A DNA stretch of 64,000 nt, taken from the NCBI RefSeq assembly GCF_002215215.1, contig NZ_CP018632.1:2414501-2478500 (forward strand), given 5' to 3'. A program made the position numbers and the translations under genes. Shown piece by piece: positions 1 through 64,000 of this stretch (the stretch's first letter is position 1; each line of letters starts with the position of its first letter). The stretch comes from Granulosicoccus antarcticus IMCC3135 (lineage in GTDB: Bacteria > Pseudomonadota > Gammaproteobacteria > Granulosicoccales > Granulosicoccaceae). The notes beneath the pieces are model-generated. The model did no database searches and was not told the origin of the DNA. It saw only the letters and a program-made list of their open reading frames with translations.

Positions 1-123
1 GACCAGCAACGCCTGATGGATGAAGCCATCGAGCTTGCCCTGCGTGAATCGCCCACCATTATCGACGGTGACATCAATGTTGCCACCAAGGCTTTGCATA
101 GCCACAAGCCTCCAACCACCTAA
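1..123 (+). CDS. pth: Peptidyl-tRNA hydrolase, C-terminal end (partial)
   Basis: The open frame running in from the left edge ends with TAA at 121-123 and gives the last 40 residues of a protein. The tail (DGDINVATKALHSHKP) resembles the C-terminus of bacterial Pth, where a G-x-x-N-x-A-x-x-x-L-H pattern closes the protein. Pth recycles peptidyl-tRNA by cutting the ester bond between peptide and tRNA in the cytoplasm. The call is supported by ychF starting only 15 bp downstream, because pth-ychF is a very common gammaproteobacterial pair. The catalytic residues lie outside the window, so the call rests on the tail and the context. Confidence 0.75.
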   Translation, partial: DQQRLMDEAIELALRESPTIIDGDINVATKALHSHKPPTT

Positions 124-138
124 CAGGTACGTACTGAC

Positions 139-1230
139 ATGGGTTTCAAATGCGCGATCGTAGGCTTGCCTAACGTTGGCAAATCAACGTTGTTCAATGC
201 CCTGACCAAGGCCGAAATAGCTGCCGAAAATTATCCGTTCTGCACCATCGAGCCCAATGTCGGAATCGTTCCAGTGCCAGATCTACGCCTGGACGCACTC
301 GCACTAATCGTCAATCCGCAGCGCACATTGCCGACTGCCATGGAATTTGTGGATATTGCGGGTCTGGTTGCCGGCGCCTCGAAAGGGGAAGGGCTGGGCA
401 ACAAGTTTCTGGCCAATATCCGTGAGACGGATGCTATCGCCCATGTGGTCCGATGCTTCCAGGATGACGATGTTATCCATGTCGCCGGCAAGGTTGACCC
501 GCTGGACGATGTTGAGATCATCAACACTGAGCTGTTGCTTGCCGATATGGAAACGATCGACAAGGCGTTGCTCAGAATTCGAAAAACGGCAAAATCTGCC
601 AACAAGGATGCCATGGCTGAGCAGGCATTGCTGCAGAGGCTGGCGGACGCTCTGGCGGAAGGGGTGGCTGTGCGAACTCTGGACATGAATGATTCAGAGC
701 GTAAATTGCTGCGCAACTTTCACTTGCTGACAGTGAAGCCCACCATGTATATCGCCAACGTTGATGAGGGTGGTTTCGAGAACAACCCCATGCTGGATGC
801 TTTGCGCGAATATGCTGCTGGTGAAGGTGCTGAAGTGGTGCCGGTCTGTGCGGCGATTGAAGCTGAAATCGTGCAGTTGGATGATGCTGACAAGAAAGAT
901 TTTCTTGATGAAATGAATCTGGATGAGCCTGGCCTGAACCGCGTTATCCGCGCAGGCTACGATCTGCTTGGTCTGCAAACCTTTTTCACTGCAGGTGAGA
1001 AAGAAGTGCGTGCCTGGACGGTACATGCAGGCGCCACAGCTCCACAGGGAGCAGGGCGTATTCATACCGATTTCGAAAAAGGATTTATTCGTGCAGAAGT
1101 TGTCGGCTATGACGATTTCGTTGAATTCAAAGGTGAAAGCGGTGCCAAGGACGCAGGTAAATGGCGTCTGGAAGGCAAGGAATACATCATGCGCGAAGGT
1201 GATGTCGTGCATTTTCGATTCAACGTCTAA
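139..1230 (+). CDS. ychF: Ribosome-binding ATPase YchF (Obg family)
   Basis: YchF is a P-loop NTPase of the Obg/TRAFAC group that prefers ATP, binds the ribosome and is linked to oxidative-stress control. The 363 residues match the usual family length. The P-loop GLPNVGKST is at about residues 9-17, the switch region follows ([12 protein letters not shown], then [20 protein letters not shown]), a helical insert occupies the middle, and a TGS domain forms the C-terminus ([16 protein letters not shown]). The ATG at 139 lies 15 bp after pth, so the two are probably co-transcribed. A strong hairpin follows the stop. Confidence 0.97.
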
Positions 1231-1251
1231 TCTACTGAATCAGATAAATGT

Positions 1252-1289
1252 CTGAATCTCACTGCGGCATAGACTGCAGTGAGATTCAG
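1252..1289 (+). terminator. Hairpin after ychF
   Basis: A 14-bp perfect inverted repeat (arms 1252-1265 and 1276-1289, 10-nt loop) begins 22 bp after the ychF stop. The following sequence (CTAGCTTTGTC) has only a weak T-run, so this is a likely but not textbook intrinsic terminator. Confidence 0.55.
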
Positions 1290-1362
1290 CTAGCTTTGTC
1301 AGTGAAGCTATGTGAATTGGATCACAATATGTTCAGATAGTTTTGTATCGACAAGAGCATTG

Positions 1363-2301
1363 ATGCGACACCTACAACAACTCAAATATATTGATGCTGT
1401 CGCACGTATCGGTTCGATACGCGGCGCCGCAGACACACTGGCCATCACCTCAACGGCTTTGAACCGCCGCATCCTTGCTGTAGAAGAAGACCTGGGAACG
1501 CCGATATTCGAACGGCTGCCCAACGGAGTTCGACTCAGCGTTGCAGGTGAGGTGTTCATTCAGTATGTACGGCAGCAACTGTCGGATATGCAACGAGTGC
1601 AGTCCCAGATTGCTGACCTGTCTGGGGAGCGACGCGGACAGATTTCCGTAGTCTGCGGCCAGGCGATGATGCTGCAGTTTCTTCCGGCACTGGTATCGAA
1701 ATACCGAGCCGCTCATCCGGGAGTCTCGTTCAATATCTTCGTCGGTGGACGTCAACTGGCCGTCAGCTCTCTGATCGATTTTTCGGCAGATCTTGCGCTT
1801 ATTTTCGAACCAGAGCCAAATACTGGCGTACAGGTTTTGCTGGATGTGCCGCAGCAATTGCATGCGCTGATGGCAACCGACCACCCATTGGCAAAGCAGG
1901 GCGTCGTGAGGCTCAGCGACTGTGCACAGTTTCCGTTGGCCTTGCCAAGTCAGAGGGCAGGGATACGACACATACTCACGCTGGCTGCCGCCAGGCGAAC
2001 TCTACCCCTGCACGTTGCCATCGAATCAGACAATGCCGGGTTCCTGCTGAGCTGCATACGCAGTGAGCCCATGATTGCATTCCAGATTCCGATGGCATTC
2101 TCAGCCAAAGGTCCGGGGGAGGGAATTTGCGCGGTACCGATCCACCTCAACGACATCGCACTGGGCAGTCTGCAGTTGGCACAGCAACGCGGACGTACAC
2201 TCCCCGTGGCCGCAGCACGATTTGCCTCATCCATCAGCGATGGATTGACCACACTGATTGACCAATGGAATGAGGGCAAATCGAAAGAAAGGTCCGAATG
2301 A
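1363..2301 (+). CDS. LysR-family transcriptional regulator
   Basis: This is a 312-residue DNA-binding regulator. The first 60 residues form the LysR winged helix-turn-helix (LQQLKYIDAVARIGSIRGAADTL, then LNRRILAVEEDLGTPIFER, then LSVAGEVF). The remainder looks like a periplasmic-binding-protein-type effector domain. I chose the ATG at 1363 because LysR proteins begin their first helix within a few residues of the start; an upstream in-frame codon at 1312 would add 17 residues with no family counterpart. No divergently transcribed target gene lies beside it, so the regulated pathway cannot be inferred. The gene stands alone between ychF and the tRNA. Confidence 0.9.
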   Translation: MRHLQQLKYIDAVARIGSIRGAADTLAITSTALNRRILAVEEDLGTPIFERLPNGVRLSVAGEVFIQYVRQQLSDMQRVQSQIADLSGERRGQISVVCGQAMMLQFLPALVSKYRAAHPGVSFNIFVGGRQLAVSSLIDFSADLALIFEPEPNTGVQVLLDVPQQLHALMATDHPLAKQGVVRLSDCAQFPLALPSQRAGIRHILTLAAARRTLPLHVAIESDNAGFLLSCIRSEPMIAFQIPMAFSAKGPGEGICAVPIHLNDIALGSLQLAQQRGRTLPVAAARFASSISDGLTTLIDQWNEGKSKERSE

Positions 2302-2342
2302 ATAAAAGATTTAAAAAAGAAGCAATTTTCTTTCAATTGTTC

Positions 2343-2371
2343 TTGACAGTTACCGTCAAAACGATCATAAT
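2343..2371 (+). promoter_or_regulatory. Sigma-70 promoter of tRNA-Met
   Basis: TTGACA at 2343-2348 is a perfect -35 box and CATAAT at 2366-2371 is a -10 box with one mismatch. The spacer is exactly 17 bp. The tRNA begins 19 bp after the -10 box, giving a short 5' leader. Confidence 0.8.
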
Positions 2372-2389
2372 TTTTGGCTGAAGTTCGGC

Positions 2390-2466
2390 GGCTACATAGC
2401 TCAGTTGGTTAGAGCACAACACTCATAATGTTGGGGTCCCTAGTTCGAATCTAGGTGTAGCCACCA
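2390..2466 (+). tRNA. tRNA-Met (CAT), elongator type
   Basis: This is a 77-nt cloverleaf with acceptor stem GGCTACA/TGTAGCC, D-arm GCTC...GAGC, anticodon loop CTCATAA (anticodon CAT at 2424-2426), T-loop TTCGAAT and an encoded CCA. The fully paired first acceptor position, as in elongator tRNA-Met, and close overall similarity to E. coli elongator tRNA-Met separate it from the initiator. A CAT tRNA could also be tRNA-Ile2, which has a modified C34, but the acceptor and T-stem favour elongator Met. Confidence 0.95.
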
Positions 2467-2639
2467 TTTTTAATAACTTCAGTAAATCACAGCGAAAACA
2501 CGCGCCTGACGAAGCGGCCTGTAGAAAAATGCGACTTATACGCAACCGCTGATAGATTAATCCAAATTATGCAAAGCTGCCGCGGAGTCATTTTTCTTCC
2601 GCGACGCCTTACTTGAGATTTCTTAGGCAGTCCTCCAGA

Positions 2640-3911
2640 TCACCATCGCGAAGTCGGAATGAAAATAAGTTCATTCATCCATAGCGACCAGGGTTGCGTC
2701 AGGGTGCTTGTAGCGCCATCGGCAGTAATGGTGATCTGTACAGTATCTATGTCACCTGTATCGGCATCGAGTAGCAATGTGTTGTTTGCACCAGCGCTGA
2801 GTTCGAGTTTTCCTGTCTCAAAAAGCACGGTGTTATTGGCCAAGCCTACATCCCTGGCAAGTGTCAGATTTTCGCTGACCAGAGCCGTGATGTCCTGATT
2901 CCCAGTCCAATCGGCTCGTACCCTGAACCCACCGCTCAGGCTAGCGGAATCAGAGCTGGTGGAAAGTTCCGTGGTTGAATCTTCTATAGCAAAGGAATTG
3001 TCACTGCGCTCCAGACTGAAATTCGTATCATCAGTCCACCATTCACGTCTACTTTCACCGGAGCCAGTGCCATGCGCAGTGCGGTATGTCATACCAGAAT
3101 AACGAATAATCTGAGTTTGATCATCGCTGAAAAATCCCGAAGAAGTGACAATGATAGCTTCAAAGACTGAGCGCTCTATTTGACCATCCAGAATAGTGAT
3201 TCCGTCCTGGCAATTATCAAATTCAAAGTTCCATTCCAATATATTATCAATCGGATACCCTTGAGACCAAGGCGTAAAGGTTGCGGTACCCCCATTACTG
3301 CAAACAATGTCCGCAGTTGTAGATATCAATGCGCCTGACTCATCAGTCAATGGCAAATCGTCGTAGGTTGGATCTGAATAGTCTGGAGCCGTGAGTATCT
3401 GGTCCCCGTAATACTTGCCTGAGTAGATGGCAAATACGTTCGCAATCAGCTCAACATAATTATCACTCGTAATAACAGCCGCCTCTTCCTCAGGCTCAGG
3501 AGTAGGCTCAGGAGTAGGCTCAGGAGTAGGCTCAGGAGTAGGCTCAGGAGTAGGCTCAGGAGTAGGCTCAGGAGTAGGCTCAGGAGTAGGCTCAGGAGTA
3601 GGCTCAGGAGTAGGCTCGGGAGTAGGCTCGGGAGTAGGCTCGGGAGTAGGCTCAGGAGTAGGCTCAGGAGTAGGCTCTGGAGTAGGCTCAGGAGTAGGCT
3701 CAGGAGTAGGCTCAGGAGTAGGCTCAGGAGTAGGCTCAGGAGTAGGCTCTGGTCCAGGCACAAGAGTTGGATCGTCTAGAGGGGCAGCAGGCTCTAGTGT
3801 TGGATTTTGAGCCGATGGATCGGACGTTACGACCGGTTCTGCCTCGCCATTGCTTCCGCCGCAGCTTGAGATCGCTAGTAATAAGATTGGAGTAAAAACT
3901 GCGATTTTCAT
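2640..3911 (-). CDS. Lipoprotein with a (PTPE)n stalk, function unknown
   Basis: The 423-residue protein has a lipoprotein signal peptide ([19 protein letters not shown], lipobox Cys at residue 17). A low-complexity linker and about 22 PTPE repeats follow (roughly residues 55-145), then a C-terminal domain of about 270 residues that I do not recognise. The Pro/Glu repeat probably forms an extended, negatively charged stalk that holds the globular domain away from the membrane. I chose the ATG at 3911 because it places the signal peptide at the N-terminus; the frame is open for 92 codons upstream. The gene diverges from the membrane gene at 4209. The repeat tract is described separately. Confidence 0.75.
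3493..3744 (-). repeat. 21 tandem 12-bp repeats encoding PTPE
   Basis: There are 21 consecutive 12-bp units (plus-strand GGCTCAGGAGTA) with no gaps, followed by a degenerate 22nd unit. Only four units vary, three with GGCTCGGGAGTA and one with GGCTCTGGAGTA, and all variants are silent. Because the unit is a multiple of three, copy-number changes would lengthen or shorten the stalk without shifting the frame. Confidence 0.97.
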
Positions 3912-4208
3912 ATATCTCACGCCCTTGATATTGCCTGCGAAGCGAAAAAGGTAACGCATCGCCAGTAACGAACCATTGTCGGGCAATACCGTACCCCAAT
4001 TATTAGTTGAGGCCCAGTAACACGGTGTGTACATCAAGCTCTGTTCAATTTGAATCAATTTTGAAACAAACGCAGTCAGGTCACAGTTTTCACCGCCTCT
4101 GCTGAATCTCGATTGAACCCTGCCCGATACAGCAGGCTGTGTCGTTGGATTTCTGAAATCGCCATCGACGTGCACCTTCATCTCCAATATCGGGCTTGGA
4201 AAAGTTAT

Positions 4209-4796
4209 ATGAATTCATCGGCAAATGCAGCTGCACAAAACGCAGTCGAAAATCTTGAAGAGATCAGGCTCGATGCGAACGAAATACAAAAACCGGAAGT
4301 GATTGTCTCGATCAAGCCTGATGTGATCGCGCTGGAAGGCAAGGGATCTCCGGACTTGCCATTGGCCAAGGGGGAGTTTGTCCTTCTGGATGTCTCTCAG
4401 GGCTGGCGAGATCTGGGGCTGTTAGCCAAGCTTGCCCGACACAAAGGACGCCTGATTGTGACCAATCGTCGTGCCCTGGTCTTCACTAAAAAGACCAGAG
4501 ATTACGAGATTCAGCAGATGCGATTGACTCATGCGGGTTATTTGAAGATGGGGCACAGATTGATGATGCTCAAATTGCTCGGTGCCATCACGGTGATTGT
4601 CGCCGGTATCGCTCTAATGCCTACACAAGCGGTGGCAGGTCTGGTCGTGGTGGCATTTGGCGTTATCGGTTTGTTTACAGCAAGACGGCAGGGCATCAGC
4701 ATTTTTGGCAGCGGTGGCAATCTTGTCTTTGATACCAAGAGTGTCTCCCATATGGAACTGTCCAAGGTACTGACTGTGCTGAACGGGGCCGCATGA
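4209..4796 (+). CDS. Two-TM membrane protein, function unknown
   Basis: This 195-residue protein has a soluble N-terminal half with a strand-rich stretch ([17 protein letters not shown]). That resembles the bacterial PH-like domains seen in membrane proteins that sense or tether, but the match is only by eye. Two hydrophobic segments follow ([16 protein letters not shown] and [16 protein letters not shown]), then a short C-terminal strand region. The ATG at 4209 has a GGA eight bases upstream; a TTG at 4113 is an alternative longer start. The stop overlaps the next start as ATGA, so the two genes form a translationally coupled pair. Confidence 0.65.
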
Positions 4797-5293
4797 TCTC
4801 AAGTTCGGGGCTCGCTGTCGCCATCAGGAAGGCGATCAGCGTGCAGGCGGTTGGGCTGGCGGCAGTTTTGCTGTTGGGAATCGCCCTGTATCTTCTGGAT
4901 ATGGAGGTGACTGTTCCGGCCCGTCTGGCAGCAGTGCTCATATCACTGATGTTACTGACTGCCTCTCATCTGTGGCTGCCGGATCTGAAACTTCAGTCCG
5001 GTCATACACTGTGGGTTTTCATTCTGATTGCCTTGGTCTGTGCCATGGCGGGATCGTTACTGGTTATTGCATTATTGATTTTTGGCGTGGGCCCGCGAGA
5101 AAAATTGTTTGTCTCCTTGCTGGCATTGCAGTCGGTGCACCTGGTCCTATACGCTGTGAATTGGTTCTTCTTCGATGAACGCGAGATTATTTCGCACAAA
5201 AGTCCAACGGCCATGGAACTTGCGTCTATGGACCTGGGAACCGGGTCTTTGTCGCCAGCACGACAGGGTGAGTCTACGGGTTCGCCCTCGTAG
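4793..5293 (+). CDS. Four-TM membrane protein, function unknown
   Basis: The 166 residues contain four clear hydrophobic helices at about 17-35, 43-62, 74-96 and 104-123, and a hydrophilic tail rich in Ser and Gly. The start codon overlaps the stop of the gene before it by four bases (ATGA), so the two proteins are probably made together and may form a membrane complex. I recognise no family. The 3' end faces the endonuclease V gene on the other strand, 12 bp away. Confidence 0.65.
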   Translation: MISSSGLAVAIRKAISVQAVGLAAVLLLGIALYLLDMEVTVPARLAAVLISLMLLTASHLWLPDLKLQSGHTLWVFILIALVCAMAGSLLVIALLIFGVGPREKLFVSLLALQSVHLVLYAVNWFFFDEREIISHKSPTAMELASMDLGTGSLSPARQGESTGSPS

Positions 5294-5305
5294 AGCGAGA
5301 GTGAA

Positions 5306-5830
5306 TCATGCCGTAGCAACTGGCGATCCCAGAACCGCTCTTGCCTGGCTGTCTACTTCCTTAAGCAGGGTTGGAAATCGATACTGGCCGTGCATTGAGC
5401 TCACTCGCTGTGCGGCCAATTGCACATCGTGGGTGCTGCTGATCCACAGTGATTTATTACTATTGCCTCGAGTCACGGGTAATGCCCCTGATTCTGTAAA
5501 CGGATTTTTGGCAACACCAATTATCGGAATGGCTTCATCCAGGGCTGCAAAAACGTAGCGACCCAGCCCTGGCTTGTCGGATCCCAGATCTACAAACCCA
5601 TCAATGATGATGGTATCAACCGAATGCCGCTGACATGCCCGCTTCAATACAGGCATCAGACAAGGCAATTCTCGTCGATAGAAAAAACCTGGCTCATATG
5701 GTTCAAGCTCAGTGTGGGTGTTCGTCAGGCATTGCTCAAATGAGGAAGACTGCCAATTGTCGAATAAAACGGCAGCGATACCCGCTCGGTCATTTGTATC
5801 ATCGTACTGAACATCGATGGCTAGCAGCAT
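5306..5830 (-). CDS. Endonuclease V, short form
   Basis: Endonuclease V nicks DNA (and in some organisms RNA) one nucleotide 3' of deoxyinosine, a product of adenine deamination. The 174 residues carry the family marks: AIDVQY with Asp6 near the N-terminus, EPGFFYRRELPCL with Glu54, IIIDG with Asp77, and IIGVAKNPF with Lys108. Together these form the RNase H-like metal site. The protein is about 50 residues shorter than E. coli Nfi. The loss is at the N-terminus and the linkers rather than the catalytic strands. It sits alone, convergent with the preceding membrane pair. Confidence 0.85.
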   Translation of the reverse strand: MLLAIDVQYDDTNDRAGIAAVLFDNWQSSSFEQCLTNTHTELEPYEPGFFYRRELPCLMPVLKRACQRHSVDTIIIDGFVDLGSDKPGLGRYVFAALDEAIPIIGVAKNPFTESGALPVTRGNSNKSLWISSTHDVQLAAQRVSSMHGQYRFPTLLKEVDSQARAVLGSPVATA

Positions 5831-5959
5831 CGTCTGATACTCCGCGTGTAACTGTATTTATCCATTTAATGGGTTCACTCAGAGTCGAAGGATACTTGCA
5901 AGCATCATCCATGGATACCATAAGCTAACCCTATAGGGAGGTGCCAAGGTCGTTTATTT

Positions 5960-7561
5960 TCAAAAGCAGAGTTCGCTGACACGATAAGGCGGTGCTTTCT
6001 CTGCAACGCCCGGCCACGGTGGATAGAAAGATCGCTCTACGCCTGTAGAGTGAGTGTCAGATGGCGAAGGGTTTTGTCTGCCCGACGAATCATTTGTATC
6101 GCGTATATCCTGCCCTTCCTGATTTACGACTCGAAAGCGAAATCGTGTAGGAGATAGTTCTCGTACCTTCTCGAAGGAATCATGGCTATTGCGTAACAAA
6201 CTCTCAATATCGTTGATGTTCTGCCGGGTTGCCTGTTGACGATGGAAAGACTCTTTATAGCCGTCCGGATGATCGTTGATACGTTCAATTCGGTAGCCAC
6301 CTTTATGTACGATTGTATGATGAAATGCGCACAGACAAGCGCCGTTCTCTACACTGGTAGTGCCGCCATCGGCCCAGTGATGAATGTGGTGAATCTGCAA
6401 ATGCCGTGTTTGTGTACACCCTGGATATTGGCAATGTTGATCTCGGTTCTTGATGGCGCGAGCCATCGCCGCTGGCCAGAGACGAGACTTGCGACCGATA
6501 TCGATGGGTTCGCCGTTTTTGAGCGTGACTGTGGAAACGCTGCAATCGCAAGCGAGTCGGCGGGCTGTGTCGGTGGCGATAGGGCCTGCATTTTGAACGG
6601 TTGGACGCTTGCCTGGAGTTGAGGCGTTGCTCGTGTTCAATTCTGATTCGTCCACCGAGACGATGACCTGATAGCGATCAGCGGTAGCCATTTCCCGGCC
6701 AGCATTCTGCAGGCTGTTCTCTGCCATGAGTACAGCTGCATCCGCCCGACGTTGTGACATGGAAGCATCGGTTTCTTCCAGCTGCGCCAGCGATTGCTCG
6801 ATGCCATTTAGAAAAGCTTGGGCAACTTCAGGTGGCAGTGCAAGCTTTATGAGCGTGTTGCCATTACTCACGGTGTTCCAGCTGAATGATCGAGTCTCTA
6901 TCTGTTGCAGACTCCGTGCGTTCTCTCCATCGCTGCTGTATTGATCCGCATCTTGTTGCCAACGGTATTCATTGCAGAGGCGCTCAACATCTGACACTGC
7001 GGCATCCAATGCTGTATGACATAGAAGGGCTTCATTGTCTTCATTCGCAACTCGCGAAAGTAGACGCACGATTGACCAGGTGAGCCTGCCGCCACTGAAA
7101 AGCGCTCTGGTGATGGGCAGGGCTTGGAGTTTGCGACCTACACGCAAGTATTCCCAGGCCAGAGCTGGACTGATACCCATTTCAAGGTTCATCCAGGCAA
7201 CACAATGGCGAGAGCCAGATGACTTCCACCCACCCAGATTGTCAAAGCGCACAAGTAGTTCCAGTTGATCGGCCATGCCTGAGGACAGATCTTGTCCCAA
7301 TTGTTTCAATCGAAGGGCAATGGCTGGCACTTCGTCAGGCATGGCTTTGCCGGCATGCTCGGTTTGCGGAGCAATGGTAGAGCCGTCCGTCAGCGACATG
7401 AAGAGGCGCAGGTTACGACCAAAGGATTCCCGAGCTTCGGCGTCGAATGAATCTGTGCCGAATGGAATGTGCGAATTATCTGTTTCTACTTCGATTTCAT
7501 CTTGAACATGACTTGTAGTGTCTGCGTGTTCATGATGGCTCTGATTAATTGAATCGTCCAT
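5960..7561 (-). CDS. DUF222 / HNH endonuclease family protein (copy A)
   Basis: This 533-residue protein has the architecture common in mobile '13E12-repeat' genes: a helical DUF222 domain (about residues 75-300) followed by an HNH nuclease motif (376-420). The HNH motif has zinc-binding CQYPGC, the HLQIHHIHHWADGG active-site helix and LCAFHHTIVHKGG. The C-terminal 110 residues are polar and unrecognised. HNH proteins cut DNA, but the biological target of DUF222-HNH proteins is not established. A truncated, frameshifted second copy lies at 9709-10276, and the following gene is duplicated with it. Confidence 0.85.
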   Translation of the reverse strand: MDDSINQSHHEHADTTSHVQDEIEVETDNSHIPFGTDSFDAEARESFGRNLRLFMSLTDGSTIAPQTEHAGKAMPDEVPAIALRLKQLGQDLSSGMADQLELLVRFDNLGGWKSSGSRHCVAWMNLEMGISPALAWEYLRVGRKLQALPITRALFSGGRLTWSIVRLLSRVANEDNEALLCHTALDAAVSDVERLCNEYRWQQDADQYSSDGENARSLQQIETRSFSWNTVSNGNTLIKLALPPEVAQAFLNGIEQSLAQLEETDASMSQRRADAAVLMAENSLQNAGREMATADRYQVIVSVDESELNTSNASTPGKRPTVQNAGPIATDTARRLACDCSVSTVTLKNGEPIDIGRKSRLWPAAMARAIKNRDQHCQYPGCTQTRHLQIHHIHHWADGGTTSVENGACLCAFHHTIVHKGGYRIERINDHPDGYKESFHRQQATRQNINDIESLLRNSHDSFEKVRELSPTRFRFRVVNQEGQDIRDTNDSSGRQNPSPSDTHSTGVERSFYPPWPGVAEKAPPYRVSELCF

Positions 7562-7664
7562 GGATTCATGTCCTCTTGAGAGGATTTCAATATAACATTT
7601 CGAGTAGTATAGGTCAAAAATAGATACTGTTAATATATATAGTCTAAGTGGACTTGTTCAGATA

Positions 7665-8696
7665 TTAATCCCGTGAGCTTGCGGAGCGAGGTTCAATGGT
7701 TTTGCGAAAGCTGTCCGCAGTGTTCAATAGCATCTCACCGCTTCGGCTGCCCAGTATCCGTAAACTGCGATCAAAGACAGATAAGGAGAGTATATAGATC
7801 ACTAACCATGTCATCAGTACGCAGATCATTGTGGCGGCAACCGGTCCGTAGTGTTCGAATACCAGACCGAGCAATGGGGTTGCCGGTAGCACGAAGAAGC
7901 CATGCAGCAAGTAGATGGCAAGGCTGCGTTTTCCAGCTTTGACAAACACGGTGCGCAGCAGGTCCGCTGATGTGAGCAGAGTCCATGTCATGATCGCAGC
8001 AATGCCAATCAATAGTGCACGGACGAATACCCCATGGCTGAATGAGACATCCAGAACAGCGAATCCGTTGCTGCCATACAGCCAGCTGGCACCTATGTTT
8101 GAATGCCATAATGCGGCAGCGAGCATCAGGCTCGCCGATAATAATATGATGGTGGTCGATCTTGAAATCATGGCAGCTTTATCGAAGGCTGTCTGACCAA
8201 TGAGGTAGCCCCCCATGAACCAGGGCAGAAAGTACAGGGCGCGATCGAGCGTCGGCACAGACTCAACAATGGGTAGGGCTCCACTGCCCAATCCAATTGC
8301 CACGCTGATCAAAAGAGCCAGGCGTGGTGATGCAGGTGCGAGTGTCAGGGTAATGAGCCAGAAAACCATGGCTAGCAGGAACCAGAGCAACCAGAACGGA
8401 TCCAGCCATGCGAATTGTTTATTGCTGTCCATGAAGGGCAGGTACAAAGAATACAGGCACTGAAATATCACCAACAAACTGACCAGCACCGCGATTCGTC
8501 GCTTCACATTGTCAGGCTTGCTCGTCATGCCGGCAAGAAAGATGAACGCAGGCATGTGGAAGGCGTAGATTGCTGTCAGCAAGTAGCGAATCAGGCCATC
8601 ATCCCAATAGTTGGTAGCTTCCAGCAGGTGGCCTGAAACCACCAACGTGATAAGCATGCCTTTTGCGCTGTCGAGACGGCTGTCACGTGTGTCCAT
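7665..8696 (-). CDS. Acyltransferase-3 family membrane protein (copy A)
   Basis: The 343 residues fold as about ten hydrophobic helices. The protein opens with RDSRLDSAKGMLITLVVSGHLLE, the usual first helix of acyltransferase 3 / OatA-like enzymes, whose His in the 'GH' pair is catalytic. AFHMPAFIFLAGM in helix 2 and LWFLLAMVFW further on also fit. These enzymes move acetyl or other acyl groups from the cytoplasm to cell-envelope sugars. The acceptor cannot be told from sequence. It is close in sequence to the gene at 10352-11383. Confidence 0.85.
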   Translation of the reverse strand: MDTRDSRLDSAKGMLITLVVSGHLLEATNYWDDGLIRYLLTAIYAFHMPAFIFLAGMTSKPDNVKRRIAVLVSLLVIFQCLYSLYLPFMDSNKQFAWLDPFWLLWFLLAMVFWLITLTLAPASPRLALLISVAIGLGSGALPIVESVPTLDRALYFLPWFMGGYLIGQTAFDKAAMISRSTTIILLSASLMLAAALWHSNIGASWLYGSNGFAVLDVSFSHGVFVRALLIGIAAIMTWTLLTSADLLRTVFVKAGKRSLAIYLLHGFFVLPATPLLGLVFEHYGPVAATMICVLMTWLVIYILSLSVFDRSLRILGSRSGEMLLNTADSFRKTIEPRSASSRD

Positions 8697-8940
8697 GAAC
8701 CGAACCCTGTTTCATCGATACAAAATCAGGGTGAAAGCTATCAGCTGCGCTCGTTATCAAAAACAGGTTTGAAAAATTGTATGGAGCCTGAACTGCCTGG
8801 GAGCCTATTCCAGCGTTGGTAGGTTGCCGAATTGTCAGCCAGCTATGGCCTGCGTACTGAATATCTGGTAGGCCTCGGCTTATGGATAGTCATAATGAAA
8901 TGGCCGATCTGCGTGATGCCGCTATATTTTTTCCACAGAA

Positions 8941-9117
8941 GCTGCTATCTCGAAAACCCTATGCACAGATGTTGCAATGGCAGTTTCTTCGCGCGCGCTC
9001 ACTCTGATGGGGTCTTACGGGTATACGAGTGAAATGGGCAAATTGATGCGCGATGTCAAGATCATGCAGATTTACGAGGGAACCAATCAGATCGAGCGTA
9101 TCGTGATTTTCCGCTGA
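8941..9117 (+). pseudogene. Acyl-CoA dehydrogenase, 3' remnant
   Basis: In one frame from 8941 to the TGA at 9115-9117 the translation is the C-terminus of an acyl-CoA dehydrogenase: DVAMAVSSRALTLMGSYGYT, then GKLMRDVKIMQIYEGTNQIE and RIVIFR. The LMRD-x-KI-x-QIYEGT-x-QI block is the family's hallmark. Stop codons fill the same frame upstream of 8890. A different frame just upstream (from 8882) may hold a little more of the gene. It is a remnant without its N-terminal two thirds and cannot make an enzyme. Confidence 0.8.
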
Positions 9118-9161
9118 AGGTGATGGAAGTCTTTTTTTAATCAGCCTCAAGATCATTATCT

Positions 9162-9630
9162 TCAGGACAATATCATCGAAACATAGCCACCTATCAGTGC
9201 CAGTACTGTCGTTAATGCATAACTGACTGGATAAGGTACGGCTGCTACAGAACTGCCTGACTCCTCCATGATGGCGTTCAGACCCGGAGTGCTGTTGCGA
9301 GCGCCGGTGGAGGCGCCAGCAGCAATGATGGAATTGAGGCCGAAGAATTTTATCCCTATCCAGAAGGCGATGAACGGTGGTATCAATGCGCCGGCAGTGC
9401 CGATCAGAGCTAGCCAGAGGATTGTATCGCCGCCCAGGGCTGTGATGACCTTGGGCCCAACGTTGGCAGACAAAACAGCAACAAAAGCATTCAGTCCGAA
9501 ATCCTGTAGAAAGCTGCGGGCTCCTTCATGCACGGGACCGCCGAACTCTGGATTGCGGCTACGGAAATAGCTGACACCCACGCCTGCCATGATGACACCA
9601 GCCGATGTTCCAAGCGCAAATGGTATGCCC
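9162..9630 (-). pseudogene. AspT-type transporter, C-terminal remnant
   Basis: This encodes the last 142 residues plus some upstream homology of the AspT-family exchanger found intact at 31962-33734. Protein identity is near 97 percent by eye (for example EGARSFLQDFGLNAFVAVLS and NSIIAAGASTGARNSTPGLN). Homology runs through the stop codon and stops sharply at 9630, exactly where group II intron sequence begins. Nucleotide differences from the intact copy are mostly third-position, so the copy diverged under coding constraint before it was truncated. Confidence 0.9.
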
Positions 9631-9708
9631 CTTCTCGAACCGCCCGGTGCGGACCCGCATGCCGGGTGGTGTGGGAGGGGCCCGACTTCGGTCGGCCCCT
9701 ATCCTGAT
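9631..9708 (+). mobile_element. Group II intron, 3'-terminal fragment (domains V and VI)
   Basis: The segment contains the GAACCGCCCGGTGCGGACCC and GCATGCCGGGTGGTGTGGG halves of a bacterial group II intron domain V-like hairpin. A domain VI-like stem follows (AGGGGCCCGAC, loop, GGTCGGCCCCT), and it closes with CTATCCTGAT, which resembles the usual 3' intron end. The reverse-transcriptase gene and domains I-IV are absent. The left end abuts the transporter remnant and the right end abuts the DUF222 copy B, so the intron probably entered copy B and a deletion then removed the intron body and neighbouring DNA. Confidence 0.8.
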
Positions 9709-10276
9709 CAAGAGTGTGTTGCCGTTACTAACAGTCTTCCAGCTGAATGATCGAGCTTCGATCTGTTGCAGGCTCCGGCGCTCTCTCCGTCGATGCCGTT
9801 TTGATCCGCATCATGCTGCCAACGGTACTCATGGCATAGGCGCTCTAAATCAGAGACGGATGCATTCAATGTTGTGTGGCACAACAGGGCTTCACTGTTC
9901 TCATCGGCGACTCTCGATAGTAAGCGTACGATTGACCAGGTGAGTTTGCCGCCTCTGAATAAGGCTTGAGTGATCGGTAGGGTTTGAAGTTTGCGACCTA
10001 CGCGCAAGTAATCCCATCCCAGTGCCAGGCTGATACCCATCTCAAGATTCATCCAGGCGACGCAATGGCGGGAGCCTGACGACTTCCATCTACCCAGGCT
10101 GTCAAAGCGTACAAGTAGCTCCAGTTGATCGGCCATGCCTGAGGACAGGTCTTGCCCCAGCTGTTTCAGTCGACGGGCAATAGCCGGTAGCTCGTCGGGA
10201 ATGGTTTTGCCGGGGAGATCGGTCTCCGGCGCAATGGCAGAGCCATCCGTCAGGGACATGAAGAAGCGCAAGTAAT
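9709..10276 (-). pseudogene. DUF222/HNH gene, copy B, broken
   Basis: This corresponds to about residues 50-237 of the intact gene at 5960-7561, for example LKQLGQDLSSGMADQLELLV identical in both. The N-terminal 50 codons are gone, a frameshift follows the equivalent of residue 213 (SAGACNRSKLDHS replaces the family sequence), and the whole HNH half is missing beyond the intron fragment. No nuclease can be made. Confidence 0.9.
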
Positions 10277-10351
10277 GATGGCGTATCTCGTGCCGTTAAA
10301 ATCGTGCCTTTACAGGAGGAGATATTATCTTTTCCTGCATCCCTGAAAGCT

Positions 10352-11383
10352 TTAGTCCCTTGGGCTTGCAGCCACCGGTTCAATTGTTCTGCGAAGGCTG
10401 TCAAGCGTGTTTAGAAGAAGTTTGCCGCCTCGACTGCCTAGTGTCCGCAGACTTCGATCGAAGACTGACAACGAAAGAAGGTAGACCAATAGCCAGGTTG
10501 CCATTATGCAGATCAGTGAGACTGCAACAGGTCCGTAACGCTCGAACGCCAGACCGAGCCATGGCGTTGTCGGTAGAACGAAGAAGCCATGCAACAAGTA
10601 GATAGCCAGGCTGCGTTTTCCAGCTTTGACAAACACAGTGCGTAACAGGTCTGCCGATGTGAGCAGAGTCAAGGTCATAACTGCAGCGATGGTGATCAAT
10701 AGCGCGCGGACGAGTACTCCTTGGCTGAATGAGACATCCAGAACGGCGAAACCGTTGCTGCCATATAGCCAGCCCGCGCCTACGTTTGCGTACCACAAAG
10801 CTGCGGCGAGTATCAGGCTTGTCAATGACAATACCATGGTGACAGGTCGGGAAATCGTCGTAGCTTTATCGAATGCTGCCTGGCCGATGACGTAGCCTCC
10901 TATGAACCAAGGCAGGAAGTACAGGGCACGATCGAGCGTGGGCAGGTATTCAAGAACGGGTAGGGCACCGCTGCCCAGCCCAACTGCCACGCTGATCAGA
11001 AGAGCCAGGCGCGGCGATGCGGGTGCAAGTGTCATGGCGATGAGCCAGAAAACCATGGCCAGCAGGAACCAGAGTAGCCAGAACGGGTCCAGCCATGCAA
11101 ACTGTTTGTTGCTCTCCATGAAGGGCAGATACAAAAAATACAGGCACTGAAATATCACCAGCAGGCTGACGAGTACGGCGATTCTTCGCTTCACATTGTC
11201 AGGCTTGCTTGTCATACCGGCCAGAAAGATGAACGCTGGCATGTGGAACGCGTAGATTGCCGTTAGCAGGTAGCGAATCAGGCCCTCGTTCCAGTAGTTG
11301 GTAGCCTCCAGCAAGTGGCCTAGTACCACCAGCGCAATCAGCATGCCTTTGGCGCTGTCTAGCCGACTGTCACGTGTGTTCAT
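10352..11383 (-). CDS. Acyltransferase-3 family membrane protein (copy B)
   Basis: This 343-residue paralog of the gene at 7665-8696 is collinear over its whole length, with most changes in loops and conservative positions. The catalytic first helix (RDSRLDSAKGMLIALVVLGH) and the AFHMPAFIFLAGM helix are unchanged. Unlike its duplicated neighbour, this copy stayed open, so selection may still act on it. Two Met codons are adjacent; I use the one at 11383 because it matches the start of copy A. It may use a different acceptor from copy A, but the sequence does not show which. Confidence 0.85.
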   Translation of the reverse strand: MNTRDSRLDSAKGMLIALVVLGHLLEATNYWNEGLIRYLLTAIYAFHMPAFIFLAGMTSKPDNVKRRIAVLVSLLVIFQCLYFLYLPFMESNKQFAWLDPFWLLWFLLAMVFWLIAMTLAPASPRLALLISVAVGLGSGALPVLEYLPTLDRALYFLPWFIGGYVIGQAAFDKATTISRPVTMVLSLTSLILAAALWYANVGAGWLYGSNGFAVLDVSFSQGVLVRALLITIAAVMTLTLLTSADLLRTVFVKAGKRSLAIYLLHGFFVLPTTPWLGLAFERYGPVAVSLICIMATWLLVYLLSLSVFDRSLRTLGSRGGKLLLNTLDSLRRTIEPVAASPRD

Positions 11384-11529
11384 CAAGCGAACCCTGTTTT
11401 ATCGATACGATTTTGAGGTGTAAGCTAGCAGTTGCACTCGTTAGCGATAACAGGTTTAAAAAATAGTAGGAATCTTATACTTCCTGGAAGCGTATTCCAG
11501 TGTCGTAGGGTTGCCGGATTGTCAGTATG

Positions 11530-11778
11530 TCACGGTCTACGAACGGAGTTTCCACCCGAGATTATGCTGTTGATCAGCGCAGCCACCGCCCTGTGCGTTT
11601 CGACACTGCATTCGGAATTGACATCGGATTCGACTACATTTTCATGCGCAGCCGCTGCATCCTCGAGGATGTCCATGATGGCGCTCTCCGGCAGCACTCG
11701 CGCGTCGTTGAGCGCAAGAAGCAGCGACTCGCAAATCGAAAGTGCGGCTATTCCCGAATGCGTGTTATGTTCGGACAT
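11530..11778 (-). CDS. Small conserved-looking protein, function unknown
   Basis: This 82-residue acidic protein starts MSEHNTHSGIAALSICESLL and contains VLPESAIMDILEDAAAAHEN, which looks like two amphipathic helices. I recall similar small proteins beside stress and regulator genes in proteobacteria, but I know no function. The ATG at 11778 is preferred because an AAAGG lies about 11 bases upstream; the frame stays open for 23 more codons. It is divergent from the Crp/Fnr gene at 11919, with 140 bp between them. Confidence 0.6.
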   Translation of the reverse strand: MSEHNTHSGIAALSICESLLLALNDARVLPESAIMDILEDAAAAHENVVESDVNSECSVETHRAVAALINSIISGGNSVRRP

Positions 11779-11918
11779 TGTATGCGGGCCTTTCAGGTGG
11801 CGATGCTTGCACAGAGAGCCTGAGCAACGTTTGAGACAGACTGTCAAATAACGAGCGAGTTCGGGCTAATCGACATCAGTCACCGGCACGATTCGTTGAG
11901 CAACGCTCAGCGATACCC

Positions 11919-12662
11919 ATGGGAATAGTGCACAACATCAAGAACATGCCATTGGCGCGAAAACTGGGTGCCTTTGTGGCCTTGTCAGAGATTGAGCATA
12001 CCGTGCTTGAAGGCTTGCATAAGCGCCGTCGCACTTTTTGCGCGGGACGCGATCTGGTGCATCAGGGGCAATCTGGTCAGGCGGCCTATATCCTTGTTTC
12101 AGGTTGGGCCTGTTCTTATAAAATCCTGATGAATGGGCATCGACAAATTGTCGATTTCCAGATTCCAGGCGATTTTCTGGGATTGCGCAGCGTTCTGTTG
12201 AAGTTATCGGATCACAGCGTTGAGCCGATCTCTGACATCGAAGTGACAGAAGTCAACGTGTCTGATCTGCTAGAGGCCTTTGCAGAGACGCCTCGATTGG
12301 CCGCAGCGGTCCTTTGGGCTGTGTCTCGCGATGAGGCCATGGTGGTTGAGCATCTTGTCGACATTGGTCGCCGCAATGCGGCAGAACGTATGGCTCATTT
12401 CCTGTTGGAACTCGGTGCCAGGCTGTCTCTCGTCGGCTTGGGCAGTAAGGCAGGTTATGCCTGCCCACTGTCACAGTACTTGCTGGCTGATGCCCTTGGT
12501 TTGAGTTCTATCCACGTCAACCGGGTGCTGAGAAAGCTGCGCGAGACTGGCATGCTCACGTTCCGGGAAGGGTATGTCGCATTCGACAATTATGAACAGC
12601 TGATCGAATTTGCCGAGTTTGATCCGGTCTATCTGGATCAGGCTGGACCGCTGTTGCCCTGA
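11919..12662 (+). CDS. Crp/Fnr-family regulator 1
   Basis: The 247 residues show a cyclic-nucleotide-binding-like beta roll (about residues 18-130, with HQGQSGQAAYILVSGWACSY and FQIPGDFLGLRSVL). A dimer helix and a C-terminal winged HTH follow (LSQYLLADALGLSSIHVNRV, then LRKLRETGMLTF). The Arg and Ser of a cAMP pocket are not conserved, and there is no N-terminal Cys cluster as in Fnr, so the signal is unknown. It is about 85 percent identical by eye to the regulator at 22522. Both lie in the stress island and probably arose by duplication. Confidence 0.9.
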   Translation: MGIVHNIKNMPLARKLGAFVALSEIEHTVLEGLHKRRRTFCAGRDLVHQGQSGQAAYILVSGWACSYKILMNGHRQIVDFQIPGDFLGLRSVLLKLSDHSVEPISDIEVTEVNVSDLLEAFAETPRLAAAVLWAVSRDEAMVVEHLVDIGRRNAAERMAHFLLELGARLSLVGLGSKAGYACPLSQYLLADALGLSSIHVNRVLRKLRETGMLTFREGYVAFDNYEQLIEFAEFDPVYLDQAGPLLP

Positions 12663-12707
12663 AACGCTCAGTTTATTGCTGAATGGGCTCTTACTCCGCT
12701 TTCGTCT

Positions 12708-12753
12708 ACGTGCGCTGGCGTACAGACGCAAATCAGTGAGTGATTTCTAATGG
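12708..12753 (+). promoter_or_regulatory. Shared upstream element, xfp site
   Basis: Three boxes are present: GCTGGCG-N-ACAGAC from 12714, AGTGAG at 12735 and AATG at 12749. The same boxes occur at nearly the same offsets (21-22 and 35-36 bp) upstream of the regulator at 22522 and the kinase at 27466. This copy lies about 70-110 bp before the phosphoketolase start. Confidence 0.6.
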
Positions 12754-12820
12754 TTACTTCCAATCCGGCGTTTCGCACGGGAATTGAACCCACAGCAGCG
12801 TATGGTCAAAAAGGAACCCT

Positions 12821-15199
12821 ATGCCTACCGATCATAAAACCCTCACGCCCGATCTGCTCGCTCGTATGGACGCCTACTGGCGCGCTGCGAACTATCTGGC
12901 GGTTGGGCAGATCTATCTGGGTGAGAACCCTCTACTGAGGCGGCCGCTTGCACTTGCAGATGTGAAGCCCATGTTGCTCGGACATTGGGGGACGACTCCG
13001 GGGCAGAACTTCATCTACGTGCACCTGAATCGGGTCATCAAGAAATACGATCTGAATATGATCTATGTCTCGGGTCCGGGACATGGAGGTCCGGCAGTGG
13101 TTGGCAACACCTATCTGGAAGGTACCTACAGCGAGGTCTATCCCGACATCAGTCGTGATGTGGAGGGTTTGCAAAAACTGTTTCGTCAGTTCTCGTTTCC
13201 CGGCGGAATTCCGAGCCACGCATCGCCCGAGTGTCCGGGGTCGATCCACGAGGGTGGGGAGTTGGGCTACTCGCTCAGCCATTCATTCGGCGCCGCGTTC
13301 GACAACCCCGATCTGATCGTCGCCTGTATTGTTGGTGATGGCGAAGCGGAGACCGGGCCGTTGGCCACGGCGTGGCATTCAAACAAGTTTCTCGACCCAA
13401 TGACTGATGGTGCCGTGTTGCCGATACTGCACCTTAACGGCTACAAGATTGCCAATCCGACATTGTTGGCGCGCATCACGCGCGAGGAGTTGGATCAGTT
13501 GCTGCGTGGCTATGGGTGGACGCCATTGTTTGTTGAAGGCTCTGATCCGGCTTTGATGCACGAGGCTATGGCCACAGCTTTGGACGATTCGGTGGAGCAG
13601 ATTTGCAAGATTCAGCAAGAGGCGCGCGCCAGCGGTCACGCGGTGCGACCACGTTGGCCGATGATTGTACTCGATTCACCCAAGGGTTGGACCGGACCCA
13701 AAGAGGTCGACGGCTTGCAGATAGAAGGTACCTTTCGCGCCCATCAGGTGCCGATCAAAGACCCAGCCACGCACCCGGGCCATCTTGCGCTGCTCGATGA
13801 CTGGTTGCGCAGCTATCGTGCTGAGGAGCTGTTCGACGAGCAGGGCAGGTTGATTCCGGAGCTCGCCGAACTGGCACCCATCGGTACGCGGCGTATGGGA
13901 GCAAACCCGCATGCCAATGGCGGACAGTTGCTGCGCGATTTGCATTTGCCCGACTTTCGCGAGTACGCGTTCAAGGTGCCCGAACCCGGTGTTCCCGGCA
14001 TTGGCGATACGATCGTACTCGGGATGTTTCTGCGCGACGTGATGAAGTGGAACGAGGGGCAACGCAATTTTAGGGTCTTCGGTCCTGATGAGACGCTATC
14101 CAACGGCCTGGGGGCTCTCTTCGAGTTCACACCCCGCCAGTGGGATGCCGCGACGGTCGAAGGTGATGAATTTCTTGAACCGACTGGACGAGTCATGGAA
14201 ATGCTCAGCGAGCATCAGTGCGAGGGTTGGCTTGAAGGCTATTTGCTGACGGGGCGCCACGGTCTCTTCAATTGTTACGAAGCCTTCATCCACATTGTCG
14301 ATTCGATGTTCAACCAGCACGCGAAGTGGCTCAAGGTGACATCAACGATCCCGTGGAGGCGCAATATCGCTTCTCTCAACTACCTGCTTGCCTCGCACGT
14401 GTGGCGCCAGGATCACAACGGTTTCACACATCAGGATCCGGGCTTTATTGATCATGTTGTCAACAAGAAGGCCGAGATCACGCGTGTCTACCTGCCGCCT
14501 GATTCGAACTGTCTACTCTCGGTGATGGATCATTGTCTACGCAGTCGTCACTATGTGAACGTGGTGGTGGCTGGAAAGCATCCGGCACCGCAGTGGTTGA
14601 CGATGGACGCTGCTGTCAAGCACTGCATCAAGGGCATCGGTATCTGGGAGTGGGCCAGCAATGAGGGTGATGAAGCACCCGATGTTGTGATGGCTTGCTG
14701 CGGTGATGTACCAACGCTGGAAACACTGGCCGCGGTGTCGATTCTGCGTGAGCATCTGCCGACGCTGAAGATTCGCGTCGTAAACGTCGTCGATCTGATG
14801 CGGCTGCAGCCGCAAAGCGAGCACCCGCATGGCCTGATCGATGCCGATTTCGATGCGTTGTTCACGAAGGACAAACCGGTCATTTTTGCCTTCCATGGTT
14901 ATCCGTGGTTAGTCCATCGACTGAGCTACCGCCGCTGTAACCACGGCAATATTCACGTGCGCGGCTACAAGGAAGAGGGCACGATTACAACGCCCTTTGA
15001 CATGACGGTGTTGAACGATCTTGATCGTTTCCATCTTGCTATGGACGTCGTCGATCGTCTGCCACAGACCGGCGATCGGGGCCTGGCCTTGAAGCGAAAG
15101 CTCCAAGGCAAGTTGATGGAGCACAAAAAGCATATTCGCCTGCATGGCCAGGATATGCCGGAAATACGCAATTGGCGATGGGAGGCGGCTCCGGCATGA
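12821..15199 (+). CDS. xfp: Phosphoketolase (xylulose-5-P / fructose-6-P)
   Basis: Phosphoketolase cleaves xylulose-5-phosphate or fructose-6-phosphate with phosphate to acetyl-phosphate plus glyceraldehyde-3-P or erythrose-4-P, using thiamine diphosphate. The 792 residues equal the family length. Visible signatures are [17 protein letters not shown] (about 86-102), the TPP-binding [19 protein letters not shown] (172-190) with [11 protein letters not shown], and the C-terminal [14 protein letters not shown]. The stop overlaps the start of an aldolase remnant as ATGA, so xfp headed an operon with aldolase and transketolase, both now broken. The shared upstream element lies 5' of the gene. Which of the two substrates is preferred cannot be read from the sequence. 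Confidence 0.97.
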
Positions 15200-15718
15200 A
15201 TGCGAAGATACTGCGCGCCACGGCGGCTGCTCTGATGGCCGATGACAAGGGCTTGTTGGCAATGGATGAGAGTAATCCAACCTGCAACAAGCGCTTCGCC
15301 GCTCTAGGCATTCCACAGACCGAAGAGGCGAGGCGTGCGTGGCGCGAACTCATCATCACGACGCCGGGACTGGCCGACAGCATCAGCGGCGCGATTCTCT
15401 ACGATGAGACGATCCACCAGTTCTGTCAGGCTGAGGTCACCGCGCAGTTGCTGAACGAGGTCTTCGGACAACTATATGCTCAGGGCGTACTGCTGGAAGG
15501 TATGTTGCTCAAGCCGAATATGGTGCTCTCCGAGCTGGCCTGTTCCCACCAGAACAGTGTGGACAGGGTGGCCGATGCTACCGTGATTGCTCTATTGCGC
15601 GCCGTGCCCGCGGCCGTACCAGGCATCGCGTTCCTCTCGGGTGGTCAGAGAGTCGAGCTGGCGTTCTGCCGGTTGAGCGCGATGAACCGGTGCTTCGAGG
15701 CGCGCCTACCCTGGCCGC
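15196..15718 (+). pseudogene. Class I fructose-bisphosphate aldolase, internally deleted
   Basis: The N-terminal block (GLLAMDESNPTCNKRFAALG, then DSISGAILYDETIHQF) is followed directly by the family's C-terminal block (GVLLEGMLLKPNMV, then AVPGIAFLSGGQ). About 110-120 residues between them are missing, including the region with the Lys of the KWR motif. The Schiff-base Lys of LLKPNMV remains. The 3' end stops after PWPL and continues straight into transketolase in another frame, so the reading frame ends at 15747 after an unrelated tail. The product would not be an active aldolase. Confidence 0.9.
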
Positions 15719-16850
15719 TGAGGGCCTCTGGGTCAGGGGTTGGATAATGCTGTTGGCATGGCGATCGCCGAGGCGCACCTGGCGGCACGCTATAACTGCG
15801 ACGGTCATATGCCCATCGATCACCGCACTTGGGCCCTCGTCAGTGACGGTGATCTGATGGAAGGCGTGGCTGCCGAGGCTGCCTCACTGGCCGGTCATCT
15901 GCAGCTCAGCAAGCTCGTTTGCCTGTACGACGACAATCGTGTCACGCTGTCGGCAGGCACCGACATCACGTTCAGCGAAGATCGTGCTCTGCGCTTCAAG
16001 GCCTACGGCTGGCATACGTTGGTAGTCGACGACGGCAATGACCTGGATGCGGTGAATGCGGCGTTGGAGCTTGCACGTGCCGAGCAGTTGCGACCTTCGC
16101 TGATTCTCGTGCGCACGCACATCGGCTTCGGCTCGCCGCAACAGGACAGCTTCAAGTCTCACGGGGCGCCGCTGGGTGCGCAGGGTGTCAAGAGTACCAA
16201 GGAGGCGCTGGGCTGGCCGCTCGATCCACCGTTTCTGATCCCGGCGACGGCCCTCGTACATTTTCGACAGGCACTTGCACGCGGCGCGCAGGCGGAGGCC
16301 AATTGGGATACGCGTTGGAAATCCTACGCCCAGGCCTTCCCGGAGCTTGCTGCCGAGCTGCAAGGCCGACTGAACGGTGACCTGCCTGCGGACTGGGATG
16401 CTGATATCCCGGTCTTCGCCGCCGATCCCGAGGGCATGGCCACACGGGTCGCTGGTGGGCAGGTGTTGAACACAATCGCGAATCGACTGCCTGCGTTGTT
16501 CGGCGGTTCTGCCGACCTGGACCCGTCGACGCACACAGCGTTGCAGGGGCAGGGCACCTTCAACTCGCCGCTGCGCATTGGTGAAGACGCACAAGGCAGC
16601 GATGTGGGTGGCTGGAGTCGGGCTGGGCGCAACCTGCACTTCGGCGTGCGAGAGCATGCGATGGGCGCCATCGTAAACGGTCTGACGGTACACGGTGGTT
16701 ATCTTGTGTTCGGATCGAGGTTTTTAATTTTTCCCGACTATATGCGCCCCGCCATACGTCTGGCTGCTCTCATGGGTTTGCATGTGGTGTATGTGTTCAC
16801 GCACGACAGTATCGCGGTGGGTGAGGACGGCCCGACGCATCCCAGGCGGT
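15719..16850 (+). pseudogene. Transketolase, truncated at both ends
   Basis: The transketolase sequence begins abruptly at [20 protein letters not shown], a block that normally sits near residue 115, so the N-terminal substrate and TPP contacts are gone. It keeps [20 protein letters not shown], the pyrimidine-domain start ([11 protein letters not shown]) and [16 protein letters not shown], then breaks at VGEDGPTH, losing the C-terminal domain. The open frame could start at the ATG at 15748 or use codon 15740, but the catalytic core is incomplete. It is joined upstream to the aldolase remnant and downstream to an unrelated fragment. Confidence 0.9.
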
Positions 16851-17166
16851 CCAGACAATGCTGGCAGAAACGCAAAGTAACTGCCATCTGGCTTGCCAGG
16901 GTGTATATCAGATTGGGCGGCTTGTTGATGCCGGTGAACCGTTCGAGAATGAAGCCGACATGCTGAAGTCTTTTCTTGCACGTTGCGGGTCGAAAATGCT
17001 GATTGACTGCTGTCAGGTGGAGGGCGGTCTCGGCATCAGTGAATCCTTACCCAAGGGGGTTCAGGGATCCTTGCCGCTTGCTCGCATGTTCAGGGATATT
17101 GTCGGTACGACTTTGCTGGACTCACCGAATGACTTCCCGGAAGAGTTTATTGCAACGAACATTTGA
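16851..17166 (+). pseudogene. Probable acyl-CoA dehydrogenase C-terminal fragment
   Basis: About 105 codons in frame from [11 protein letters not shown] to IATNI and TGA. The mix of [38 protein letters not shown] and LARMFRDIVGT fits the C-terminal helical bundle of an acyl-CoA dehydrogenase-type flavoprotein (the QI-x-GG-x-G turn followed by RD). It lacks the N-terminal three quarters. It is a different gene from the remnant at 8941. The assignment is by motif only and is moderate. Confidence 0.5.
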
Positions 17167-17324
17167 TTGAAGAAAAACGTTTTTCTGCGATATCCAAATA
17201 TGTCAACTATTCGTAGTGTCTGCTGAATTCTGCGGATATCCACAATATGAATGATATTAACCAATCACCATAATAAGTGGGTCAGTGATTCAGCTGACGC
17301 GAAGTTATTTTTGAGAACCGGAAA

Positions 17325-18086
17325 ATGGATCTGAAAGGAAAAGTCATTGTGGTAACTGGAGCAGGCCGTGGGCTTGGTCTGAGTATGTCGCAGGCGTTCG
17401 CTGCCAAAGGTGCGAAACTGGCACTTGTTGATCTTGACGAAGCAGCTCTTGCTGATGCGGCAAAGCTGTGCCAGCAAGCGGGTGGCGAAGCCCGTTGTTA
17501 TCGAGCCAACGTAGCTGATGAATCCGAAGTAGTACAGCTGTATACGGACGTGGTGAATGACTTCGGCAGGCTCGATGGTACCGTCAATAATGCTGGCATC
17601 ACCCGCGATGGGTTATTGGTGAAGGTGAAGGATGGCAAGGTCGTCAAGAAAATGGAATTGAAAGAATGGCAATCAGTTATCGATGTTGATTTGACGGGTG
17701 TTTTTCTATGTGCTCGCGAAGCCGCGGTGAAGATGATCGAACTCGGCAAGCCCGGCCTCATTATCAATATCAGTAGTATCTCTCGAGCGGGAAATATAGG
17801 CCAGACGAATTATTCTGCGGCGAAAGCCGGAGTCGCAGCCATGACCGTAACCTGGGCAAAAGAGCTTGCTCGCTATAACATCCGTGTTGTGGCGATTGCC
17901 CCGGGTTTTGCCAACACGCCGATGGTGGCAGGCATGAAATCTGAAATTCTGGAGAAGGTTAAAAGCGGTATTCCGTTGAGACGCCTCGCAGAAGCTGATG
18001 AGATCGCCCTCACATCCGTGTTCCTGTTTGAGAACGACTATTGTACAGGTCGCGTTATTGAAGTTGATGGTGGCCTGCGCCTGTAA
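17325..18086 (+). CDS. Short-chain dehydrogenase/reductase (FabG-like)
   Basis: The 253 residues form a classical SDR. The NAD(P)-binding TGAGRGLGLS is at about residues 11-20, an acidic Asp follows strand 2 (LVDLDE, which favours NAD), NNAG is near 88, the catalytic Ser is in INISSISRAG and Tyr-x3-Lys is in YSAAK. A C-terminal IEVDGG is also present. It resembles beta-ketoacyl-ACP reductase and acetoacetyl-CoA reductase-type enzymes. The substrate is not determinable. The gene stands between an acyl-CoA dehydrogenase fragment and DUF1269, so it may once have belonged to a fatty-acid-type cluster. Confidence 0.88.
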   Translation: MDLKGKVIVVTGAGRGLGLSMSQAFAAKGAKLALVDLDEAALADAAKLCQQAGGEARCYRANVADESEVVQLYTDVVNDFGRLDGTVNNAGITRDGLLVKVKDGKVVKKMELKEWQSVIDVDLTGVFLCAREAAVKMIELGKPGLIINISSISRAGNIGQTNYSAAKAGVAAMTVTWAKELARYNIRVVAIAPGFANTPMVAGMKSEILEKVKSGIPLRRLAEADEIALTSVFLFENDYCTGRVIEVDGGLRL

Positions 18087-18190
18087 GCGGGTTTTATGTG
18101 TATGCACTTGCATTGTGCTAGGTGGTGCAGTCGGCTTTTACGATTACCACTAATTCAAAAATATAATTCTACAATCGGAGTATTAATAAA

Positions 18191-18724
18191 ATGAGTGATT
18201 TAATTGCGATCGTCCTTGAATCCAAGGACAAGGCACGAGAGGCACGCGCGGCGTTCGTTGCCATGCAGCGCGAACACTTGGTCGAAACAGAGGACAGTGT
18301 GGTGGTTTATCGAGATGCGAAGGGCCATATCAAACTCGATCAATCAGTCAATCTGACAAGGACGGGTGCGGCATCCGGAGGGTTTTGGGGTTTGTTTATC
18401 GGTATTATTTTCACCATACCGTTCGGAGGCTTTCTAGTACCGTTGCTTGCCAGTGTTTTCGGAGCCAGCATGGGGGCGCTTTCTGGGAAATTGTCAGACT
18501 ACGGTATTGAGGATGAAATGATGGTTGAGCTCAGTAGCGGCTTGGATGACAACAAGGCGGTGCTCTTCGTATTGCTCAGAAAAGCAACAATGGACAAGGT
18601 GTTGGAGCATCTTCAGCCTTTTAACGGAAAAGTATTGAAGACCTCTTTGACACATGAGCTGGAAGACAAGCTGCAGCAGGTTCTGGATAAATCACACGCG
18701 GCTACGGCGACGGCTGAAGCTTGA
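18191..18724 (+). CDS. DUF1269 family membrane protein
   Basis: This 177-residue protein has a soluble N-terminal part (LIAIVLESKDKAREARAAFV) and a glycine-rich hydrophobic hairpin at about residues 60-100 (GGFWGLFIGIIFTIPFGGFL, then GASMGALSGKLSDYGI). A C-terminal domain follows with NKAVLFVLLRKAT. This is the DUF1269 arrangement. Family members often sit beside stress genes and no biochemical role is known to me. It precedes dnaK by 53 bp on the same strand. Confidence 0.8.
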   Translation: MSDLIAIVLESKDKAREARAAFVAMQREHLVETEDSVVVYRDAKGHIKLDQSVNLTRTGAASGGFWGLFIGIIFTIPFGGFLVPLLASVFGASMGALSGKLSDYGIEDEMMVELSSGLDDNKAVLFVLLRKATMDKVLEHLQPFNGKVLKTSLTHELEDKLQQVLDKSHAATATAEA

Positions 18725-18777
18725 TACGACCTTGATATGTACACAACAATGTATTTCTATGCCTGAGGGTAAAAATC

Positions 18778-20697
18778 ATGAGTACAATTATCGGTATCGA
18801 TCTGGGTACAACCAATTCCTGTGTCGCCGTTATGGAGGGCAAGACGCCTCGGGTCATTGAAAACAGTGAGGGTGCCAGAACAACGCCTTCCGTAGTGGCC
18901 TTTAGCGCTAGTGGGGAGACCCTGATTGGTCAATCTGCCAGGAGACAGGCAGTTAGTAATCCAAAAGATACATTGTTCGCCATCAAGCGGTTGATCGGAC
19001 GACGCTTTGATGATGAGGTGGTACAGAAGGACATCGAGTTGGTGCCTTTCAAAATAATCAAGAATACGAACGGTGATGCGTGGATTGAAGCGGCTGGGAA
19101 AAAATTGTCACCTGCTGAAATATCAAGTCGAATTCTTGCGAAAATGAAGCAGACGGCTGAAGACTATCTGGGCAAGCCGGTTACGGAGGCCGTGATTACG
19201 GTGCCAGCCTACTTCAACGACTCGCAGCGTCAGGCGACCAAGGATGCTGGTCGTATTGCTGGTTTGGAAGTCAAACGCATTATCAATGAGCCAACAGCCG
19301 CTGCACTCGCCTATGGCCTGGACAAGAAACGGGGTGATCAGAAGATTGCCGTATTCGATCTGGGTGGAGGTACGTTTGATATTTCCATCATTGAAATTGC
19401 ACAAGTGGATGGTGAGCAGCAATTTGAAGTATTGGCGACTAATGGTGATACGTTTTTGGGTGGTGAGGATTTTGATCGAAAGATCATTGCCTATCTCAGT
19501 GAGGAGTTCAGGAAAGAGTCCGGTATTGACCTGACAGGTGATCCACTGGCGTTGCAACGATTAAAGGAATCTGCAGAGAAAGCCAAGGTGGAGCTGAGTT
19601 CCAATCAACAGACTGATATCAATCTTCCCTATATCACGGCAGATGCGGGCGGTCCCAAACACCTGAACATGAAGCTGACTCGCGCCAAACTTGAATCGCT
19701 GGTTGAGGAGTTGGTTGGCAGAACCGTCAAACCGTGCGAGGATGCATTGAAGGATTCTGGACTGGCACAATCGGATATCGATGAAGTTATCCTGGTGGGT
19801 GGGCAATCACGTATGCCGCTGGTTCAGAAAATGGTCAAGGAGATATTCGGTAAGGATCCTCGCAAGGATGTTAACCCGGACGAGGCCGTGGCCGTAGGTG
19901 CCGCCTTGCAGGGCGCTGTGTTAGCAGGTGATGTCAGTGGTGTCTTATTGCTTGATGTCGCACCACTATCATTGGGCGTCGAGACAATGGGAGGAGTTAC
20001 GACAAGGCTGATCGAAAGGAACACGACTATACCCACCAAGGCAACGGAGATATTCTCGACCGCTAAAGACGATCAATCTGCGGTTACGGTACATATATTA
20101 CAGGGCGAGCGTGAACGGTCCGTTGACAACAAGTCACTCGGCCAGTTCAACCTTGAAGACATTCCCCCTGCACCACAAGGAACACCACAAATTGAAGTTA
20201 CTTTTGATATTGATGCCAACGGTATCTTGAATGTATCTGCAACAGATAAAGCCAGCGGCAAAGCTCAGTCGATTATCGTCAAGGCATCTTCAGGGTTGTC
20301 AGAAGCTGATATTCAACGCATGGTTCGAGACGCAGAAGAAAATGCGACGGAAGATCTGAAGTTTCGTGAGCTGGTCGGTGCGCGTAATCGCGCAGATGCG
20401 CAGGTACATGCTGCGCGTACCTTTGTGGAAGAGCAAGGTGCGAGCCTCCCGCAAAATTCGATGACGGAAGTTGAGGCGTTGATAGAATCAGCGGAGCATG
20501 CTGTCAAAGCTGATGGCAAGGGGGTTATTGAATCTGCAACCTCCAAGCTTGAAGCACTGATATCAAAGCTACTTCAGCAAGCGACGGAAAAACAAGACCA
20601 GAAAGCTTCTTCGGATAATGAAAATTCACCGGAAAGCGATGTGGTTGATGCTGAGTTCAAGGATGTCACCAACGACGAGCCTGAATCAGCTCACTAA
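18778..20697 (+). CDS. dnaK: Chaperone DnaK (Hsp70)
   Basis: The 639 residues contain the complete Hsp70 plan. The nucleotide-binding domain starts [17 protein letters not shown], with [30 protein letters not shown]-like [14 protein letters not shown] and [11 protein letters not shown]. Next come the linker [11 protein letters not shown], the substrate-binding domain with HILQGER and the acidic tail VVDAEFKDV. It refolds and protects proteins with DnaJ and GrpE. Neither partner gene is adjacent, and the setting among accessory stress genes suggests a second, island-borne dnaK rather than the core copy. That is inference, since the rest of the genome is not visible. Confidence 0.96.
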
Positions 20698-20757
20698 CGG
20701 ATCATGAGTTGATTCAACACCAACTCTGGTGCGATGAGTAAGAGTGATGTTGAAAAG

Positions 20758-20781
20758 CTACCTCGTATGATTACGAGGTAG
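20758..20781. terminator. Hairpin between convergent dnaK and PRC/Dps gene
   Basis: A perfect 10-bp stem (CTACCTCGTA and its complement) with a TGAT loop. On the minus strand it is followed by CTTTTC, on the plus strand by no T-run. It could end the minus-strand gene and weakly dnaK. Confidence 0.55.
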
Positions 20782-20813
20782 TGGTACGCGTCAGTAAATT
20801 ACACAGTAAGCCA

Positions 20814-21614
20814 TCAGGTCTCGACCAATTTGATGCCGTAGTAGTTCAGGAAATTCACCTCGAAGTGCTGATCAATCAACACTGAGGCATCGTAGTCCGG
20901 GTTACCTTGAATTTTACGACGGTCGACGCCGACATTCACCTGGCGATCGCTCCAATCGATATTCTCTATTGACCGTGGTGATACCAACACCTTCTTGCCT
21001 GGCCACCAGTTATTCGTATCGACGACAAGGTAACGAATGTTCCAATCCGTATCGTTGATGAGAAAGTCTTCGACGTGGCCGATCTGGCCATCACTGGCAT
21101 GGATGTGATAACCGGTGATCGCATCCATGCTACGCAGGTGTACGTCGTCGTGGTCCCGCCGGGCATCGATGATTTCCTCCTCGGCTCGCCAGCCAGATGA
21201 ACAAGGCAATGCACCACCCATGCCCCCCAGGTAGCTGTAACTACCCAGGTTGCCGATATCGCCCATACAACCGTAGCCGCTGTTCCAGTAAGGGTTGTAG
21301 CCGTAGTGATTGTATATCCCGAACTCCATCTGCCTCGAGACTGATCGCTCGGTGTCTACATCCGGGCTGTCCTTGATCTGCTGCATGGTCAGATTGATCG
21401 AGCATTGCTTTTGCTCTGAATCGAGATGCACCAATGCTGATGAAGGCAGAAGCTCATCTATCCATTCCTCAATCCGGCTGGCACTGGTGATGTCGCGGTG
21501 CTCGTTGCAAAGGTCGTGAACCTCGCGCAAGCTTGTCGCAAGCTTCTTGTTGTCGTCGCGTAACTCGGCCAGCATGCCGTTGGGCTCTACGTACTCCGTA
21601 TCGTTGTCGAGCAC
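20814..21614 (-). CDS. Dps C-terminus fused to a PRC-barrel protein
   Basis: One open frame of 266 codons joins two unrelated parts. Residues 1 to about 55 (YVEPNGMLAELRDDNKKLAT to IEEWIDEL) are the last helices of a Dps-like protein. Residues about 60-266 match the PRC-barrel protein at 23303-24100 without its first barrel (SPDVDTERSVSRQ, then HLRSMDAITGYHIHASDGQI and GHVEDFLINDTDWNIRYLVV). PRC-barrels are small beta domains that bind RNA or protein partners. The start is a GTG without a visible ribosome site, so expression is doubtful. The fusion looks like a deletion between neighbouring dps and PRC genes. Confidence 0.7.
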   Translation of the reverse strand: MLDNDTEYVEPNGMLAELRDDNKKLATSLREVHDLCNEHRDITSASRIEEWIDELLPSSALVHLDSEQKQCSINLTMQQIKDSPDVDTERSVSRQMEFGIYNHYGYNPYWNSGYGCMGDIGNLGSYSYLGGMGGALPCSSGWRAEEEIIDARRDHDDVHLRSMDAITGYHIHASDGQIGHVEDFLINDTDWNIRYLVVDTNNWWPGKKVLVSPRSIENIDWSDRQVNVGVDRRKIQGNPDYDASVLIDQHFEVNFLNYYGIKLVET

Positions 21615-21883
21615 GCGTTGGGTGCGATGTGTCCGATCGAGCGGAGTGTCCGCCCGCCCACTTTGCGAATATGCTAGGCAATCGGATCGCTCATGGCGAA
21701 GAGTTGCTCGGCCTGTTCATTGAGCAACAGGTGATAGTCGCAAAAGTGCGAGCCGCTCATGTGCCAGTGGAAGTTCTTGGTCTTCAGATACAAGGCGAAT
21801 ACATCAGCCAAAACTACGTTCATGGCCCCGGATAAGTCCCTTGTGGCGTCTGTCGTTAAATCGGTAGGGGTTGCGAGTGGCAT
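21615..21883 (-). pseudogene. dps-like gene, 5' part with stop and frameshift
   Basis: From the ATG at 21883 the frame gives a Dps N-terminus (LSGAMNVVLADVFALYLKTK, then NFHWHMSGSHFCDYHLLLNE and FAMSDPIA), then a TAG at 21674-21676 where the intact homolog at 31137 has Glu. Past the stop the same frame keeps Dps sequence (HIRKVGGRTLRSIGHIAP) and then shifts by one base into the frame of the fused ORF. One nonsense change and one frameshift therefore separate the two halves. Confidence 0.85.
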
Positions 21884-22120
21884 GTTACGCCTTCGCTTGA
21901 GTTCCTTAATTTTAGGGTGTAGGCATTTTCATCGTTTTCTCCATGAATTCTGACAGCATGCCCCGAAGACGTCTTTGTGTGGGGCACAGACATTCGCCGT
22001 GTGCGAGTACAAGGATGATGCTCTTTTGATAGCCCCGCGTATGTGCGCTGGCAAACAATGAACCTCAAGAGGATCGAGTTCGCGAACCAGTCTGCGGGCA
22101 AGGACGCTGCCAGCTGTTTT

Positions 22121-22345
22121 CTGCCGACGCATCAGAAAGATCGACCTGCGTTCAGCATTCTTGGAAGTATCATACGGCGGGAAAATTGCCCCGATCTTCA
22201 GAAACAGAGTGATTGCTGCCGTTATCAGGGACAACACGATCACTCCCATGGCAATCAGGATGACCAGATCGCGTTCCACAAATACCTGCCCAGCCGACAA
22301 GGCAATGGGCAGGGTTAGAATGCCTGCGAATGCGACGGTACCGCA
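22121..22345 (-). pseudogene. Cation/proton antiporter fragment
   Basis: About 75 codons inside a longer open frame read GTVAFAGILTLPIALSAGQV, FVERDLVILIAMGVIVLSLI and TAAITLFLKI. This looks like the last two helices of a CPA1-type Na+/H+ antiporter (the region that usually reads R-G-x-V-x-x-x-x-x-x-x-P, then RD-x-I-x-x-x-x-x-x-V-I). No upstream helices remain. The C-terminal part of the open frame (to 21929) is unrecognised. Moderate confidence, from pattern only. Confidence 0.5.
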
Positions 22346-22391
22346 TTGTCCGACATTTTGTTCTGACTCTTTAGATGTCCATGCCCGCGCG

Positions 22392-22438
22392 TATGTGTGC
22401 TGGCGCACAGACGAGCAGACAGTGAGCGGGTTTCAATG
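22392..22438 (+). promoter_or_regulatory. Shared upstream element, regulator-2 site
   Basis: GCTGGCGCACAGAC starts at 22399, AGTGAG at 22421 and AATG at 22435, matching the xfp element at 12708 with one extra base between boxes 1 and 2. The core TGTGC-TGGC-GCACA is partly palindromic. It ends 84 bp before the Crp/Fnr gene. Confidence 0.6.
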
Positions 22439-22521
22439 CTGGGGTTTGAGCCGGCTGCTGAATACAACCTGATCGATATCAGTCCCAGCACGTTCTTGTT
22501 CACAAACGTTCAGCTATATTC

Positions 22522-23340
22522 ATGGAAGACGAACACATCATCAAGAAGACGGCATTGGCTCGGAAACTGGGGGCCTTTGTTGACTTGTCAGGAGCGGAAC
22601 TTTCGGTGCTCGAAGGCCTGCATAAGCAACGTCGTACTTTTGTCGCAGGTTGCGATCTGGTGCGTCAGGGGCAATCGGGTCAGTCTGCCTATATTCTTCT
22701 TTCAGGATGGGCCTGCGCCTATAAAACCCTGGTGAGTGGTCAGCGACAAATCGTCAATTTCCAGATTCCGGGTGATTTTCTGGGGTTGCGCAGCGTCCTG
22801 TTGAAACTGTCAGATCATAGTGTCGAGCCGGTCTCAGACATCGAGGTGACAGAAGTTCTGTTGACTGATCTGCTAACGGCATTCACGCAGACACCTCGGT
22901 TGGCCACCGCGATCTTCTGGGCCGTATCGCGTGACGAGGCAATGATTGTGGAGCATCTGGTTGATATCGGTCGCCGTAACGCGGCCGAACGCATGGCGCA
23001 TTTTCTGCTGGAACTCGGCGCCAGACTCTCCCTCGTCGGCATGGGCAGCAAGGAGGGTTATGCCTGCCCGCTGTCGCAGTACATGTTGGCTGACGCTCTC
23101 GGTCTGAGTTCAATACACATCAATCGAGTGCTGCGACAGTTGCGCGAAGCCGGCATGGTCACGTTCCGCAACGGTTTCGTCGCATTCCAGGACTATGACC
23201 AGCTGGTTGAGTTTGCCGAGTTCGATCCGGTCTATCTGGATCAGACCAGACCATTACTACCCTTGCAAGCAGCAGGCAAAGTACACCGTACTCACGGCCT
23301 GGCTAGCCGGCCCAGTATTTGGCGTGCCCATAGTAATTGA
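22522..23340 (+). CDS. Crp/Fnr-family regulator 2
   Basis: This paralog of the regulator at 11919 has the same effector roll (RQGQSGQSAYILLSGWACAY, FQIPGDFLGLRSVL) and HTH (LSQYMLADALGLSSIHINRV). The 272 residues include a 25-residue C-terminal extension (LQAAGKVHRTHGLASRPSIW onwards) absent from paralog 1, which stops right after PLLP. The extension overlaps the convergent PRC-barrel gene by 38 bp, as if the original stop was lost. A copy of the shared upstream element precedes it, so it may control or be controlled by that regulon. Confidence 0.9.
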   Translation: MEDEHIIKKTALARKLGAFVDLSGAELSVLEGLHKQRRTFVAGCDLVRQGQSGQSAYILLSGWACAYKTLVSGQRQIVNFQIPGDFLGLRSVLLKLSDHSVEPVSDIEVTEVLLTDLLTAFTQTPRLATAIFWAVSRDEAMIVEHLVDIGRRNAAERMAHFLLELGARLSLVGMGSKEGYACPLSQYMLADALGLSSIHINRVLRQLREAGMVTFRNGFVAFQDYDQLVEFAEFDPVYLDQTRPLLPLQAAGKVHRTHGLASRPSIWRAHSN

Positions 23341-24100
23341 GAAGTCGGTCTTCAGCTTCGCGGCTCATTTTGGCCTGTGATTTGTAGGCAGGAGCGTCCT
23401 TGATGGCCTGGCGTGTCATCGAGACCGCAGTCGTCTTGTCAAACCAGTTCACGGCTCCAAACCACTGTGGCGCGATCAGAACCTGGTGTCCGAGCCACCA
23501 GTTGCTTGTGTCGACAATGAGGTAGCGCACGGCCCACGTTTGCTCGTCGATCAGCATCCCCGCGACGTGACCGATATCGCCATCGCTTGCGTGGATGTGA
23601 TAGCCGATGAGGGCGTTGCAGCTGCGCAGGTGTGGATCATCGTGCTCATGCTGGTCTGATTCGGCTTGTTCTATTTCGTGCTGTTTTTTGGCAATTTCTG
23701 TGGGTGATCTATGGAATCCAGCGTAACTTGGCATCATCAGGCCAGGATCCATCCCGCCGCCCCAATATCCGTCACCGCTCCAGTAGTAGGGGTAGGCGTA
23801 GTAGGCCGAGAAGGTAATCTCGTGCTGTCTGGATACAGGCTTTTCCGTATCAATGTCTGGACTCTTGCTGAGCTGATCCCGGGTAAGCGAAACTGGCAGC
23901 AGCCTTTGCTCCCGATTCGGTGTGCCAGCAGCGATCGGTGAAACCAAGACTCTTCGACCCGACAGCCAGCCACCGGTATCGACGACCAGATAGCGTATCA
24001 CCCACTGTTCGTCGTCGAGGTAGAAATCCTTGACATGACCTATGTCGCCGTCGTTGGCGCCGACGGAATACCCTTCCATTTCCTTTGCGCTGATCAACAT
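23303..24100 (-). CDS. Double PRC-barrel domain protein
   Basis: The 265-residue protein has two PRC-barrel repeats. The first spans about residues 1-75 (GYSVGANDGDIGHVKDFYLD, then WVIRYLVVDTGGWLSGRRVL). The second spans 150-225 (GYHIHASDGDIGHVAGMLID, then WAVRYLIVDTSNWWLGHQVL). A Tyr/Trp/Gly-rich linker joins them. PRC-barrels occur in RimM and photosynthetic reaction-centre H subunits as partner-binding domains. A role in stress response is inferred only from context. The ATG at 24100 follows AGAGGA by seven bases. A box-1-like sequence lies about 50-70 bp upstream. Confidence 0.8.
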   Translation of the reverse strand: MLISAKEMEGYSVGANDGDIGHVKDFYLDDEQWVIRYLVVDTGGWLSGRRVLVSPIAAGTPNREQRLLPVSLTRDQLSKSPDIDTEKPVSRQHEITFSAYYAYPYYWSGDGYWGGGMDPGLMMPSYAGFHRSPTEIAKKQHEIEQAESDQHEHDDPHLRSCNALIGYHIHASDGDIGHVAGMLIDEQTWAVRYLIVDTSNWWLGHQVLIAPQWFGAVNWFDKTTAVSMTRQAIKDAPAYKSQAKMSREAEDRLLNYYGHAKYWAG

Positions 24101-24151
24101 GTTTCGATCCTCTTGCTTTTGATGAAAAGACTTTGAGCCGATGATGCCGAT

Positions 24152-24173
24152 CCGTCTGTCTGCTAGCGCACAT
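24152..24173 (-). promoter_or_regulatory. Possible shared element, PRC-barrel site
   Basis: On the minus strand the sequence TGTGCGCTAGCAGACAGACG resembles box 1 (GCTGGCGNACAGAC) with two or three changes, and a TCAAAG follows near the box-3 offset. Box 2 is not recognisable. It lies 52 bp upstream of the gene at 24100. Confidence 0.35.
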
Positions 24174-24484
24174 GCAAAGCGCGCGTAAGCGGGTTCCTGT
24201 TCGAAAATGACGTTACTGATACGCCATCTACGAAAGTAGCTAACTTCGGTCAGTGCGTGCCAGGTGGTCTGGATACAGACTCAATGGCGTTCAACATGAT
24301 CATTTACTGTATCGCCGCGTGTGTGGCGCGACGATAAAACAAATCAGGTAAGCAATCATGACAATGAGCAATCGACTGGCATACATACAAGCGATATATC
24401 CTGCATCATTGCAGGTGCGACAAGGACCACGAGGCTATCGATCTGGAAGGCAAGAGGCCTTGCTTGCTAGCACGGGGTTTTGCA
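24174..24484. other. Intergenic stretch without a recognised gene
   Basis: Between the divergent PRC-barrel and ferric-reductase-like genes I see no convincing coding frame. A GTGTGGCGCGACGATAAAAC near 24321 faintly resembles the shared element, but its box spacing does not fit. Confidence 0.5.
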
Positions 24485-25438
24485 ATGTCACAGAAAAAAT
24501 CACTCCATTGGGGTGTTTTACTCGGCATCTACTGTCTGATTGCGTTGGCGCCACTGGCGATGAGTATCGCAGTTGGCATCCCGCCGCCCTTGTCTGGTCT
24601 TGAGGAGGCGTTGCACTATCCACCGCGAGCCTGGTACGAAAACCTGGCCAGCGGGCTCGCCCTGGTTGCCTTGCCGATGCTGTTGATGGAGTTCGCGACA
24701 TCTGGCCGCGTTCAGTTTTTGACTGGGCGTGTCTCCTACCAACGGGTAATCAGGTTACATCGAATCACCGGCATCGTTCTTGGTGTATTCGCACTTGTAC
24801 ATCCATTCATCTACTACATCCCCAGAAGCGTCAAGCCGGTCTATCGGCCAGAGGATCTTTCCCATCTGGCCCTTGAAGGCTCGTCAGGATTGACAGGATA
24901 TCTGGCGTGGGGCCTGCTCGTCATTCTGATCGCATTCGCACTGGGTCGACGCTCTATCAACTACAGATACGAAACGTGGCGAATCACCCACGTTGTGTTG
25001 TCCGTGGCTGTTAGTGGCTTGGTGTTGCACCACGCACTCGTTGGTGGCTTTTATAGCCAGTCGAGAGATCTCTCGATCGTTTGGCTTGTTCTGACGTGCC
25101 TGGCAGGCCTGTTGCTGGTCTATGTGTTTCTATGGCTTCCCTTGAAAATGTCACAGCGACCGTTTCGTCTGATGGATAGAAGCGAGCAGGGGAGGGGGAG
25201 GTGGCTATTGACTTTCGAACCCGAAGGCTTCGATCCGAAGCCGTTTCAAAAAGGTCAGATGGTCTGGATAAGCTTCAACTCGCCCTTCAGTGTTCTGGAA
25301 CACCCGTTTACGATTGATTCCGATCCGGGTCAGGGCCCGGGTATCCAGTTCTCGATCCTGGAGACGGGCGACTGGACAAAGCACATCGGTGATCTTCCGC
25401 TTGGCTCACACGTGTACTTGAACGGTCCCTGCGGCTGA
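24485..25438 (+). pseudogene. Ferric-reductase-like flavoprotein, truncated before the NAD domain
   Basis: The 317 residues hold six hydrophobic helices with the heme-type His pattern of ferric reductase/NADPH oxidase proteins (LHRITGIVLGVFALVHPFIY, WRITHVVLSVAVSGLVLHHA). A flavin-binding barrel follows (FDPKPFQKGQMVWISF, LEHPFTIDSDP). The protein ends at VYLNGPCG with TGA, where relatives continue GPYG and then about 110-130 residues of NAD(P)-binding domain. Without that domain it cannot take electrons from NAD(P)H by itself. The start at 24485 gives MSQKKSLHWG. No continuation was found downstream. Confidence 0.75.
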
Positions 25439-25526
25439 CGAATTCAGGTTGGCCAAGTACCAAGAGCGCTATCTATCTCGGTTTATTCTCAATTACCCAC
25501 CCATCAACCCCACGGAGGGAAATATC

Positions 25527-26267
25527 TTGACTATCGCGTATAACTTGCTGGAGAAACAATTACATCCGTTAGACAACCAGCTGCTGGCCTCTCTGCCGCC
25601 TGAAGAATGGGCTCGCTGGCAGCCTCTGCTGGAGTGGTCTGACATGCCGCTGGGTCGGGTCCTCTATGAATCCTCGAATCCTCAAAGTCACGTCTATTTT
25701 CCAACCACAGCGATCGTCTCCTTGCTGTATGTCATGGAAAATGGATCGTCGGCTGAAATTGCTGTTGTCGGTAATGAAGGTGTGGTCGGTATCTCATTGT
25801 TCATGGGTGGCGAAACGACACCGAGCCGCGCTGTGGTGCAAAGCGGCGGTCAGGGCTATCGCCTGAAGGGGCAGGCGATCAAGGACGAGTTCGGTCGCTC
25901 CGGGCCGGTCATGCACTTGATGCTGCGCTATACGCAGGCGCTGATCACGCAGATGGCACAGACCGCCGTGTGCAACCGTCATCATTCGCTCGACCAGCAA
26001 TTGTGTCGCTGGCTGTTACTCAGCATTGATCGTTTGCGTGGCAACGAGCTCGTCATGACCCAGGAGCTGATCGCCAATATGTTGGGGGTGCGGCGCGAAG
26101 GGGTGACGCAAGCGGCGCTCAAACTCCAGAGTGCAGGGCTCATCCGCTATTCTCGTGGACACATCACGGTGCTTGATCGTGAGGGGCTGGAAAAGCGAAC
26201 TTGCGAATGCTACAGCGTGGTGAAAAAGGAGTACGAGAGACTTCTTCCGGGACGGGTTGCGACCTGA
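25527..26267 (+). CDS. Crp/Fnr-family regulator 3
   Basis: The 246 residues have an effector roll (YESSNPQSHVYFPTTAIVSL, then IAVVGNEGVVGISLFMGGET) and a C-terminal HTH (MTQELIANMLGVRREGVTQA, then LQSAGLIRYSRGHI). The roll resembles the subgroup of Crp-like proteins without a cAMP pocket. It is only distantly related to regulators 1 and 2. I chose the TTG at 25527 because GGAGG lies eight bases before it; the frame is open 26 codons further upstream with no ribosome site. No partner gene is coupled to it. Confidence 0.88.
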   Translation: MTIAYNLLEKQLHPLDNQLLASLPPEEWARWQPLLEWSDMPLGRVLYESSNPQSHVYFPTTAIVSLLYVMENGSSAEIAVVGNEGVVGISLFMGGETTPSRAVVQSGGQGYRLKGQAIKDEFGRSGPVMHLMLRYTQALITQMAQTAVCNRHHSLDQQLCRWLLLSIDRLRGNELVMTQELIANMLGVRREGVTQAALKLQSAGLIRYSRGHITVLDREGLEKRTCECYSVVKKEYERLLPGRVAT

Positions 26268-26483
26268 GTGTTCCACCCAACTCCAAGGATTTGAGCATCA
26301 TCTCGTCGGCCGGATCGTTGGCTATATCGCTTGTCACGATGAGGCAATCGGGCTGCGGCGTCGATTGTGCTGGCCGTGTTGTCGACCAGCAGTGGCGAGG
26401 TAGCGCTCGAGCGTTCCCGTTTTAAGAGTTTCACGGCTGATGTTGTTGACCCAAAAGCACTGACTGAGTTCTGGTATTGGTGT

Positions 26484-26990
26484 TCATGGCATCTCCGGAG
26501 TCGTGCACGCCTCGTTGGCGGCTTGCTTGATAAGGGGCAGGAGATCGAGATCGGCGAGTTCGCTGATGCTCTCGATTGTGACGTCGGCTGCCGGTTGACC
26601 GGTGACCACTGCCGGATCCAGCGCGTAATGGTCCTGGCGCACGAATATGGTAATGAGCTGCTCCTGCCAGATCACTTTCATGGCCGTCAGAATACACAAC
26701 TTGTCGTCGACTATTACGTAGTGGCGAGCAGGGTAGTCGCGTTTAATGGCGTGCAGCATCTGCTCCTTGTGCACACAGACGAGCGCACGACCCTCCACAG
26801 CTTGCCATAGACCCGAACGCTGTAGTTTGCGCGGCTGGAGCACGACGTCGCCATTGGTCAGGAGCACCGTTTGGCCAACGCGGCCCAGGTGTTTGATGAC
26901 CTCCAGCGCACGCGAATACAGTCGATCGGCGAACGGGTAGTCGATGAGGAACGAGGACACCATTAGTAGTCGTTGCTCATCGACGCTCAT
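26484..26990 (-). pseudogene. HAD-type hydrolase lacking its nucleophile motif
   Basis: The 168-residue frame reads MSVDEQRLL and then SSFLIDYPFADRLYSRALEV, VLLTNGDVVLQPRKLQRSGL and HYVIVDDKLCILTAMK. HAD motifs II (TNGD) and IV (VDDK) are present. Motif I, the DxDxT that holds the phosphoryl-accepting Asp and normally opens these proteins, is missing: five or six N-terminal residues join directly to what should be about residue 75. The gene keeps a good GGAGG and overlaps the gnd fragment as ATGA, so it may still be translated, but catalysis is unlikely. Confidence 0.7.
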
Positions 26991-27223
26991 CGTTTTTCCT
27001 CCGCGGGCTTCTCGAGATGGCCGCCAAAGGCATCGAGCTGCGGGTCCTTCAATAGCGCACCAGCCGTAAGATCGAGCAGGCACGAGTCGATGAGGCTGCC
27101 ACGGCGCCAGACCTCGGCTACTTCGGGCAGATCCATCTTGTATTGGTAGAGCTCGGGAGCACGCAGCGGTGTGGTCTCAGCATCGCTGGTTTGTAGTTGC
27201 TGGCCGATCATTCCCAGTTGCAT
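26987..27223 (-). pseudogene. 6-phosphogluconate dehydrogenase, internally deleted
   Basis: The ORF starts MQLGMIG, the first seven residues of the short (NAD-preferring) Gnd family, then jumps to the middle of the protein: MDLPEVAEVWRRGSLIDSCL and LDLTAGALLKDPQLDAFGG. The Rossmann glycines and the catalytic Lys region are deleted. The 78-residue product would be inactive. Gnd belongs with the phosphoketolase and transketolase pathway, so its loss fits the decay of the whole sugar branch. The stop overlaps the HAD start. Confidence 0.85.
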
Positions 27224-27282
27224 CAGTTTCTCCTTTGCATAGTGGGTTGATCAACGGCGATAATAATGCGCTCGACACGCGG

Positions 27283-27333
27283 CACAGTCCGTACGCTGGC
27301 GAACAGACTGTGGCGAGTGAGTGGGTTCCAATG
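27283..27333 (+). promoter_or_regulatory. Shared upstream element, kinase site, with an inverted repeat
   Basis: GCTGGCGAACAGAC starts at 27295, AGTGAG at 27316 and AATG at 27330, the same spacing as at 12708. Here box 1 also sits inside a perfect inverted repeat, CACAGTC (27283-27289) and GACTGTG (27306-27312). The site lies between the divergent gnd remnant and the kinase gene, so it could serve both directions. Confidence 0.6.
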
Positions 27334-27465
27334 GTCGTGCCTGATCCGGTCCCTGTAAACGGGAAATCAACCTGCGAGGGAGCGTAGCACCAGGACAGGC
27401 AACAACGCCGCGATCGCCTGCAAGGCTGCCGTCAAAGCCTTTATCAATAGGTCAAAGCCAAACTT

Positions 27466-28779
27466 ATGAACAACTTCGATCGAGATGTCGACATGCTTTC
27501 CGACAACACCCAAGCAAAGCCGAGGTTGTCTGGGCCTGCCGAACCTGACGCCTCCGATGATTCGCTGAAGCGGTGTTGCGACACGCTCGCGATGACCGGT
27601 CATGAGCTTCGCAATCCGATTGCAGCCATGCATGGCGCGTTGAGTCTGATACGTGACATTAACTTCGAGGCACCTGCCTGCGAGATCCTGCCCCTCATGT
27701 CCCTGGCTTTGCAGATCATGGAGCGCCAACTTGAAATACAGACCAGACTGGCATCCGATCTACAGGATCTGGCAGGCATGGAAAGGGTCGAGCTCGACGT
27801 GCGTTGCGAGTCGCTCGACCTATTTGATCTGATCTCGCACACAGTGAATGACCTGCGTCCACAAGCTGAAGAGCTGGGCCTACGGCTGAATCTGTCACTT
27901 GCTGAATCACCGGTAGGATTGAAAGGTGACCCTGTGCGATTAACTCAACTGATCGGTAACCTGCTGGGCAACAGTTTCAAGTTTACACCGCGTGGCGGAA
28001 GCATCAGAGTCGTGATGCAAAGGGAGGCATCGACTGTCATGATCTGCGTGGTCGACACTGGTATCGGCATTGATCCATTACTTCTGCCTGGCGCTTTCGA
28101 ACTGTACAGCCAATGCAGGAAGGCCTCGAGTAGCAGTCATGAGGGGCTGGGGTTGGGGCTCTATCTCTCGAAACGCATTGTGACCTTGCACGGAGGCACC
28201 ATCACGATCGAGAGTGCGGGTCTTGATCTGGGCACGGTGGTGTCAGTATGTCTGCCGATTCTCGATGAACACGACCTCGTGCCCTTGCCCTCTTCAGTTC
28301 TGGCCTCCTCGAAAGTGCCAACTTGGTCGAAATCGATGATCGATGTTCCAGATCAGGGCGCATCGGGCAGAGCGCGAGTTCGCAGGCGGCAATTCCAGTC
28401 CTTTCGTATCATGGTGGTGGAGGACAATACCGATCTCGCATCCACTATGGCGATGGTTCTGACTCGACGTGGACATAGCGTTCTAGTCTGTTGCTCCGGA
28501 CATGAGGCCTTGCGCCGCGTCAATCACTTCCGCCCACAGGTCGTGCTGCTCGATATTGGCTTGCCCCGCATGAGCGGGCTTGAACTCGCCCGGCAGCTTC
28601 GTCGACTGCCGGCAACCGCCACTGCATTACACATCGCACTCAGCGGTCAAGGCTCGGCAGAGTCGCGGCAGCATTCGCTTGCCGCTGGTTTCGATCACTA
28701 TCTCGTGAAGCCTTGCTGCCTTGGTGAGATCGATGCTTTGCTCGACGATTTTTGTCCAGCGGTGGATTGTGGAGTCTGA
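27466..28779 (+). CDS. Cytoplasmic hybrid histidine kinase with a receiver domain
   Basis: The 437 residues contain a HisKA dimerisation helix with the phospho-accepting His46 (GHELRNPIAAMHG). An HATPase domain follows (GNLLGNSFKFTP, DTGIGID, GLGLGLYLSKRIV), then a linker of about 50 residues and a receiver domain with Asp363 (VLLDIGLPRMSG) and Lys415. There is no sensor domain and no membrane helix, so the signal must reach it through another protein or a soluble cue. No DNA-binding response regulator is adjacent. The shared upstream element lies about 130-180 bp before the start. Confidence 0.9.
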   Translation: MNNFDRDVDMLSDNTQAKPRLSGPAEPDASDDSLKRCCDTLAMTGHELRNPIAAMHGALSLIRDINFEAPACEILPLMSLALQIMERQLEIQTRLASDLQDLAGMERVELDVRCESLDLFDLISHTVNDLRPQAEELGLRLNLSLAESPVGLKGDPVRLTQLIGNLLGNSFKFTPRGGSIRVVMQREASTVMICVVDTGIGIDPLLLPGAFELYSQCRKASSSSHEGLGLGLYLSKRIVTLHGGTITIESAGLDLGTVVSVCLPILDEHDLVPLPSSVLASSKVPTWSKSMIDVPDQGASGRARVRRRQFQSFRIMVVEDNTDLASTMAMVLTRRGHSVLVCCSGHEALRRVNHFRPQVVLLDIGLPRMSGLELARQLRRLPATATALHIALSGQGSAESRQHSLAAGFDHYLVKPCCLGEIDALLDDFCPAVDCGV

Positions 28780-28809
28780 AGTTTGGATGATCAAACCGGA
28801 AATTCTAAA

Positions 28810-28827
28810 TTGGTGTTAGATCACCAA
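28810..28827. promoter_or_regulatory. Inverted repeat upstream of a small gene
   Basis: TTGGTG-TTAGAT-CACCAA is a perfect 6-bp inverted repeat with a 6-bp spacer, 19 bp before the start at 28847. It could be an operator or a small RNA hairpin. No T-run follows, so it is not a typical terminator of the kinase gene. Confidence 0.35.
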
Positions 28828-28846
28828 ACGTTGAGGGGAAAATTTC

Positions 28847-29065
28847 ATGGAAAAGATAGAGCAAATCGAGATGGATGCGCATCGCGAACAGCTGACTTCG
28901 GACGTGAAGGCACTGGTTGAACGATATCGTTCGGTCTTTGGTTGGGATGTGCCGGAAATCGACCAGGCGCTGGCGGACCTGCTGATTCTCAAGGCTATTC
29001 GCGAGGCGGTGGATGGTGTCGAGAGCACTCTGATAAGCAGGGCAGAGCGATGTGTACGTAACTGA
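28847..29065 (+). CDS. Small helical protein, function unknown
   Basis: The 72 residues have no hydrophobic segment and read as two or three amphipathic helices (MDAHREQLTSDVKALVERYR, IDQALADLLILKAIREAVDG). A clear GAGGGG lies ahead of the ATG, and it follows the hybrid kinase by 67 bp on the same strand, so it may be a partner or a regulator-binding peptide. I recognise no family. Confidence 0.65.
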   Translation: MEKIEQIEMDAHREQLTSDVKALVERYRSVFGWDVPEIDQALADLLILKAIREAVDGVESTLISRAERCVRN

Positions 29066-29280
29066 CGTATGTCGTTTATGTCAGTACGACGATAAGTGAT
29101 ATGGATCTACGCTGTTTCGTGTAGGTTGATTCTGGCGTTTTTGGGCAGTAGTAGTAGGAATGCAGTGTTCGAAATGTATCGACGCATCACCAATGAAAAC
29201 CCTTATAAGCTGCCGATGCGAAATTACCCGGCAGCGATGGAGATGGAATATGCATCGGTCATTTCACTTTCGATTGTTAT

Positions 29281-29837
29281 TCATGTCGGGTAGGTACCTG
29301 GCAGGAGTATGTCTTTGTCAACTGTGCGGATGTCGGTGTGACCACAAAAGGCCATGGTGATATCGAACTCCTTGTGGATGATCTCCAGCGCTTTCGACAC
29401 GCCTTCCTCACCCATGGCACCCATGGCACCCAGGCCGTAGACCATAGCGCGGCCGATCATGGTGCCGCGCGCGCCCAGCGCCCAGGCTTTCAGCACGTCT
29501 TGTCCGCTGCGGACGCCGCCGTCCATCCAGACCTCGATCTGGTCGCCCACAGCCGCCACGATGGCGGGCAGCGCTTCGATGCTGCTGGGTGCTCCATCGA
29601 GCTGGCGGCCACCGTGGTTGCTGACCACGATGGCGTGGGCACCACTGGCCACCGCGAGCTTCGCGTCTTCCACATCTATGATGCCCTTGAGAATGAATTT
29701 GCCACCCTACTGCTGCTTGACCCAGGCGACATCTTCCCAGTTCAGGTGCGGGTCGAACTGCTCGTTGGTCCACGATGCCAGTGAGCTCATGTCGCTGACG
29801 CCGTCCACGTGGCCCACCAGGTCGGGGGCCAGCCATG
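29281..29837 (-). pseudogene. FMN-dependent alpha-hydroxy-acid (lactate) dehydrogenase fragment
   Basis: The translation on the minus strand gives the C-terminal half of an LldD-type flavoprotein. It reads LVGHVDGVSDMSSL, DVAWVKQQ, a TAG stop at 29708-29710 (the homologous codon is normally Trp or similar), GGKFILKGIIDVEDAKLAVA, VVSNHGGRQLDGAPSSIEAL, VWMDGGVRSGQDVLKAWALG, GRAMVYGLG and the end DKDILLPGTYPT. The SNHGGRQLD and DGGVRSG blocks are hallmarks. The N-terminal half is gone and the homology stops at about 29837, where a transposase fragment begins. GAMGAM duplicates three residues. Confidence 0.85.
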
Positions 29838-30415
29838 GGGATGAGACTATTATCGGTAATCTGCGACAACTCTATCGACTCGACAAAGTTGCTTCGGGTA
29901 GCCAAATAAGCAACCTCCTCGATCTGGTCAAACCGAGCGAGCTACGCAAGGCATTTCGTGCCCTCCATTCCAGCGCCCAACGTGACAAGGTGCTCGAAGA
30001 TTTCGCGATTTTCGACAATCGGTATCTGTTGTCCATCGACGGCACCGGACTGCACACCTCGACCAAGATGAAATGTTCGCAGTGTGGTGTCACGAAGCAC
30101 CGTAACGCAGAGATCGAGTACTACCAACAGTCGCTGGTGGCGGTGATCGTGGATTCTGAGAAAAAGAGCGTGTTGCCACTAGACTTCGAGCCCATCGTGA
30201 AGAGTGACGGCGATAAGAAGAATGACTGTGAGAGAAGCGCCGCCAAGCGCCTGCTGCTGGCCATTAACCAGCAGTATTGCAATCGCCCCTTTGTCGTTCT
30301 GGAAGATGCACTGGCTGCCAATGACCCGCATATTCAGACACTTATCGGCTACGGCATGGATTTCATCATTAATACCAAGCCCGTCGGTAACGCGCCGCTA
30401 CCGAACGATGTGAAA
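29838..30415 (+). pseudogene. Transposase fragment, DDE type
   Basis: About 190 codons in frame read NLRQLYRLDKVASG, AQRDKVLEDFAIFDNRYLLS, IDGTGLHTSTKMKCSQCGVT, DCERSAAKRLLLAINQQYCN, FVVLEDALAAN and GYGMDFIINTKP. I recognise this as the catalytic half of a DDE transposase of the IS4/ISNCY kind, with Asp in IDGTG and in LEDALA. The part after FIINTKP and the N-terminus are missing, and no terminal inverted repeats are visible. Its left border is the lactate dehydrogenase break, so it may have caused that truncation. Confidence 0.6.
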
Positions 30416-30804
30416 AGTTTATTATGTCTCTTAACAGTAATTATAAGGATACCCCCCCCCTGCAGAATACTGATTTATGTTGGGCGTCGAGGTGTTCATC
30501 CCTTTCGTTGCTACGAGAAAGGCCCTGATGGTATGCATCCTTCTATCGATCAGATCGAAAACGATGGAGGCGCGGATTTCAATCATTTCATCTCTCACTT
30601 GCAAGCAGTCAATGTTGTATTTCTAGAATATTTCTTCGTCAATTTCGGTGTCTGTGATATTGAACGTAGTAAGGAAATGCAAGATCTTTTTTAAGAATGG
30701 TTGACTATTTACATGACCTTTGAAGTGGCCTGGTGAGATCAGGCAGCTAACCTTGATTAGTGCGCGCCGAACGGGTGTGATAAAAGCTGAACGTCATAGC
30801 CATT
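30416..30804. other. Stretch without a recognised gene
   Basis: The open frame of the transposase fragment runs on to 30694, but its sequence there has no transposase features and I recognise nothing in it. A run of nine C lies near 30452-30460. No RNA or repeat is seen. Confidence 0.5.
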
Positions 30805-31104
30805 TCAGGCGATGCCATTTTCAGGATCGACAGCAAGACCCACAAGGCCAAGGCGGGCAGCGGAATTGTCGTGCCCGCGGGTACGCATCACAACGTGATC
30901 TGTACGGGTCATCACGCCCTGAAGCTATACACGATCTGCGGCCCCCCACATCATCGCGACCAGCTGATTCAGAAGACGGAGGTAGAGGCCGAAGCATCTG
31001 AAGAGGCGTTCGAGGGGCAGACCACTGAGCCAAGAGCCGAGGTGGTGCGGCTCTGGCACCTTGTGCTTGTGTTATTTTTGATGGAGATACGGTCGTCCCT
31101 ATAA
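30805..31104 (+). pseudogene. Cupin-domain protein fragment
   Basis: One frame reads GDAIFRIDSKTHKAKAGSGI, VVPAGTHHNVICTGHHALKL, YTICGPPHHRDQLIQKTEVE and AEASEEAFEGQTTE. This is the C-terminal half of a small cupin (beta-barrel metal-binding) protein, with the PAG-x-x-HNV and GPPHHRD motifs. The first half, carrying the other metal ligands, is absent. The frame then runs on into an unrelated tail to the stop at 31102. There is no upstream start with a ribosome site. Confidence 0.75.
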
Positions 31105-31136
31105 GGAGCAGGTTGAGCTTATTATTGCACGAGCTC

Positions 31137-31655
31137 TCAAGATTGCGCGACGCCTCTGTCGTCGTGCTGCGTTGCCTCGACCAGGAACCAGGTGCGCAGT
31201 TCCGCCTCATCAATCCACGGCTCAATCAGACTGGCACTAACGATGTCATGATGCTTGTTGCAGAGGTCGTGAACGTTGCGCAAAGTCGTTGTTAGCACCT
31301 TGTTGTCGTCACTCAACTCGGCCAGCATGGCAGAGGGTTTTACATACACGACATCGTCACCCAGCTGGGTGCGTGCTTTGTGGCTAATGGAGCATAGTGT
31401 TCGCCCACCGACGTTGCAGATACGCTCGGCAATCGGGTCGGTCATGAGGAAGAGTTGCTCGGCCTGTTCATCGAGCAGCTGTTGATAGTTGGCAGAATCC
31501 GGTCCAGTCATGTGCCAGTGGAAGTTCTTAGTAGTAAAATACAAGGCGAACACATCCGCTAGAACCGAATTCATGGCCCCGGAGATATCCCGAGTAGCAT
31601 CATCAGTAAGATTGGCTGAACTCGTGAGTGGTTCGCCAAGCGTAACAGTGGTCAT
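31137..31655 (-). CDS. dps: Dps-family ferritin-like DNA-protection protein
   Basis: The 172 residues are full length for Dps, which forms 12-subunit shells that bind DNA and oxidise and store iron. Helix A to B reads ADVFALYFTTKNFHWHMTGP, then LLDEQAEQLFLMTDPIAERI with the ferroxidase His (FHWH), Asp (LLDEQ), Asp (MTD) and Glu (AER). The second ferroxidase His, usually four residues before the Asp of LLD, is Gln here (YQQLLDEQ); the broken copy at 21674-21883 keeps His. AAGGAAG precedes the ATG. Iron oxidation may be altered. It is the intact relative of the broken dps at 21615. Confidence 0.88.
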   Translation of the reverse strand: MTTVTLGEPLTSSANLTDDATRDISGAMNSVLADVFALYFTTKNFHWHMTGPDSANYQQLLDEQAEQLFLMTDPIAERICNVGGRTLCSISHKARTQLGDDVVYVKPSAMLAELSDDNKVLTTTLRNVHDLCNKHHDIVSASLIEPWIDEAELRTWFLVEATQHDDRGVAQS

Positions 31656-31961
31656 TGGGCTTCCTTATTAGACTGGATAGAGTAACTCGAGCATAGCCAC
31701 TAGGCTGAACTGAGCTCTTGAAGACTTTCCTCTAAGGGGAAGCTACTATCCTGAGACGTGCCGTCTAGCTCGGTCTGTGCGTTGGCATACATAAACCGAA
31801 TACAATGTCGCCCGGGACGCGCATCCAGACAAGGGCCTCATGACAGGGCTATGCATGAACTTGGCTGACCGGGCGAAGAGTATCCATACTTTATGAAAGA
31901 GCCTGAGCCGGAGTTGACACTCCGCTCAGGCAGGGGGACGTACTGATAACAGGCTGTTATC
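31656..31961. other. Intergenic stretch between dps and the acid-resistance operon
   Basis: No coding frame is convincing. The dps promoter region and the box-1-like site at 31771-31791 lie here. The 3' side, from about 31860, runs toward the end of the AspT gene and shows no clear terminator stem. Confidence 0.5.
31771..31791 (-). promoter_or_regulatory. Possible shared element, dps site
   Basis: On the minus strand TGTATGCCAACGCACAGACC matches box 1 of the shared element at its right half (CGCACAGAC) and its flank (ATGT-TGC). Boxes 2 and 3 are not recognisable. It lies about 115-135 bp upstream of dps. Confidence 0.35.
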
Positions 31962-33734
31962 TCAAGACAAAATCATCGACAAATAGCCACCTATTAACGC
32001 CAGTACTGTCGTTAATGCATAACTGACGGGATAAGGTACGGCGGCGACAGAACTGCCAGACTCTTCCATGATGGCGTTCAGACCTGGAGTGCTGTTGCGG
32101 GCACCGGTGGAGGCACCGGCAGCAATAATGGAGTTGAGGCCAAAGAATTTGATCCCGACCCAGAAGGCGATGAACGGGGGTATGAGTGCTCCGGCAAGAC
32201 CGATCAGCGCTAGCCAAAGGATCGTATCGCCACCAAGCGCGGTGATGACCTTAGGGCCCACGTTAGCCGACAGGACGGCAACAAAGGCGTTCAGTCCGAA
32301 ATCCTGTAGAAAGCTGCGCGCCCCTTCATGGACGGGGCCGCCGAAGTCGGGATTGCGGCTACGAAAATAGCTGACGCCAACGCCTGCCATGATCACTCCA
32401 GCCGATGTTCCAAGCGCAAACGGGATGCCCGAGATCGTGACGGTGACGATACCGACCAGATATCCCACCAACATGGCGAGTGAAAGGTAGAGAACCTCGG
32501 ACTTCATGGTTGGCAGAATGGCGTGACCACCCAGATGTTTTGCCGTTTTCTGGATCGCGGCATCCGGGCCTGTCAGACGTAGTACATCGCCAAACCGGAC
32601 GTCACTTTTCGGACCAAGCGGCATTTCATTGCCGGCACGAAAAACGGCTTGTACGGTAACGCCTCCGGGTATGGTTTTGCCAAGTTTCGACAAACTTTGT
32701 CCGGAAAACTTGTGCGAACCGATATGCACATCGGCAACCTCTAGCGGAATATTTCGCGCCAGCGGATCGTCGGATTCCGGGCCAATCAACTCGCCTTCTT
32801 TTAGTATGAGCTGATGTACGTCCGCACGCACCGTGACAATGTCATTCATTTCTACAGTGGGGTCGCTGCTCAAGTCCAGAACTTCGCCGTTGCGGACCAG
32901 ACGCAGAACAGGGGCTTCGGGGAAATTCTCAGACAGCTGCGATACAGTGCGTCCTATGAAACTTTCGTGCGTGACGGTAAAGGCGCGTAGATCGAAAGGT
33001 GAGAAGCCCAAAGTCAATGCGTCAGGAGCGCCAGGCACGGGATGTGTCGCACCACCGCTGAAATCTGATTCTGCCAGTTTCGCATCAGCGACGGCATCAC
33101 GGCCGAAGATACGCGGAAGATAGCGGATCAACAGAATGATCCCGACAGTGGACAGCACATAGCTTATTGCATAGGCGGCCGCCATGTTGGCACCGACCTC
33201 TTCGATAGTCATACCCGCTGGTGGTGTATAGGCCCCACTGGTCAGCGCGCCCTGACCCACGCCCAGGATCGCTGTGATGGTATAGCTACCCGAAATAAGC
33301 CCAGTGGCATAGCCTGGCGCCAGTCCTGCGAGGGCGGCGCCGAAGTAGCAGATGACCCAGTTCAGAACCCAGACAATCAGTCCGATGCCGACAAATGCCA
33401 GTCCGCCCTGACGCAAGCCTGAAAAGAACTGCGGCCCCACCTTCAGCCCGAGGGCATACATGAAGAGCAGTAGCATGAAGGAGGACAGAATGCTGGGTAC
33501 CGCGTAGGTGATGCCAAACGAGGCTTCAGCGAACATCGAGAGTACGATGCCGACCAGCAGTGTGCCTGCCGTAGAACCCAGAGAGATGGTCTTGAAGCTG
33601 AACTTGCCGATCAAGGTGCCCAGTGTCAGTGCAAGCAGAACGAAGGCAATCGGCTGGTTACCCAGAAGCTGGAAAAAACCATGCAATCCCGCTTCCGTCA
33701 CGGGCTCGAGTTTTTCAAATATCTGGCCAATCAT
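31962..33734 (-). CDS. AspT-family amino acid exchanger
   Basis: This 590-residue inner-membrane protein has two hydrophobic halves separated by two TrkA-C-like soluble domains (about residues 210-380: FIGRTVSQLSENFPEAPVLR, and VADVHIGSHKFSGQSLSKLG). That is the AspT/YidE-YbjL plan. AspT swaps aspartate for alanine, the decarboxylation product, and so makes proton-motive force. Here it directly follows glutamate decarboxylase, so a glutamate/GABA exchange is a reasonable inference. The ATG at 33734 is preferred because GGAGG sits six bases before it; a TTG two codons earlier is possible. It is the last gene of the operon, and a truncated duplicate lies at 9162-9630. Confidence 0.85.
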   Translation of the reverse strand: MIGQIFEKLEPVTEAGLHGFFQLLGNQPIAFVLLALTLGTLIGKFSFKTISLGSTAGTLLVGIVLSMFAEASFGITYAVPSILSSFMLLLFMYALGLKVGPQFFSGLRQGGLAFVGIGLIVWVLNWVICYFGAALAGLAPGYATGLISGSYTITAILGVGQGALTSGAYTPPAGMTIEEVGANMAAAYAISYVLSTVGIILLIRYLPRIFGRDAVADAKLAESDFSGGATHPVPGAPDALTLGFSPFDLRAFTVTHESFIGRTVSQLSENFPEAPVLRLVRNGEVLDLSSDPTVEMNDIVTVRADVHQLILKEGELIGPESDDPLARNIPLEVADVHIGSHKFSGQSLSKLGKTIPGGVTVQAVFRAGNEMPLGPKSDVRFGDVLRLTGPDAAIQKTAKHLGGHAILPTMKSEVLYLSLAMLVGYLVGIVTVTISGIPFALGTSAGVIMAGVGVSYFRSRNPDFGGPVHEGARSFLQDFGLNAFVAVLSANVGPKVITALGGDTILWLALIGLAGALIPPFIAFWVGIKFFGLNSIIAAGASTGARNSTPGLNAIMEESGSSVAAVPYPVSYALTTVLALIGGYLSMILS

Positions 33735-33791
33735 TCGCAACCTCCAGCGGGCGAGGTCGCCCTTGGGATTGCGGCGTCACAGATGAGCGAA

Positions 33792-35174
33792 TCATCCATG
33801 GTGGAAGCCGGGTTTTGCGCTGGAGTTCGGGACAGGGTTTTTCAGCAGATGTTCGATGGCCCGCTTGATATCGACGAGAAGCATTTTAGCCAGATCGCGA
33901 CTGACTCCATGACGGATCAGAATGCGTTGGACCACGATTTCCTCGCGGTTCGAGGGCAAGGGGTAGGAGGCGATCTGCCAACCCTTCATCCGTACTCGTT
34001 CTGACAGGTCATAGAGCGTGAAACCATGATCGGCCTTGGTCAGCTTGTAAGCCACTGCAGGCAGACCGCCATGGCCGTCATAGACCATGTCGAGCTGTTC
34101 GAGTTTGGCAAGTTCAGCACCTAGCCATTGAGCGGTGTCTGAGCAGGCCTGTTGAACTGCCGTATAGCCTTCACGTCCCAGACGCAGAAAATTATAGTAT
34201 TGCGCGATAATCTCGCCACCGGGTCGCGAGAAGTTCAACGCAAAGGTCGGCATGTTGCCACCGAGGTAGTCGACGTAGAAAATCAACTCCTCAGGCAGAT
34301 CCTGCTTTGATGCCCAGATAATCCAGCCCACACCCAGAGGTGCCAGTCCGTATTTATGACCTGAAGCATTGATGGAGCGGACCCGTTCCAGCTGGAAGTC
34401 CCAGACGATGTCGCGTTGGATGAAAGGTGCGATGAAACCACCTGAAGCAGCGTCGATATGCATAGGAATATCAAGCCCCAGGTCACGCTCGATCTCATCC
34501 AGTTCACGTGCTAATGCTTCGACAGGTTCGTAGATTCCGGTGAATGTGACGCCCAGTGTTGCCACCACACCGATCGTGTTCTCGTCGCAGTACTTGCGCA
34601 AGTCTTCGGGTTTCAAGCCTAGAGCATCGCCTTCTAGTGGTACTTCACGGATTTCAACATCGAAGTAGCGGGCGAATTTTTTCCAGCAAATTTGTACGGG
34701 ACCGGTGACGATGTTCGGCTTGCTTGTATCCTTGCCCTCAGCTTCACGCCGTTTGCGCCATTGCCACTTGAAGGCGAGGCCTCCGAGCATGGCAGCTTCG
34801 CTTGATCCTGTCGTTGAGCAACCGATTGTCTCCCAGGATTTTTCGGCGTGCCAAAGATCAGCCAGAATGTGTACGCAGCGATTTTCCAACTCTGCGGTCT
34901 GCGGATACTCATCCTTGTCGATCATGTTCTTGTCGACGGCATCCTCCATCAACTGCTTGACTTCATCTTCGACCCAAGTGGTACAAAAGGTTGCAAGGTT
35001 CTGACGAGCATTCCCATCCAGCAGGAGCTCATCGCGAATAAGGGAATAGGCGGCATGCGGCGCTGTACGGCCTTTGGGCAGTCGATACTTGGGAAGGCCT
35101 TCTTGCGAGGCCTCGGTGGCATAAATGTCCTGCAGGCTGGATTCGTCGGTTAAATCGACGTGATGGATAGGCAT
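33792..35174 (-). CDS. gadB: Glutamate decarboxylase
   Basis: This PLP enzyme converts glutamate plus a proton to GABA and CO2. The 460 residues match GadB (466 in E. coli). SSEAAMLGGLAFKWQWR, IDAASGGFIAPFIQ and the PLP-binding Lys274 in SINASGHKYGLAPLGVGWI are as in the family, and the C-terminal part has YPLPSNREEIVVQRILIRHG. Proton use makes it an acid-resistance enzyme. It follows arcC by 35 bp and precedes the AspT-type exchanger by 57 bp, so substrate supply is probably provided by that exchanger. The C-terminal tail ends in HHG, with His residues like those that sense pH in E. coli GadB, but the correspondence is unproven. Confidence 0.95.
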   Translation of the reverse strand: MPIHHVDLTDESSLQDIYATEASQEGLPKYRLPKGRTAPHAAYSLIRDELLLDGNARQNLATFCTTWVEDEVKQLMEDAVDKNMIDKDEYPQTAELENRCVHILADLWHAEKSWETIGCSTTGSSEAAMLGGLAFKWQWRKRREAEGKDTSKPNIVTGPVQICWKKFARYFDVEIREVPLEGDALGLKPEDLRKYCDENTIGVVATLGVTFTGIYEPVEALARELDEIERDLGLDIPMHIDAASGGFIAPFIQRDIVWDFQLERVRSINASGHKYGLAPLGVGWIIWASKQDLPEELIFYVDYLGGNMPTFALNFSRPGGEIIAQYYNFLRLGREGYTAVQQACSDTAQWLGAELAKLEQLDMVYDGHGGLPAVAYKLTKADHGFTLYDLSERVRMKGWQIASYPLPSNREEIVVQRILIRHGVSRDLAKMLLVDIKRAIEHLLKNPVPNSSAKPGFHHG

Positions 35175-35209
35175 GTCATGGTCTCAATGTATGGGTGATT
35201 TGTTTGAAG

Positions 35210-36121
35210 TCAGTCGGTGTTTTCAATGCGACTACCGGCAACGCCTGTCAGAATGCGCATGGCATCATCAAGGCGTCCGATGCCGGTAAATCCGCCGGTT
35301 TGCGCAAATCTGCAAGCGGCTTCTACCTTCGGTTTCATGGATCCTGCTGGCAAGTTCAGAGCTTGTGCTGTCTCAACGTTCAAGCTTGGGATAGGCGCAG
35401 AATCTTTAGTGCCAAATCCCTGGTAGATTGCGTCAACATCGGTGAGCAACAGCAAAGCGTGTGCACCGAGCTTTTCTGCCAGCAAAGCACTGGCTGCATC
35501 CTTGTCGATCACCGCTTCAACACCATACAGGCTGCCATTCTCACGACGCACAACCGGAATGCCACCACCACCCGCACAAACGATGATTACTCCTTGGTCG
35601 TGCAGGAGTTGCAATACGTGCAAATCCGGAATGTCTTTGGGTGCAGGAGAGGGCACAACGCGACGCCAGTGTTCACCGTCTTGCGCGATGCTCCACCCTG
35701 CGGCGTCAGCGAGCATCTGTGCTTTTTCATGGGTATAGATCGGACCGATGAATTTGGTTGGGTTCTGAAAAGCCGGATCGTTGATGTCGACAATAATCTG
35801 GGTTAATAGTGTTGCTACAGGTTGTTCCTGATCAAGCGCATTTTCAAGTTCTTGCTCAATCATATAGCCGATCATGCCCTCAGACTCTGCCCCGAGCACA
35901 TCAAGAGGGTAGAGTTCATCCGGCTTGTATGCCGAACCCTGAAGTGCCAGCAATCCTATCTGCGGACCATTTCCGTGGGTGATTACCAGTTGGTGCCCGG
36001 CGCGCACGATGTCAGCCAGCGACTTAACCGCGGTGATGACGTTGCTGCGTTGCACGTCCGCCGTCAGCGGCTCGCCGCGCCGCAGCAGCGCGTTGCCACC
36101 AAGTGCTGCCACGACGAGCAT
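35210..36121 (-). CDS. arcC: Carbamate kinase
   Basis: This enzyme makes ATP from carbamoyl-phosphate and ADP, giving CO2 and ammonia, and is the energy-yielding last step of the arginine deiminase pathway. The 303 residues carry the amino-acid-kinase signatures GGNALLRRGEP at the start, ITHGNGPQIGLL, AGGGGIPVV, VIDKDAASALLAE and GSMKPKVEAACRF. The ATG is directly next to the ornithine transcarbamylase stop, with GGAG six bases upstream inside that gene's end, so the two are translationally linked. Confidence 0.95.
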   Translation of the reverse strand: MLVVAALGGNALLRRGEPLTADVQRSNVITAVKSLADIVRAGHQLVITHGNGPQIGLLALQGSAYKPDELYPLDVLGAESEGMIGYMIEQELENALDQEQPVATLLTQIIVDINDPAFQNPTKFIGPIYTHEKAQMLADAAGWSIAQDGEHWRRVVPSPAPKDIPDLHVLQLLHDQGVIIVCAGGGGIPVVRRENGSLYGVEAVIDKDAASALLAEKLGAHALLLLTDVDAIYQGFGTKDSAPIPSLNVETAQALNLPAGSMKPKVEAACRFAQTGGFTGIGRLDDAMRILTGVAGSRIENTD

Positions 36122-37123
36122 CTAGGCTCCCAGAGTAGCGACGAGTACCGCCTTTATCGTATGCATGCGATTTTCTGCTTGATCAAAAACGATAGATGCT
36201 TCACTTTCAAAAACCTCATCGGTTACTTCCATGCAATCAATGCCAAACTTCTCCTTCATCTCTGCACCTACAGTGGTTTCGGTATTGTGAAAAGCGGGCA
36301 GGCAGTGCATGAACATGGTACGCGGATTACCGGTACTGGCCATCACTTCGGTGGTGACCTGATAGGGCGAAAGCAATTCAATTCGTTCGGCCCATTTCTC
36401 CTGAGCTTCGCCCATAGAGACCCACACATCGGTGTAGATGAAGTCCACATTTTCAACGGCCGTATCCACATCCTCGGTAATGGTGATCCGGGCCCCGGTT
36501 GTCTGGGCAATATCACGCGCCTCTTGCTGGATCTGTGCTGAGGGCCAGCAGGCCTTGGGGGCACACAGGCGTACATCCATACCCATCTTGGCACCGCCAA
36601 TCAACAGACTGTCACCCATGTTATTGCCCGCATCGCCCAGGAAGGCGTAACGGACCTGGTGCAGCGGCTTTTCTGCATGCTCCATCATCGTCAGAAAGTC
36701 TGCGAGGATCTGGGTCGGATGGAATTCATTGGTCAAGCCGTTGTACACCGGCACACCTGAGAAGTCGGCGAGCTGTTGCACTATCGATTGACCAAAACCT
36801 CGATATTCGATCGCATCATAGATCCGGCCCAGAACACGTGCCGTATCCCTTACCGATTCCTTGTGACCGATATGACTGCCTGTCGGGCCAAGATAGGTTA
36901 CGCGTGCGCCTTGGTCGTAGGCGGCAACCTCGAAGCCGACTCGTGTACGAGTCGAGTCCTTTTCGAAGATCAGGGCAATATCCTTGCCCTGTAGCTTCTG
37001 GACTTCCGTCCCTGCATACTTGGCCGTTTTCAGATCAGAGGCAAGCTTCAGAAGGAATTGTATTTCACGCGGCGTGTAGTCACGAAGCGTCAGAAAATGT
37101 CGGTTTTTAAGATTGAATGCCAT
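36122..37123 (-). CDS. arcB: Ornithine carbamoyltransferase, catabolic
   Basis: The enzyme converts citrulline and phosphate to ornithine and carbamoyl-phosphate in this setting. The 333 residues include the carbamoyl-phosphate site [17 protein letters not shown], the ornithine-side HCLPAFH near the C-terminus and the second-substrate strip [16 protein letters not shown] role in catabolism rather than biosynthesis is inferred from the neighbours arcA and arcC. The ATG at 37123 matches [11 protein letters not shown], the family's usual N-terminus; an open frame runs 25 codons upstream into the arcA end without a ribosome site. Confidence 0.95.
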
Positions 37124-37161
37124 GGGGGGTTGTGTTCTCGTTAGGGTTATCTGGGTTCGAC

Positions 37162-38391
37162 TCAAACAGCGTCGCGAATAGTGGGGCAGCTCATGCAATG
37201 GCCGCCGCCGCGTCCACGCCCCAGCTCTGCCCCGGGTACGGCCAGCACCTCAATACCCGCAGCTTTGAGTGCCGCGTTAGTGTCGTCATTACGATCATAG
37301 CCAACCACCACACCTGGGCGTAGTGCCAGCACGTTGTTGCCATCGTTCCACTGTTCGCGTGCGCGCTCCTCTTCGGAGTTTCCGCCCGTGGATACGACTT
37401 GCAGTGTCTTGTACCCCAGCACTTCGGCAACAATGTCGAAGATGTGGCGTGAATCGCGTTGAAATTTCAGAGGCGCGCCTTTGTCTCCAGCACGGATGTC
37501 ATAGCAGATCAACTCATCCGCTACTTCCTTGAAGGAGGTGACTACGTCGCCACCACATAAGGTAAATACCGTATCCAGGTGCATGGCTGCACGTGATTGG
37601 GGAATCTGGAAGGCGAGCACACGCTCAACTGCGCGTGATTCAAGTAGTGCCGTTGCCATCTGCCCAACACCCTGGGGTGATGAGCGTTCACCCATGCCCA
37701 CCAGAACCGTGCCATTGCCGACAGGCATGATGTCGCCACCCTCCACAGTCGCCAGACCATGGTCGACGGTTGGGTCTCCCCAGTGAATCTTTGCCTTGTT
37801 GGCAAATTCAGGATGAAACTTGTAAATCGCGGTGTTCAACAATGTTTCTGGGCGACGGGCTGCCCAATGCATGGGGTTGACCGATACCCCGTCATAGATC
37901 CAGGCTGAGTTATCCCGGGTAAACAGTGCATTCGGAAGCGGTGGCAAGATAAACCCGTGATGACCCAGATACCCACCAAAAAGACCCGATGGCTTGAAAG
38001 GCAGATCATCAGCGGCCAGGCCGCCCAGTAGGCACTCAGCCAGTGTGTTCCCGGGTAGCTCATCCATCCAGCTGCGTAGCTCAGCGATCATTCCTACACC
38101 GATCTGATCTGCAACTATGCGCTGATCCAGCACCCAGGTACGAGCCTGTTTGTTGTTCAATGTCTCGGCCAGCAAGTCATTGACATCGAGTACCTCGACA
38201 CCTTCATTCGTCATCAATTGCACAAAAACATCGTGATCCTTCTGCGCCTGCTTGACCCAGAAGACGTCATCAAACAGTAACGATTGACAGTTGCTGGGTG
38301 TCAGGCGGCGATGCGCCAAACCGGGGCGGCAGACTATTACCTGACGCAGAATTCCGGTCTCCGAATGTACTCCGAGCTTGTATTCACTCAT
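37162..38391 (-). CDS. arcA: Arginine deiminase
   Basis: The enzyme hydrolyses arginine to citrulline and ammonia, raising cytoplasmic pH. The 409 residues contain [40 protein letters not shown] with its catalytic acid, and the nucleophile Cys in [15 protein letters not shown] near the end. These are the hallmarks of the family, which averages just over 400 residues. I chose the ATG at 38391 since AGGA sits just ahead; another in-frame ATG at 38400 is possible. It follows the transporter by 22 bp and precedes arcB by 38 bp. Confidence 0.96.
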
Positions 38392-38413
38392 GATTTTCAT
38401 CCTGAAGTAGGGT

Positions 38414-39889
38414 TTAAAGAAAGGCGGCGAGGCTGATGACGACAGTAATGAATACCGTGAGAATCAACAGTAGCGGCCAGATAAAGACAAGCCAGCGATC
38501 GTAGGAGACGCGGCCAATCGCCAGGCCACCAACGACGACTGCAAATGTAGGGTTGATCAGATTGACCAGGCCGTTGGCGGATTGATAGGCGGTCACCACC
38601 AGATCTCGACCGACTCCTGCGAAGTCGGCAAGCGGTGCGAGGATAGGCATCGACAAAACCGCAAGACCTGATGAGGAGGGTACGAAAAAGCTCATGCCCA
38701 CCTCGATCCAGAACATCAAGTTAATGAATGCCAGCTCAGGCAGCCCACCAAGAGACTGTTCTGCGCTATGCAGAATGGTGTCGGCAATCATGCCTTGTTC
38801 CATGATCACAACAATGCCCCGTGCAAGTCCGATGATCAGCGCAACACCCAACAGTTCCCGTGCACCATCAACAAAATTTGCGGTGATGTTTTTCTCTCCC
38901 ATGCGGGAAACCAGACCAACAAGGATGGCCGAGCCTAGAAACAGGGCGCTCATGCGGGCCATGTACCAGCCTTGTGAGGAGACACCCCAGATCATCACGA
39001 CGAAGGTCATCGCAAAAATCACGAGTACAATTTTCTGAGTGGTATTGAGCGTGGCGCCTTGTTGATCCTGTTCGTTGTCTTTCAAGAACAACTTACGGTG
39101 TGCCTCTGCCTGCTTGGCCACCACCGAGTTTGCAGGATCCTGCTTGACCCGTTTGGCGTAGCGCATGACATAGGCAGCGGATATGGCCAGGCCACCAAGC
39201 GCCATTATCGAGCGCAGTACAATTCCGTCGGTGAATGGGATGCCGGCAGAATTTGCGGCAATAACGGTGGCAAACGGATTGATGGTGGAGCCTAGTACGC
39301 CGACACCGGCACCAATCAGTATGATGGCTATGCCGGTGACAGCATCGTATCCGGCGGCAATCATTACTGGCACAAGAATGCCGTAGAAGGCGAGGGTCTC
39401 CTCGGCCATACCATAGGTTGTGCCACCAATTGCGAACAAGGACATCATGATCGGGATCATCCAGATCTCATGACCCTTGAGTCTGCGCATCGCACTACGG
39501 ATACCGGTATCGATTGACCCGGTGGCATTGACAATGCCGAGAAAACCACCCAGAAACAAGACGAATAGCGCTACATCTATCGCACTGGCAGCATAGCTGT
39601 CAGGATCGTAGAAGCCTGCAACGGGTGCCAGCATGACATCAAAAAATCCCTGAGGATTGGACTCAACCGTCTTGTAGGTTCCGGCAACGGCTATTTCACG
39701 ACCAACACTGTCGCTCATCGCACGGTCATAACTGCCAGCGGGAATGACCCAGCTCAAAGCAGCAACAAAAATGATCAGCAAAAAGAGGATGGTGTAGGCG
39801 GTCGGGAAACGTGATGCGAGTCCAGTATCAGCTTCAGGTTCGGTACTAATGGCATCAGGCTCTTTATCGCTGGACGAAGTGGTATTCAT
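38414..39889 (-). CDS. arcD: YfcC-family transporter, probable arginine/ornithine exchanger
   Basis: This 491-residue membrane protein has about 12 hydrophobic helices and an acidic, Thr/Ser-rich first 25 residues. [20 protein letters not shown] and [20 protein letters not shown] with [20 protein letters not shown] mark the YfcC (C4-dicarboxylate-carrier-like) family, whose members accompany arc genes. Import of arginine against ornithine is therefore the likely role, but the substrate is inferred from the operon. It is the first gene of the arc-gad set, and no clear ribosome site or FNR-type site is visible upstream of the ATG at 39889. Confidence 0.85.
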
Positions 39890-40291
39890 AAGATGCGCTT
39901 GTCTGGTTGGTCGAATGGCAAGACTTCTAATGGGTGAGGATGCTGCAGAAACTCGAAAGGCGGTATCGGGAGATGGACGTAGGTGTGGTTCGGGTACTAC
40001 GTAGAGAGGTCAGGCACACACGTGCGTAACACATGAAAATCATGGATATAAAAATACAGTCATGACCCTGGTTTTCGCAGCTGGCTGCCAATCGTGGGAG
40101 ACACCGTCGTATTTGGTGAATGTGTGTGGTAGCGAACAGACTGTATTGCGTTCAGCGTTCAGTCTGAAAATCAAGCAACAGCCCTAATGTCAACGCGGAG
40201 CACATTGGTGTTACTACCACGAGTGGCTTCGTTTCACTGGCTCGCCAAGTTTTGCGTTGAACCGATAAAACTTTTATCAGGAGAAAAATCG
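39890..40291. other. Divergent intergenic region of the arc operon and a secreted-protein gene
   Basis: Four hundred bases without a convincing coding frame. I looked for FNR (TTGAT-N4-ATCAA) and ArgR-like palindromes ahead of the arc operon and saw none close to consensus. GTTCAGCGTTCAG near 40150 is a short direct repeat. Confidence 0.5.
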
Positions 40292-41140
40292 ATGAACATC
40301 AGAAATACTGTCCTGACAGCCTGCCTGGTCGGATCCGGCTATTTCGCTCCGGCTTTGGCAGCCACTCCGGATGTGACCGGCCTTAGAGCGGATATCTACT
40401 CGACGAACTCAGCCGAGCTCTTCTGGGATCGGGTGCCGAACCAGGCACTGACGTATGAAATACTGCGCAACGATGGGCAGTTGAGCACCACCGATGGCAC
40501 TAGTTTCTACGATTCCACTCGGTCGCCAGGGGTGACGAGCGACTATGCCGTAACGGCGATCGATTCAGACGGAGTACGTTCAACTACAGCGACCACGACG
40601 GTGGCGCCCTTTGACCAGGTCAGTTTGCAACCACTGCACCTGCGCGGGGATGTCTACTCCAGCACCACAGCGGAAATTTTATGGGTTCGCGTTCCAAATC
40701 GTGATCTCAGTTATGAGGTAGAAAGAGATGGCGTTGTCATGAGCGTCACCCACGGCAATAGTTACTACGATAGTGCGCGCACATCGGGTGCTCCCAACAC
40801 CTACACAGTGACGACGATCGATGAGCTGGGAATCCGACATCTGCCGGCCACTTTGACGCTAGGCCTGTTTGGCACAGAATCAATCGATAGTCCTCCGGCA
40901 ACCGGATTGAAGTCTTCGGTGTATTCAGCCACAGCGGCCGAGATTCATTGGGATCGTGTGCCCAATCGAGATCTACGCTATGAACTGCTGCGTGATGATG
41001 GTTTGTCGAACATCAGCAACGGCACCAGCTACTATGATAACAAGCGCTTTCCAGGCACCAGCAACACCTATATCATCACCACTATCGATGAAGAAGGTAA
41101 CCGCTCCAGCGCTGTATCGATCGATGTGCCGGCTGGCTAG
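40292..41140 (+). CDS. Secreted protein with three internal repeats
   Basis: The 282 residues begin with a Sec signal peptide (MNIRNTVLTACLVGSG, cut probably after APALA). The mature part is three tandem copies of about 85-90 residues. Each opens with L-x-x-x-YS-x-x-x-AE-x-x-W-x-RVPN, continues Y-E-x-x-R/D-D and ends S-YY/FYDS-x-R-x-x-G-x-x-x-x-Y-x-VTTID. The pattern resembles fibronectin type III modules, which bind proteins or sugars outside the cell. AGGAG lies before the ATG at 40292. No enzyme domain is present. It is convergent with the anti-sigma gene. Confidence 0.8.
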   Translation: MNIRNTVLTACLVGSGYFAPALAATPDVTGLRADIYSTNSAELFWDRVPNQALTYEILRNDGQLSTTDGTSFYDSTRSPGVTSDYAVTAIDSDGVRSTTATTTVAPFDQVSLQPLHLRGDVYSSTTAEILWVRVPNRDLSYEVERDGVVMSVTHGNSYYDSARTSGAPNTYTVTTIDELGIRHLPATLTLGLFGTESIDSPPATGLKSSVYSATAAEIHWDRVPNRDLRYELLRDDGLSNISNGTSYYDNKRFPGTSNTYIITTIDEEGNRSSAVSIDVPAG

Positions 41141-41178
41141 TTTCTGCACAATCGTGATGACGTGCTTTGTAGGGAACT

Positions 41179-42036
41179 CTAGATTGCCTCACTGACTTTT
41201 GGAGTCACGACAAAAGTACGTGTCACGACGGGTCCGTGTTCAGGCCCTGGAACGCCGCCCTTGGCTTCCAGGCTGACGGCCAGCTCTGCCGCATCCGACA
41301 ACGGTCTGGGTAATACCAGACGTCGAACTTCACCGGTTGTATCAGGTAGCAGTCCTACTGATTGCACTCCTTGGGAGTCCTTGAGAACCATCCACATCTG
41401 ATGGCTTTGCGTGTCGGCAATAGAGGGTTCTCCGACAACCGTGATCAGAAGTTCACCGTACTCATCATCTGCTTCCTGTCCGGTTTTGCGCAGGCTCACA
41501 GCCCATAGCGGTACACTCTGTTCATTCTGCAAAACAGCGACCGTGATGGGTACTGTACTCATATCCTGCTGCTGCATGGGTGATGGCTTGAATACAAGAA
41601 TCGCTGCAAGACAAGCCATTGAAACGACAGAGAATACCGTTGCCATCTGCCAGTACCGAGCCCTTTGACGCAAGAGTTCGACGGTTTCCTGAATCAGCCC
41701 TGGCTTCTCCTGCCTGACTTGCTGGCTCACTCGCCTCTGGGCGCTTGGCTGACGGGGCTCGCTGACAGGTGCCCCAAGATTGATATCAGGAATATCAATG
41801 GCGGATAGATGCCCATCAAGTTGATCCTGAATTTTATTCCAGACTGTATTGGGTGGCGATACCGGATCAACAAGCTGTGTCAGCGGGTCAAGTCGCTGCT
41901 GCCACTCGCCCAGCAGGGATTGCCACTCCGAATCTTGTTTGTATAGCAGGTCCGCTTCCAGACGTTCTGATTCGCCGAGTGCACCTAGTGCATACAGAGC
42001 TGCCAACGAATCCTTGTGCTCATCAGTTGTGTTCAA
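41179..42036 (-). CDS. Anti-sigma factor, RskA type
   Basis: This 285-residue membrane protein has a cytoplasmic N-terminal helical part that would hold the sigma factor (LAALYALGALGESERLEADL). A single TM helix spans about residues 132-152 (MATVFSVVSMACLAAILVF), and the periplasmic domain ends like RskA (VGEPSIADTQSHQMWMVLKD, GVQSVGLLPDT). Its start overlaps the sigma gene's end by 14 bp. It is thought to release the sigma factor on an envelope signal, probably by proteolysis as in other RskA systems. Which signal is unknown. Confidence 0.85.
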   Translation of the reverse strand: MNTTDEHKDSLAALYALGALGESERLEADLLYKQDSEWQSLLGEWQQRLDPLTQLVDPVSPPNTVWNKIQDQLDGHLSAIDIPDINLGAPVSEPRQPSAQRRVSQQVRQEKPGLIQETVELLRQRARYWQMATVFSVVSMACLAAILVFKPSPMQQQDMSTVPITVAVLQNEQSVPLWAVSLRKTGQEADDEYGELLITVVGEPSIADTQSHQMWMVLKDSQGVQSVGLLPDTTGEVRRLVLPRPLSDAAELAVSLEAKGGVPGPEHGPVVTRTFVVTPKVSEAI

Positions 42037-42613
42037 CGAAGCACTCCTTGAGACTCTTCAATCCACGCAATATCCAGCTTTTCACCGTGCCTAGTGGGCG
42101 ATCCACCGAGGTGCTGATTTCCTCTTGCGTGTAGCCTTCGCAATAAATGGCGACAATACATTGTTGTACTTCAGGTCGAAGTCGTCCAAGGCACAGAGAA
42201 AGCAGTTCGGATTGTGCAAGTTGCTCGTGTATGGCCGGTAGCTCAGAGGTGAAGGTTTCCACGTCAAGAGAGGAGCGCTTCGAGAAGTCTCCCCCATGGC
42301 GCACCAGCTCCCGACGACGCATGTCAAGCGCCTGAAAGCGCGCCAGCGAATTAAGCCAGGCCATCGGAGTGCCTTTGTCTGGATTGTATGTTCCGGAATT
42401 TTTCCATACTTTGACGAATGTCTCCTGCAGCGCTTCTTCGGCGAGTGCCTTGTTATTCAGAATACGCAGCTGAAGGCCAAAAAGACGCGCGGAGACTTGT
42501 TTGTATAGCAAGGCAAGCGCCTGCCTGTCCCCTGAGGCGACGTCGGCAAGCCACAGGCCTACGCGCTCATCACTGAGCGTTGGGAGGTCGTTCTCGATTG
42601 CCGGAGAATTCAT
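42023..42613 (-). CDS. ECF sigma factor, SigK type
   Basis: The 196 residues have region 2 (ALLYKQVSARLFGLQLRILN, then LAEEALQETFVKVWKNSGTY) and region 4 (ECF HTH: GYTQEEISTSVDRPLGTVKS). This is the standard ECF layout with a short linker. The neighbouring RskA-type membrane protein is its likely regulator. A TATAAT lies five bases before the ATG on the minus strand (rough position 42619-42624), which could mean a short or leaderless transcript. Target genes are not identifiable, though the secreted protein and the lipoprotein on either side are candidates. Confidence 0.9.
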   Translation of the reverse strand: MNSPAIENDLPTLSDERVGLWLADVASGDRQALALLYKQVSARLFGLQLRILNNKALAEEALQETFVKVWKNSGTYNPDKGTPMAWLNSLARFQALDMRRRELVRHGGDFSKRSSLDVETFTSELPAIHEQLAQSELLSLCLGRLRPEVQQCIVAIYCEGYTQEEISTSVDRPLGTVKSWILRGLKSLKECFVEHN

Positions 42614-42881
42614 TGCAGATTATATGATCGAGGAAAATAACTTATATTGCATCTTTTGTGAAGCTAATTGGGCAAGCACAGCCGCTATCAGCCAAGACTG
42701 CCTTCGAATCATATCCCAGAATGAGACCGAGCCGAGTGACCGTGCATAACAGACAATCAATCTGCAAGGCAACGTGAATATTACGCAGTAAGCAGGGTGA
42801 TTGTTGACAGTTTGTAAGCAAGTGTTCGCTTCATACTGGTGCAACTGCCACGTAATGGCCATTTGTCAGGAACAAATTGGA

Positions 42882-44570
42882 ATGAAAGAATCAGCAACAG
42901 TGCAGTCGGGGACAGGCTCTGGAACAGGTAAACATGCATTGACTCTGTTACGGACGGCTGTGGTCACACTTTCACTCGCCTCGCTCGCCGCTTGTGGCGG
43001 TGGATCTTCGGATTCCTCACCTGCTGATGCAGGCGATGCTTCGGGTATTGATCCGACTTCACCACCACTGGATGACTCGCAGAATCTGCGAGCACTGAAT
43101 GTCTCTTTTACAGTCCCGGACAGGCTGCAATTGATTGGATCTGCGCTGACAGCGACAGTTACCGCGGGTGGCAGTGAGCAGAGTATGCAGACAGTAGGTG
43201 CAGGCTTTGAGTCCACTCTGAATCTGCCTAAAGAACAGCAGCTTCAGGTGTACGTCGGGATACGTCGAGCCGAGGATGGCCTGCTGTTAGCAGCGGCGGA
43301 CACCACTGCCTGGCTGGGTGATCAAAGTGCTGCGGTCAGCATGCCCGAACAACGTTTCAGTTACGAGTTCGATGACGATGGAGATGGAGTCGACAATATT
43401 GTAGAAATTGAACGTGGCACTTCGCCAACCACTATCAGTCTGGATTTCGATGCAGATGGTCTGCCGGATGATAGTGATCAAGACGATGACAATGATGGTA
43501 TTGCCGATTCTGCCGATGCGTTTCCCTTCAATGGGCAAGAATTCGAAGACACCGATGGCGATGGCATCGGTAATAATTCGGACAACGACGATGATGGCGA
43601 TGGCGTACTCGATGAGAACGACGCATTTCCAACTGATGCCACTGAAATCAGGGATAGTGATCTCGATGGCATAGGTGATTCTCGGGATACAGATGCTGAT
43701 GGAAACGGCATTGAAGATGATCAGGAAGATTCAGATTACGACGGTGTACCTGATCCCATTGATTTGTTTCCAAACGACTACAGCGAATCGGCGGATGCTG
43801 ATGGCGATGGTATCGGTGACAACGCAGATCAGGATGACAACAACGACGGTATTGAGGATTACAGAGAAGGATCACAGATCATCGTGCCTTATGTTGACAA
43901 TGCCAGCATCAGTATTGATGGTATTTGGGACAGCGGCTATTCAAACAACACCTATTACGATGAGTGGGGCAAGGCCGCTGACAATGACAACTATGGCTAT
44001 AGCCTCAGGTTTGGAAATCTGCTAGTCGATAATACGGACCGCTATAACTACAATAACTACAGCAGTAATTATTTCGAGATGATGCACGACGGTGAGTATC
44101 TGTATATCAAGATCACGATCGGCGGTGAAGAGCTCGAGAACTGGTTCAACGATTCTGCAGATATCTGGGAAGATGATTCGGTCGAGCTGTACTTCGACGT
44201 AGGTTACGACCAGTTGGACGCTTATGGTGACGATGATTTTCAGCGACTATTCCGCTTTCGGGACAGTGCCGATGATCCGACCATTGATGGCTTCTACTCA
44301 GCCAGCGGTATGGAGACGAGCTATGCGACCAGCTATCGGCATGAGAATAATGCAAGCTCGGTCTACCAGCATCTCTACGAGATAAAGGTAAAACTGTCAT
44401 CAATCGGTCTTGAGCCCGGCGACACCTTCGGTTTTGAAGCCGGATCCAACGACGATGACGACGGTGGTATACGTGATACGAAGTGGGGCTGGTTTGCTCC
44501 GATCGGTACTGATGAAGCCTGGCAGCGTCCTAGTGTCTTCGGCAAGGCCAAGCTGCAGCCTAGTGATTGA
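42882..44570 (+). CDS. Lipoprotein with calcium-binding repeats and a CBM9-like domain
   Basis: The 562 residues open with a lipoprotein signal (LLRTAVVTLSLASLAACGGG, lipobox Cys near residue 38). An unrecognised beta-rich domain follows (about 70-160), then an Asp-rich stretch of thrombospondin type 3 style repeats (about 165-330: DDDGDGVDN, DFDADGLPDDSDQDDDNDGI, DSDLDGIGDSRDTDADGNGI) that bind calcium. The C-terminal domain starts VPYVDNASISIDG and continues WEDDSVELYFDVGYDQ, resembling a carbohydrate-binding CBM9-like fold. A role at the cell surface in glycan binding is an inference. The ATG at 42882 is chosen to place the signal at the N-terminus. Confidence 0.75.
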   Translation: MKESATVQSGTGSGTGKHALTLLRTAVVTLSLASLAACGGGSSDSSPADAGDASGIDPTSPPLDDSQNLRALNVSFTVPDRLQLIGSALTATVTAGGSEQSMQTVGAGFESTLNLPKEQQLQVYVGIRRAEDGLLLAAADTTAWLGDQSAAVSMPEQRFSYEFDDDGDGVDNIVEIERGTSPTTISLDFDADGLPDDSDQDDDNDGIADSADAFPFNGQEFEDTDGDGIGNNSDNDDDGDGVLDENDAFPTDATEIRDSDLDGIGDSRDTDADGNGIEDDQEDSDYDGVPDPIDLFPNDYSESADADGDGIGDNADQDDNNDGIEDYREGSQIIVPYVDNASISIDGIWDSGYSNNTYYDEWGKAADNDNYGYSLRFGNLLVDNTDRYNYNNYSSNYFEMMHDGEYLYIKITIGGEELENWFNDSADIWEDDSVELYFDVGYDQLDAYGDDDFQRLFRFRDSADDPTIDGFYSASGMETSYATSYRHENNASSVYQHLYEIKVKLSSIGLEPGDTFGFEAGSNDDDDGGIRDTKWGWFAPIGTDEAWQRPSVFGKAKLQPSD

Positions 44571-44591
44571 TAGGAGGTAGGAATTTGAGTT

Positions 44592-44611
44592 CAGGCGCAA
44601 GGATGCGCCTG
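44592..44611. terminator. Hairpin after the calcium-repeat lipoprotein
   Basis: CAGGCGCA-AGGA-TGCGCCTG is an 8-bp perfect stem 21 bp after the lipoprotein stop and 24 bp before the end of the convergent TRAP operon. There is little T-run (GTCTC), so its strength is uncertain. Confidence 0.5.
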
Positions 44612-44635
44612 TCTCGAATGCCATTCAGCCTGTTT

Positions 44636-45919
44636 TCAATACCCCAGTAAACGTGGCAAGCCCAGAGATACGACTGGAATATAGGTTGTCAGCAATAGCG
44701 CTACAAGAATGGCCAGGTAGTACGGCCAGATGGTTCCGATAACATGTTCGATCCGAACCTTGGCAATTGCGCAACCTACAAACAGGCAACCGCCTACCGG
44801 AGGTGTGGTCAGACCCAGCCCCAGGTTCATCATCAGCAACATGCCGAACTGGACGGGGTCCATTCCCAGAGAAATGGCAACTGGCAGAAATATTGGCGTG
44901 CAGATCAGAATCAGTGCTCCCATATCCATGAACATGCCCAATGCCAGAAGCGACAGGTTAATCAGCGCAAGCAGTACGTACTTGTTATCTGAAATATTCT
45001 GTAGCCCTTCCAGAATGGCGGCGGGAATCTGATACAGGGCAATGAAGTAGCTGAATGCCTGAGCGGTACCAACCAGAATCATGACCATGGCTGTGGTACG
45101 AATGGCTTGCACCACACTTTCCCAGAACAGGGCGAAGGTCAGAGTGCGGTAGAAGAACACGGTGACGAAAAGAGCGTAGATGACGCCAATGGCAGCCGAC
45201 TCTGTCACAGTGAATATGCCAGACACAACACCACCAATGATGACCACCGCGGTGAAAAAACCCGGTATTGCAGAACCAGCGGCAAATACGACAGCGCGCC
45301 ATCCGGGGAAAACCCCAACAGGGTACTGACGTTTGACTGCCACTGTGTAGGCGGCAACGGAGAGGCATATGCACAGCAATATTCCGGGCACAACACCGGC
45401 CAGAAACAGGGACGTTATCGATATGCCGCCACCTGCGGCAAGAGCGTATAAAATCATATTGTGACTCGGCGGTATCAGAACTCCGGCTATCGAGGAGGTG
45501 ACCGTCACATTGACCGAATAATCATCGTCATAACCGCGTTCGCGCATCATCGGAATCATCACGGAGCCCAACGCCGAGGTGTCTGCAACGGCAGAGCCGG
45601 AGATGCCTCCGAACAACATGGACGTCAGCACGTTTACAACGCCAAGACCTCCACGCACCTGTCCTACCAGAGTTTCGGCAAACCGGACCAGGCGAATTGC
45701 GATGCCGCCTCGCATCATGATCTCCCCGGCAAAGATGAAAAATGGAATGGCGAGCAATGAGAATACGTTGATGCCTGCCACCATTCGCTGGAAGACAATG
45801 AGCGTGGGGATTTGCTCGTAAAGTGCGGTTGCAATGGCTGCCAGACCCAGTGCAAATGCGATGGGGATGCTAAGCGCTGTGGCTAGCGCAAACACCAGAA
45901 TCAGTATGGTCAGGCCCAT
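44636..45919 (-). CDS. TRAP transporter large membrane subunit (DctM type)
   Basis: The 427 residues have about 12 hydrophobic helices typical of DctM: MGLTILILVFALATALSIPI at the start, VNVLTSMLFGGISGSAVADT, ALGSVMIPMMRERGYDDDYS and LGLGLTTPPVGGCLFVGCAI. DctM is the sodium- or proton-coupled channel part of the tripartite periplasmic transporter. Its first codon shares a base with the stop of the small subunit. The substrate is an organic acid, but which one cannot be told. Confidence 0.93.
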   Translation of the reverse strand: MGLTILILVFALATALSIPIAFALGLAAIATALYEQIPTLIVFQRMVAGINVFSLLAIPFFIFAGEIMMRGGIAIRLVRFAETLVGQVRGGLGVVNVLTSMLFGGISGSAVADTSALGSVMIPMMRERGYDDDYSVNVTVTSSIAGVLIPPSHNMILYALAAGGGISITSLFLAGVVPGILLCICLSVAAYTVAVKRQYPVGVFPGWRAVVFAAGSAIPGFFTAVVIIGGVVSGIFTVTESAAIGVIYALFVTVFFYRTLTFALFWESVVQAIRTTAMVMILVGTAQAFSYFIALYQIPAAILEGLQNISDNKYVLLALINLSLLALGMFMDMGALILICTPIFLPVAISLGMDPVQFGMLLMMNLGLGLTTPPVGGCLFVGCAIAKVRIEHVIGTIWPYYLAILVALLLTTYIPVVSLGLPRLLGY

Positions 45920-46404
45920 CAGGATTTCTCGTCTGTTTCTGTCGTTTTAATGGCAAACCAGATTCGCTCCAGCATGAAGGCGGTGATGAGAGCGCCACTG
46001 AGCATCAAGGGAGCATATTGCAAGCCCTGAGGTAAACCGATCAGTGGTATATCACGTCCCCAGGTACCTTTGACCAGAGGCCAGGAACCGAAGATCATCA
46101 TCATGCCGAAGCCTCCCAGAACAAAGGCATTGAAGATCTCGCACCAGCGTTGTAATCGAACTGGCAGCAGCTCGACGAGGTAGCCTATACCCAAATGAAA
46201 GTTTTCTCGCAGGCCTACTGCGGCCATAGGTAAGGTTACGAACAGGATCAGCAGCAAGGCCGCTTTCTCTGTCCAGGTTGGCGTGTCGTTGAGAACGTAG
46301 CGCCCCCATACTTGCCAACCGGTGAAGCACACAAGCAGAATCAATGCGTTTGCACTGATGAATATGACTGCCGTGGACAGGTAGTCGAAGGCTTTCCAGC
46401 GCAT
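45919..46404 (-). CDS. TRAP transporter small membrane subunit (DctQ type)
   Basis: The 161 residues with four hydrophobic helices fit DctQ: FISANALILLVCFTGWQVWG, RYVLNDTPTWTEKAALLLIL, VGLRENFHLGIGYLVELLPV and WPLVKGTWGRDIPLIGLPQG. This subunit forms the membrane complex with DctM. It is 134 bp after the binding-protein gene and overlaps dctM by one base. Confidence 0.92.
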   Translation of the reverse strand: MRWKAFDYLSTAVIFISANALILLVCFTGWQVWGRYVLNDTPTWTEKAALLLILFVTLPMAAVGLRENFHLGIGYLVELLPVRLQRWCEIFNAFVLGGFGMMMIFGSWPLVKGTWGRDIPLIGLPQGLQYAPLMLSGALITAFMLERIWFAIKTTETDEKS

Positions 46405-46538
46405 AAGCAGGTTCTATAGGCAGGCAATACCGGGAAGTATCCAATGCCGGAAGGGTTTGAAGAGATAACTGTCGCGAGAACATTCAGAGCATTAACCGAC
46501 TGACTCTTCGGGAGTTGCTCGCGACAGGTAGTGGACTG

Positions 46539-47510
46539 TCAGTCAGTTGCCTGGATACGCTTGAGCAGGTCCGCTATGACGGGATCCGAAGCAAATTGCT
46601 CATAGACAGGCTGCATGGCATCGCTAAATGGCGTTTTGTCGTCGACGGCGACAATGATCGAGCCCGCTTCTTCCACGATTTTCCGAGATTCGGCTTCGCG
46701 TGCAGCCCATAGTTCTCGCTGATAGATCGCTGCTTCCTGAGCGGCTGTCCGGATAGTTTCCTGATCCTCTGCGCTGAAGGTATCCCAGGTCGTTTTCGCA
46801 AAGATGATGCCTTCCGGAACAATGGTGTGTTCATCGAGAATGTAGTATTTGGCTACTTCAAAATGACGCGTCGACTCGTAAGACGGCCAGTTGTTCTCAG
46901 CACCATCGACAACGCCTGATTGCAGCGCTGTAAATACCTCACCAAATGGTAGAGGCGTGGCATTCGCACCCAGTGCTTCAACCATGGCCACATTGATGTC
47001 GCTGTTCTGCACGCGAAATTTAAGGCCAGCAATATCTTCCACTGTATTCAGTGGTTCATTGGCATAGAAGGAGCGAGAGCCACTGGCAAACCAGCTTAGA
47101 GGAACCATGTTGGCCTCGTTCATGGCGGTTGCGATGTCCGCGCCTACTTCACCTTCCATGACGCGAAACTGGTGCTCGGGTGACTTGAAAACATAGGGTA
47201 GGGAGGCAACCCCCAGTTCCTTGACTGTATTGACCATGGGTGCTGTGGAGAAAATGCCGTAATCGAGCGCACCAAATTGAAGTTGCTCAGTCGCAAATTC
47301 ACCTTCACCCAGTTGTGCCGAATGATAGTTGGTCAACGTAATGCGATTATCGGTGCGTTCGGCCACCAATTCACTGAAACGATCGAGAGCAACCGAAACC
47401 GGATAGTCAGGCGGATGAGTGTTCCAGCCGCGATATTCCTTGGCTGTTGCGGTAGTGGCGATACCGCAGAAGATTGCCGCCAATACCAGCGGCTTGCTTG
47501 CTAACTTCAT
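46539..47510 (-). CDS. TRAP transporter substrate-binding protein (DctP type)
   Basis: The 323 residues begin with a Sec signal peptide (KLASKPLVLAAIFCGIATTA, cut after ATA). The mature protein has SVALDRFSELVAERTDNRIT, LQFGALDYGIFSTAPMVNTV, GLKFRVQNSDINVAMVEALG with the conserved Arg that binds the substrate carboxylate, and PLPFGEVFTALQSGVVDGAE. It captures an organic acid in the periplasm and hands it to DctQM. Gene order dctP-dctQ-dctM on one strand is standard. Confidence 0.93.
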   Translation of the reverse strand: MKLASKPLVLAAIFCGIATTATAKEYRGWNTHPPDYPVSVALDRFSELVAERTDNRITLTNYHSAQLGEGEFATEQLQFGALDYGIFSTAPMVNTVKELGVASLPYVFKSPEHQFRVMEGEVGADIATAMNEANMVPLSWFASGSRSFYANEPLNTVEDIAGLKFRVQNSDINVAMVEALGANATPLPFGEVFTALQSGVVDGAENNWPSYESTRHFEVAKYYILDEHTIVPEGIIFAKTTWDTFSAEDQETIRTAAQEAAIYQRELWAAREAESRKIVEEAGSIIVAVDDKTPFSDAMQPVYEQFASDPVIADLLKRIQATD

Positions 47511-47808
47511 TGTTCAACTTCTCCATGAGGACCTGCACAAGGCAAAGGCCACACATACAAAGCCAGAAATGAGAGTTAAGGTCAAGAAAATTATCGGGCG
47601 ATGTTCTTGTTGACAATCAATAGTTCACGATGTACCTGATGCAATGCACTTCTGTATCTTGCCGGCTTGAGCAGGCGAATTAATCTCTGGCAAGGCGCGG
47701 CATTCCAACATTATCCTTGCAAATTAGTAATGCGGCTGCAGTGGAACCTTGTGCCGGTTCGACAGGTCAAGTCTATCGAGTTGAATAAACCGCTAACAGG
47801 AAACAAGT

Positions 47809-49248
47809 ATGTGGGATTCATCAGAAAGTAGATTTAAACAAGGCGGCAGTGCCGTCAAACGAGCCATTGCCTCTACGGTGATTCTGGGTGCAGTGCTGGG
47901 TAGCTCCGTATCGGATGCCGCAGGACTTCCGGATTTCGAGAAGCTGGTTGAGGAGCAGGCAGATACCGTGGTTAGTATCGCGGTGCTGCGTGAGAGTCTG
48001 CAACCGACAGCGGCGGTGAATCCGCAGTTGCAGCAGTTGCCGGAGGAGCTACAACGATTCTTTCAGCAGGATCCGCGTAACGCTCCCTCCGAGCCTCGAT
48101 CCGGTCGTGGTGTCGGCTCAGGTTTTATTGTCTCTGAAGATGGCTATGTGGTGACCAACGCCCATGTCGTTGAGGGTGCCTCCGAGATGATTGTAACGCT
48201 CGATGATCGTCATCAGTATCCAGCCACTCTGGTCGGTCTGGATGAGGCGACTGATATTGCCTTGCTGAAGGTGGATGCAACGGGTCTGCCGGCGGCTGAG
48301 CTGGGTAATTCCGATGATGTAAAGGTAGGGGAATGGGTGCTTGCAATCGGCTCACCCTTCGGGCTTGACCATACGGCAACCCAAGGGATCGTGTCGGCCG
48401 TCGCGCGCAACCTGCCATCGGGTGGTTATGCGCCTTTCATACAGACTGACGTGGCTGTTAATCCGGGTAATTCCGGAGGACCTCTTTTCAATACAGAGGG
48501 TGTAGTGATTGGTGTTAACTCGCAAATCTACTCAAGCTCAGGTGGTTATCAGGGGCTGTCTTTTTCCATTCCCATTAATGTTGCCAAGCATGTTGTCGAT
48601 CAGTTGAAGGCGACCGGTCATGCAAGTCGTGGCTGGTTGGGTGTTGCCATTCAGGATGTGGATCAAGGGCTGGCTGATGCATTCGGGCTGGACTCTCCCA
48701 CTGGCGCCCTGGTTTCCAGTCTGGCCGATGCAGGGCCGGCATTGGCGGCTGGTATTCAAACTGGCGATATCATTGTCGAGTTCAACGGAGCGCCGGTCAA
48801 TCGTTCAGGTGATTTGCCGCCACTGGTCGCATTGGTGGCGGCCGGACAGAATGCTACGGTTTCGGTATTGCGTAACGGCGAGCCACAAGAGATTGAGGTG
48901 AAAATCGGCGAATTTGATTCTGAGCAAGTAGCCTCTAATGCTCCTGCAAGTTCAGCTGCCGATCAGTTGGGTCTGGTGGTCGGTAAGTTGGATGAGCAAA
49001 TGATGCAGGAGCTTGGCATCGATCATGGTGTTCGTGTCATGCAGGTGTTGCCTTCGGGGGCTGCGGCTAAAGCATCCATCATGACCGATGATGTTATTCT
49101 GTCACTCAATGGCAAGGCGGTTTCTGATCCGTCTGAGTTTGTTGCACAGCTCGGCAAACTGGAGGCGGGCAAGAGCGTCGCGGCACTGGTCATGCGTGGG
49201 CAGAATTCTCGCTATATGGCCATTGAAATTCCTGATTCTCACGAGTAA
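47809..49248 (+). CDS. Periplasmic serine protease, HtrA/DegQ type
   Basis: The 479 residues have a signal peptide (AIASTVILGAVLGSSVSDAA), a trypsin-like domain with the triad His119 (TNAHVVEG), Asp149 (ATDIALLK) and Ser222 (NPGNSGGPLF), and two PDZ domains (about 255-355 and 390-475). It degrades or refolds misfolded periplasmic proteins. The triad is intact and the length matches DegQ/MucD. AGGAAA lies six bases before the ATG at 47809. It stands alone, so its regulation cannot be told from the sequence. Confidence 0.94.
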   Translation: MWDSSESRFKQGGSAVKRAIASTVILGAVLGSSVSDAAGLPDFEKLVEEQADTVVSIAVLRESLQPTAAVNPQLQQLPEELQRFFQQDPRNAPSEPRSGRGVGSGFIVSEDGYVVTNAHVVEGASEMIVTLDDRHQYPATLVGLDEATDIALLKVDATGLPAAELGNSDDVKVGEWVLAIGSPFGLDHTATQGIVSAVARNLPSGGYAPFIQTDVAVNPGNSGGPLFNTEGVVIGVNSQIYSSSGGYQGLSFSIPINVAKHVVDQLKATGHASRGWLGVAIQDVDQGLADAFGLDSPTGALVSSLADAGPALAAGIQTGDIIVEFNGAPVNRSGDLPPLVALVAAGQNATVSVLRNGEPQEIEVKIGEFDSEQVASNAPASSAADQLGLVVGKLDEQMMQELGIDHGVRVMQVLPSGAAAKASIMTDDVILSLNGKAVSDPSEFVAQLGKLEAGKSVAALVMRGQNSRYMAIEIPDSHE

Positions 49249-49274
49249 ACGCTGAACAGTAGTTACGATTCGAC

Positions 49275-49305
49275 GGGGTCATCGTCCATAAAGGTTGATG
49301 ACCCC
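49275..49305. terminator. Hairpin between convergent htrA and yqaA-like genes
   Basis: GGGGTCATC and its exact complement, nine base pairs with a 13-nt loop, lie in the 64-bp gap between two convergent genes. No T-run follows on either strand, so efficiency is doubtful. Confidence 0.45.
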
Positions 49306-49312
49306 CGGTAAT

Positions 49313-49939
49313 TCAGGCTTGCAGGTAGTAGAACAATGCTGCGCCGACAGCAAGCATGACCATGGCCCAGCCCACACGCTCCATATTGCGTTCGATTAGC
49401 GGTGCAACGGCAGGTCCGGCGCGTGCAACCAGGTAGGATTCCAGAAAGAATCGTGCCCCGCGTCCAATCACGGATGCTGCCATGAAGGGGGCAAAAGCCA
49501 GCCCCAGAACGCCGGCTCCGATGGTGAACAGTTTATAGGGAACCGGTGAAAACCCTGCGATGAACACCGCCCAGAAACCCCAATGTGAAAACCAGCTCAG
49601 CACCAGGTCAAATTGATGTTGCCAGCCGATTTTGACAATAAATGGTCGTATGAGATCGCCTCCGTATATACCGATCATGTACCCCAGAATGCCACCTAGA
49701 ACGGAGAACAAGGTAGCGATCAAGGCGTATCGCATGGCACGTTTCGGTTTGGCCAGCGTCATGGGAATGAGCATGGTATCGGGTGGCAATGGGAAGAACG
49801 AGGACTCGGCGAAGCTGACCAGTGCCAGCCATCGCTCGGCATGTCGGTGACCTGCCCATTGCATCATTTTGCGGTAGATCGACCCGAACAAACCGGCATT
49901 GACGCTGGTTGAGGGAGTGGGGCCTGGTAGTGCGGTCAT
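49313..49939 (-). CDS. YqaA/DedA-family membrane protein
   Basis: The 208 residues have about five hydrophobic helices. SFAESSFFPLPPDTMLIPMT and GFSPVPYKLFTIGAGVLGLA with an Arg-rich turn (RGARFFLESYLV) are the DedA/SNARE-associated (VTT) marks. These proteins are linked to lipid scrambling across the membrane and to envelope and pH homeostasis. The E. coli YqaA subgroup matches best by the CPD-like loop. The preceding 25 residues are polar. It is convergent with the HtrA gene. Confidence 0.85.
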   Translation of the reverse strand: MTALPGPTPSTSVNAGLFGSIYRKMMQWAGHRHAERWLALVSFAESSFFPLPPDTMLIPMTLAKPKRAMRYALIATLFSVLGGILGYMIGIYGGDLIRPFIVKIGWQHQFDLVLSWFSHWGFWAVFIAGFSPVPYKLFTIGAGVLGLAFAPFMAASVIGRGARFFLESYLVARAGPAVAPLIERNMERVGWAMVMLAVGAALFYYLQA

Positions 49940-50116
49940 TATGTGGGTAAGGTCTGGTTGTAAAGCGGCATTCTAGGGCATCAAACTGACGAAACGCTGA
50001 CGATTTCATCTGTATTTCGTCATTTCCGGGCTTTTTCAGGTAACCGGATTATCCTTCAAGTGCCGTAAATATTTATAGTATGATGTGGGCTCGTTCACAA
50101 ACTGGAATAGACGCAG

Positions 50117-51064
50117 GTGTCTGACAATTCCAAATCCAAAACACTGCACTATCTGCGCTCCGTGCACGATGGTCAGCCCCGCAATATAGAGGCATCCATT
50201 CGTCTCATGCTGCGCCGCCGGCGTGTCTGTAAAGACACGGAGCTGGATCCTGGCGATCAGTCGATCATGCGCATTCAGCACCGTCGGGTGTCTACTTCAA
50301 ACAATCCGGTTCTTTTGCATCTGGTCAAGTATGTGCCGGGTGAGAAAGCTGCAACGCTGGATCCTGAGCCCGAAGGAGCCGAGGATGAAGAAGGTGCTCA
50401 GCGACCACCTCGTGGCAAGGAGTTCAAGGCCGGTGAATGTTTCATGCTGGTCAACGATGCCGACGTCATCTTTTGTGCCAGTGGCATTACCCAGGCTGCA
50501 GCCAGAGTGTATTTTCGGCAATTCTTTGCGGAGTGTGGTGTCGAGAAAGAAATGTGCCTGTTCGATTTGCTGCCTGCCGCAGATCTGGACCGGCTCGCGA
50601 TCATCCGCAAGCACGGCGTGGGGTCCATACAGTTGGGAAGCGTTGCCTACGAGGCCAGTCGCAAACTGTTGCCGGACAACTCGACCATGGGGCGACGTTT
50701 ACTAAAGAGCGTTTCTGATCAGGTAGCCGCTCTGGTTGCCAAGGATGACACCGTGCTTGAACAACGCGCCATGGAGGATCTGATTGTGAACGTGGAGTTG
50801 AAGCTACAGGGCAATACTCATGCAGATATCGAAGCGCAGCGTTCGATTGACAAAATCGCGGTTGCCATGTTGTCTGATGAGCAAGGTAGCGAGGGTTTTA
50901 CCATCGTGACGCGCGATGGCAATCGCCTGTCAGATCTCTCGGTCAAGCTGCACAAACGCATCAAAGTGACGTCATACAATAACTCTGTAGAGCATACTTC
51001 GGTCTGGACGGCATTGAGCAACTATTACGATGAGCTGAAGGAGGGTAAACTGCTAGAGACATGA
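50117..51064 (+). CDS. Unrecognised soluble protein, first gene of a two-gene unit
   Basis: The 315 residues start at a GTG. They have an Arg-rich stretch (LMLRRRRVCKD), an acidic linker rich in Glu/Asp/Pro (about 85-100), a compact middle domain (FKAGECFMLVNDADVIFCAS, FFAECGVEKEMCLFDLLPAA), and a C-terminal domain with FTIVTRDGNRLSDLSVKLHK and a final helix. No TM helix is visible and I recognise no family. The stop overlaps the next start as ATGA, so it acts with the four-TM protein that follows. See the findings for a comparison with the Kiwa phage-defence layout. Confidence 0.7.
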   Translation: MSDNSKSKTLHYLRSVHDGQPRNIEASIRLMLRRRRVCKDTELDPGDQSIMRIQHRRVSTSNNPVLLHLVKYVPGEKAATLDPEPEGAEDEEGAQRPPRGKEFKAGECFMLVNDADVIFCASGITQAAARVYFRQFFAECGVEKEMCLFDLLPAADLDRLAIIRKHGVGSIQLGSVAYEASRKLLPDNSTMGRRLLKSVSDQVAALVAKDDTVLEQRAMEDLIVNVELKLQGNTHADIEAQRSIDKIAVAMLSDEQGSEGFTIVTRDGNRLSDLSVKLHKRIKVTSYNNSVEHTSVWTALSNYYDELKEGKLLET

Positions 51065-51576
51065 ACCTATCTGACATCACGATTGACTGGCCGCGCATTT
51101 CCGGTTTTGTACTGGCTGCGGTGGCGTCGTGTGTGGCTGGTTGGTACGGACAGCCATTGGTTCATGGCAACGCCGAAGCGTCACGCATCATAGTCAACGT
51201 GTTCTCGATCATGGCCGGGGTTCTGATAACCATCATGACCTTGTTGGGAGAACCCAGCCTCTATCGTGGCAGAAACTGGCGTGCGGATGCGGTGCGACGC
51301 AGCAATGTGTATCGTCGCCTTGTTCGCCAGAAAATTCTGTTCGTTCTCTATCTGGTCACCCTGGTGTTGGTATTCCTGTCCAGTCTGTTCAAAGGGGAGT
51401 ACAGCAGCCTTGCCGTGTTGCGATACATTGAGATTGCCTACTTGTCCTGTGCCTGTATGGCATTCATTCTGTCGATGAATCTACCGGGGCGATTGACCAG
51501 TTTGCAGCTGGCCAGATTTGACGAAATGGTAGAAGCACGCCGCAAGGCGGAGAAGCCTCGCAAAGAGGAAGGTTGA
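51061..51576 (+). CDS. Four-TM membrane protein, second gene of a two-gene unit
   Basis: The 171 residues have four hydrophobic helices at about 10-30, 42-62, 90-112 and 122-142, and a charged C-terminal tail (MVEARRKAEKPRKEEG). The ATG overlaps the stop of the preceding gene by four bases. No family is recognised. The pairing with a soluble 315-residue partner in one unit suggests a membrane-anchored complex. Confidence 0.7.
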   Translation: MNLSDITIDWPRISGFVLAAVASCVAGWYGQPLVHGNAEASRIIVNVFSIMAGVLITIMTLLGEPSLYRGRNWRADAVRRSNVYRRLVRQKILFVLYLVTLVLVFLSSLFKGEYSSLAVLRYIEIAYLSCACMAFILSMNLPGRLTSLQLARFDEMVEARRKAEKPRKEEG

Positions 51577-51766
51577 TCGTTCCCGGCATTTGTAAACCAG
51601 CGTGACATGTCATGCTCTGCTGCGGATATGCTCTAAGTGATGTGTATACTTCGTCACATATAAATGCGCACGCGCAGTTGCACTCCAGGCTTTTGCTGAC
51701 TGTAAAAACCATCAGTTTATTTTAGATGAGTTGCGTCTTTTTCTCACCAGATGCCTTGAATCACCC

Positions 51767-52540
51767 ATGGTTGACAACGGTATACATCGATTGGCCAGCG
51801 AGTCCGGATCAGTAGCATCAATGAGTGACAATGGCGAGGTTCTGGTCGTTGCCACAAGGCAGGCCGATGCCATCAGATTATGCGATATTCTTTGCCTTGC
51901 CGGTTACAGGCCGCACTGGTGTCCCGATTTTTCTTGTTCTGAGCGACTGCAATCCAACGGCAAACTGGCTACCAGCATCGTAGCCATTGTGCTGTGCCAC
52001 AGGGTTCAAGCGCAACCAACCGGAACAGGCCCCAGTGGCATCAATCTTCCCAGCGAGCTGCCTAATCAATTACGCTGCCGAAGGATCATTGCGGTATCGG
52101 ATTGCACGGCTGAGCAGACCGTTGTTTCCTTGCTGGATGATGGCGCGCATCATTGCTTCAACTTGTTGGAGAGTTCCTCTGTACTGCAAGTGCGGTTGGA
52201 GGCAGCACTGCGTCATCATGGTCGTCCCATCAACGACATTCTGACGTCCGGGAATATCAGCTTCGATCTGCTGAAACGTCGAGTGACGCACTCCGGTTTT
52301 GTTGTCGATCTTTCACCGAAGGAATATGAGCTGGCCTACTACCTGTTTTCGAATCGGGACCGCCTGGTAGAAAATGGAGAGTTGCTGACTTCAATATGGT
52401 CTTTGCCAGCGGGAATGGAGACGCGTCGTATCGATACGGCAGCGTGCCGCGTGCGCAAGAAACTCAAGCTGACAGCAGAGCATGGCTGGGAGCTGAAACG
52501 TCAGAGACGTCTCGGCTACCGCCTGGTTCGAACACACTAG
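51767..52540 (+). CDS. OmpR-type winged-helix protein with a degenerate receiver
   Basis: The C-terminal 95 residues are a winged helix like OmpR/PhoB effector domains (LSPKEYELAYYLFSNRDRLV, RRIDTAACRVRKKLKL, GYRL at the end). The N-terminal 120 residues resemble a receiver in layout but lack the phospho-accepting Asp (IVAIVLCHRV where Asp is expected) and the switch Lys. It is probably a phosphorylation-independent regulator. The start is uncertain: ATG codons at 51767 and 51821 both fit, and neither has a good ribosome site. No histidine kinase is adjacent. Confidence 0.75.
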   Translation: MVDNGIHRLASESGSVASMSDNGEVLVVATRQADAIRLCDILCLAGYRPHWCPDFSCSERLQSNGKLATSIVAIVLCHRVQAQPTGTGPSGINLPSELPNQLRCRRIIAVSDCTAEQTVVSLLDDGAHHCFNLLESSSVLQVRLEAALRHHGRPINDILTSGNISFDLLKRRVTHSGFVVDLSPKEYELAYYLFSNRDRLVENGELLTSIWSLPAGMETRRIDTAACRVRKKLKLTAEHGWELKRQRRLGYRLVRTH

Positions 52541-52572
52541 TCGTTCTTTCTGTGCCGTGCAATGATCGCTTG

Positions 52573-53934
52573 TCAGGCGATCTTCTCAAGAGCCTTCTGG
52601 CCTACGCCGAGTCGACCGACTGGAACGGCATTGCGTCGAATCGACGTATTGGGGCCAATCACGAAAAGATCACCATTGCGGCCATTGAGTTGGCGGGCAA
52701 TACCAGCTGACTTGGCGACATCGACCTGGGCATCAAGATGAGCGGGCTCGCCGTGTACCGGAATTACCAGAGATGGTCTGACCCAGCTGTAGAGTTTTTC
52801 CAGTTCCTGTCTGCCCGGATGTCCGGATGCATGGATAGGCAGCTCAGAGGTGTCCGGTGTCACGATGATGATGCCCCGAGCTTGTAGGCGCTCGATAAGC
52901 ATTTCGATAGAACTTTCGTTACCCGGAATAGCTCTGGCGCTGAAGATAACGGTATCTCCTTCCTGCAGTGCCAGGTCCCGGAAGCTGTCGTGGCTGAGTC
53001 GATGCAGTGCCGTGCGAGGCTCACCCTGGCTACCTGTTGCCACCAGTAGCAAGGATTCACGAGGCAGATAGCCCAGGTGGTCCGACTCGACCAATGTGGG
53101 AATGTCCGGCCACAAGCCGCTAGCCTTGGCGGCACCCGCCGTATTGATGAGAGATCGGCCCAGCAAGCCCAGATGTCGTCCGGTCTCTTTGGCTATTCTT
53201 GCGAGCGTGTGCAGGCGTGCAATGTTGCTGCCGAAGCAGGCGACAACCACTCGGCCAGTCGCGTTAGTGACATGATGATGCAGTCCATCGTAGAGCGCGC
53301 TTTCAGATAGTGAATGTCCGGGCTGATCTGCACAGGTTGAATCACAGACCATGGCCTGAATCCCCGAGTCGCCCAATGCCCGGTAGATTGACTCATGGTA
53401 GTGATGGCCAATAACAGGGTTGGGGTCCAGCTTCCAGTCCGCGGTATGGAAAGCGCTGCCTGCCGAGGTACGAATTGCAACACCGCATGGGCTGGGGATT
53501 GAGTGGGTGTTGGGAATCCATTCCACGTCGAAGGCACCGATACGCATGCGGTCTCCGGGCTCGACTAGCGTGATCACGGCCTTGTTGACCAGACCGTGCT
53601 CTGCCAGCTTGCGTCGTAACATTTCTGCCGTGAAAGCCGTCGCATAGATTGGACAACGCAGCTTGCGCCATAAATGGGCTACCGCGCCGATATGATCCTC
53701 ATGAGCATGTGTGAGCAGCAGGGCTTGGAGTTGCTCACGTCGCTCTGTAATGAAGCCAGGGTCGGCCATCTGTACGTGATAGCCACTGCGGTTGCTACCA
53801 TCAGCGTCACGGAATGTGACACCGCAATCCACCATGAGCCACTGGTCGTCGTGACCGTAAAGGTTCATGTTCATTCCGATTTCGCCGCAGCCACCCAAGG
53901 GCAGAAACCAGAAATCACTTGCATCAGGTGTCAT
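52573..53934 (-). CDS. RNase J-like metallo-beta-lactamase nuclease
   Basis: The 453 residues have the MBL/beta-CASP plan: LPLGGCGEIGMNMNLYGHDD, the metal motif LTHAHEDHIGAVAHL, later His and Asp (NTHSIPSPCG, AFHTADWKLDPNP), GSNIARLHTLARIAKETGR, VATGSQGEPRTALHRL and IPVHGEPAHL. These are the RNase J marks. RNase J cuts and trims RNA 5' ends. Gammaproteobacteria such as E. coli rely on RNase E instead, so this copy is noteworthy. The C-terminal oligomerisation domain of Bacillus RNase J is absent, giving a compact form. Activity on RNA is inferred. Confidence 0.85.
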   Translation of the reverse strand: MTPDASDFWFLPLGGCGEIGMNMNLYGHDDQWLMVDCGVTFRDADGSNRSGYHVQMADPGFITERREQLQALLLTHAHEDHIGAVAHLWRKLRCPIYATAFTAEMLRRKLAEHGLVNKAVITLVEPGDRMRIGAFDVEWIPNTHSIPSPCGVAIRTSAGSAFHTADWKLDPNPVIGHHYHESIYRALGDSGIQAMVCDSTCADQPGHSLSESALYDGLHHHVTNATGRVVVACFGSNIARLHTLARIAKETGRHLGLLGRSLINTAGAAKASGLWPDIPTLVESDHLGYLPRESLLLVATGSQGEPRTALHRLSHDSFRDLALQEGDTVIFSARAIPGNESSIEMLIERLQARGIIIVTPDTSELPIHASGHPGRQELEKLYSWVRPSLVIPVHGEPAHLDAQVDVAKSAGIARQLNGRNGDLFVIGPNTSIRRNAVPVGRLGVGQKALEKIA

Positions 53935-54026
53935 GTATTCAGTAGTTTCCCGGAAAAGTGTTGGCAGACATCAGGTACCATCGGTGCCTATACGCATCTG
54001 CTAAAGAATAGGTTTGAACTCGTTTC

Positions 54027-55124
54027 ATGTATACCCTACTGATTGTATTTCTGCTGTTGTCCATCATCTTTTCGTTCCTGTGTTCCATCTGGGAGGCGGT
54101 GTTACTGAGTGTTACCCCCTCGTTTACCCAGATGCAGATCCAGGAAGGTAACGAGCTTGGCGATTCATTGCAGGAGTTCAAGTCAAATGTTGATAGGCCG
54201 TTGGCGGCTATCCTGACGCTCAATACCATAGCGCATACAGTCGGTGCTATTGGCGTCGGTGCTCAGGCAACGAAGATCTGGGGTGCCTCTTTCATGTCAA
54301 CCGCCGTTGTTCCGGTGCTCATGACGCTGGCCATTCTGGTGTTCTCTGAAATCATACCCAAAACCATTGGTGCAAATTACTGGCGTGAGCTGGCTGGCTT
54401 TACGGTTCGCAGTCTGAAGCTCGTCATGTGGGTGTTGGCGCCATTGGTCTTTGTCAGTCAGATTATCACCAGTGCTCTCAAGAAGGACAAGGAAGCATCG
54501 GTGTTCAGTCGTGCGGATTTTGGCGCCATGGCGGAGCTGGGCTCCCAGCAAGGCGTGTTCGATGAAGATGAATCCAATATTCTGCGTAACCTGTTGCGCT
54601 TCAATACCATCTTTGCAAAGGATGTCATGACGCCTCGCACGGTGATGATCTCCGCAGACGAAAGTACGACGATTAGTGACTTTCACGATCAGCACCCGCA
54701 TTTAAGGTTCTCTCGCGTACCGGTTTACGAGGGAAGTCAGGACAAGATTACAGGCTATGTTCTGAAGAATCAGGTGTTGAAACACCTGCTGGACGGCAAG
54801 GGTGACGAGCCTCTGTCTGCTATTCGACGCGAGGTGCTCGCAGTCAAGGAGTCTTACCCCATTCCGGAGTTGTTCAGCCACTTCACGGCCAAGCGCGAGC
54901 ATATTGCCGTGGTTGTCGATGACTTTGGCGGCACGGCTGGAATTGTCTCGATGGAAGATGTCATCGAGACGCTATTGGGATTGGAGATAGTGGATGAGAC
55001 CGATAATTCGTCAGATATGCAAGAGATGGCGCGCAAGCAGTGGGAAGAGCGGGCACGTAATATGGGCTTGCTGGAATCTGGTGATGACTTGAAAAGTGAT
55101 CTTGACCCGAAAGAGCCGGTCTAG
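54027..55124 (+). CDS. CNNM/CBS-domain membrane protein (CorC/TlyC-like)
   Basis: The 365 residues have a CNNM/DUF21 membrane domain (about 1-150, with SEIIPKTIGANYWRELA), an ISSA-like connector (DESNILRNLLRFNTIFAKDV, MTPRTVMISADE) and two CBS domains (about 195-310, FSRVPVYEG and VVVDDFGGTAGIVSMEDVIE). The family is tied to magnesium/cobalt efflux and is often misannotated as hemolysin. The C-terminal transporter-associated (CorC_HlyC) domain is replaced by a short polar tail. It overlaps the convergent DUF808 gene by four bases. Confidence 0.88.
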   Translation: MYTLLIVFLLLSIIFSFLCSIWEAVLLSVTPSFTQMQIQEGNELGDSLQEFKSNVDRPLAAILTLNTIAHTVGAIGVGAQATKIWGASFMSTAVVPVLMTLAILVFSEIIPKTIGANYWRELAGFTVRSLKLVMWVLAPLVFVSQIITSALKKDKEASVFSRADFGAMAELGSQQGVFDEDESNILRNLLRFNTIFAKDVMTPRTVMISADESTTISDFHDQHPHLRFSRVPVYEGSQDKITGYVLKNQVLKHLLDGKGDEPLSAIRREVLAVKESYPIPELFSHFTAKREHIAVVVDDFGGTAGIVSMEDVIETLLGLEIVDETDNSSDMQEMARKQWEERARNMGLLESGDDLKSDLDPKEPV

Positions 55125-56080
55125 TCTTTCTTGCCCCGTAGTTTCTGGTAGCCCATGAAAAGTACCAGAGCTGCGATTCCGGCTAGAACGCCAACAGTGG
55201 TATTCAGCAGAGTGGTTGTCAGCTGCTCTGCGAGGCTGCCGATGCCTTTGATGTCTGTAAATACGGGTAGTCCGGAGACGCCATCTGCTGCGCTCTGGAT
55301 TTTGACAGCCAACCAGTGAAACCCGTGAGTGAGAATGCCGCCTCCAACGATGAACATGGCGGCGGTGCCAACGACTGAAAGGAATTTCATCAGCTTCGGT
55401 GCAAACCACAAAATGCCTCTGCCTACCGCCTGGCTGAAGGCGCTGGGCTTGCTGCCATCAGCAGGGGCCGTCAAGTGAAGACCCGCATCATCAAGCTTGA
55501 CGATGCCAGCGACCAGGCCGTAGACGCCGATAGTCATGATGGCGGAAATAGCAATAAGGGTTGCGACCCTCACGCCGAACGTGGCGGCACCGACGGTACC
55601 CAGAGTTATGACAATGATTTCTGCGGAGAGGACAAAGTCGGTACGAATGGCGCCCTTTATCTTGGTTTTCTCAAGTTCAACAAGATCTACTTTCTCGTCG
55701 GCCAGGGCTTCGAGTAATTGTTTTTTCTCGGCGTCGGCTTCTGCCGGGTGCAGGAACTTGTGAGAAAGCTTTTCCACACCTTCGAAGCACAGGTATAGCC
55801 CACCCAGCATCAGTAAAGGGGTGATAAGCCATGGGGCGAGGGCGCTGATGGCAAGGGCAACGGGAACCAGTATCGCCTTGTTCATGGCAGAGCCTTTGGC
55901 CACCGCCCAGACAACAGGGAGCTCACGATCAGCTTTGACACCTGTCACCTGCTGAGCATTCAATGCCAGATCATCGCCCAGGACGCCAGCCGTCTTCCTG
56001 GTGGCGATTTTCGTCATGGCAGCAACATCGTCGAGTATCGATGCAACATCGTCAAGCAGAGCAAGCAGGCTGGTTGCCAT
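55121..56080 (-). CDS. DUF808 family membrane protein (YedI-like)
   Basis: The 319 residues match the DUF808 pattern: LLALLDDVASILDDVAAMTK, TRKTAGVLGDDLALNAQQVT, LPVVWAVAKGSAMNKAILVP, LYLCFEGVEKLSHKFLHPAE and HGFHWLAVKIQS. It has five or six hydrophobic helices. Members are found widely in proteobacteria and their function is unknown. The gene overlaps the end of the CNNM gene by four bases and faces it. Confidence 0.9.
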   Translation of the reverse strand: MATSLLALLDDVASILDDVAAMTKIATRKTAGVLGDDLALNAQQVTGVKADRELPVVWAVAKGSAMNKAILVPVALAISALAPWLITPLLMLGGLYLCFEGVEKLSHKFLHPAEADAEKKQLLEALADEKVDLVELEKTKIKGAIRTDFVLSAEIIVITLGTVGAATFGVRVATLIAISAIMTIGVYGLVAGIVKLDDAGLHLTAPADGSKPSAFSQAVGRGILWFAPKLMKFLSVVGTAAMFIVGGGILTHGFHWLAVKIQSAADGVSGLPVFTDIKGIGSLAEQLTTTLLNTTVGVLAGIAALVLFMGYQKLRGKKD

Positions 56081-56127
56081 GAAATAGGTCTCAAAGGTTC
56101 AGATCATTGGAAACGGTACTGTACAAC

Positions 56128-56156
56128 CAAAAACGCCCGCCACAAGGGCAGGCGTT
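56128..56156 (-). terminator. Intrinsic terminator of the HiPIP gene
   Basis: On the minus strand AACGCCTGCC, a 5-nt loop and GGCGGGCGTT form a 10-bp stem (one G-U pair), followed by TTTTTGG. It lies 27 bp after the HiPIP stop and before the DUF808 gene, so it separates the two transcripts. Confidence 0.8.
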
Positions 56157-56182
56157 CAAGTTACATCGTGCGGATGTATTAG

Positions 56183-56485
56183 TTATGCTTTTGGTACAAA
56201 AGCACTACACCAGCCAGCGGAATGTACAGCACTTCCTGGAAACAATGGGCAAGGGCCCATTTCTGAGTCAGCAGCACCGGTATACAGTGTGCATGTGCCA
56301 CAACTCTGGTCAGCCTTCTCGCTTACAGCAACATATTGTAACGCTTGAGCCTGTGCTGACTCTGGGTCTACGGCAGGTGTGTCGTCGGCACGACTGGGCA
56401 GGCTGGCTACCAGTGCGCTAACAGGAATTACTGCCGCACTCACACCCATCAGTGAGACGAATTTACGACGTTTGATATCAGTCAT
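56183..56485 (-). CDS. High-potential iron-sulfur protein (HiPIP)
   Basis: HiPIPs carry one [4Fe-4S] cluster and ferry single electrons in the periplasm. The 100 residues have a twin-arginine signal (KRRKFVSLMG, then ALVASLP) and four cluster Cys at 62, 65, 79 and 93 (CGTC, GPCPLFPG, GWCSAF), spaced as in the family. The GWC-S-A-F end is characteristic. A terminator follows, and FNR-type and Fur-type sites lie about 110-150 bp upstream, suggesting control by oxygen and iron. Electron partners such as cytochromes are not in the window. Confidence 0.93.
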   Translation of the reverse strand: MTDIKRRKFVSLMGVSAAVIPVSALVASLPSRADDTPAVDPESAQAQALQYVAVSEKADQSCGTCTLYTGAADSEMGPCPLFPGSAVHSAGWCSAFVPKA

Positions 56486-56591
56486 CGGATTTTTACCTGT
56501 TTCCAGAGAATAGAGACGTGTACAGCTGTCGTCATAATATACGAGCAGCTTTATCTTTGGATGTGTAAACCGAGAAAGATTGCAACGTTAA

Positions 56592-56605
56592 TTGATAAAA
56601 ATCAA
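56592..56605. promoter_or_regulatory. FNR-type site (perfect TTGAT-N4-ATCAA)
   Basis: TTGATAAAAATCAA is the full Fnr/Anr consensus palindrome. Its centre is about 113 bp before the HiPIP start on the minus strand. The window's Crp/Fnr-type genes lack the Fnr Cys cluster, so the binder would be a regulator encoded elsewhere. Confidence 0.7.
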
Positions 56606-56619
56606 TCGCTTAACATGAT

Positions 56620-56634
56620 TGATAATCATTCTCG
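56620..56634. promoter_or_regulatory. Fur-box-like site
   Basis: TGATAATCATTCTCG matches the Fur 7-1-7 consensus (TGATAAT-N-ATTATCA) at 12 of 14 positions. It lies 14 bp upstream of the FNR-type site with respect to HiPIP, and just past the stop of the small gene at 56642. Confidence 0.6.
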
Positions 56635-56641
56635 TTAGCAT

Positions 56642-56821
56642 TCAGCCGGCGACGGGCGTCGTTCGTGCCGCCGCGATCAATTGATCGTATTGTCGTTGGA
56701 AGTGGGCAATGAGCTGCACATGTCGAGTCAGTACCTCGGCGCTGCAATTGGCTTTGACAGCAGGCAAGGTCTTGATGAGGTTGCGCAAATTACGCGTAAC
56801 ATTCTGCAAATTGTTTTTCAT
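56642..56821 (-). CDS. Small protein, 59 residues, function unknown
   Basis: On the minus strand an ATG at 56821 preceded by GGAGTGATCCC opens a frame of 59 codons (MKNNLQNVTRNLRNLIKTLP, then AVKANCSAEVLTRHVQLIAH). It ends with TGA at 56642. The sequence is polar, rich in Asn, Gln and Arg, helical in outlook and contains one Cys and two His. No family is recognised. It stands upstream of the HiPIP gene with the FNR and Fur-type sites in between. The good ribosome site and natural codon use support it, but the length leaves doubt. Confidence 0.5.
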   Translation of the reverse strand: MKNNLQNVTRNLRNLIKTLPAVKANCSAEVLTRHVQLIAHFQRQYDQLIAAARTTPVAG

Positions 56822-57085
56822 GGGATCACTCCGTACAGATCTGGGCAGTTTTCAGGGCCGCAGAAACAGTTTTTATTGGTCTTGGCCAAAGTTATAGATC
56901 TATTCTGTGCGAATACAACGCAAAAGAATGCTCTATTGGCGACCATTACGTTAGTGAAATGGAGTTACTTACGGAAATTTTCATTCAAAAATCCGAAAAT
57001 GAGCAATCTGCGTAGACCCCATACTGTCTGAACAAGACTTATTGCAGTATGGTTTTGGTGGCCATACTGCGTTTGTCTCGGCAGA

Positions 57086-57475
57086 TCAGTATTCATCCTC
57101 GGATCGAGGATCATCCATGACATCGTCCAGAATGAAGGCTTCCCAGTCTTCCAGTACTTCCCGAAAATGCTTGAACGCCAGTGTGTAGCTGGTGGGCTCA
57201 GCAGCAGGGCTGCTGTTGTCATCCTCGCTCTCGACAATCGGTGTCAGCGTCACGCCTTGTGGGCCGATCAGCACCTGATGAGCGTTTCCTATGAATTCAC
57301 GGGATTCATCTGAGCCATCTTCGATGGCGGTCAGATCATCCATGAGGTCGCCACAGATGTGGTCACTCCCCTGGACGTCAGTTTCCAGAAAAGTCATTAG
57401 CATCTTTTCAGCTGCAGGTCCGCGAGCTTTGGGATTGCCGTCCTTGTCAAAAAAAAACTTGTGATTACGAGCCAT
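57086..57475 (-). CDS. Acidic protein, function unknown
   Basis: The 129 residues (from the ATG at 57475) start MARNHKFFFDKDGNPKARGP and contain GNAHQVLIGPQGVTLTPIVE and a very acidic end (LDDVMDDPRSEDEY). The overall pI is low and no TM helix is present. I recognise no family; a faint resemblance to UPF0231 (YacL) in layout is not enough to name it. An alternative start 13 codons upstream (57514) lacks a ribosome site. Confidence 0.65.
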   Translation of the reverse strand: MARNHKFFFDKDGNPKARGPAAEKMLMTFLETDVQGSDHICGDLMDDLTAIEDGSDESREFIGNAHQVLIGPQGVTLTPIVESEDDNSSPAAEPTSYTLAFKHFREVLEDWEAFILDDVMDDPRSEDEY

Positions 57476-57690
57476 CTTTACCGAGGTGCTGTTCGTTAGA
57501 CATAAGGTGTGCACACGAAGAGACTATCCTACTTAATATCCAAGGAAATACCAGCGCTATTGATAGGGGTTTGAAAAATAGTAGTGTTACAGGTGGGCAG
57601 ACCGCAAGGTAATACATAGTAGGGCAGGGGGTAAAGGCTCCAACAGGTCTATACTGGGCTAACTTGCTGTTTGCTGAGTAAATCCTAATA

Positions 57691-58356
57691 GTGCGGCTTC
57701 TGGTTGTCGAGGACGATCCCGAACTGGTGTCTTATGTGCGCAGTGACCTCATGCGCGCAGGGTTTGCTGTGGATGTCTCAGACAACGGTGTCGATGCGGA
57801 GCATCTGGGTAACACCGAACCTTACGATGCGATCGTACTGGATCTGGGCTTGCCTCAGAAACCAGGTATGGAAGTGCTGCAGGCCTGGCGCCAGGCTGGC
57901 AATCGGGTACCTGTCATCGTGTTAACGGCCAGGGATGCCTGGTACGAGCGGGTTGATGGGTTCAAGGCTGGCGCCGATGACTATCTGGGCAAGCCCTTTC
58001 ATGTGGAAGAGTTGATTGCACGGATTCGCGCACTGATCTACCGTCGGCATGGCAGGAGTTCTCACAAGATCGAGACCCGCTCACTGCGACTGGACGAAGA
58101 TGTTCAGCAAGTAGAAGTGGGAGAGGTTACGCATCAGCTGACAGGCACAGAGTTTCGTCTGCTTCGTTACATGATGCTCAATAGTGGTCGGATACTCTCC
58201 AAGACTCATTTGTCCGAGCACGTCTATGATCAGGATTCCGAGCGCGACAGTAATCTGATTGAGGTGTATATCCGTCGGCTGCGCGAAAAAATCGGTAATC
58301 AGATGATTCTGACCAAGCGCGGTCAGGGTTATATATTCAACGACCCCTCCGTGTGA
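57691..58356 (+). CDS. OmpR-family response regulator (PhoP/QseB-like)
   Basis: The 221 residues have a receiver domain with acidic pocket EDDP, phospho-acceptor Asp51 (VLDLGLPQKPG) and Lys101 (LGKPFH). A winged-helix effector follows (LTGTEFRLLRYMMLNSGRIL, LIEVYIRRLREKIG). The start is GTG. Its stop overlaps the kinase start (GTGA), so the pair is translationally coupled. The kinase that follows is the likely partner. It may control envelope or metal stress genes as PhoP does, but the regulon is unknown. Confidence 0.93.
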   Translation: MRLLVVEDDPELVSYVRSDLMRAGFAVDVSDNGVDAEHLGNTEPYDAIVLDLGLPQKPGMEVLQAWRQAGNRVPVIVLTARDAWYERVDGFKAGADDYLGKPFHVEELIARIRALIYRRHGRSSHKIETRSLRLDEDVQQVEVGEVTHQLTGTEFRLLRYMMLNSGRILSKTHLSEHVYDQDSERDSNLIEVYIRRLREKIGNQMILTKRGQGYIFNDPSV

Positions 58357-59693
58357 ACTCGCTGGAGCGCAGCCTGCAGATAGGGCTGATTGGTAGCCTG
58401 TGCGTCATCCTGTTCGTTTTCTGGTGGACGGCGACTCTGAGTAGCCGCATGCTCACGGAGAGGTTTGTTTTTGGTCGACTGGCAGTCAAGGCCAGTAATA
58501 TCGAATCTATTCTTGAGTTTTCCGATGTCCCTGAGCCCTCTGTCCAACTGGGCCGGTACAAGCTTGATCCTGCGTATGGGCTTCCAGCGTCCGGACATTA
58601 TTTTGTTGTGCGCACAGACGATCGGTTGCTGATGTCTCGATCGGCCTGGGAGCAGTTTTTCGAAGTACCGGTGCTGGTTCCCGGGGAAAAGCGCCTGCTA
58701 CGGACAACAGGTGTCAGCGGAGAGGCCTTGCTGCTCTGGTATGGCGGTTTCTCTGAAGGTGGGCAGGAATTCACGATTGCTGTGGCTGAGAATGTAAGCC
58801 CGATCAAGGCCAAATTGCAGGTGTTTCAGTGGTTTAGTGCCATTGTCGCGTTCGTGCTGCTGGTGGGGATGCTGAGTGTGCAGCGATTGATCGTCAAGCA
58901 TTCGGTAGACAAACTGGAAACCATTCAACGTGACATGCAGCGCCTGGAGCATGGCCAGGCAGTCTCGTTGTCAGAAGATGTTCCCGACGAAGTCTTGCCG
59001 CTGGTACGTGAGTTCAATCGGCTGCTACGTCGTTACGATCAGCGATTACGTCAGTCTCGCAATGCTGCGGGAAATCTTGCACATTCGCTCAAGGGGCCAT
59101 TGAACTTACTGTTGCGTTGCACCGAGTCAACCCATATTGGCCGCGCTGAACAGACGCTCATTGGCCAGAATGCGGAATCCATTCGGCAATTGATTGAGAG
59201 TGAATTGAAGCGAGCCCGGCTGGCCGGGCGGGGTACCGTCGGGCAGCGCTTTGTGGTGGATGAGGAATTACCGGCTTTGATCGGGTTGCTCGAGCAGGTC
59301 TATTCCGACAAGACAGTGGATGTGCGCTACAACATCGGTCCCGGGGTTGAGCTGGTGCATGATCGGCAGGATATGCTGGAGCTGATCGGCAACCTGCTGG
59401 ATAACGCGGTCAAGTGGAGCCGCTCTGTGGTTATCATCAATCTTCGCAGTGCCGACGGCATCTTGATGGATGTCGAGGACGATGGACCAGGATGCTCCCC
59501 TGAAGAACTGGGAAGACTGACGGAGCGAGGTGTCAGAATCGACGAATCCGTTGCCGGGCACGGACTGGGCCTGTCGATTGTCAAGGATATAGTGGACTCG
59601 TACGAGGGGCGCCTGGAGCTTGCGACCTCAGCCCGGCTGGGAGGGCTGCGCGCCAGTGTCTATCTGCCCTCTCGCAGCTTGTCCAGAGATTAG
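58353..59693 (+). CDS. Sensor histidine kinase (PhoQ/QseC-like)
   Basis: The 446 residues have two TM helices (about 8-28 and 158-178) around a periplasmic sensor of about 130 residues. A HAMP-like region and a dimerisation helix with His244 (NLAHSLKGPLNLLL) follow. The ATPase domain has GNLLDNAVKWS, VEDDGPGCSPEEL and GHGLGLSIVKDIV. The GTG start overlaps the response-regulator stop. The sensor domain is of unrecognised type, so the signal is unknown. Confidence 0.92.
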   Translation: MNSLERSLQIGLIGSLCVILFVFWWTATLSSRMLTERFVFGRLAVKASNIESILEFSDVPEPSVQLGRYKLDPAYGLPASGHYFVVRTDDRLLMSRSAWEQFFEVPVLVPGEKRLLRTTGVSGEALLLWYGGFSEGGQEFTIAVAENVSPIKAKLQVFQWFSAIVAFVLLVGMLSVQRLIVKHSVDKLETIQRDMQRLEHGQAVSLSEDVPDEVLPLVREFNRLLRRYDQRLRQSRNAAGNLAHSLKGPLNLLLRCTESTHIGRAEQTLIGQNAESIRQLIESELKRARLAGRGTVGQRFVVDEELPALIGLLEQVYSDKTVDVRYNIGPGVELVHDRQDMLELIGNLLDNAVKWSRSVVIINLRSADGILMDVEDDGPGCSPEELGRLTERGVRIDESVAGHGLGLSIVKDIVDSYEGRLELATSARLGGLRASVYLPSRSLSRD

Positions 59694-59702
59694 CGTTCGG
59701 GA

Positions 59703-60020
59703 CTAACGCTTGGCAAGAGAGAGGTCGATGACCGGCTTCTTGTCATTTCGACGATAAAGTGTGGCCGTGTGGCCTATTTGCTGCACACTGATAGCTCTGA
59801 CGGATTGACACAACAGATTCAACTGGTTCAGGCGAGCCTCCTTTTCCGATTCACTCAGTTTGACCTTGACCAGCTCGTGATGACTGAGTGCGCCATCGAG
59901 TTCTTTGGTAACCGCTTCGGTCAGGCCATGCTGGCCCAGACGAACAACAGGCTTGAGAGCATGCGCCAGAGAGCGCAAGTATTTGAGGGCTGCCTTGTCC
60001 AGTTCGCGTTTTTTGTTCAT
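59703..60020 (-). CDS. yhbY: RNA-binding protein YhbY
   Basis: YhbY is a CRS1/YhbY-domain protein that binds 50S ribosomal precursor RNA. The 105 residues contain LKYLRSLAHALKPVVRLGQH and GLTEAVTKELDGALSHHELV, the family's loop and helix, and IGHTATLYRRNDKK. E. coli YhbY is 97 residues. It is divergent from rlmE, with ftsH beyond, the standard gammaproteobacterial neighbourhood. Confidence 0.95.
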   Translation of the reverse strand: MNKKRELDKAALKYLRSLAHALKPVVRLGQHGLTEAVTKELDGALSHHELVKVKLSESEKEARLNQLNLLCQSVRAISVQQIGHTATLYRRNDKKPVIDLSLAKR

Positions 60021-60117
60021 TGAGTACGTCGGGTTTTGTGGCTATTGACTAGAAACGCCCTACAATCGGAAGCTGTAGGCCGTCGTCGGAGGGTCATTCT
60101 AATAGGGTAGGAGTATT

Positions 60118-60741
60118 GTGGGTCGAGCAAACAGCAAAAGCAGCAGTCGCTGGTTGCAGGAACATGCCAGTGATCAATACGTCAAGCAGGCAGCCTTGGA
60201 TGGCTACCGCTCGCGGGCTGTCTACAAGCTCATCGAGCTGAACGAGAAGGATAAACTGATTAGGCCCGGTAGTGTGATTCTTGAGCTCGGAGCTGCACCC
60301 GGTGGCTGGACTCAGTATTTGTCACGCCAGGCGGGTGAATCGGCCCGAATCGTTGCCTCTGATATTTTACAAATGGATTCATTGCCAGATGTTACTTTCG
60401 TTTTGGGCGACTTTACCGAACAGTCGACGGCCGATGACATCAATTTGGCGATGGAAAATCGCAAGGCAGACCTTGTTTTGTCTGACATGGCTCCCAACTT
60501 GAGTGGAGTAGGTGTGTCCGATCAAGCCCGAGCAATGGGTCTGGTCGAGCTGGCATTGGTTGCCGCAACGGAATTTCTGGCACCAGATGGTGCCTTTGTG
60601 GTCAAGGTTTTCCAAGGTGAAGGCTTTGATGCCTATATTAAGGAAATACGAAAGTGCTTTCGTAACGTAAAGATTCGAAAGCCGGCTGCTTCCCGGGCGC
60701 GTAGTCGCGAAGTATATGTAGTAGCAAGGAACTTGATATGA
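60118..60741 (+). CDS. rlmE: 23S rRNA 2'-O-methyltransferase RlmE (FtsJ)
   Basis: RlmE methylates U2552 of 23S rRNA, using S-adenosylmethionine, during 50S assembly. The 207 residues match E. coli RrmJ (209). SAM motif ILELGAAPGGWTQYL is at about 57-71, SDMAPNLSG holds the catalytic Asp and FVVKVFQGEGFDAYI the catalytic Lys. The GTG start is supported by its position. It is followed by ftsH 67 bp on, as in E. coli. Confidence 0.96.
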   Translation: MGRANSKSSSRWLQEHASDQYVKQAALDGYRSRAVYKLIELNEKDKLIRPGSVILELGAAPGGWTQYLSRQAGESARIVASDILQMDSLPDVTFVLGDFTEQSTADDINLAMENRKADLVLSDMAPNLSGVGVSDQARAMGLVELALVAATEFLAPDGAFVVKVFQGEGFDAYIKEIRKCFRNVKIRKPAASRARSREVYVVARNLI

Positions 60742-60808
60742 TGATGGAAACCCCGTCATCTAGTAGTTAACGGAACAAGCGGCAATCGCCGAATTGCGAG
60801 GTAAGTCT

Positions 60809-62770
60809 TTGAGCGATCTATTGAAAAACGTGTTGCTGTGGGTTGTGATTGCGGTCATTTTGATGACTGTCTTTCAGAATCTGGGCGGCGACCGGCAGGC
60901 AACGGATACCATCGCGTATTCGGACTTTCTGCAAAGCGTCAACAGCGGCCAAGTCGACCAAGTCAAATTTGACGGCGTTGAAATTACCGGTAACCGAAAT
61001 GGTGGTCAGGCATTCACCACTTACAGCCCGGAAACTGATTACAGCTCGCTGATTGGAGAGCTTAACCGTGCGAAGGTGAATTTCGAGCGAGTGCCGCCTG
61101 AAAACCCAAGCATGCTGTTGAGTATTCTCATCAGTTGGTTCCCCTTCATCCTGTTGATTGGTATCTGGATTTTCTTCATGCGACAGATGCAAGGTGGCGG
61201 TGGCGGTCGAGGGGCTATGTCCTTTGGCAAGAGCAAGGCACGTTTGCTGAGTGAAGATCAGATCAAAGTGACGTTTGCTGATGTTGCAGGTGTCGAAGAA
61301 GCCAAGGCTGAAGTGTCGGAACTCGTTGAGTTTCTGCGCGATCCAGGCAAGTTTCAGAAACTGGGTGGCAAGATTCCACGCGGCGTTCTGATGGTGGGTT
61401 CTCCGGGTACAGGTAAAACGTTGCTGGCCAAGGCCATTGCGGGCGAGGCTAAAGTGCCTTTCTTCACCATCTCGGGTTCTGACTTCGTCGAAATGTTCGT
61501 CGGTGTGGGCGCCAGTCGTGTCCGTGACATGTTCGAACAAGCCAAGAAGCATTCCCCTTGCATCATCTTCATCGATGAAATTGATGCCGTGGGTCGGCAT
61601 CGTGGTGCCGGTCTGGGCGGTGGTCACGACGAGCGTGAGCAAACCCTCAATCAGTTGCTGGTCGAGATGGATGGATTTGAAGGTAACGAGGGCGTCATCG
61701 TCATTGCTGCAACCAACCGTCCTGACGTGCTGGATCCAGCGTTGCTGCGTCCCGGTCGTTTTGATCGTCAGGTTGTTGTTCCTTTGCCTGATGTGCGCGG
61801 ACGTGAGCAGATTTTGCGTGTCCACATGCAGAAAGTGCCGGTTGCAGATGATGTGCGTCCAGAGCTGATTGCTCGTGGTACTCCAGGGTTCTCCGGTGCC
61901 GACTTGGCAAATCTGGTTAATGAGGCGGCCTTGTTTGCGGCTCGTGCCGACCAGCGACAGGTCGACATGGGTGACTTCGAACGGGCCAAGGACAAGATCA
62001 TGATGGGCGCCGAGCGCAAGTCCATGGTCATGAACGATCAGGAAAAGAAACTGACTGCCTATCATGAAGCTGGTCACGCCATTGTCGGGCGTCTGGTGCC
62101 TGAGCACGATCCGGTCTACAAGGTCAGCATCATTCCTCGTGGACGGGCGTTGGGTATCACTATGTTCTTGCCTGAAGAAGATCGTTACAGCCATAGCAAG
62201 CGCAAGCTGCAAAGCCAGATTGCGACCTTGTACGGTGGTCGTATCGCGGAAGAAATCATTTTCGGTGCAGACATGGTAACTACCGGTGCCTCCAACGACA
62301 TTGAGAGAGCGACAGAAATCGCTCGTAACATGGTGACCCGTTGGGGCTTGTCCGACAAATTGGGACCTCTGGCTTACAGTGAAGAGGAGGGTGAAGTTTT
62401 TCTTGGTCGTGCCTCTTCAAAGCAGAGCCCCATGTCTGGTGAGACAGTCAAGTCAATCGATGAGGAGATTCGCAAGCTGGTCGATGATAACTATATCGCT
62501 GCTGAAAAAATCCTGAACGACAACCAGGACATTCTTCATGCGATGGCTGATGCATTGCTGAAGTATGAAACTATCGACCTGGGGCAGATTGACCGCCTGA
62601 TGGATCGTCGTGAGCCAGGTCCACCGGCTGATTGGGGCGGGGATGATTCCAGCGGAAAGTCAGCAGGCAAGAAGGCTTCGCCTTTGGATAAAGAGTCAGA
62701 CAAGAAGGCTAGTGATGACTCTGATGAGGATGTAAGCGATCCAGCTGATCCATCGCCAAGTCTGCATTGA
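60809..62770 (+). CDS. ftsH: ATP-dependent zinc metalloprotease FtsH
   Basis: FtsH is a membrane-bound hexameric AAA+ protease that degrades misfolded membrane proteins, sigma-32 and LpxC. It has an N-terminal TM ([14 protein letters not shown]) and a second TM after a periplasmic domain ([14 protein letters not shown]). The AAA module shows Walker [14 protein letters not shown] and Walker [13 protein letters not shown], and an SRH ends at [10 protein letters not shown]. The zinc motif HEAGH lies near residue 418. About 653 residues is family length. I prefer the TTG at 60809 because GAGG lies just before it; an earlier TTG at 60794 would add five residues. The C-terminus is Ser/Asp/Lys-rich. 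Confidence 0.98.
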
Positions 62771-62790
62771 TCTGCTCGTAGTTTCCATCA

Positions 62791-62818
62791 AGGCCCGTCA
62801 CTGTTGACGGGCCTTTTT
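62791..62818 (+). terminator. Intrinsic terminator after ftsH
   Basis: AGGCCCGTCA, a CTGT loop and TGACGGGCCT form a 10-bp stem followed by TTTTTC. It begins 21 bp after the ftsH stop and ends about 20 bp before folP, so folP may be partly read through or separately promoted. Confidence 0.9.
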
Positions 62819-62838
62819 CATTTCAGGACGTCCTTTTC

Positions 62839-63669
62839 GTGCATTTTGCCCTCCAGTGTGGTCCCCGTTTGTTGAGTCTTGAGAAGCCTCGAGTCATGGG
62901 TATTCTCAATGTCACCCCCGATTCCTTTTCCGATGGTGGTCGGTTTGACACGCTGGACAAGGCACTGGCGCAGGTAGAAAGCATGCTGAGCGCTGGTGCG
63001 GATATCATTGATATCGGCGGTGAATCCACGCGTCCCGGTGCCGCGGCGGTGAGTGAGCAGCAAGAGATGGATCGCGTGTTGCCTGTGATAGAGGCTATCA
63101 GCAATCGCTTTGATACGATTGTCTCTCTGGATACCAGCAGACCCACATTGATGCGCGAAGGTGCTGCTGTGGGTGTTGGCATGATTAACGATGTCAGGGC
63201 CTTGTGTATGCCGGGTGCGTTAGCGGCTGCAGCCGCAACGGGATTACCGGTATGCCTGATGCATATGAAAGGTGAACCGCGGACCATGCAGCAGGAGCCG
63301 GTCTATGCTGATGTGCTGGTCGAAGTGGGGCAGTTTCTTGCTGAGCGTCGACAGGTTTGCATTGCAGGAGGTGTTGCAGAGTCGTCGATTGTTCTGGATC
63401 CGGGGTTCGGATTCGGCAAGACTCTGAAGCATAATCTGACCTTGTTGAAATATCTGAGCAGGCTCGGTAATGGCTCGCCATTGCTGACGGGCCTGTCCAG
63501 AAAGCGTATGTTTGCGCAGATACTGGGTAGTGATTCGGTAGATAGAGTAACGGCTTCTGTGAGTGCTGCCCTATTGTGTGTGCAGAACGGAGCATCTATC
63601 GTGCGTGTGCATGATGTGGCGCCGACTGTACAAGCGCTGGCGGTTTACCGCGCCGTGCAAGAGTGTTGA
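62839..63669 (+). CDS. folP: Dihydropteroate synthase
   Basis: FolP condenses p-aminobenzoate with a pterin pyrophosphate to make dihydropteroate in folate synthesis; it is the sulfonamide target. The 276 residues carry MGILNVTPDSFSDGG, IDIGGESTRPGA and SIDTSRPTLM-like VSLDTSRPTLMREG. They also have INDVRALC, CLMHMKGEPRTM, and DPGFGFGKTLKHNLTLLKYL, with the C-terminal RVHDVAPTV. A GTG start at 62839 follows AGGA by about ten bases. Gene order ftsH-folP-glmM matches E. coli. Confidence 0.97.
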   Translation: MHFALQCGPRLLSLEKPRVMGILNVTPDSFSDGGRFDTLDKALAQVESMLSAGADIIDIGGESTRPGAAAVSEQQEMDRVLPVIEAISNRFDTIVSLDTSRPTLMREGAAVGVGMINDVRALCMPGALAAAAATGLPVCLMHMKGEPRTMQQEPVYADVLVEVGQFLAERRQVCIAGGVAESSIVLDPGFGFGKTLKHNLTLLKYLSRLGNGSPLLTGLSRKRMFAQILGSDSVDRVTASVSAALLCVQNGASIVRVHDVAPTVQALAVYRAVQEC

Positions 63670-63698
63670 TAGTCTAGACAATTGGATTGAGTAAAATA

Positions 63699-64000
63699 AT
63701 GGCAAGAGAATTCTTTGGTACTGACGGCATACGTGGACGCGTAGGCCAGTATCCGATGACTGCGCAAACCGTGATGAAGCTGGGTTGGGCTGCTGGCAAG
63801 GTGTTGGCATCCAAGGGTAATCGCGAAGTGTTGATCGGCAAGGACACCCGGATTTCCGGCTACTTGTTCGAATCAGCGCTGGAAGCCGGTCTGGCCTCGG
63901 CAGGTATCAATAGCCGCATGCTAGGCCCCATGCCGACACCGGCAGTGGCCTATCTGACCAGTACTTTTCGCGCGGCGGCCGGTATTGTCATCAGTGCTTC
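63699..64000 (+). CDS. glmM: Phosphoglucosamine mutase, N-terminal part (runs off the window)
   Basis: GlmM turns glucosamine-6-phosphate into glucosamine-1-phosphate for peptidoglycan and LPS precursors. The visible 100 codons read [60 protein letters not shown] and IVISAS, the last being the start of the active-site Ser loop (normally ISASHN). The right edge cuts the gene just there. The N-terminal FGTDGIRG and the position after folP make the call firm. Confidence 0.97.

Follow-up and report, generated by a model that had tools for sequence, protein, structure and literature searches.

A candidate RexAB-type gene pair at a chromosomal locus of Granulosicoccus

The locus in Granulosicoccus

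The gene pair described here lies in a stretch of 64,000 nucleotides from Granulosicoccus antarcticus IMCC3135 (in the following "the window"), whose genome of 7.78 Mb consists of a single contig. The locus comprises three features:

50117-51064, plus strand: gene A, for a putative RexA-like soluble protein of 315 amino acids (open reading frame with GTG start; relatives; predicted model)
51061-51576, plus strand: gene B, for a putative RexB-like protein of 171 amino acids with four transmembrane helices (open reading frame with ATG start; alignments; predicted model)
51061-51064, plus strand: ATGA overlap of the stop codon of A with the start codon of B (sequence)

The open reading frames bear out the two-gene unit with an ATGA overlap that had been proposed in a first-pass annotation of this DNA, the shared bases being 51061-51064. 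Overlaps of four bases between A and B recur in several of the viral-contig loci presented below, and translational coupling of the two genes via the overlap is likely. The annotation had recognised neither gene, and neither protein reaches the curated cut-offs of Pfam or NCBIfam; neither these two collections nor PADLOC contain a curated model that recognises the A-B pair. In PADLOC, protein A has no match and protein B a single weak one (TIR). The weak matches of B in Pfam (DUF373, CtaG, NMN transporter and others) and in PADLOC (TIR, 2TM, RTasSLATT, CARF-TM) mostly vary from member to member, the NMN transporter being the commonest (19 of the 41 members), and were discarded as generic membrane-helix matches. 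In the PHROG search, residues 63-312 of A match phrog_26543 (E 1.7e-21), which by sequence is the same protein family as A and carries no assigned function in PHROG. Homology to a housekeeping family, which the annotation had named as evidence against its own reading, was not found in the searches made. Promoter and terminator scans of the locus yielded nothing above chance. Named phage records matched neither the window DNA from 49940 to 51700 nor protein A, and the same holds for A and B of the genome G206. Viral contigs scanned with a single A sequence likewise gave no matches, and sequence searches of the PDB with A alone and with profiles of A and B returned nothing significant.

Gene A is present in five of the 27 Granulosicoccus genomes, each time with B directly behind it. 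Four of these copies have the gene of an HtrA-type protease on one side and, on the other, a winged-helix gene that is followed by an RNase J-like gene, and the fifth, on a short contig, has the winged-helix neighbour in common with them. In a relative without the pair (G014), HtrA is followed by two other genes and then by the winged-helix gene, and tblastn revealed no trace of A or B. The dN/dS values among the five copies range from 0.03 to 0.12, computable in 17 of 20 comparisons and with synonymous sites mostly near or past saturation; A and B are under purifying selection and their open frames are not due to chance. Neither a repressor nor a prophage gene is found among the compared flanking genes at the window's own locus. 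The conserved chromosomal surroundings and the lack of an adjacent repressor switch suggest that the Granulosicoccus pair most likely serves the cell rather than a prophage.

Two neighbouring genes deserve mention. A DedA/VTT-domain gene (49313-49939, minus strand) is located between HtrA and A in the window and, in a comparison of the HtrA side with three relatives (G012, G019 and G024), is missing there from all of them, which indicates that the site itself is changeable. The gene immediately after the pair (51731-52540, plus strand) encodes a winged-helix (Trans_reg_C) protein in which no receiver domain was detected. This protein is fast-evolving, with 55-57% identity between species compared with mostly about 80-86% for the downstream genes; its gene is also found next to the RNase J-like gene in genomes without A-B.

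Co-occurrence and distribution of the pair

Scanning viral contigs with B retrieved 42 loci, and in all 42 A is located directly upstream; in 40 of them it is a full open reading frame of 299-368 amino acids, and in the other two (L022 and L031) it is partial. The distance from A to B ranges from -89 to +41 bases. One further locus, found with A (L061), is without B, its A being cut by the contig end. Outside the genus, both genes were confirmed in nine of nine further pairs with profiles built without them (A: E <=1.5e-42). The co-occurrence of A and B elsewhere, on which the annotation had made its reading depend, is thus near absolute. The pairwise identities of A and B are closely correlated (r 0.90 for 39 members; r 0.866 for the 34 non-redundant ones), and none of 1000 permutations reached as high a value.

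In genomes, the family is sporadic. Apart from Granulosicoccus, the pair occurs on plasmids of Ketogulonicigenium (three records, one examined), Shinella and Sinorhizobium fredii and in the genomes G206, G229, G499, G501, G759 and G912. It was found in two of 397 other genomes of the phylum, in two of 25 genomes of one Pseudomonas-like genus and in five of 398 genomes of the Pseudomonas-like family, one of these five being partial; G749 has a partial B match (49 positions) without A. The pair on the Ketogulonicigenium vulgare plasmid (L006, 1-6921) adjoins genes for type I restriction-modification and for a GIY-YIG nuclease, and this locus is likely a defence island. In G206 (L015, 6526-9503), the gene before the pair resembles what we take to be a tail protein D of the P2 type. 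The position after the P2 tail protein D is a known cargo site of P2-like prophages.

The neighbourhood of the viral-contig pairs was tallied for 35 of the 42 loci, leaving out the near-duplicates L020, L033, L041, L042, L044, L054 and L057. Among the families listed (the best 25 of 176 and the best 25 of 124), the genes nearby include repressors, CI- and CII-like regulators, and portal, terminase, head and tape-measure proteins; the open reading frames were called by length only, so that some of them are spurious. Ten upstream open reading frames, hand-picked from 132 as candidates for repressors and searched singly, comprised two repressor-like ones. One example is L027, with a CI-like protein (HTH_3 and Peptidase S24) on the same strand whose end lies 253 bp before the pair, which matches the lambda order cI-rexA-rexB. 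The other example is L035, where the end of an S24 protein lies 615 bp before the pair in the same order with an intervening open reading frame of 74 codons. Other viral-contig pairs sit among head and tail genes, which shows that the position within viral contigs varies.

The syntenic chromosomal locus in Granulosicoccus and its purifying selection would also suit a cellular role outside of defence, with the pair acting as a membrane-tethered RdgC-like DNA-binding protein in, for example, recombination or chromosome maintenance, and RdgC is described as sharing the fold of RexA (PMC11077077). However, the sporadic occurrence within the genus, the phylum and the Pseudomonas-like family, the 42 loci in viral contigs and the plasmid copy beside a type I restriction cluster all speak against such a role, which we therefore consider unlikely. 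The RexAB-type reading that we prefer draws its further evidence from the two proteins themselves.

Predicted structures and comparison with RexA, RexB and Kiwa proteins

The structure of A was predicted with AlphaFold from an alignment of 40 members (pLDDT 82.2, pTM 0.77), namely 37 of the 42 viral loci together with the window, L007 and L008; the partial sequences of L022 and L031 and the near-duplicates L042, L054 and L057 were left out. The model consists of a mostly-beta split domain (about 1-155 and 276-315), which a strand and a helix at the C-terminus (276-287, 293-309) close, and an inserted second domain (about 159-272) with four strands and several helices, the least certain part of the model (block mean pLDDT 51-71 over 171-240). 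This predicted architecture fits the published description of RexA, in which a seven-stranded split globular domain (1-139 plus 248-279) surrounds a four-stranded, four-helix dimerisation domain (PMC11077077). In a search with a structure aligner, lambda RexA (8twq) was the best match of the A model, with a Z of 12.4 and an alignment over 224 of 279 residues, followed by chains of Iml3 (Z 7.7) and of Chl4/CENP-N (Z 7.2 and below). RdgC, IML3 and CHL4 are the fold relatives named for RexA in the available text of the same source (PMC11077077), so that the runners-up agree with a RexA-like fold. The alignment with RexA has an rmsd of 15.9 A, which reflects a different orientation of the domains in the A model and could be explained by a closed-to-open domain rotation as proposed for RexA. 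With plain Foldseek, A had no PDB match at E 0.001, RexA not being among the best 50, and a Foldseek search of viral models retrieved four uncharacterised phage proteins at E <=1e-6. Across the 40 members of A, G167 alone is invariant. The window's protein does possess the Arg-rich and acidic segments that the first-pass annotation had pointed out in A, but distant members do not conserve them.

The sequence comparison was based on profiles of RexA and RexB with 12 sequences each, hand-picked for diversity from lambda-type phages, from L090 and from 27 further loci in viral contigs. L090 (891-2202, minus strand; genome G625) represents a divergent RexA/RexB pair, whose RexA is 26-29% identical to lambda-type RexA and whose RexB resembles family B in its TM2; this pair served as a bridge for widening the RexA and RexB families. 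Against the RexA profile, A obtained an hhalign E of 0.016 in a single comparison (probability 2.8, score 24.4), and none of 60 shuffles reached this score (best 21.7). With two RexA profiles of five sequences, one and four of 60 shuffles scored as high, respectively. These comparisons point to a weak sequence link between A and RexA. The RexA family of Pfam (PF15969) did not match A up to E 1, has no match in the window's genome and is not among the best 25 of the 26 families retrieved with the 40 A members. DUF4747 is a motif reported for Sbash gp30 and RexA. Three DUF4747 proteins showed no similarity to A (E 0.27), and the bridge that DUF4747 might provide to the Sbash type of RexA is uninformative, since the RexA profile does not match DUF4747 either (E 0.8). 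In L154, L155 and L156, which belong to three genomes, a DUF4747 gene is followed downstream by a gene for a rather hydrophobic protein, and these soluble-plus-membrane pairs may be Rex-like.

Protein B was modelled from 41 members (AlphaFold, pLDDT 85.4), whose alignment covers 38 of the 42 viral loci and leaves out L041, L042, L054 and L057. The model contains helices at 10-34, 38-63, 65-68, 73-110, 118-138 and 141-164. Four hydrophobic stretches, set by eye at about 13-33, 43-63, 91-111 and 121-141, fall in the helices 10-34 and 38-63, in the second half of 73-110, and in 118-138, which supports the four-TM protein of the annotation. The conserved positions of B comprise the TM2 motif FSIxAGxL, G53, L55, W73 in the central loop and an extra C-terminal helix with the pattern LPxxLxxxQxxR. 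The loop between TM2 and TM3 carries charges of +8/-2 and the C-terminus +8/-6 (segments set by eye), and as expected from loop charge, both termini and the long central loop would be cytoplasmic. The same topology is given for Sbash gp31. A fold search with B returned generic helix bundles only.

Against the profile of 12 RexB sequences, B obtained an hhalign E of 7.8e-5 in a single comparison (probability 61.6, score 34.8), with 92 collinear columns that extend from TM2 to TM4. The controls remained lower: 60 column shuffles reached at most 19.9 (none as high) and the reversed profile 14.8, and five unrelated membrane proteins of the window scored 13.2-23.9 over at most 25 columns, the latter being an easier control because they were given as single sequences. 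No similarity was found between B and lambda-type RexB alone, where 37 of 60 shuffles scored as high. With one bridging member added, two of 60 shuffles were as high and the reversed control was higher, and the window's single B matched the RexB profile with an E of 0.018 over 13 columns. The link between B and RexB thus appears only with bridging RexB members, and at the level of sequence we regard it as weak to moderate.

The first-pass annotation had compared the pair with the Kiwa system, in which KwaA and KwaB would stand in reversed order. For this comparison, KwaB proteins were collected with PF16162 and KwaA taken as the membrane genes in front of them, resulting in profiles from nine of 11 loci for KwaB (L066 and L071 left out) and from ten of 11 for KwaA. 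Both comparisons are at noise level: for A and the nine KwaB sequences, hhalign gave an E of 0.53 and 11 of 60 shuffles scored as high; for B and the ten KwaA sequences, the values were 0.19 and six of 60, so that both identifications were rejected. Furthermore, PF16162 has no match in the window's genome, no Kwa model occurs among the PADLOC matches of the 40 A and 41 B members, and no Kwa family among the best 25 of 26 (A) and 25 of 64 (B) Pfam families of the members. The structure-aligner matches listed for A contain no KwaB chain, which by itself does not show its absence, and the A model matches RexA. What the two systems share is the size of the proteins and the plan of a four-TM protein with a soluble partner, and a Kiwa-like system is accordingly very improbable. 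The broader proposal of a membrane defence or sensing pair fared better, since a membrane-linked pair whose soluble partner has a nucleic-acid-binding fold is well supported, in contrast to the Kiwa comparison.

A putative phage-exclusion system and its known counterparts

The fold of the A model, the link between B and RexB, the order of A before B, the four TM helices, the conservation of the unit and its neighbourhood in viral contigs all argue for the conclusion that A-B is probably a RexAB-type phage-exclusion system, forming a sequence family that is separate from lambda RexAB. By analogy with the known systems, A would be a cytoplasmic sensor with the RexA fold, probably dimeric and clamping DNA irrespective of its sequence, as suggested by its relatives, and B the effector, a four-helix membrane protein that probably forms oligomers. 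During infection, A would encounter phage DNA, an intermediate of replication or recombination, or a protein of the phage and then contact the cytoplasmic loop of B. The opening of B would cause leakage and growth arrest and thereby stop the infection. DNA binding, triggering, membrane damage and phage exclusion are all ascribed to A-B here from these counterparts.

The roles might also be reversed, with A as the antiviral or toxic component and B as a membrane anchor that restrains it. Butters gp30/gp31 is described as a precedent with the same architecture (PMC12894663, PMC7542560), and the conserved W73 in the central loop of B and its C-terminal helix could bind A. However, of the five Rex-like systems described, four are considered to have the membrane protein as their effector (PMC12894663), and the conservation of B is strongest largely in its membrane helices (TM2 motif, G53, L55), as expected of a pore or channel. 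We consider this distribution of roles quite unlikely and retain B as the putative effector of a RexAB-type system.

Three aspects of this RexAB-type reading appear to be new, namely a broad and distinct A-B family, a syntenic chromosomal A-B copy that lacks a repressor switch, and, on moderate evidence, a membrane partner B that is a true relative of RexB. Among the matches listed for RexA and RexB in the open-licence literature, no title deals with the A-B family or Granulosicoccus, and the available text of the Pseudomonas putida paper (PMC12894663) does not mention Granulosicoccus. The furthest-reaching version, in our view an evenly balanced proposition, is that A-B represents a large unnamed RexAB family whose Granulosicoccus copy is host-owned, fixed in the chromosome and devoted to phage exclusion only, freed from the role in the lysis-lysogeny decision proposed for lambda RexA. 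The dozens of diverse A-B pairs provide sequence variation for mapping the sensor and the pore, and the chromosomal copy without adjacent cI/cro makes exclusion testable apart from the lysogeny switch.

Five RexAB-like systems have been counted, those of lambda, RexABpp, CarolAnn, Sbash and Butters (PMC12894663). Lambda RexAB, described in the same source as the earliest Abi system to be linked to phage defence, with its activation by T4 rII said to be still unknown (PMC12894663), resembles A-B in its gene order, in the size class of A, in the four-TM partner and in the RexA fold as predicted for A; relatives of A-B moreover occur in viral contigs, at least one of them behind a CI-like repressor. 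The differences concern the length of the proteins (RexA 279 and RexB 144 amino acids vs 315 for A and 171 for B), the extra conserved C-terminal helix of B and the overlap of A and B, whereas lambda rexA and rexB do not overlap. Unlike in lambda, the Granulosicoccus locus has neither a prophage nor cI/cro. The authors of the RexA structure regard it as unknown if Rex homologues truly serve exclusion or if exclusion arises as a by-product (PMC11077077). Sbash gp30/gp31, CarolAnn gp44/gp43 and Butters gp30/gp31, compared here by description, each combine a cytoplasmic with a four-TM protein in a prophage-borne defence system.

A further counterpart is RexABpp (PP_5643/PP_5644) of the P. putida prophage P1. 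Its RexA has a published DALI Z of 8.8 to 8TWQ and its partner is a four-TM protein (PMC12894663). The seven published residue positions of RexBpp settle nothing, since at most three of them were matched in the scanned B open reading frames and five by an open reading frame of L120 that is not B. The 37.5 kDa of His-tagged RexApp fit A proteins of 325-338 amino acids, as encoded by three of the four full Pseudomonas-like pairs (307 in the fourth one), and RexABpp, compared by its published description only, may belong to the A-B family. As described, its defence needed both genes and overexpression of RexA was toxic only with RexB, and while dye uptake rose, neither depolarisation nor binding of RexA to RexB in a two-hybrid assay was seen (PMC12894663). 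RexABpp was recognised as Rex-like by the same kind of evidence as presented here for A-B and it defends P. putida (PMC12894663), thereby supporting the RexAB reading of the Granulosicoccus pair.
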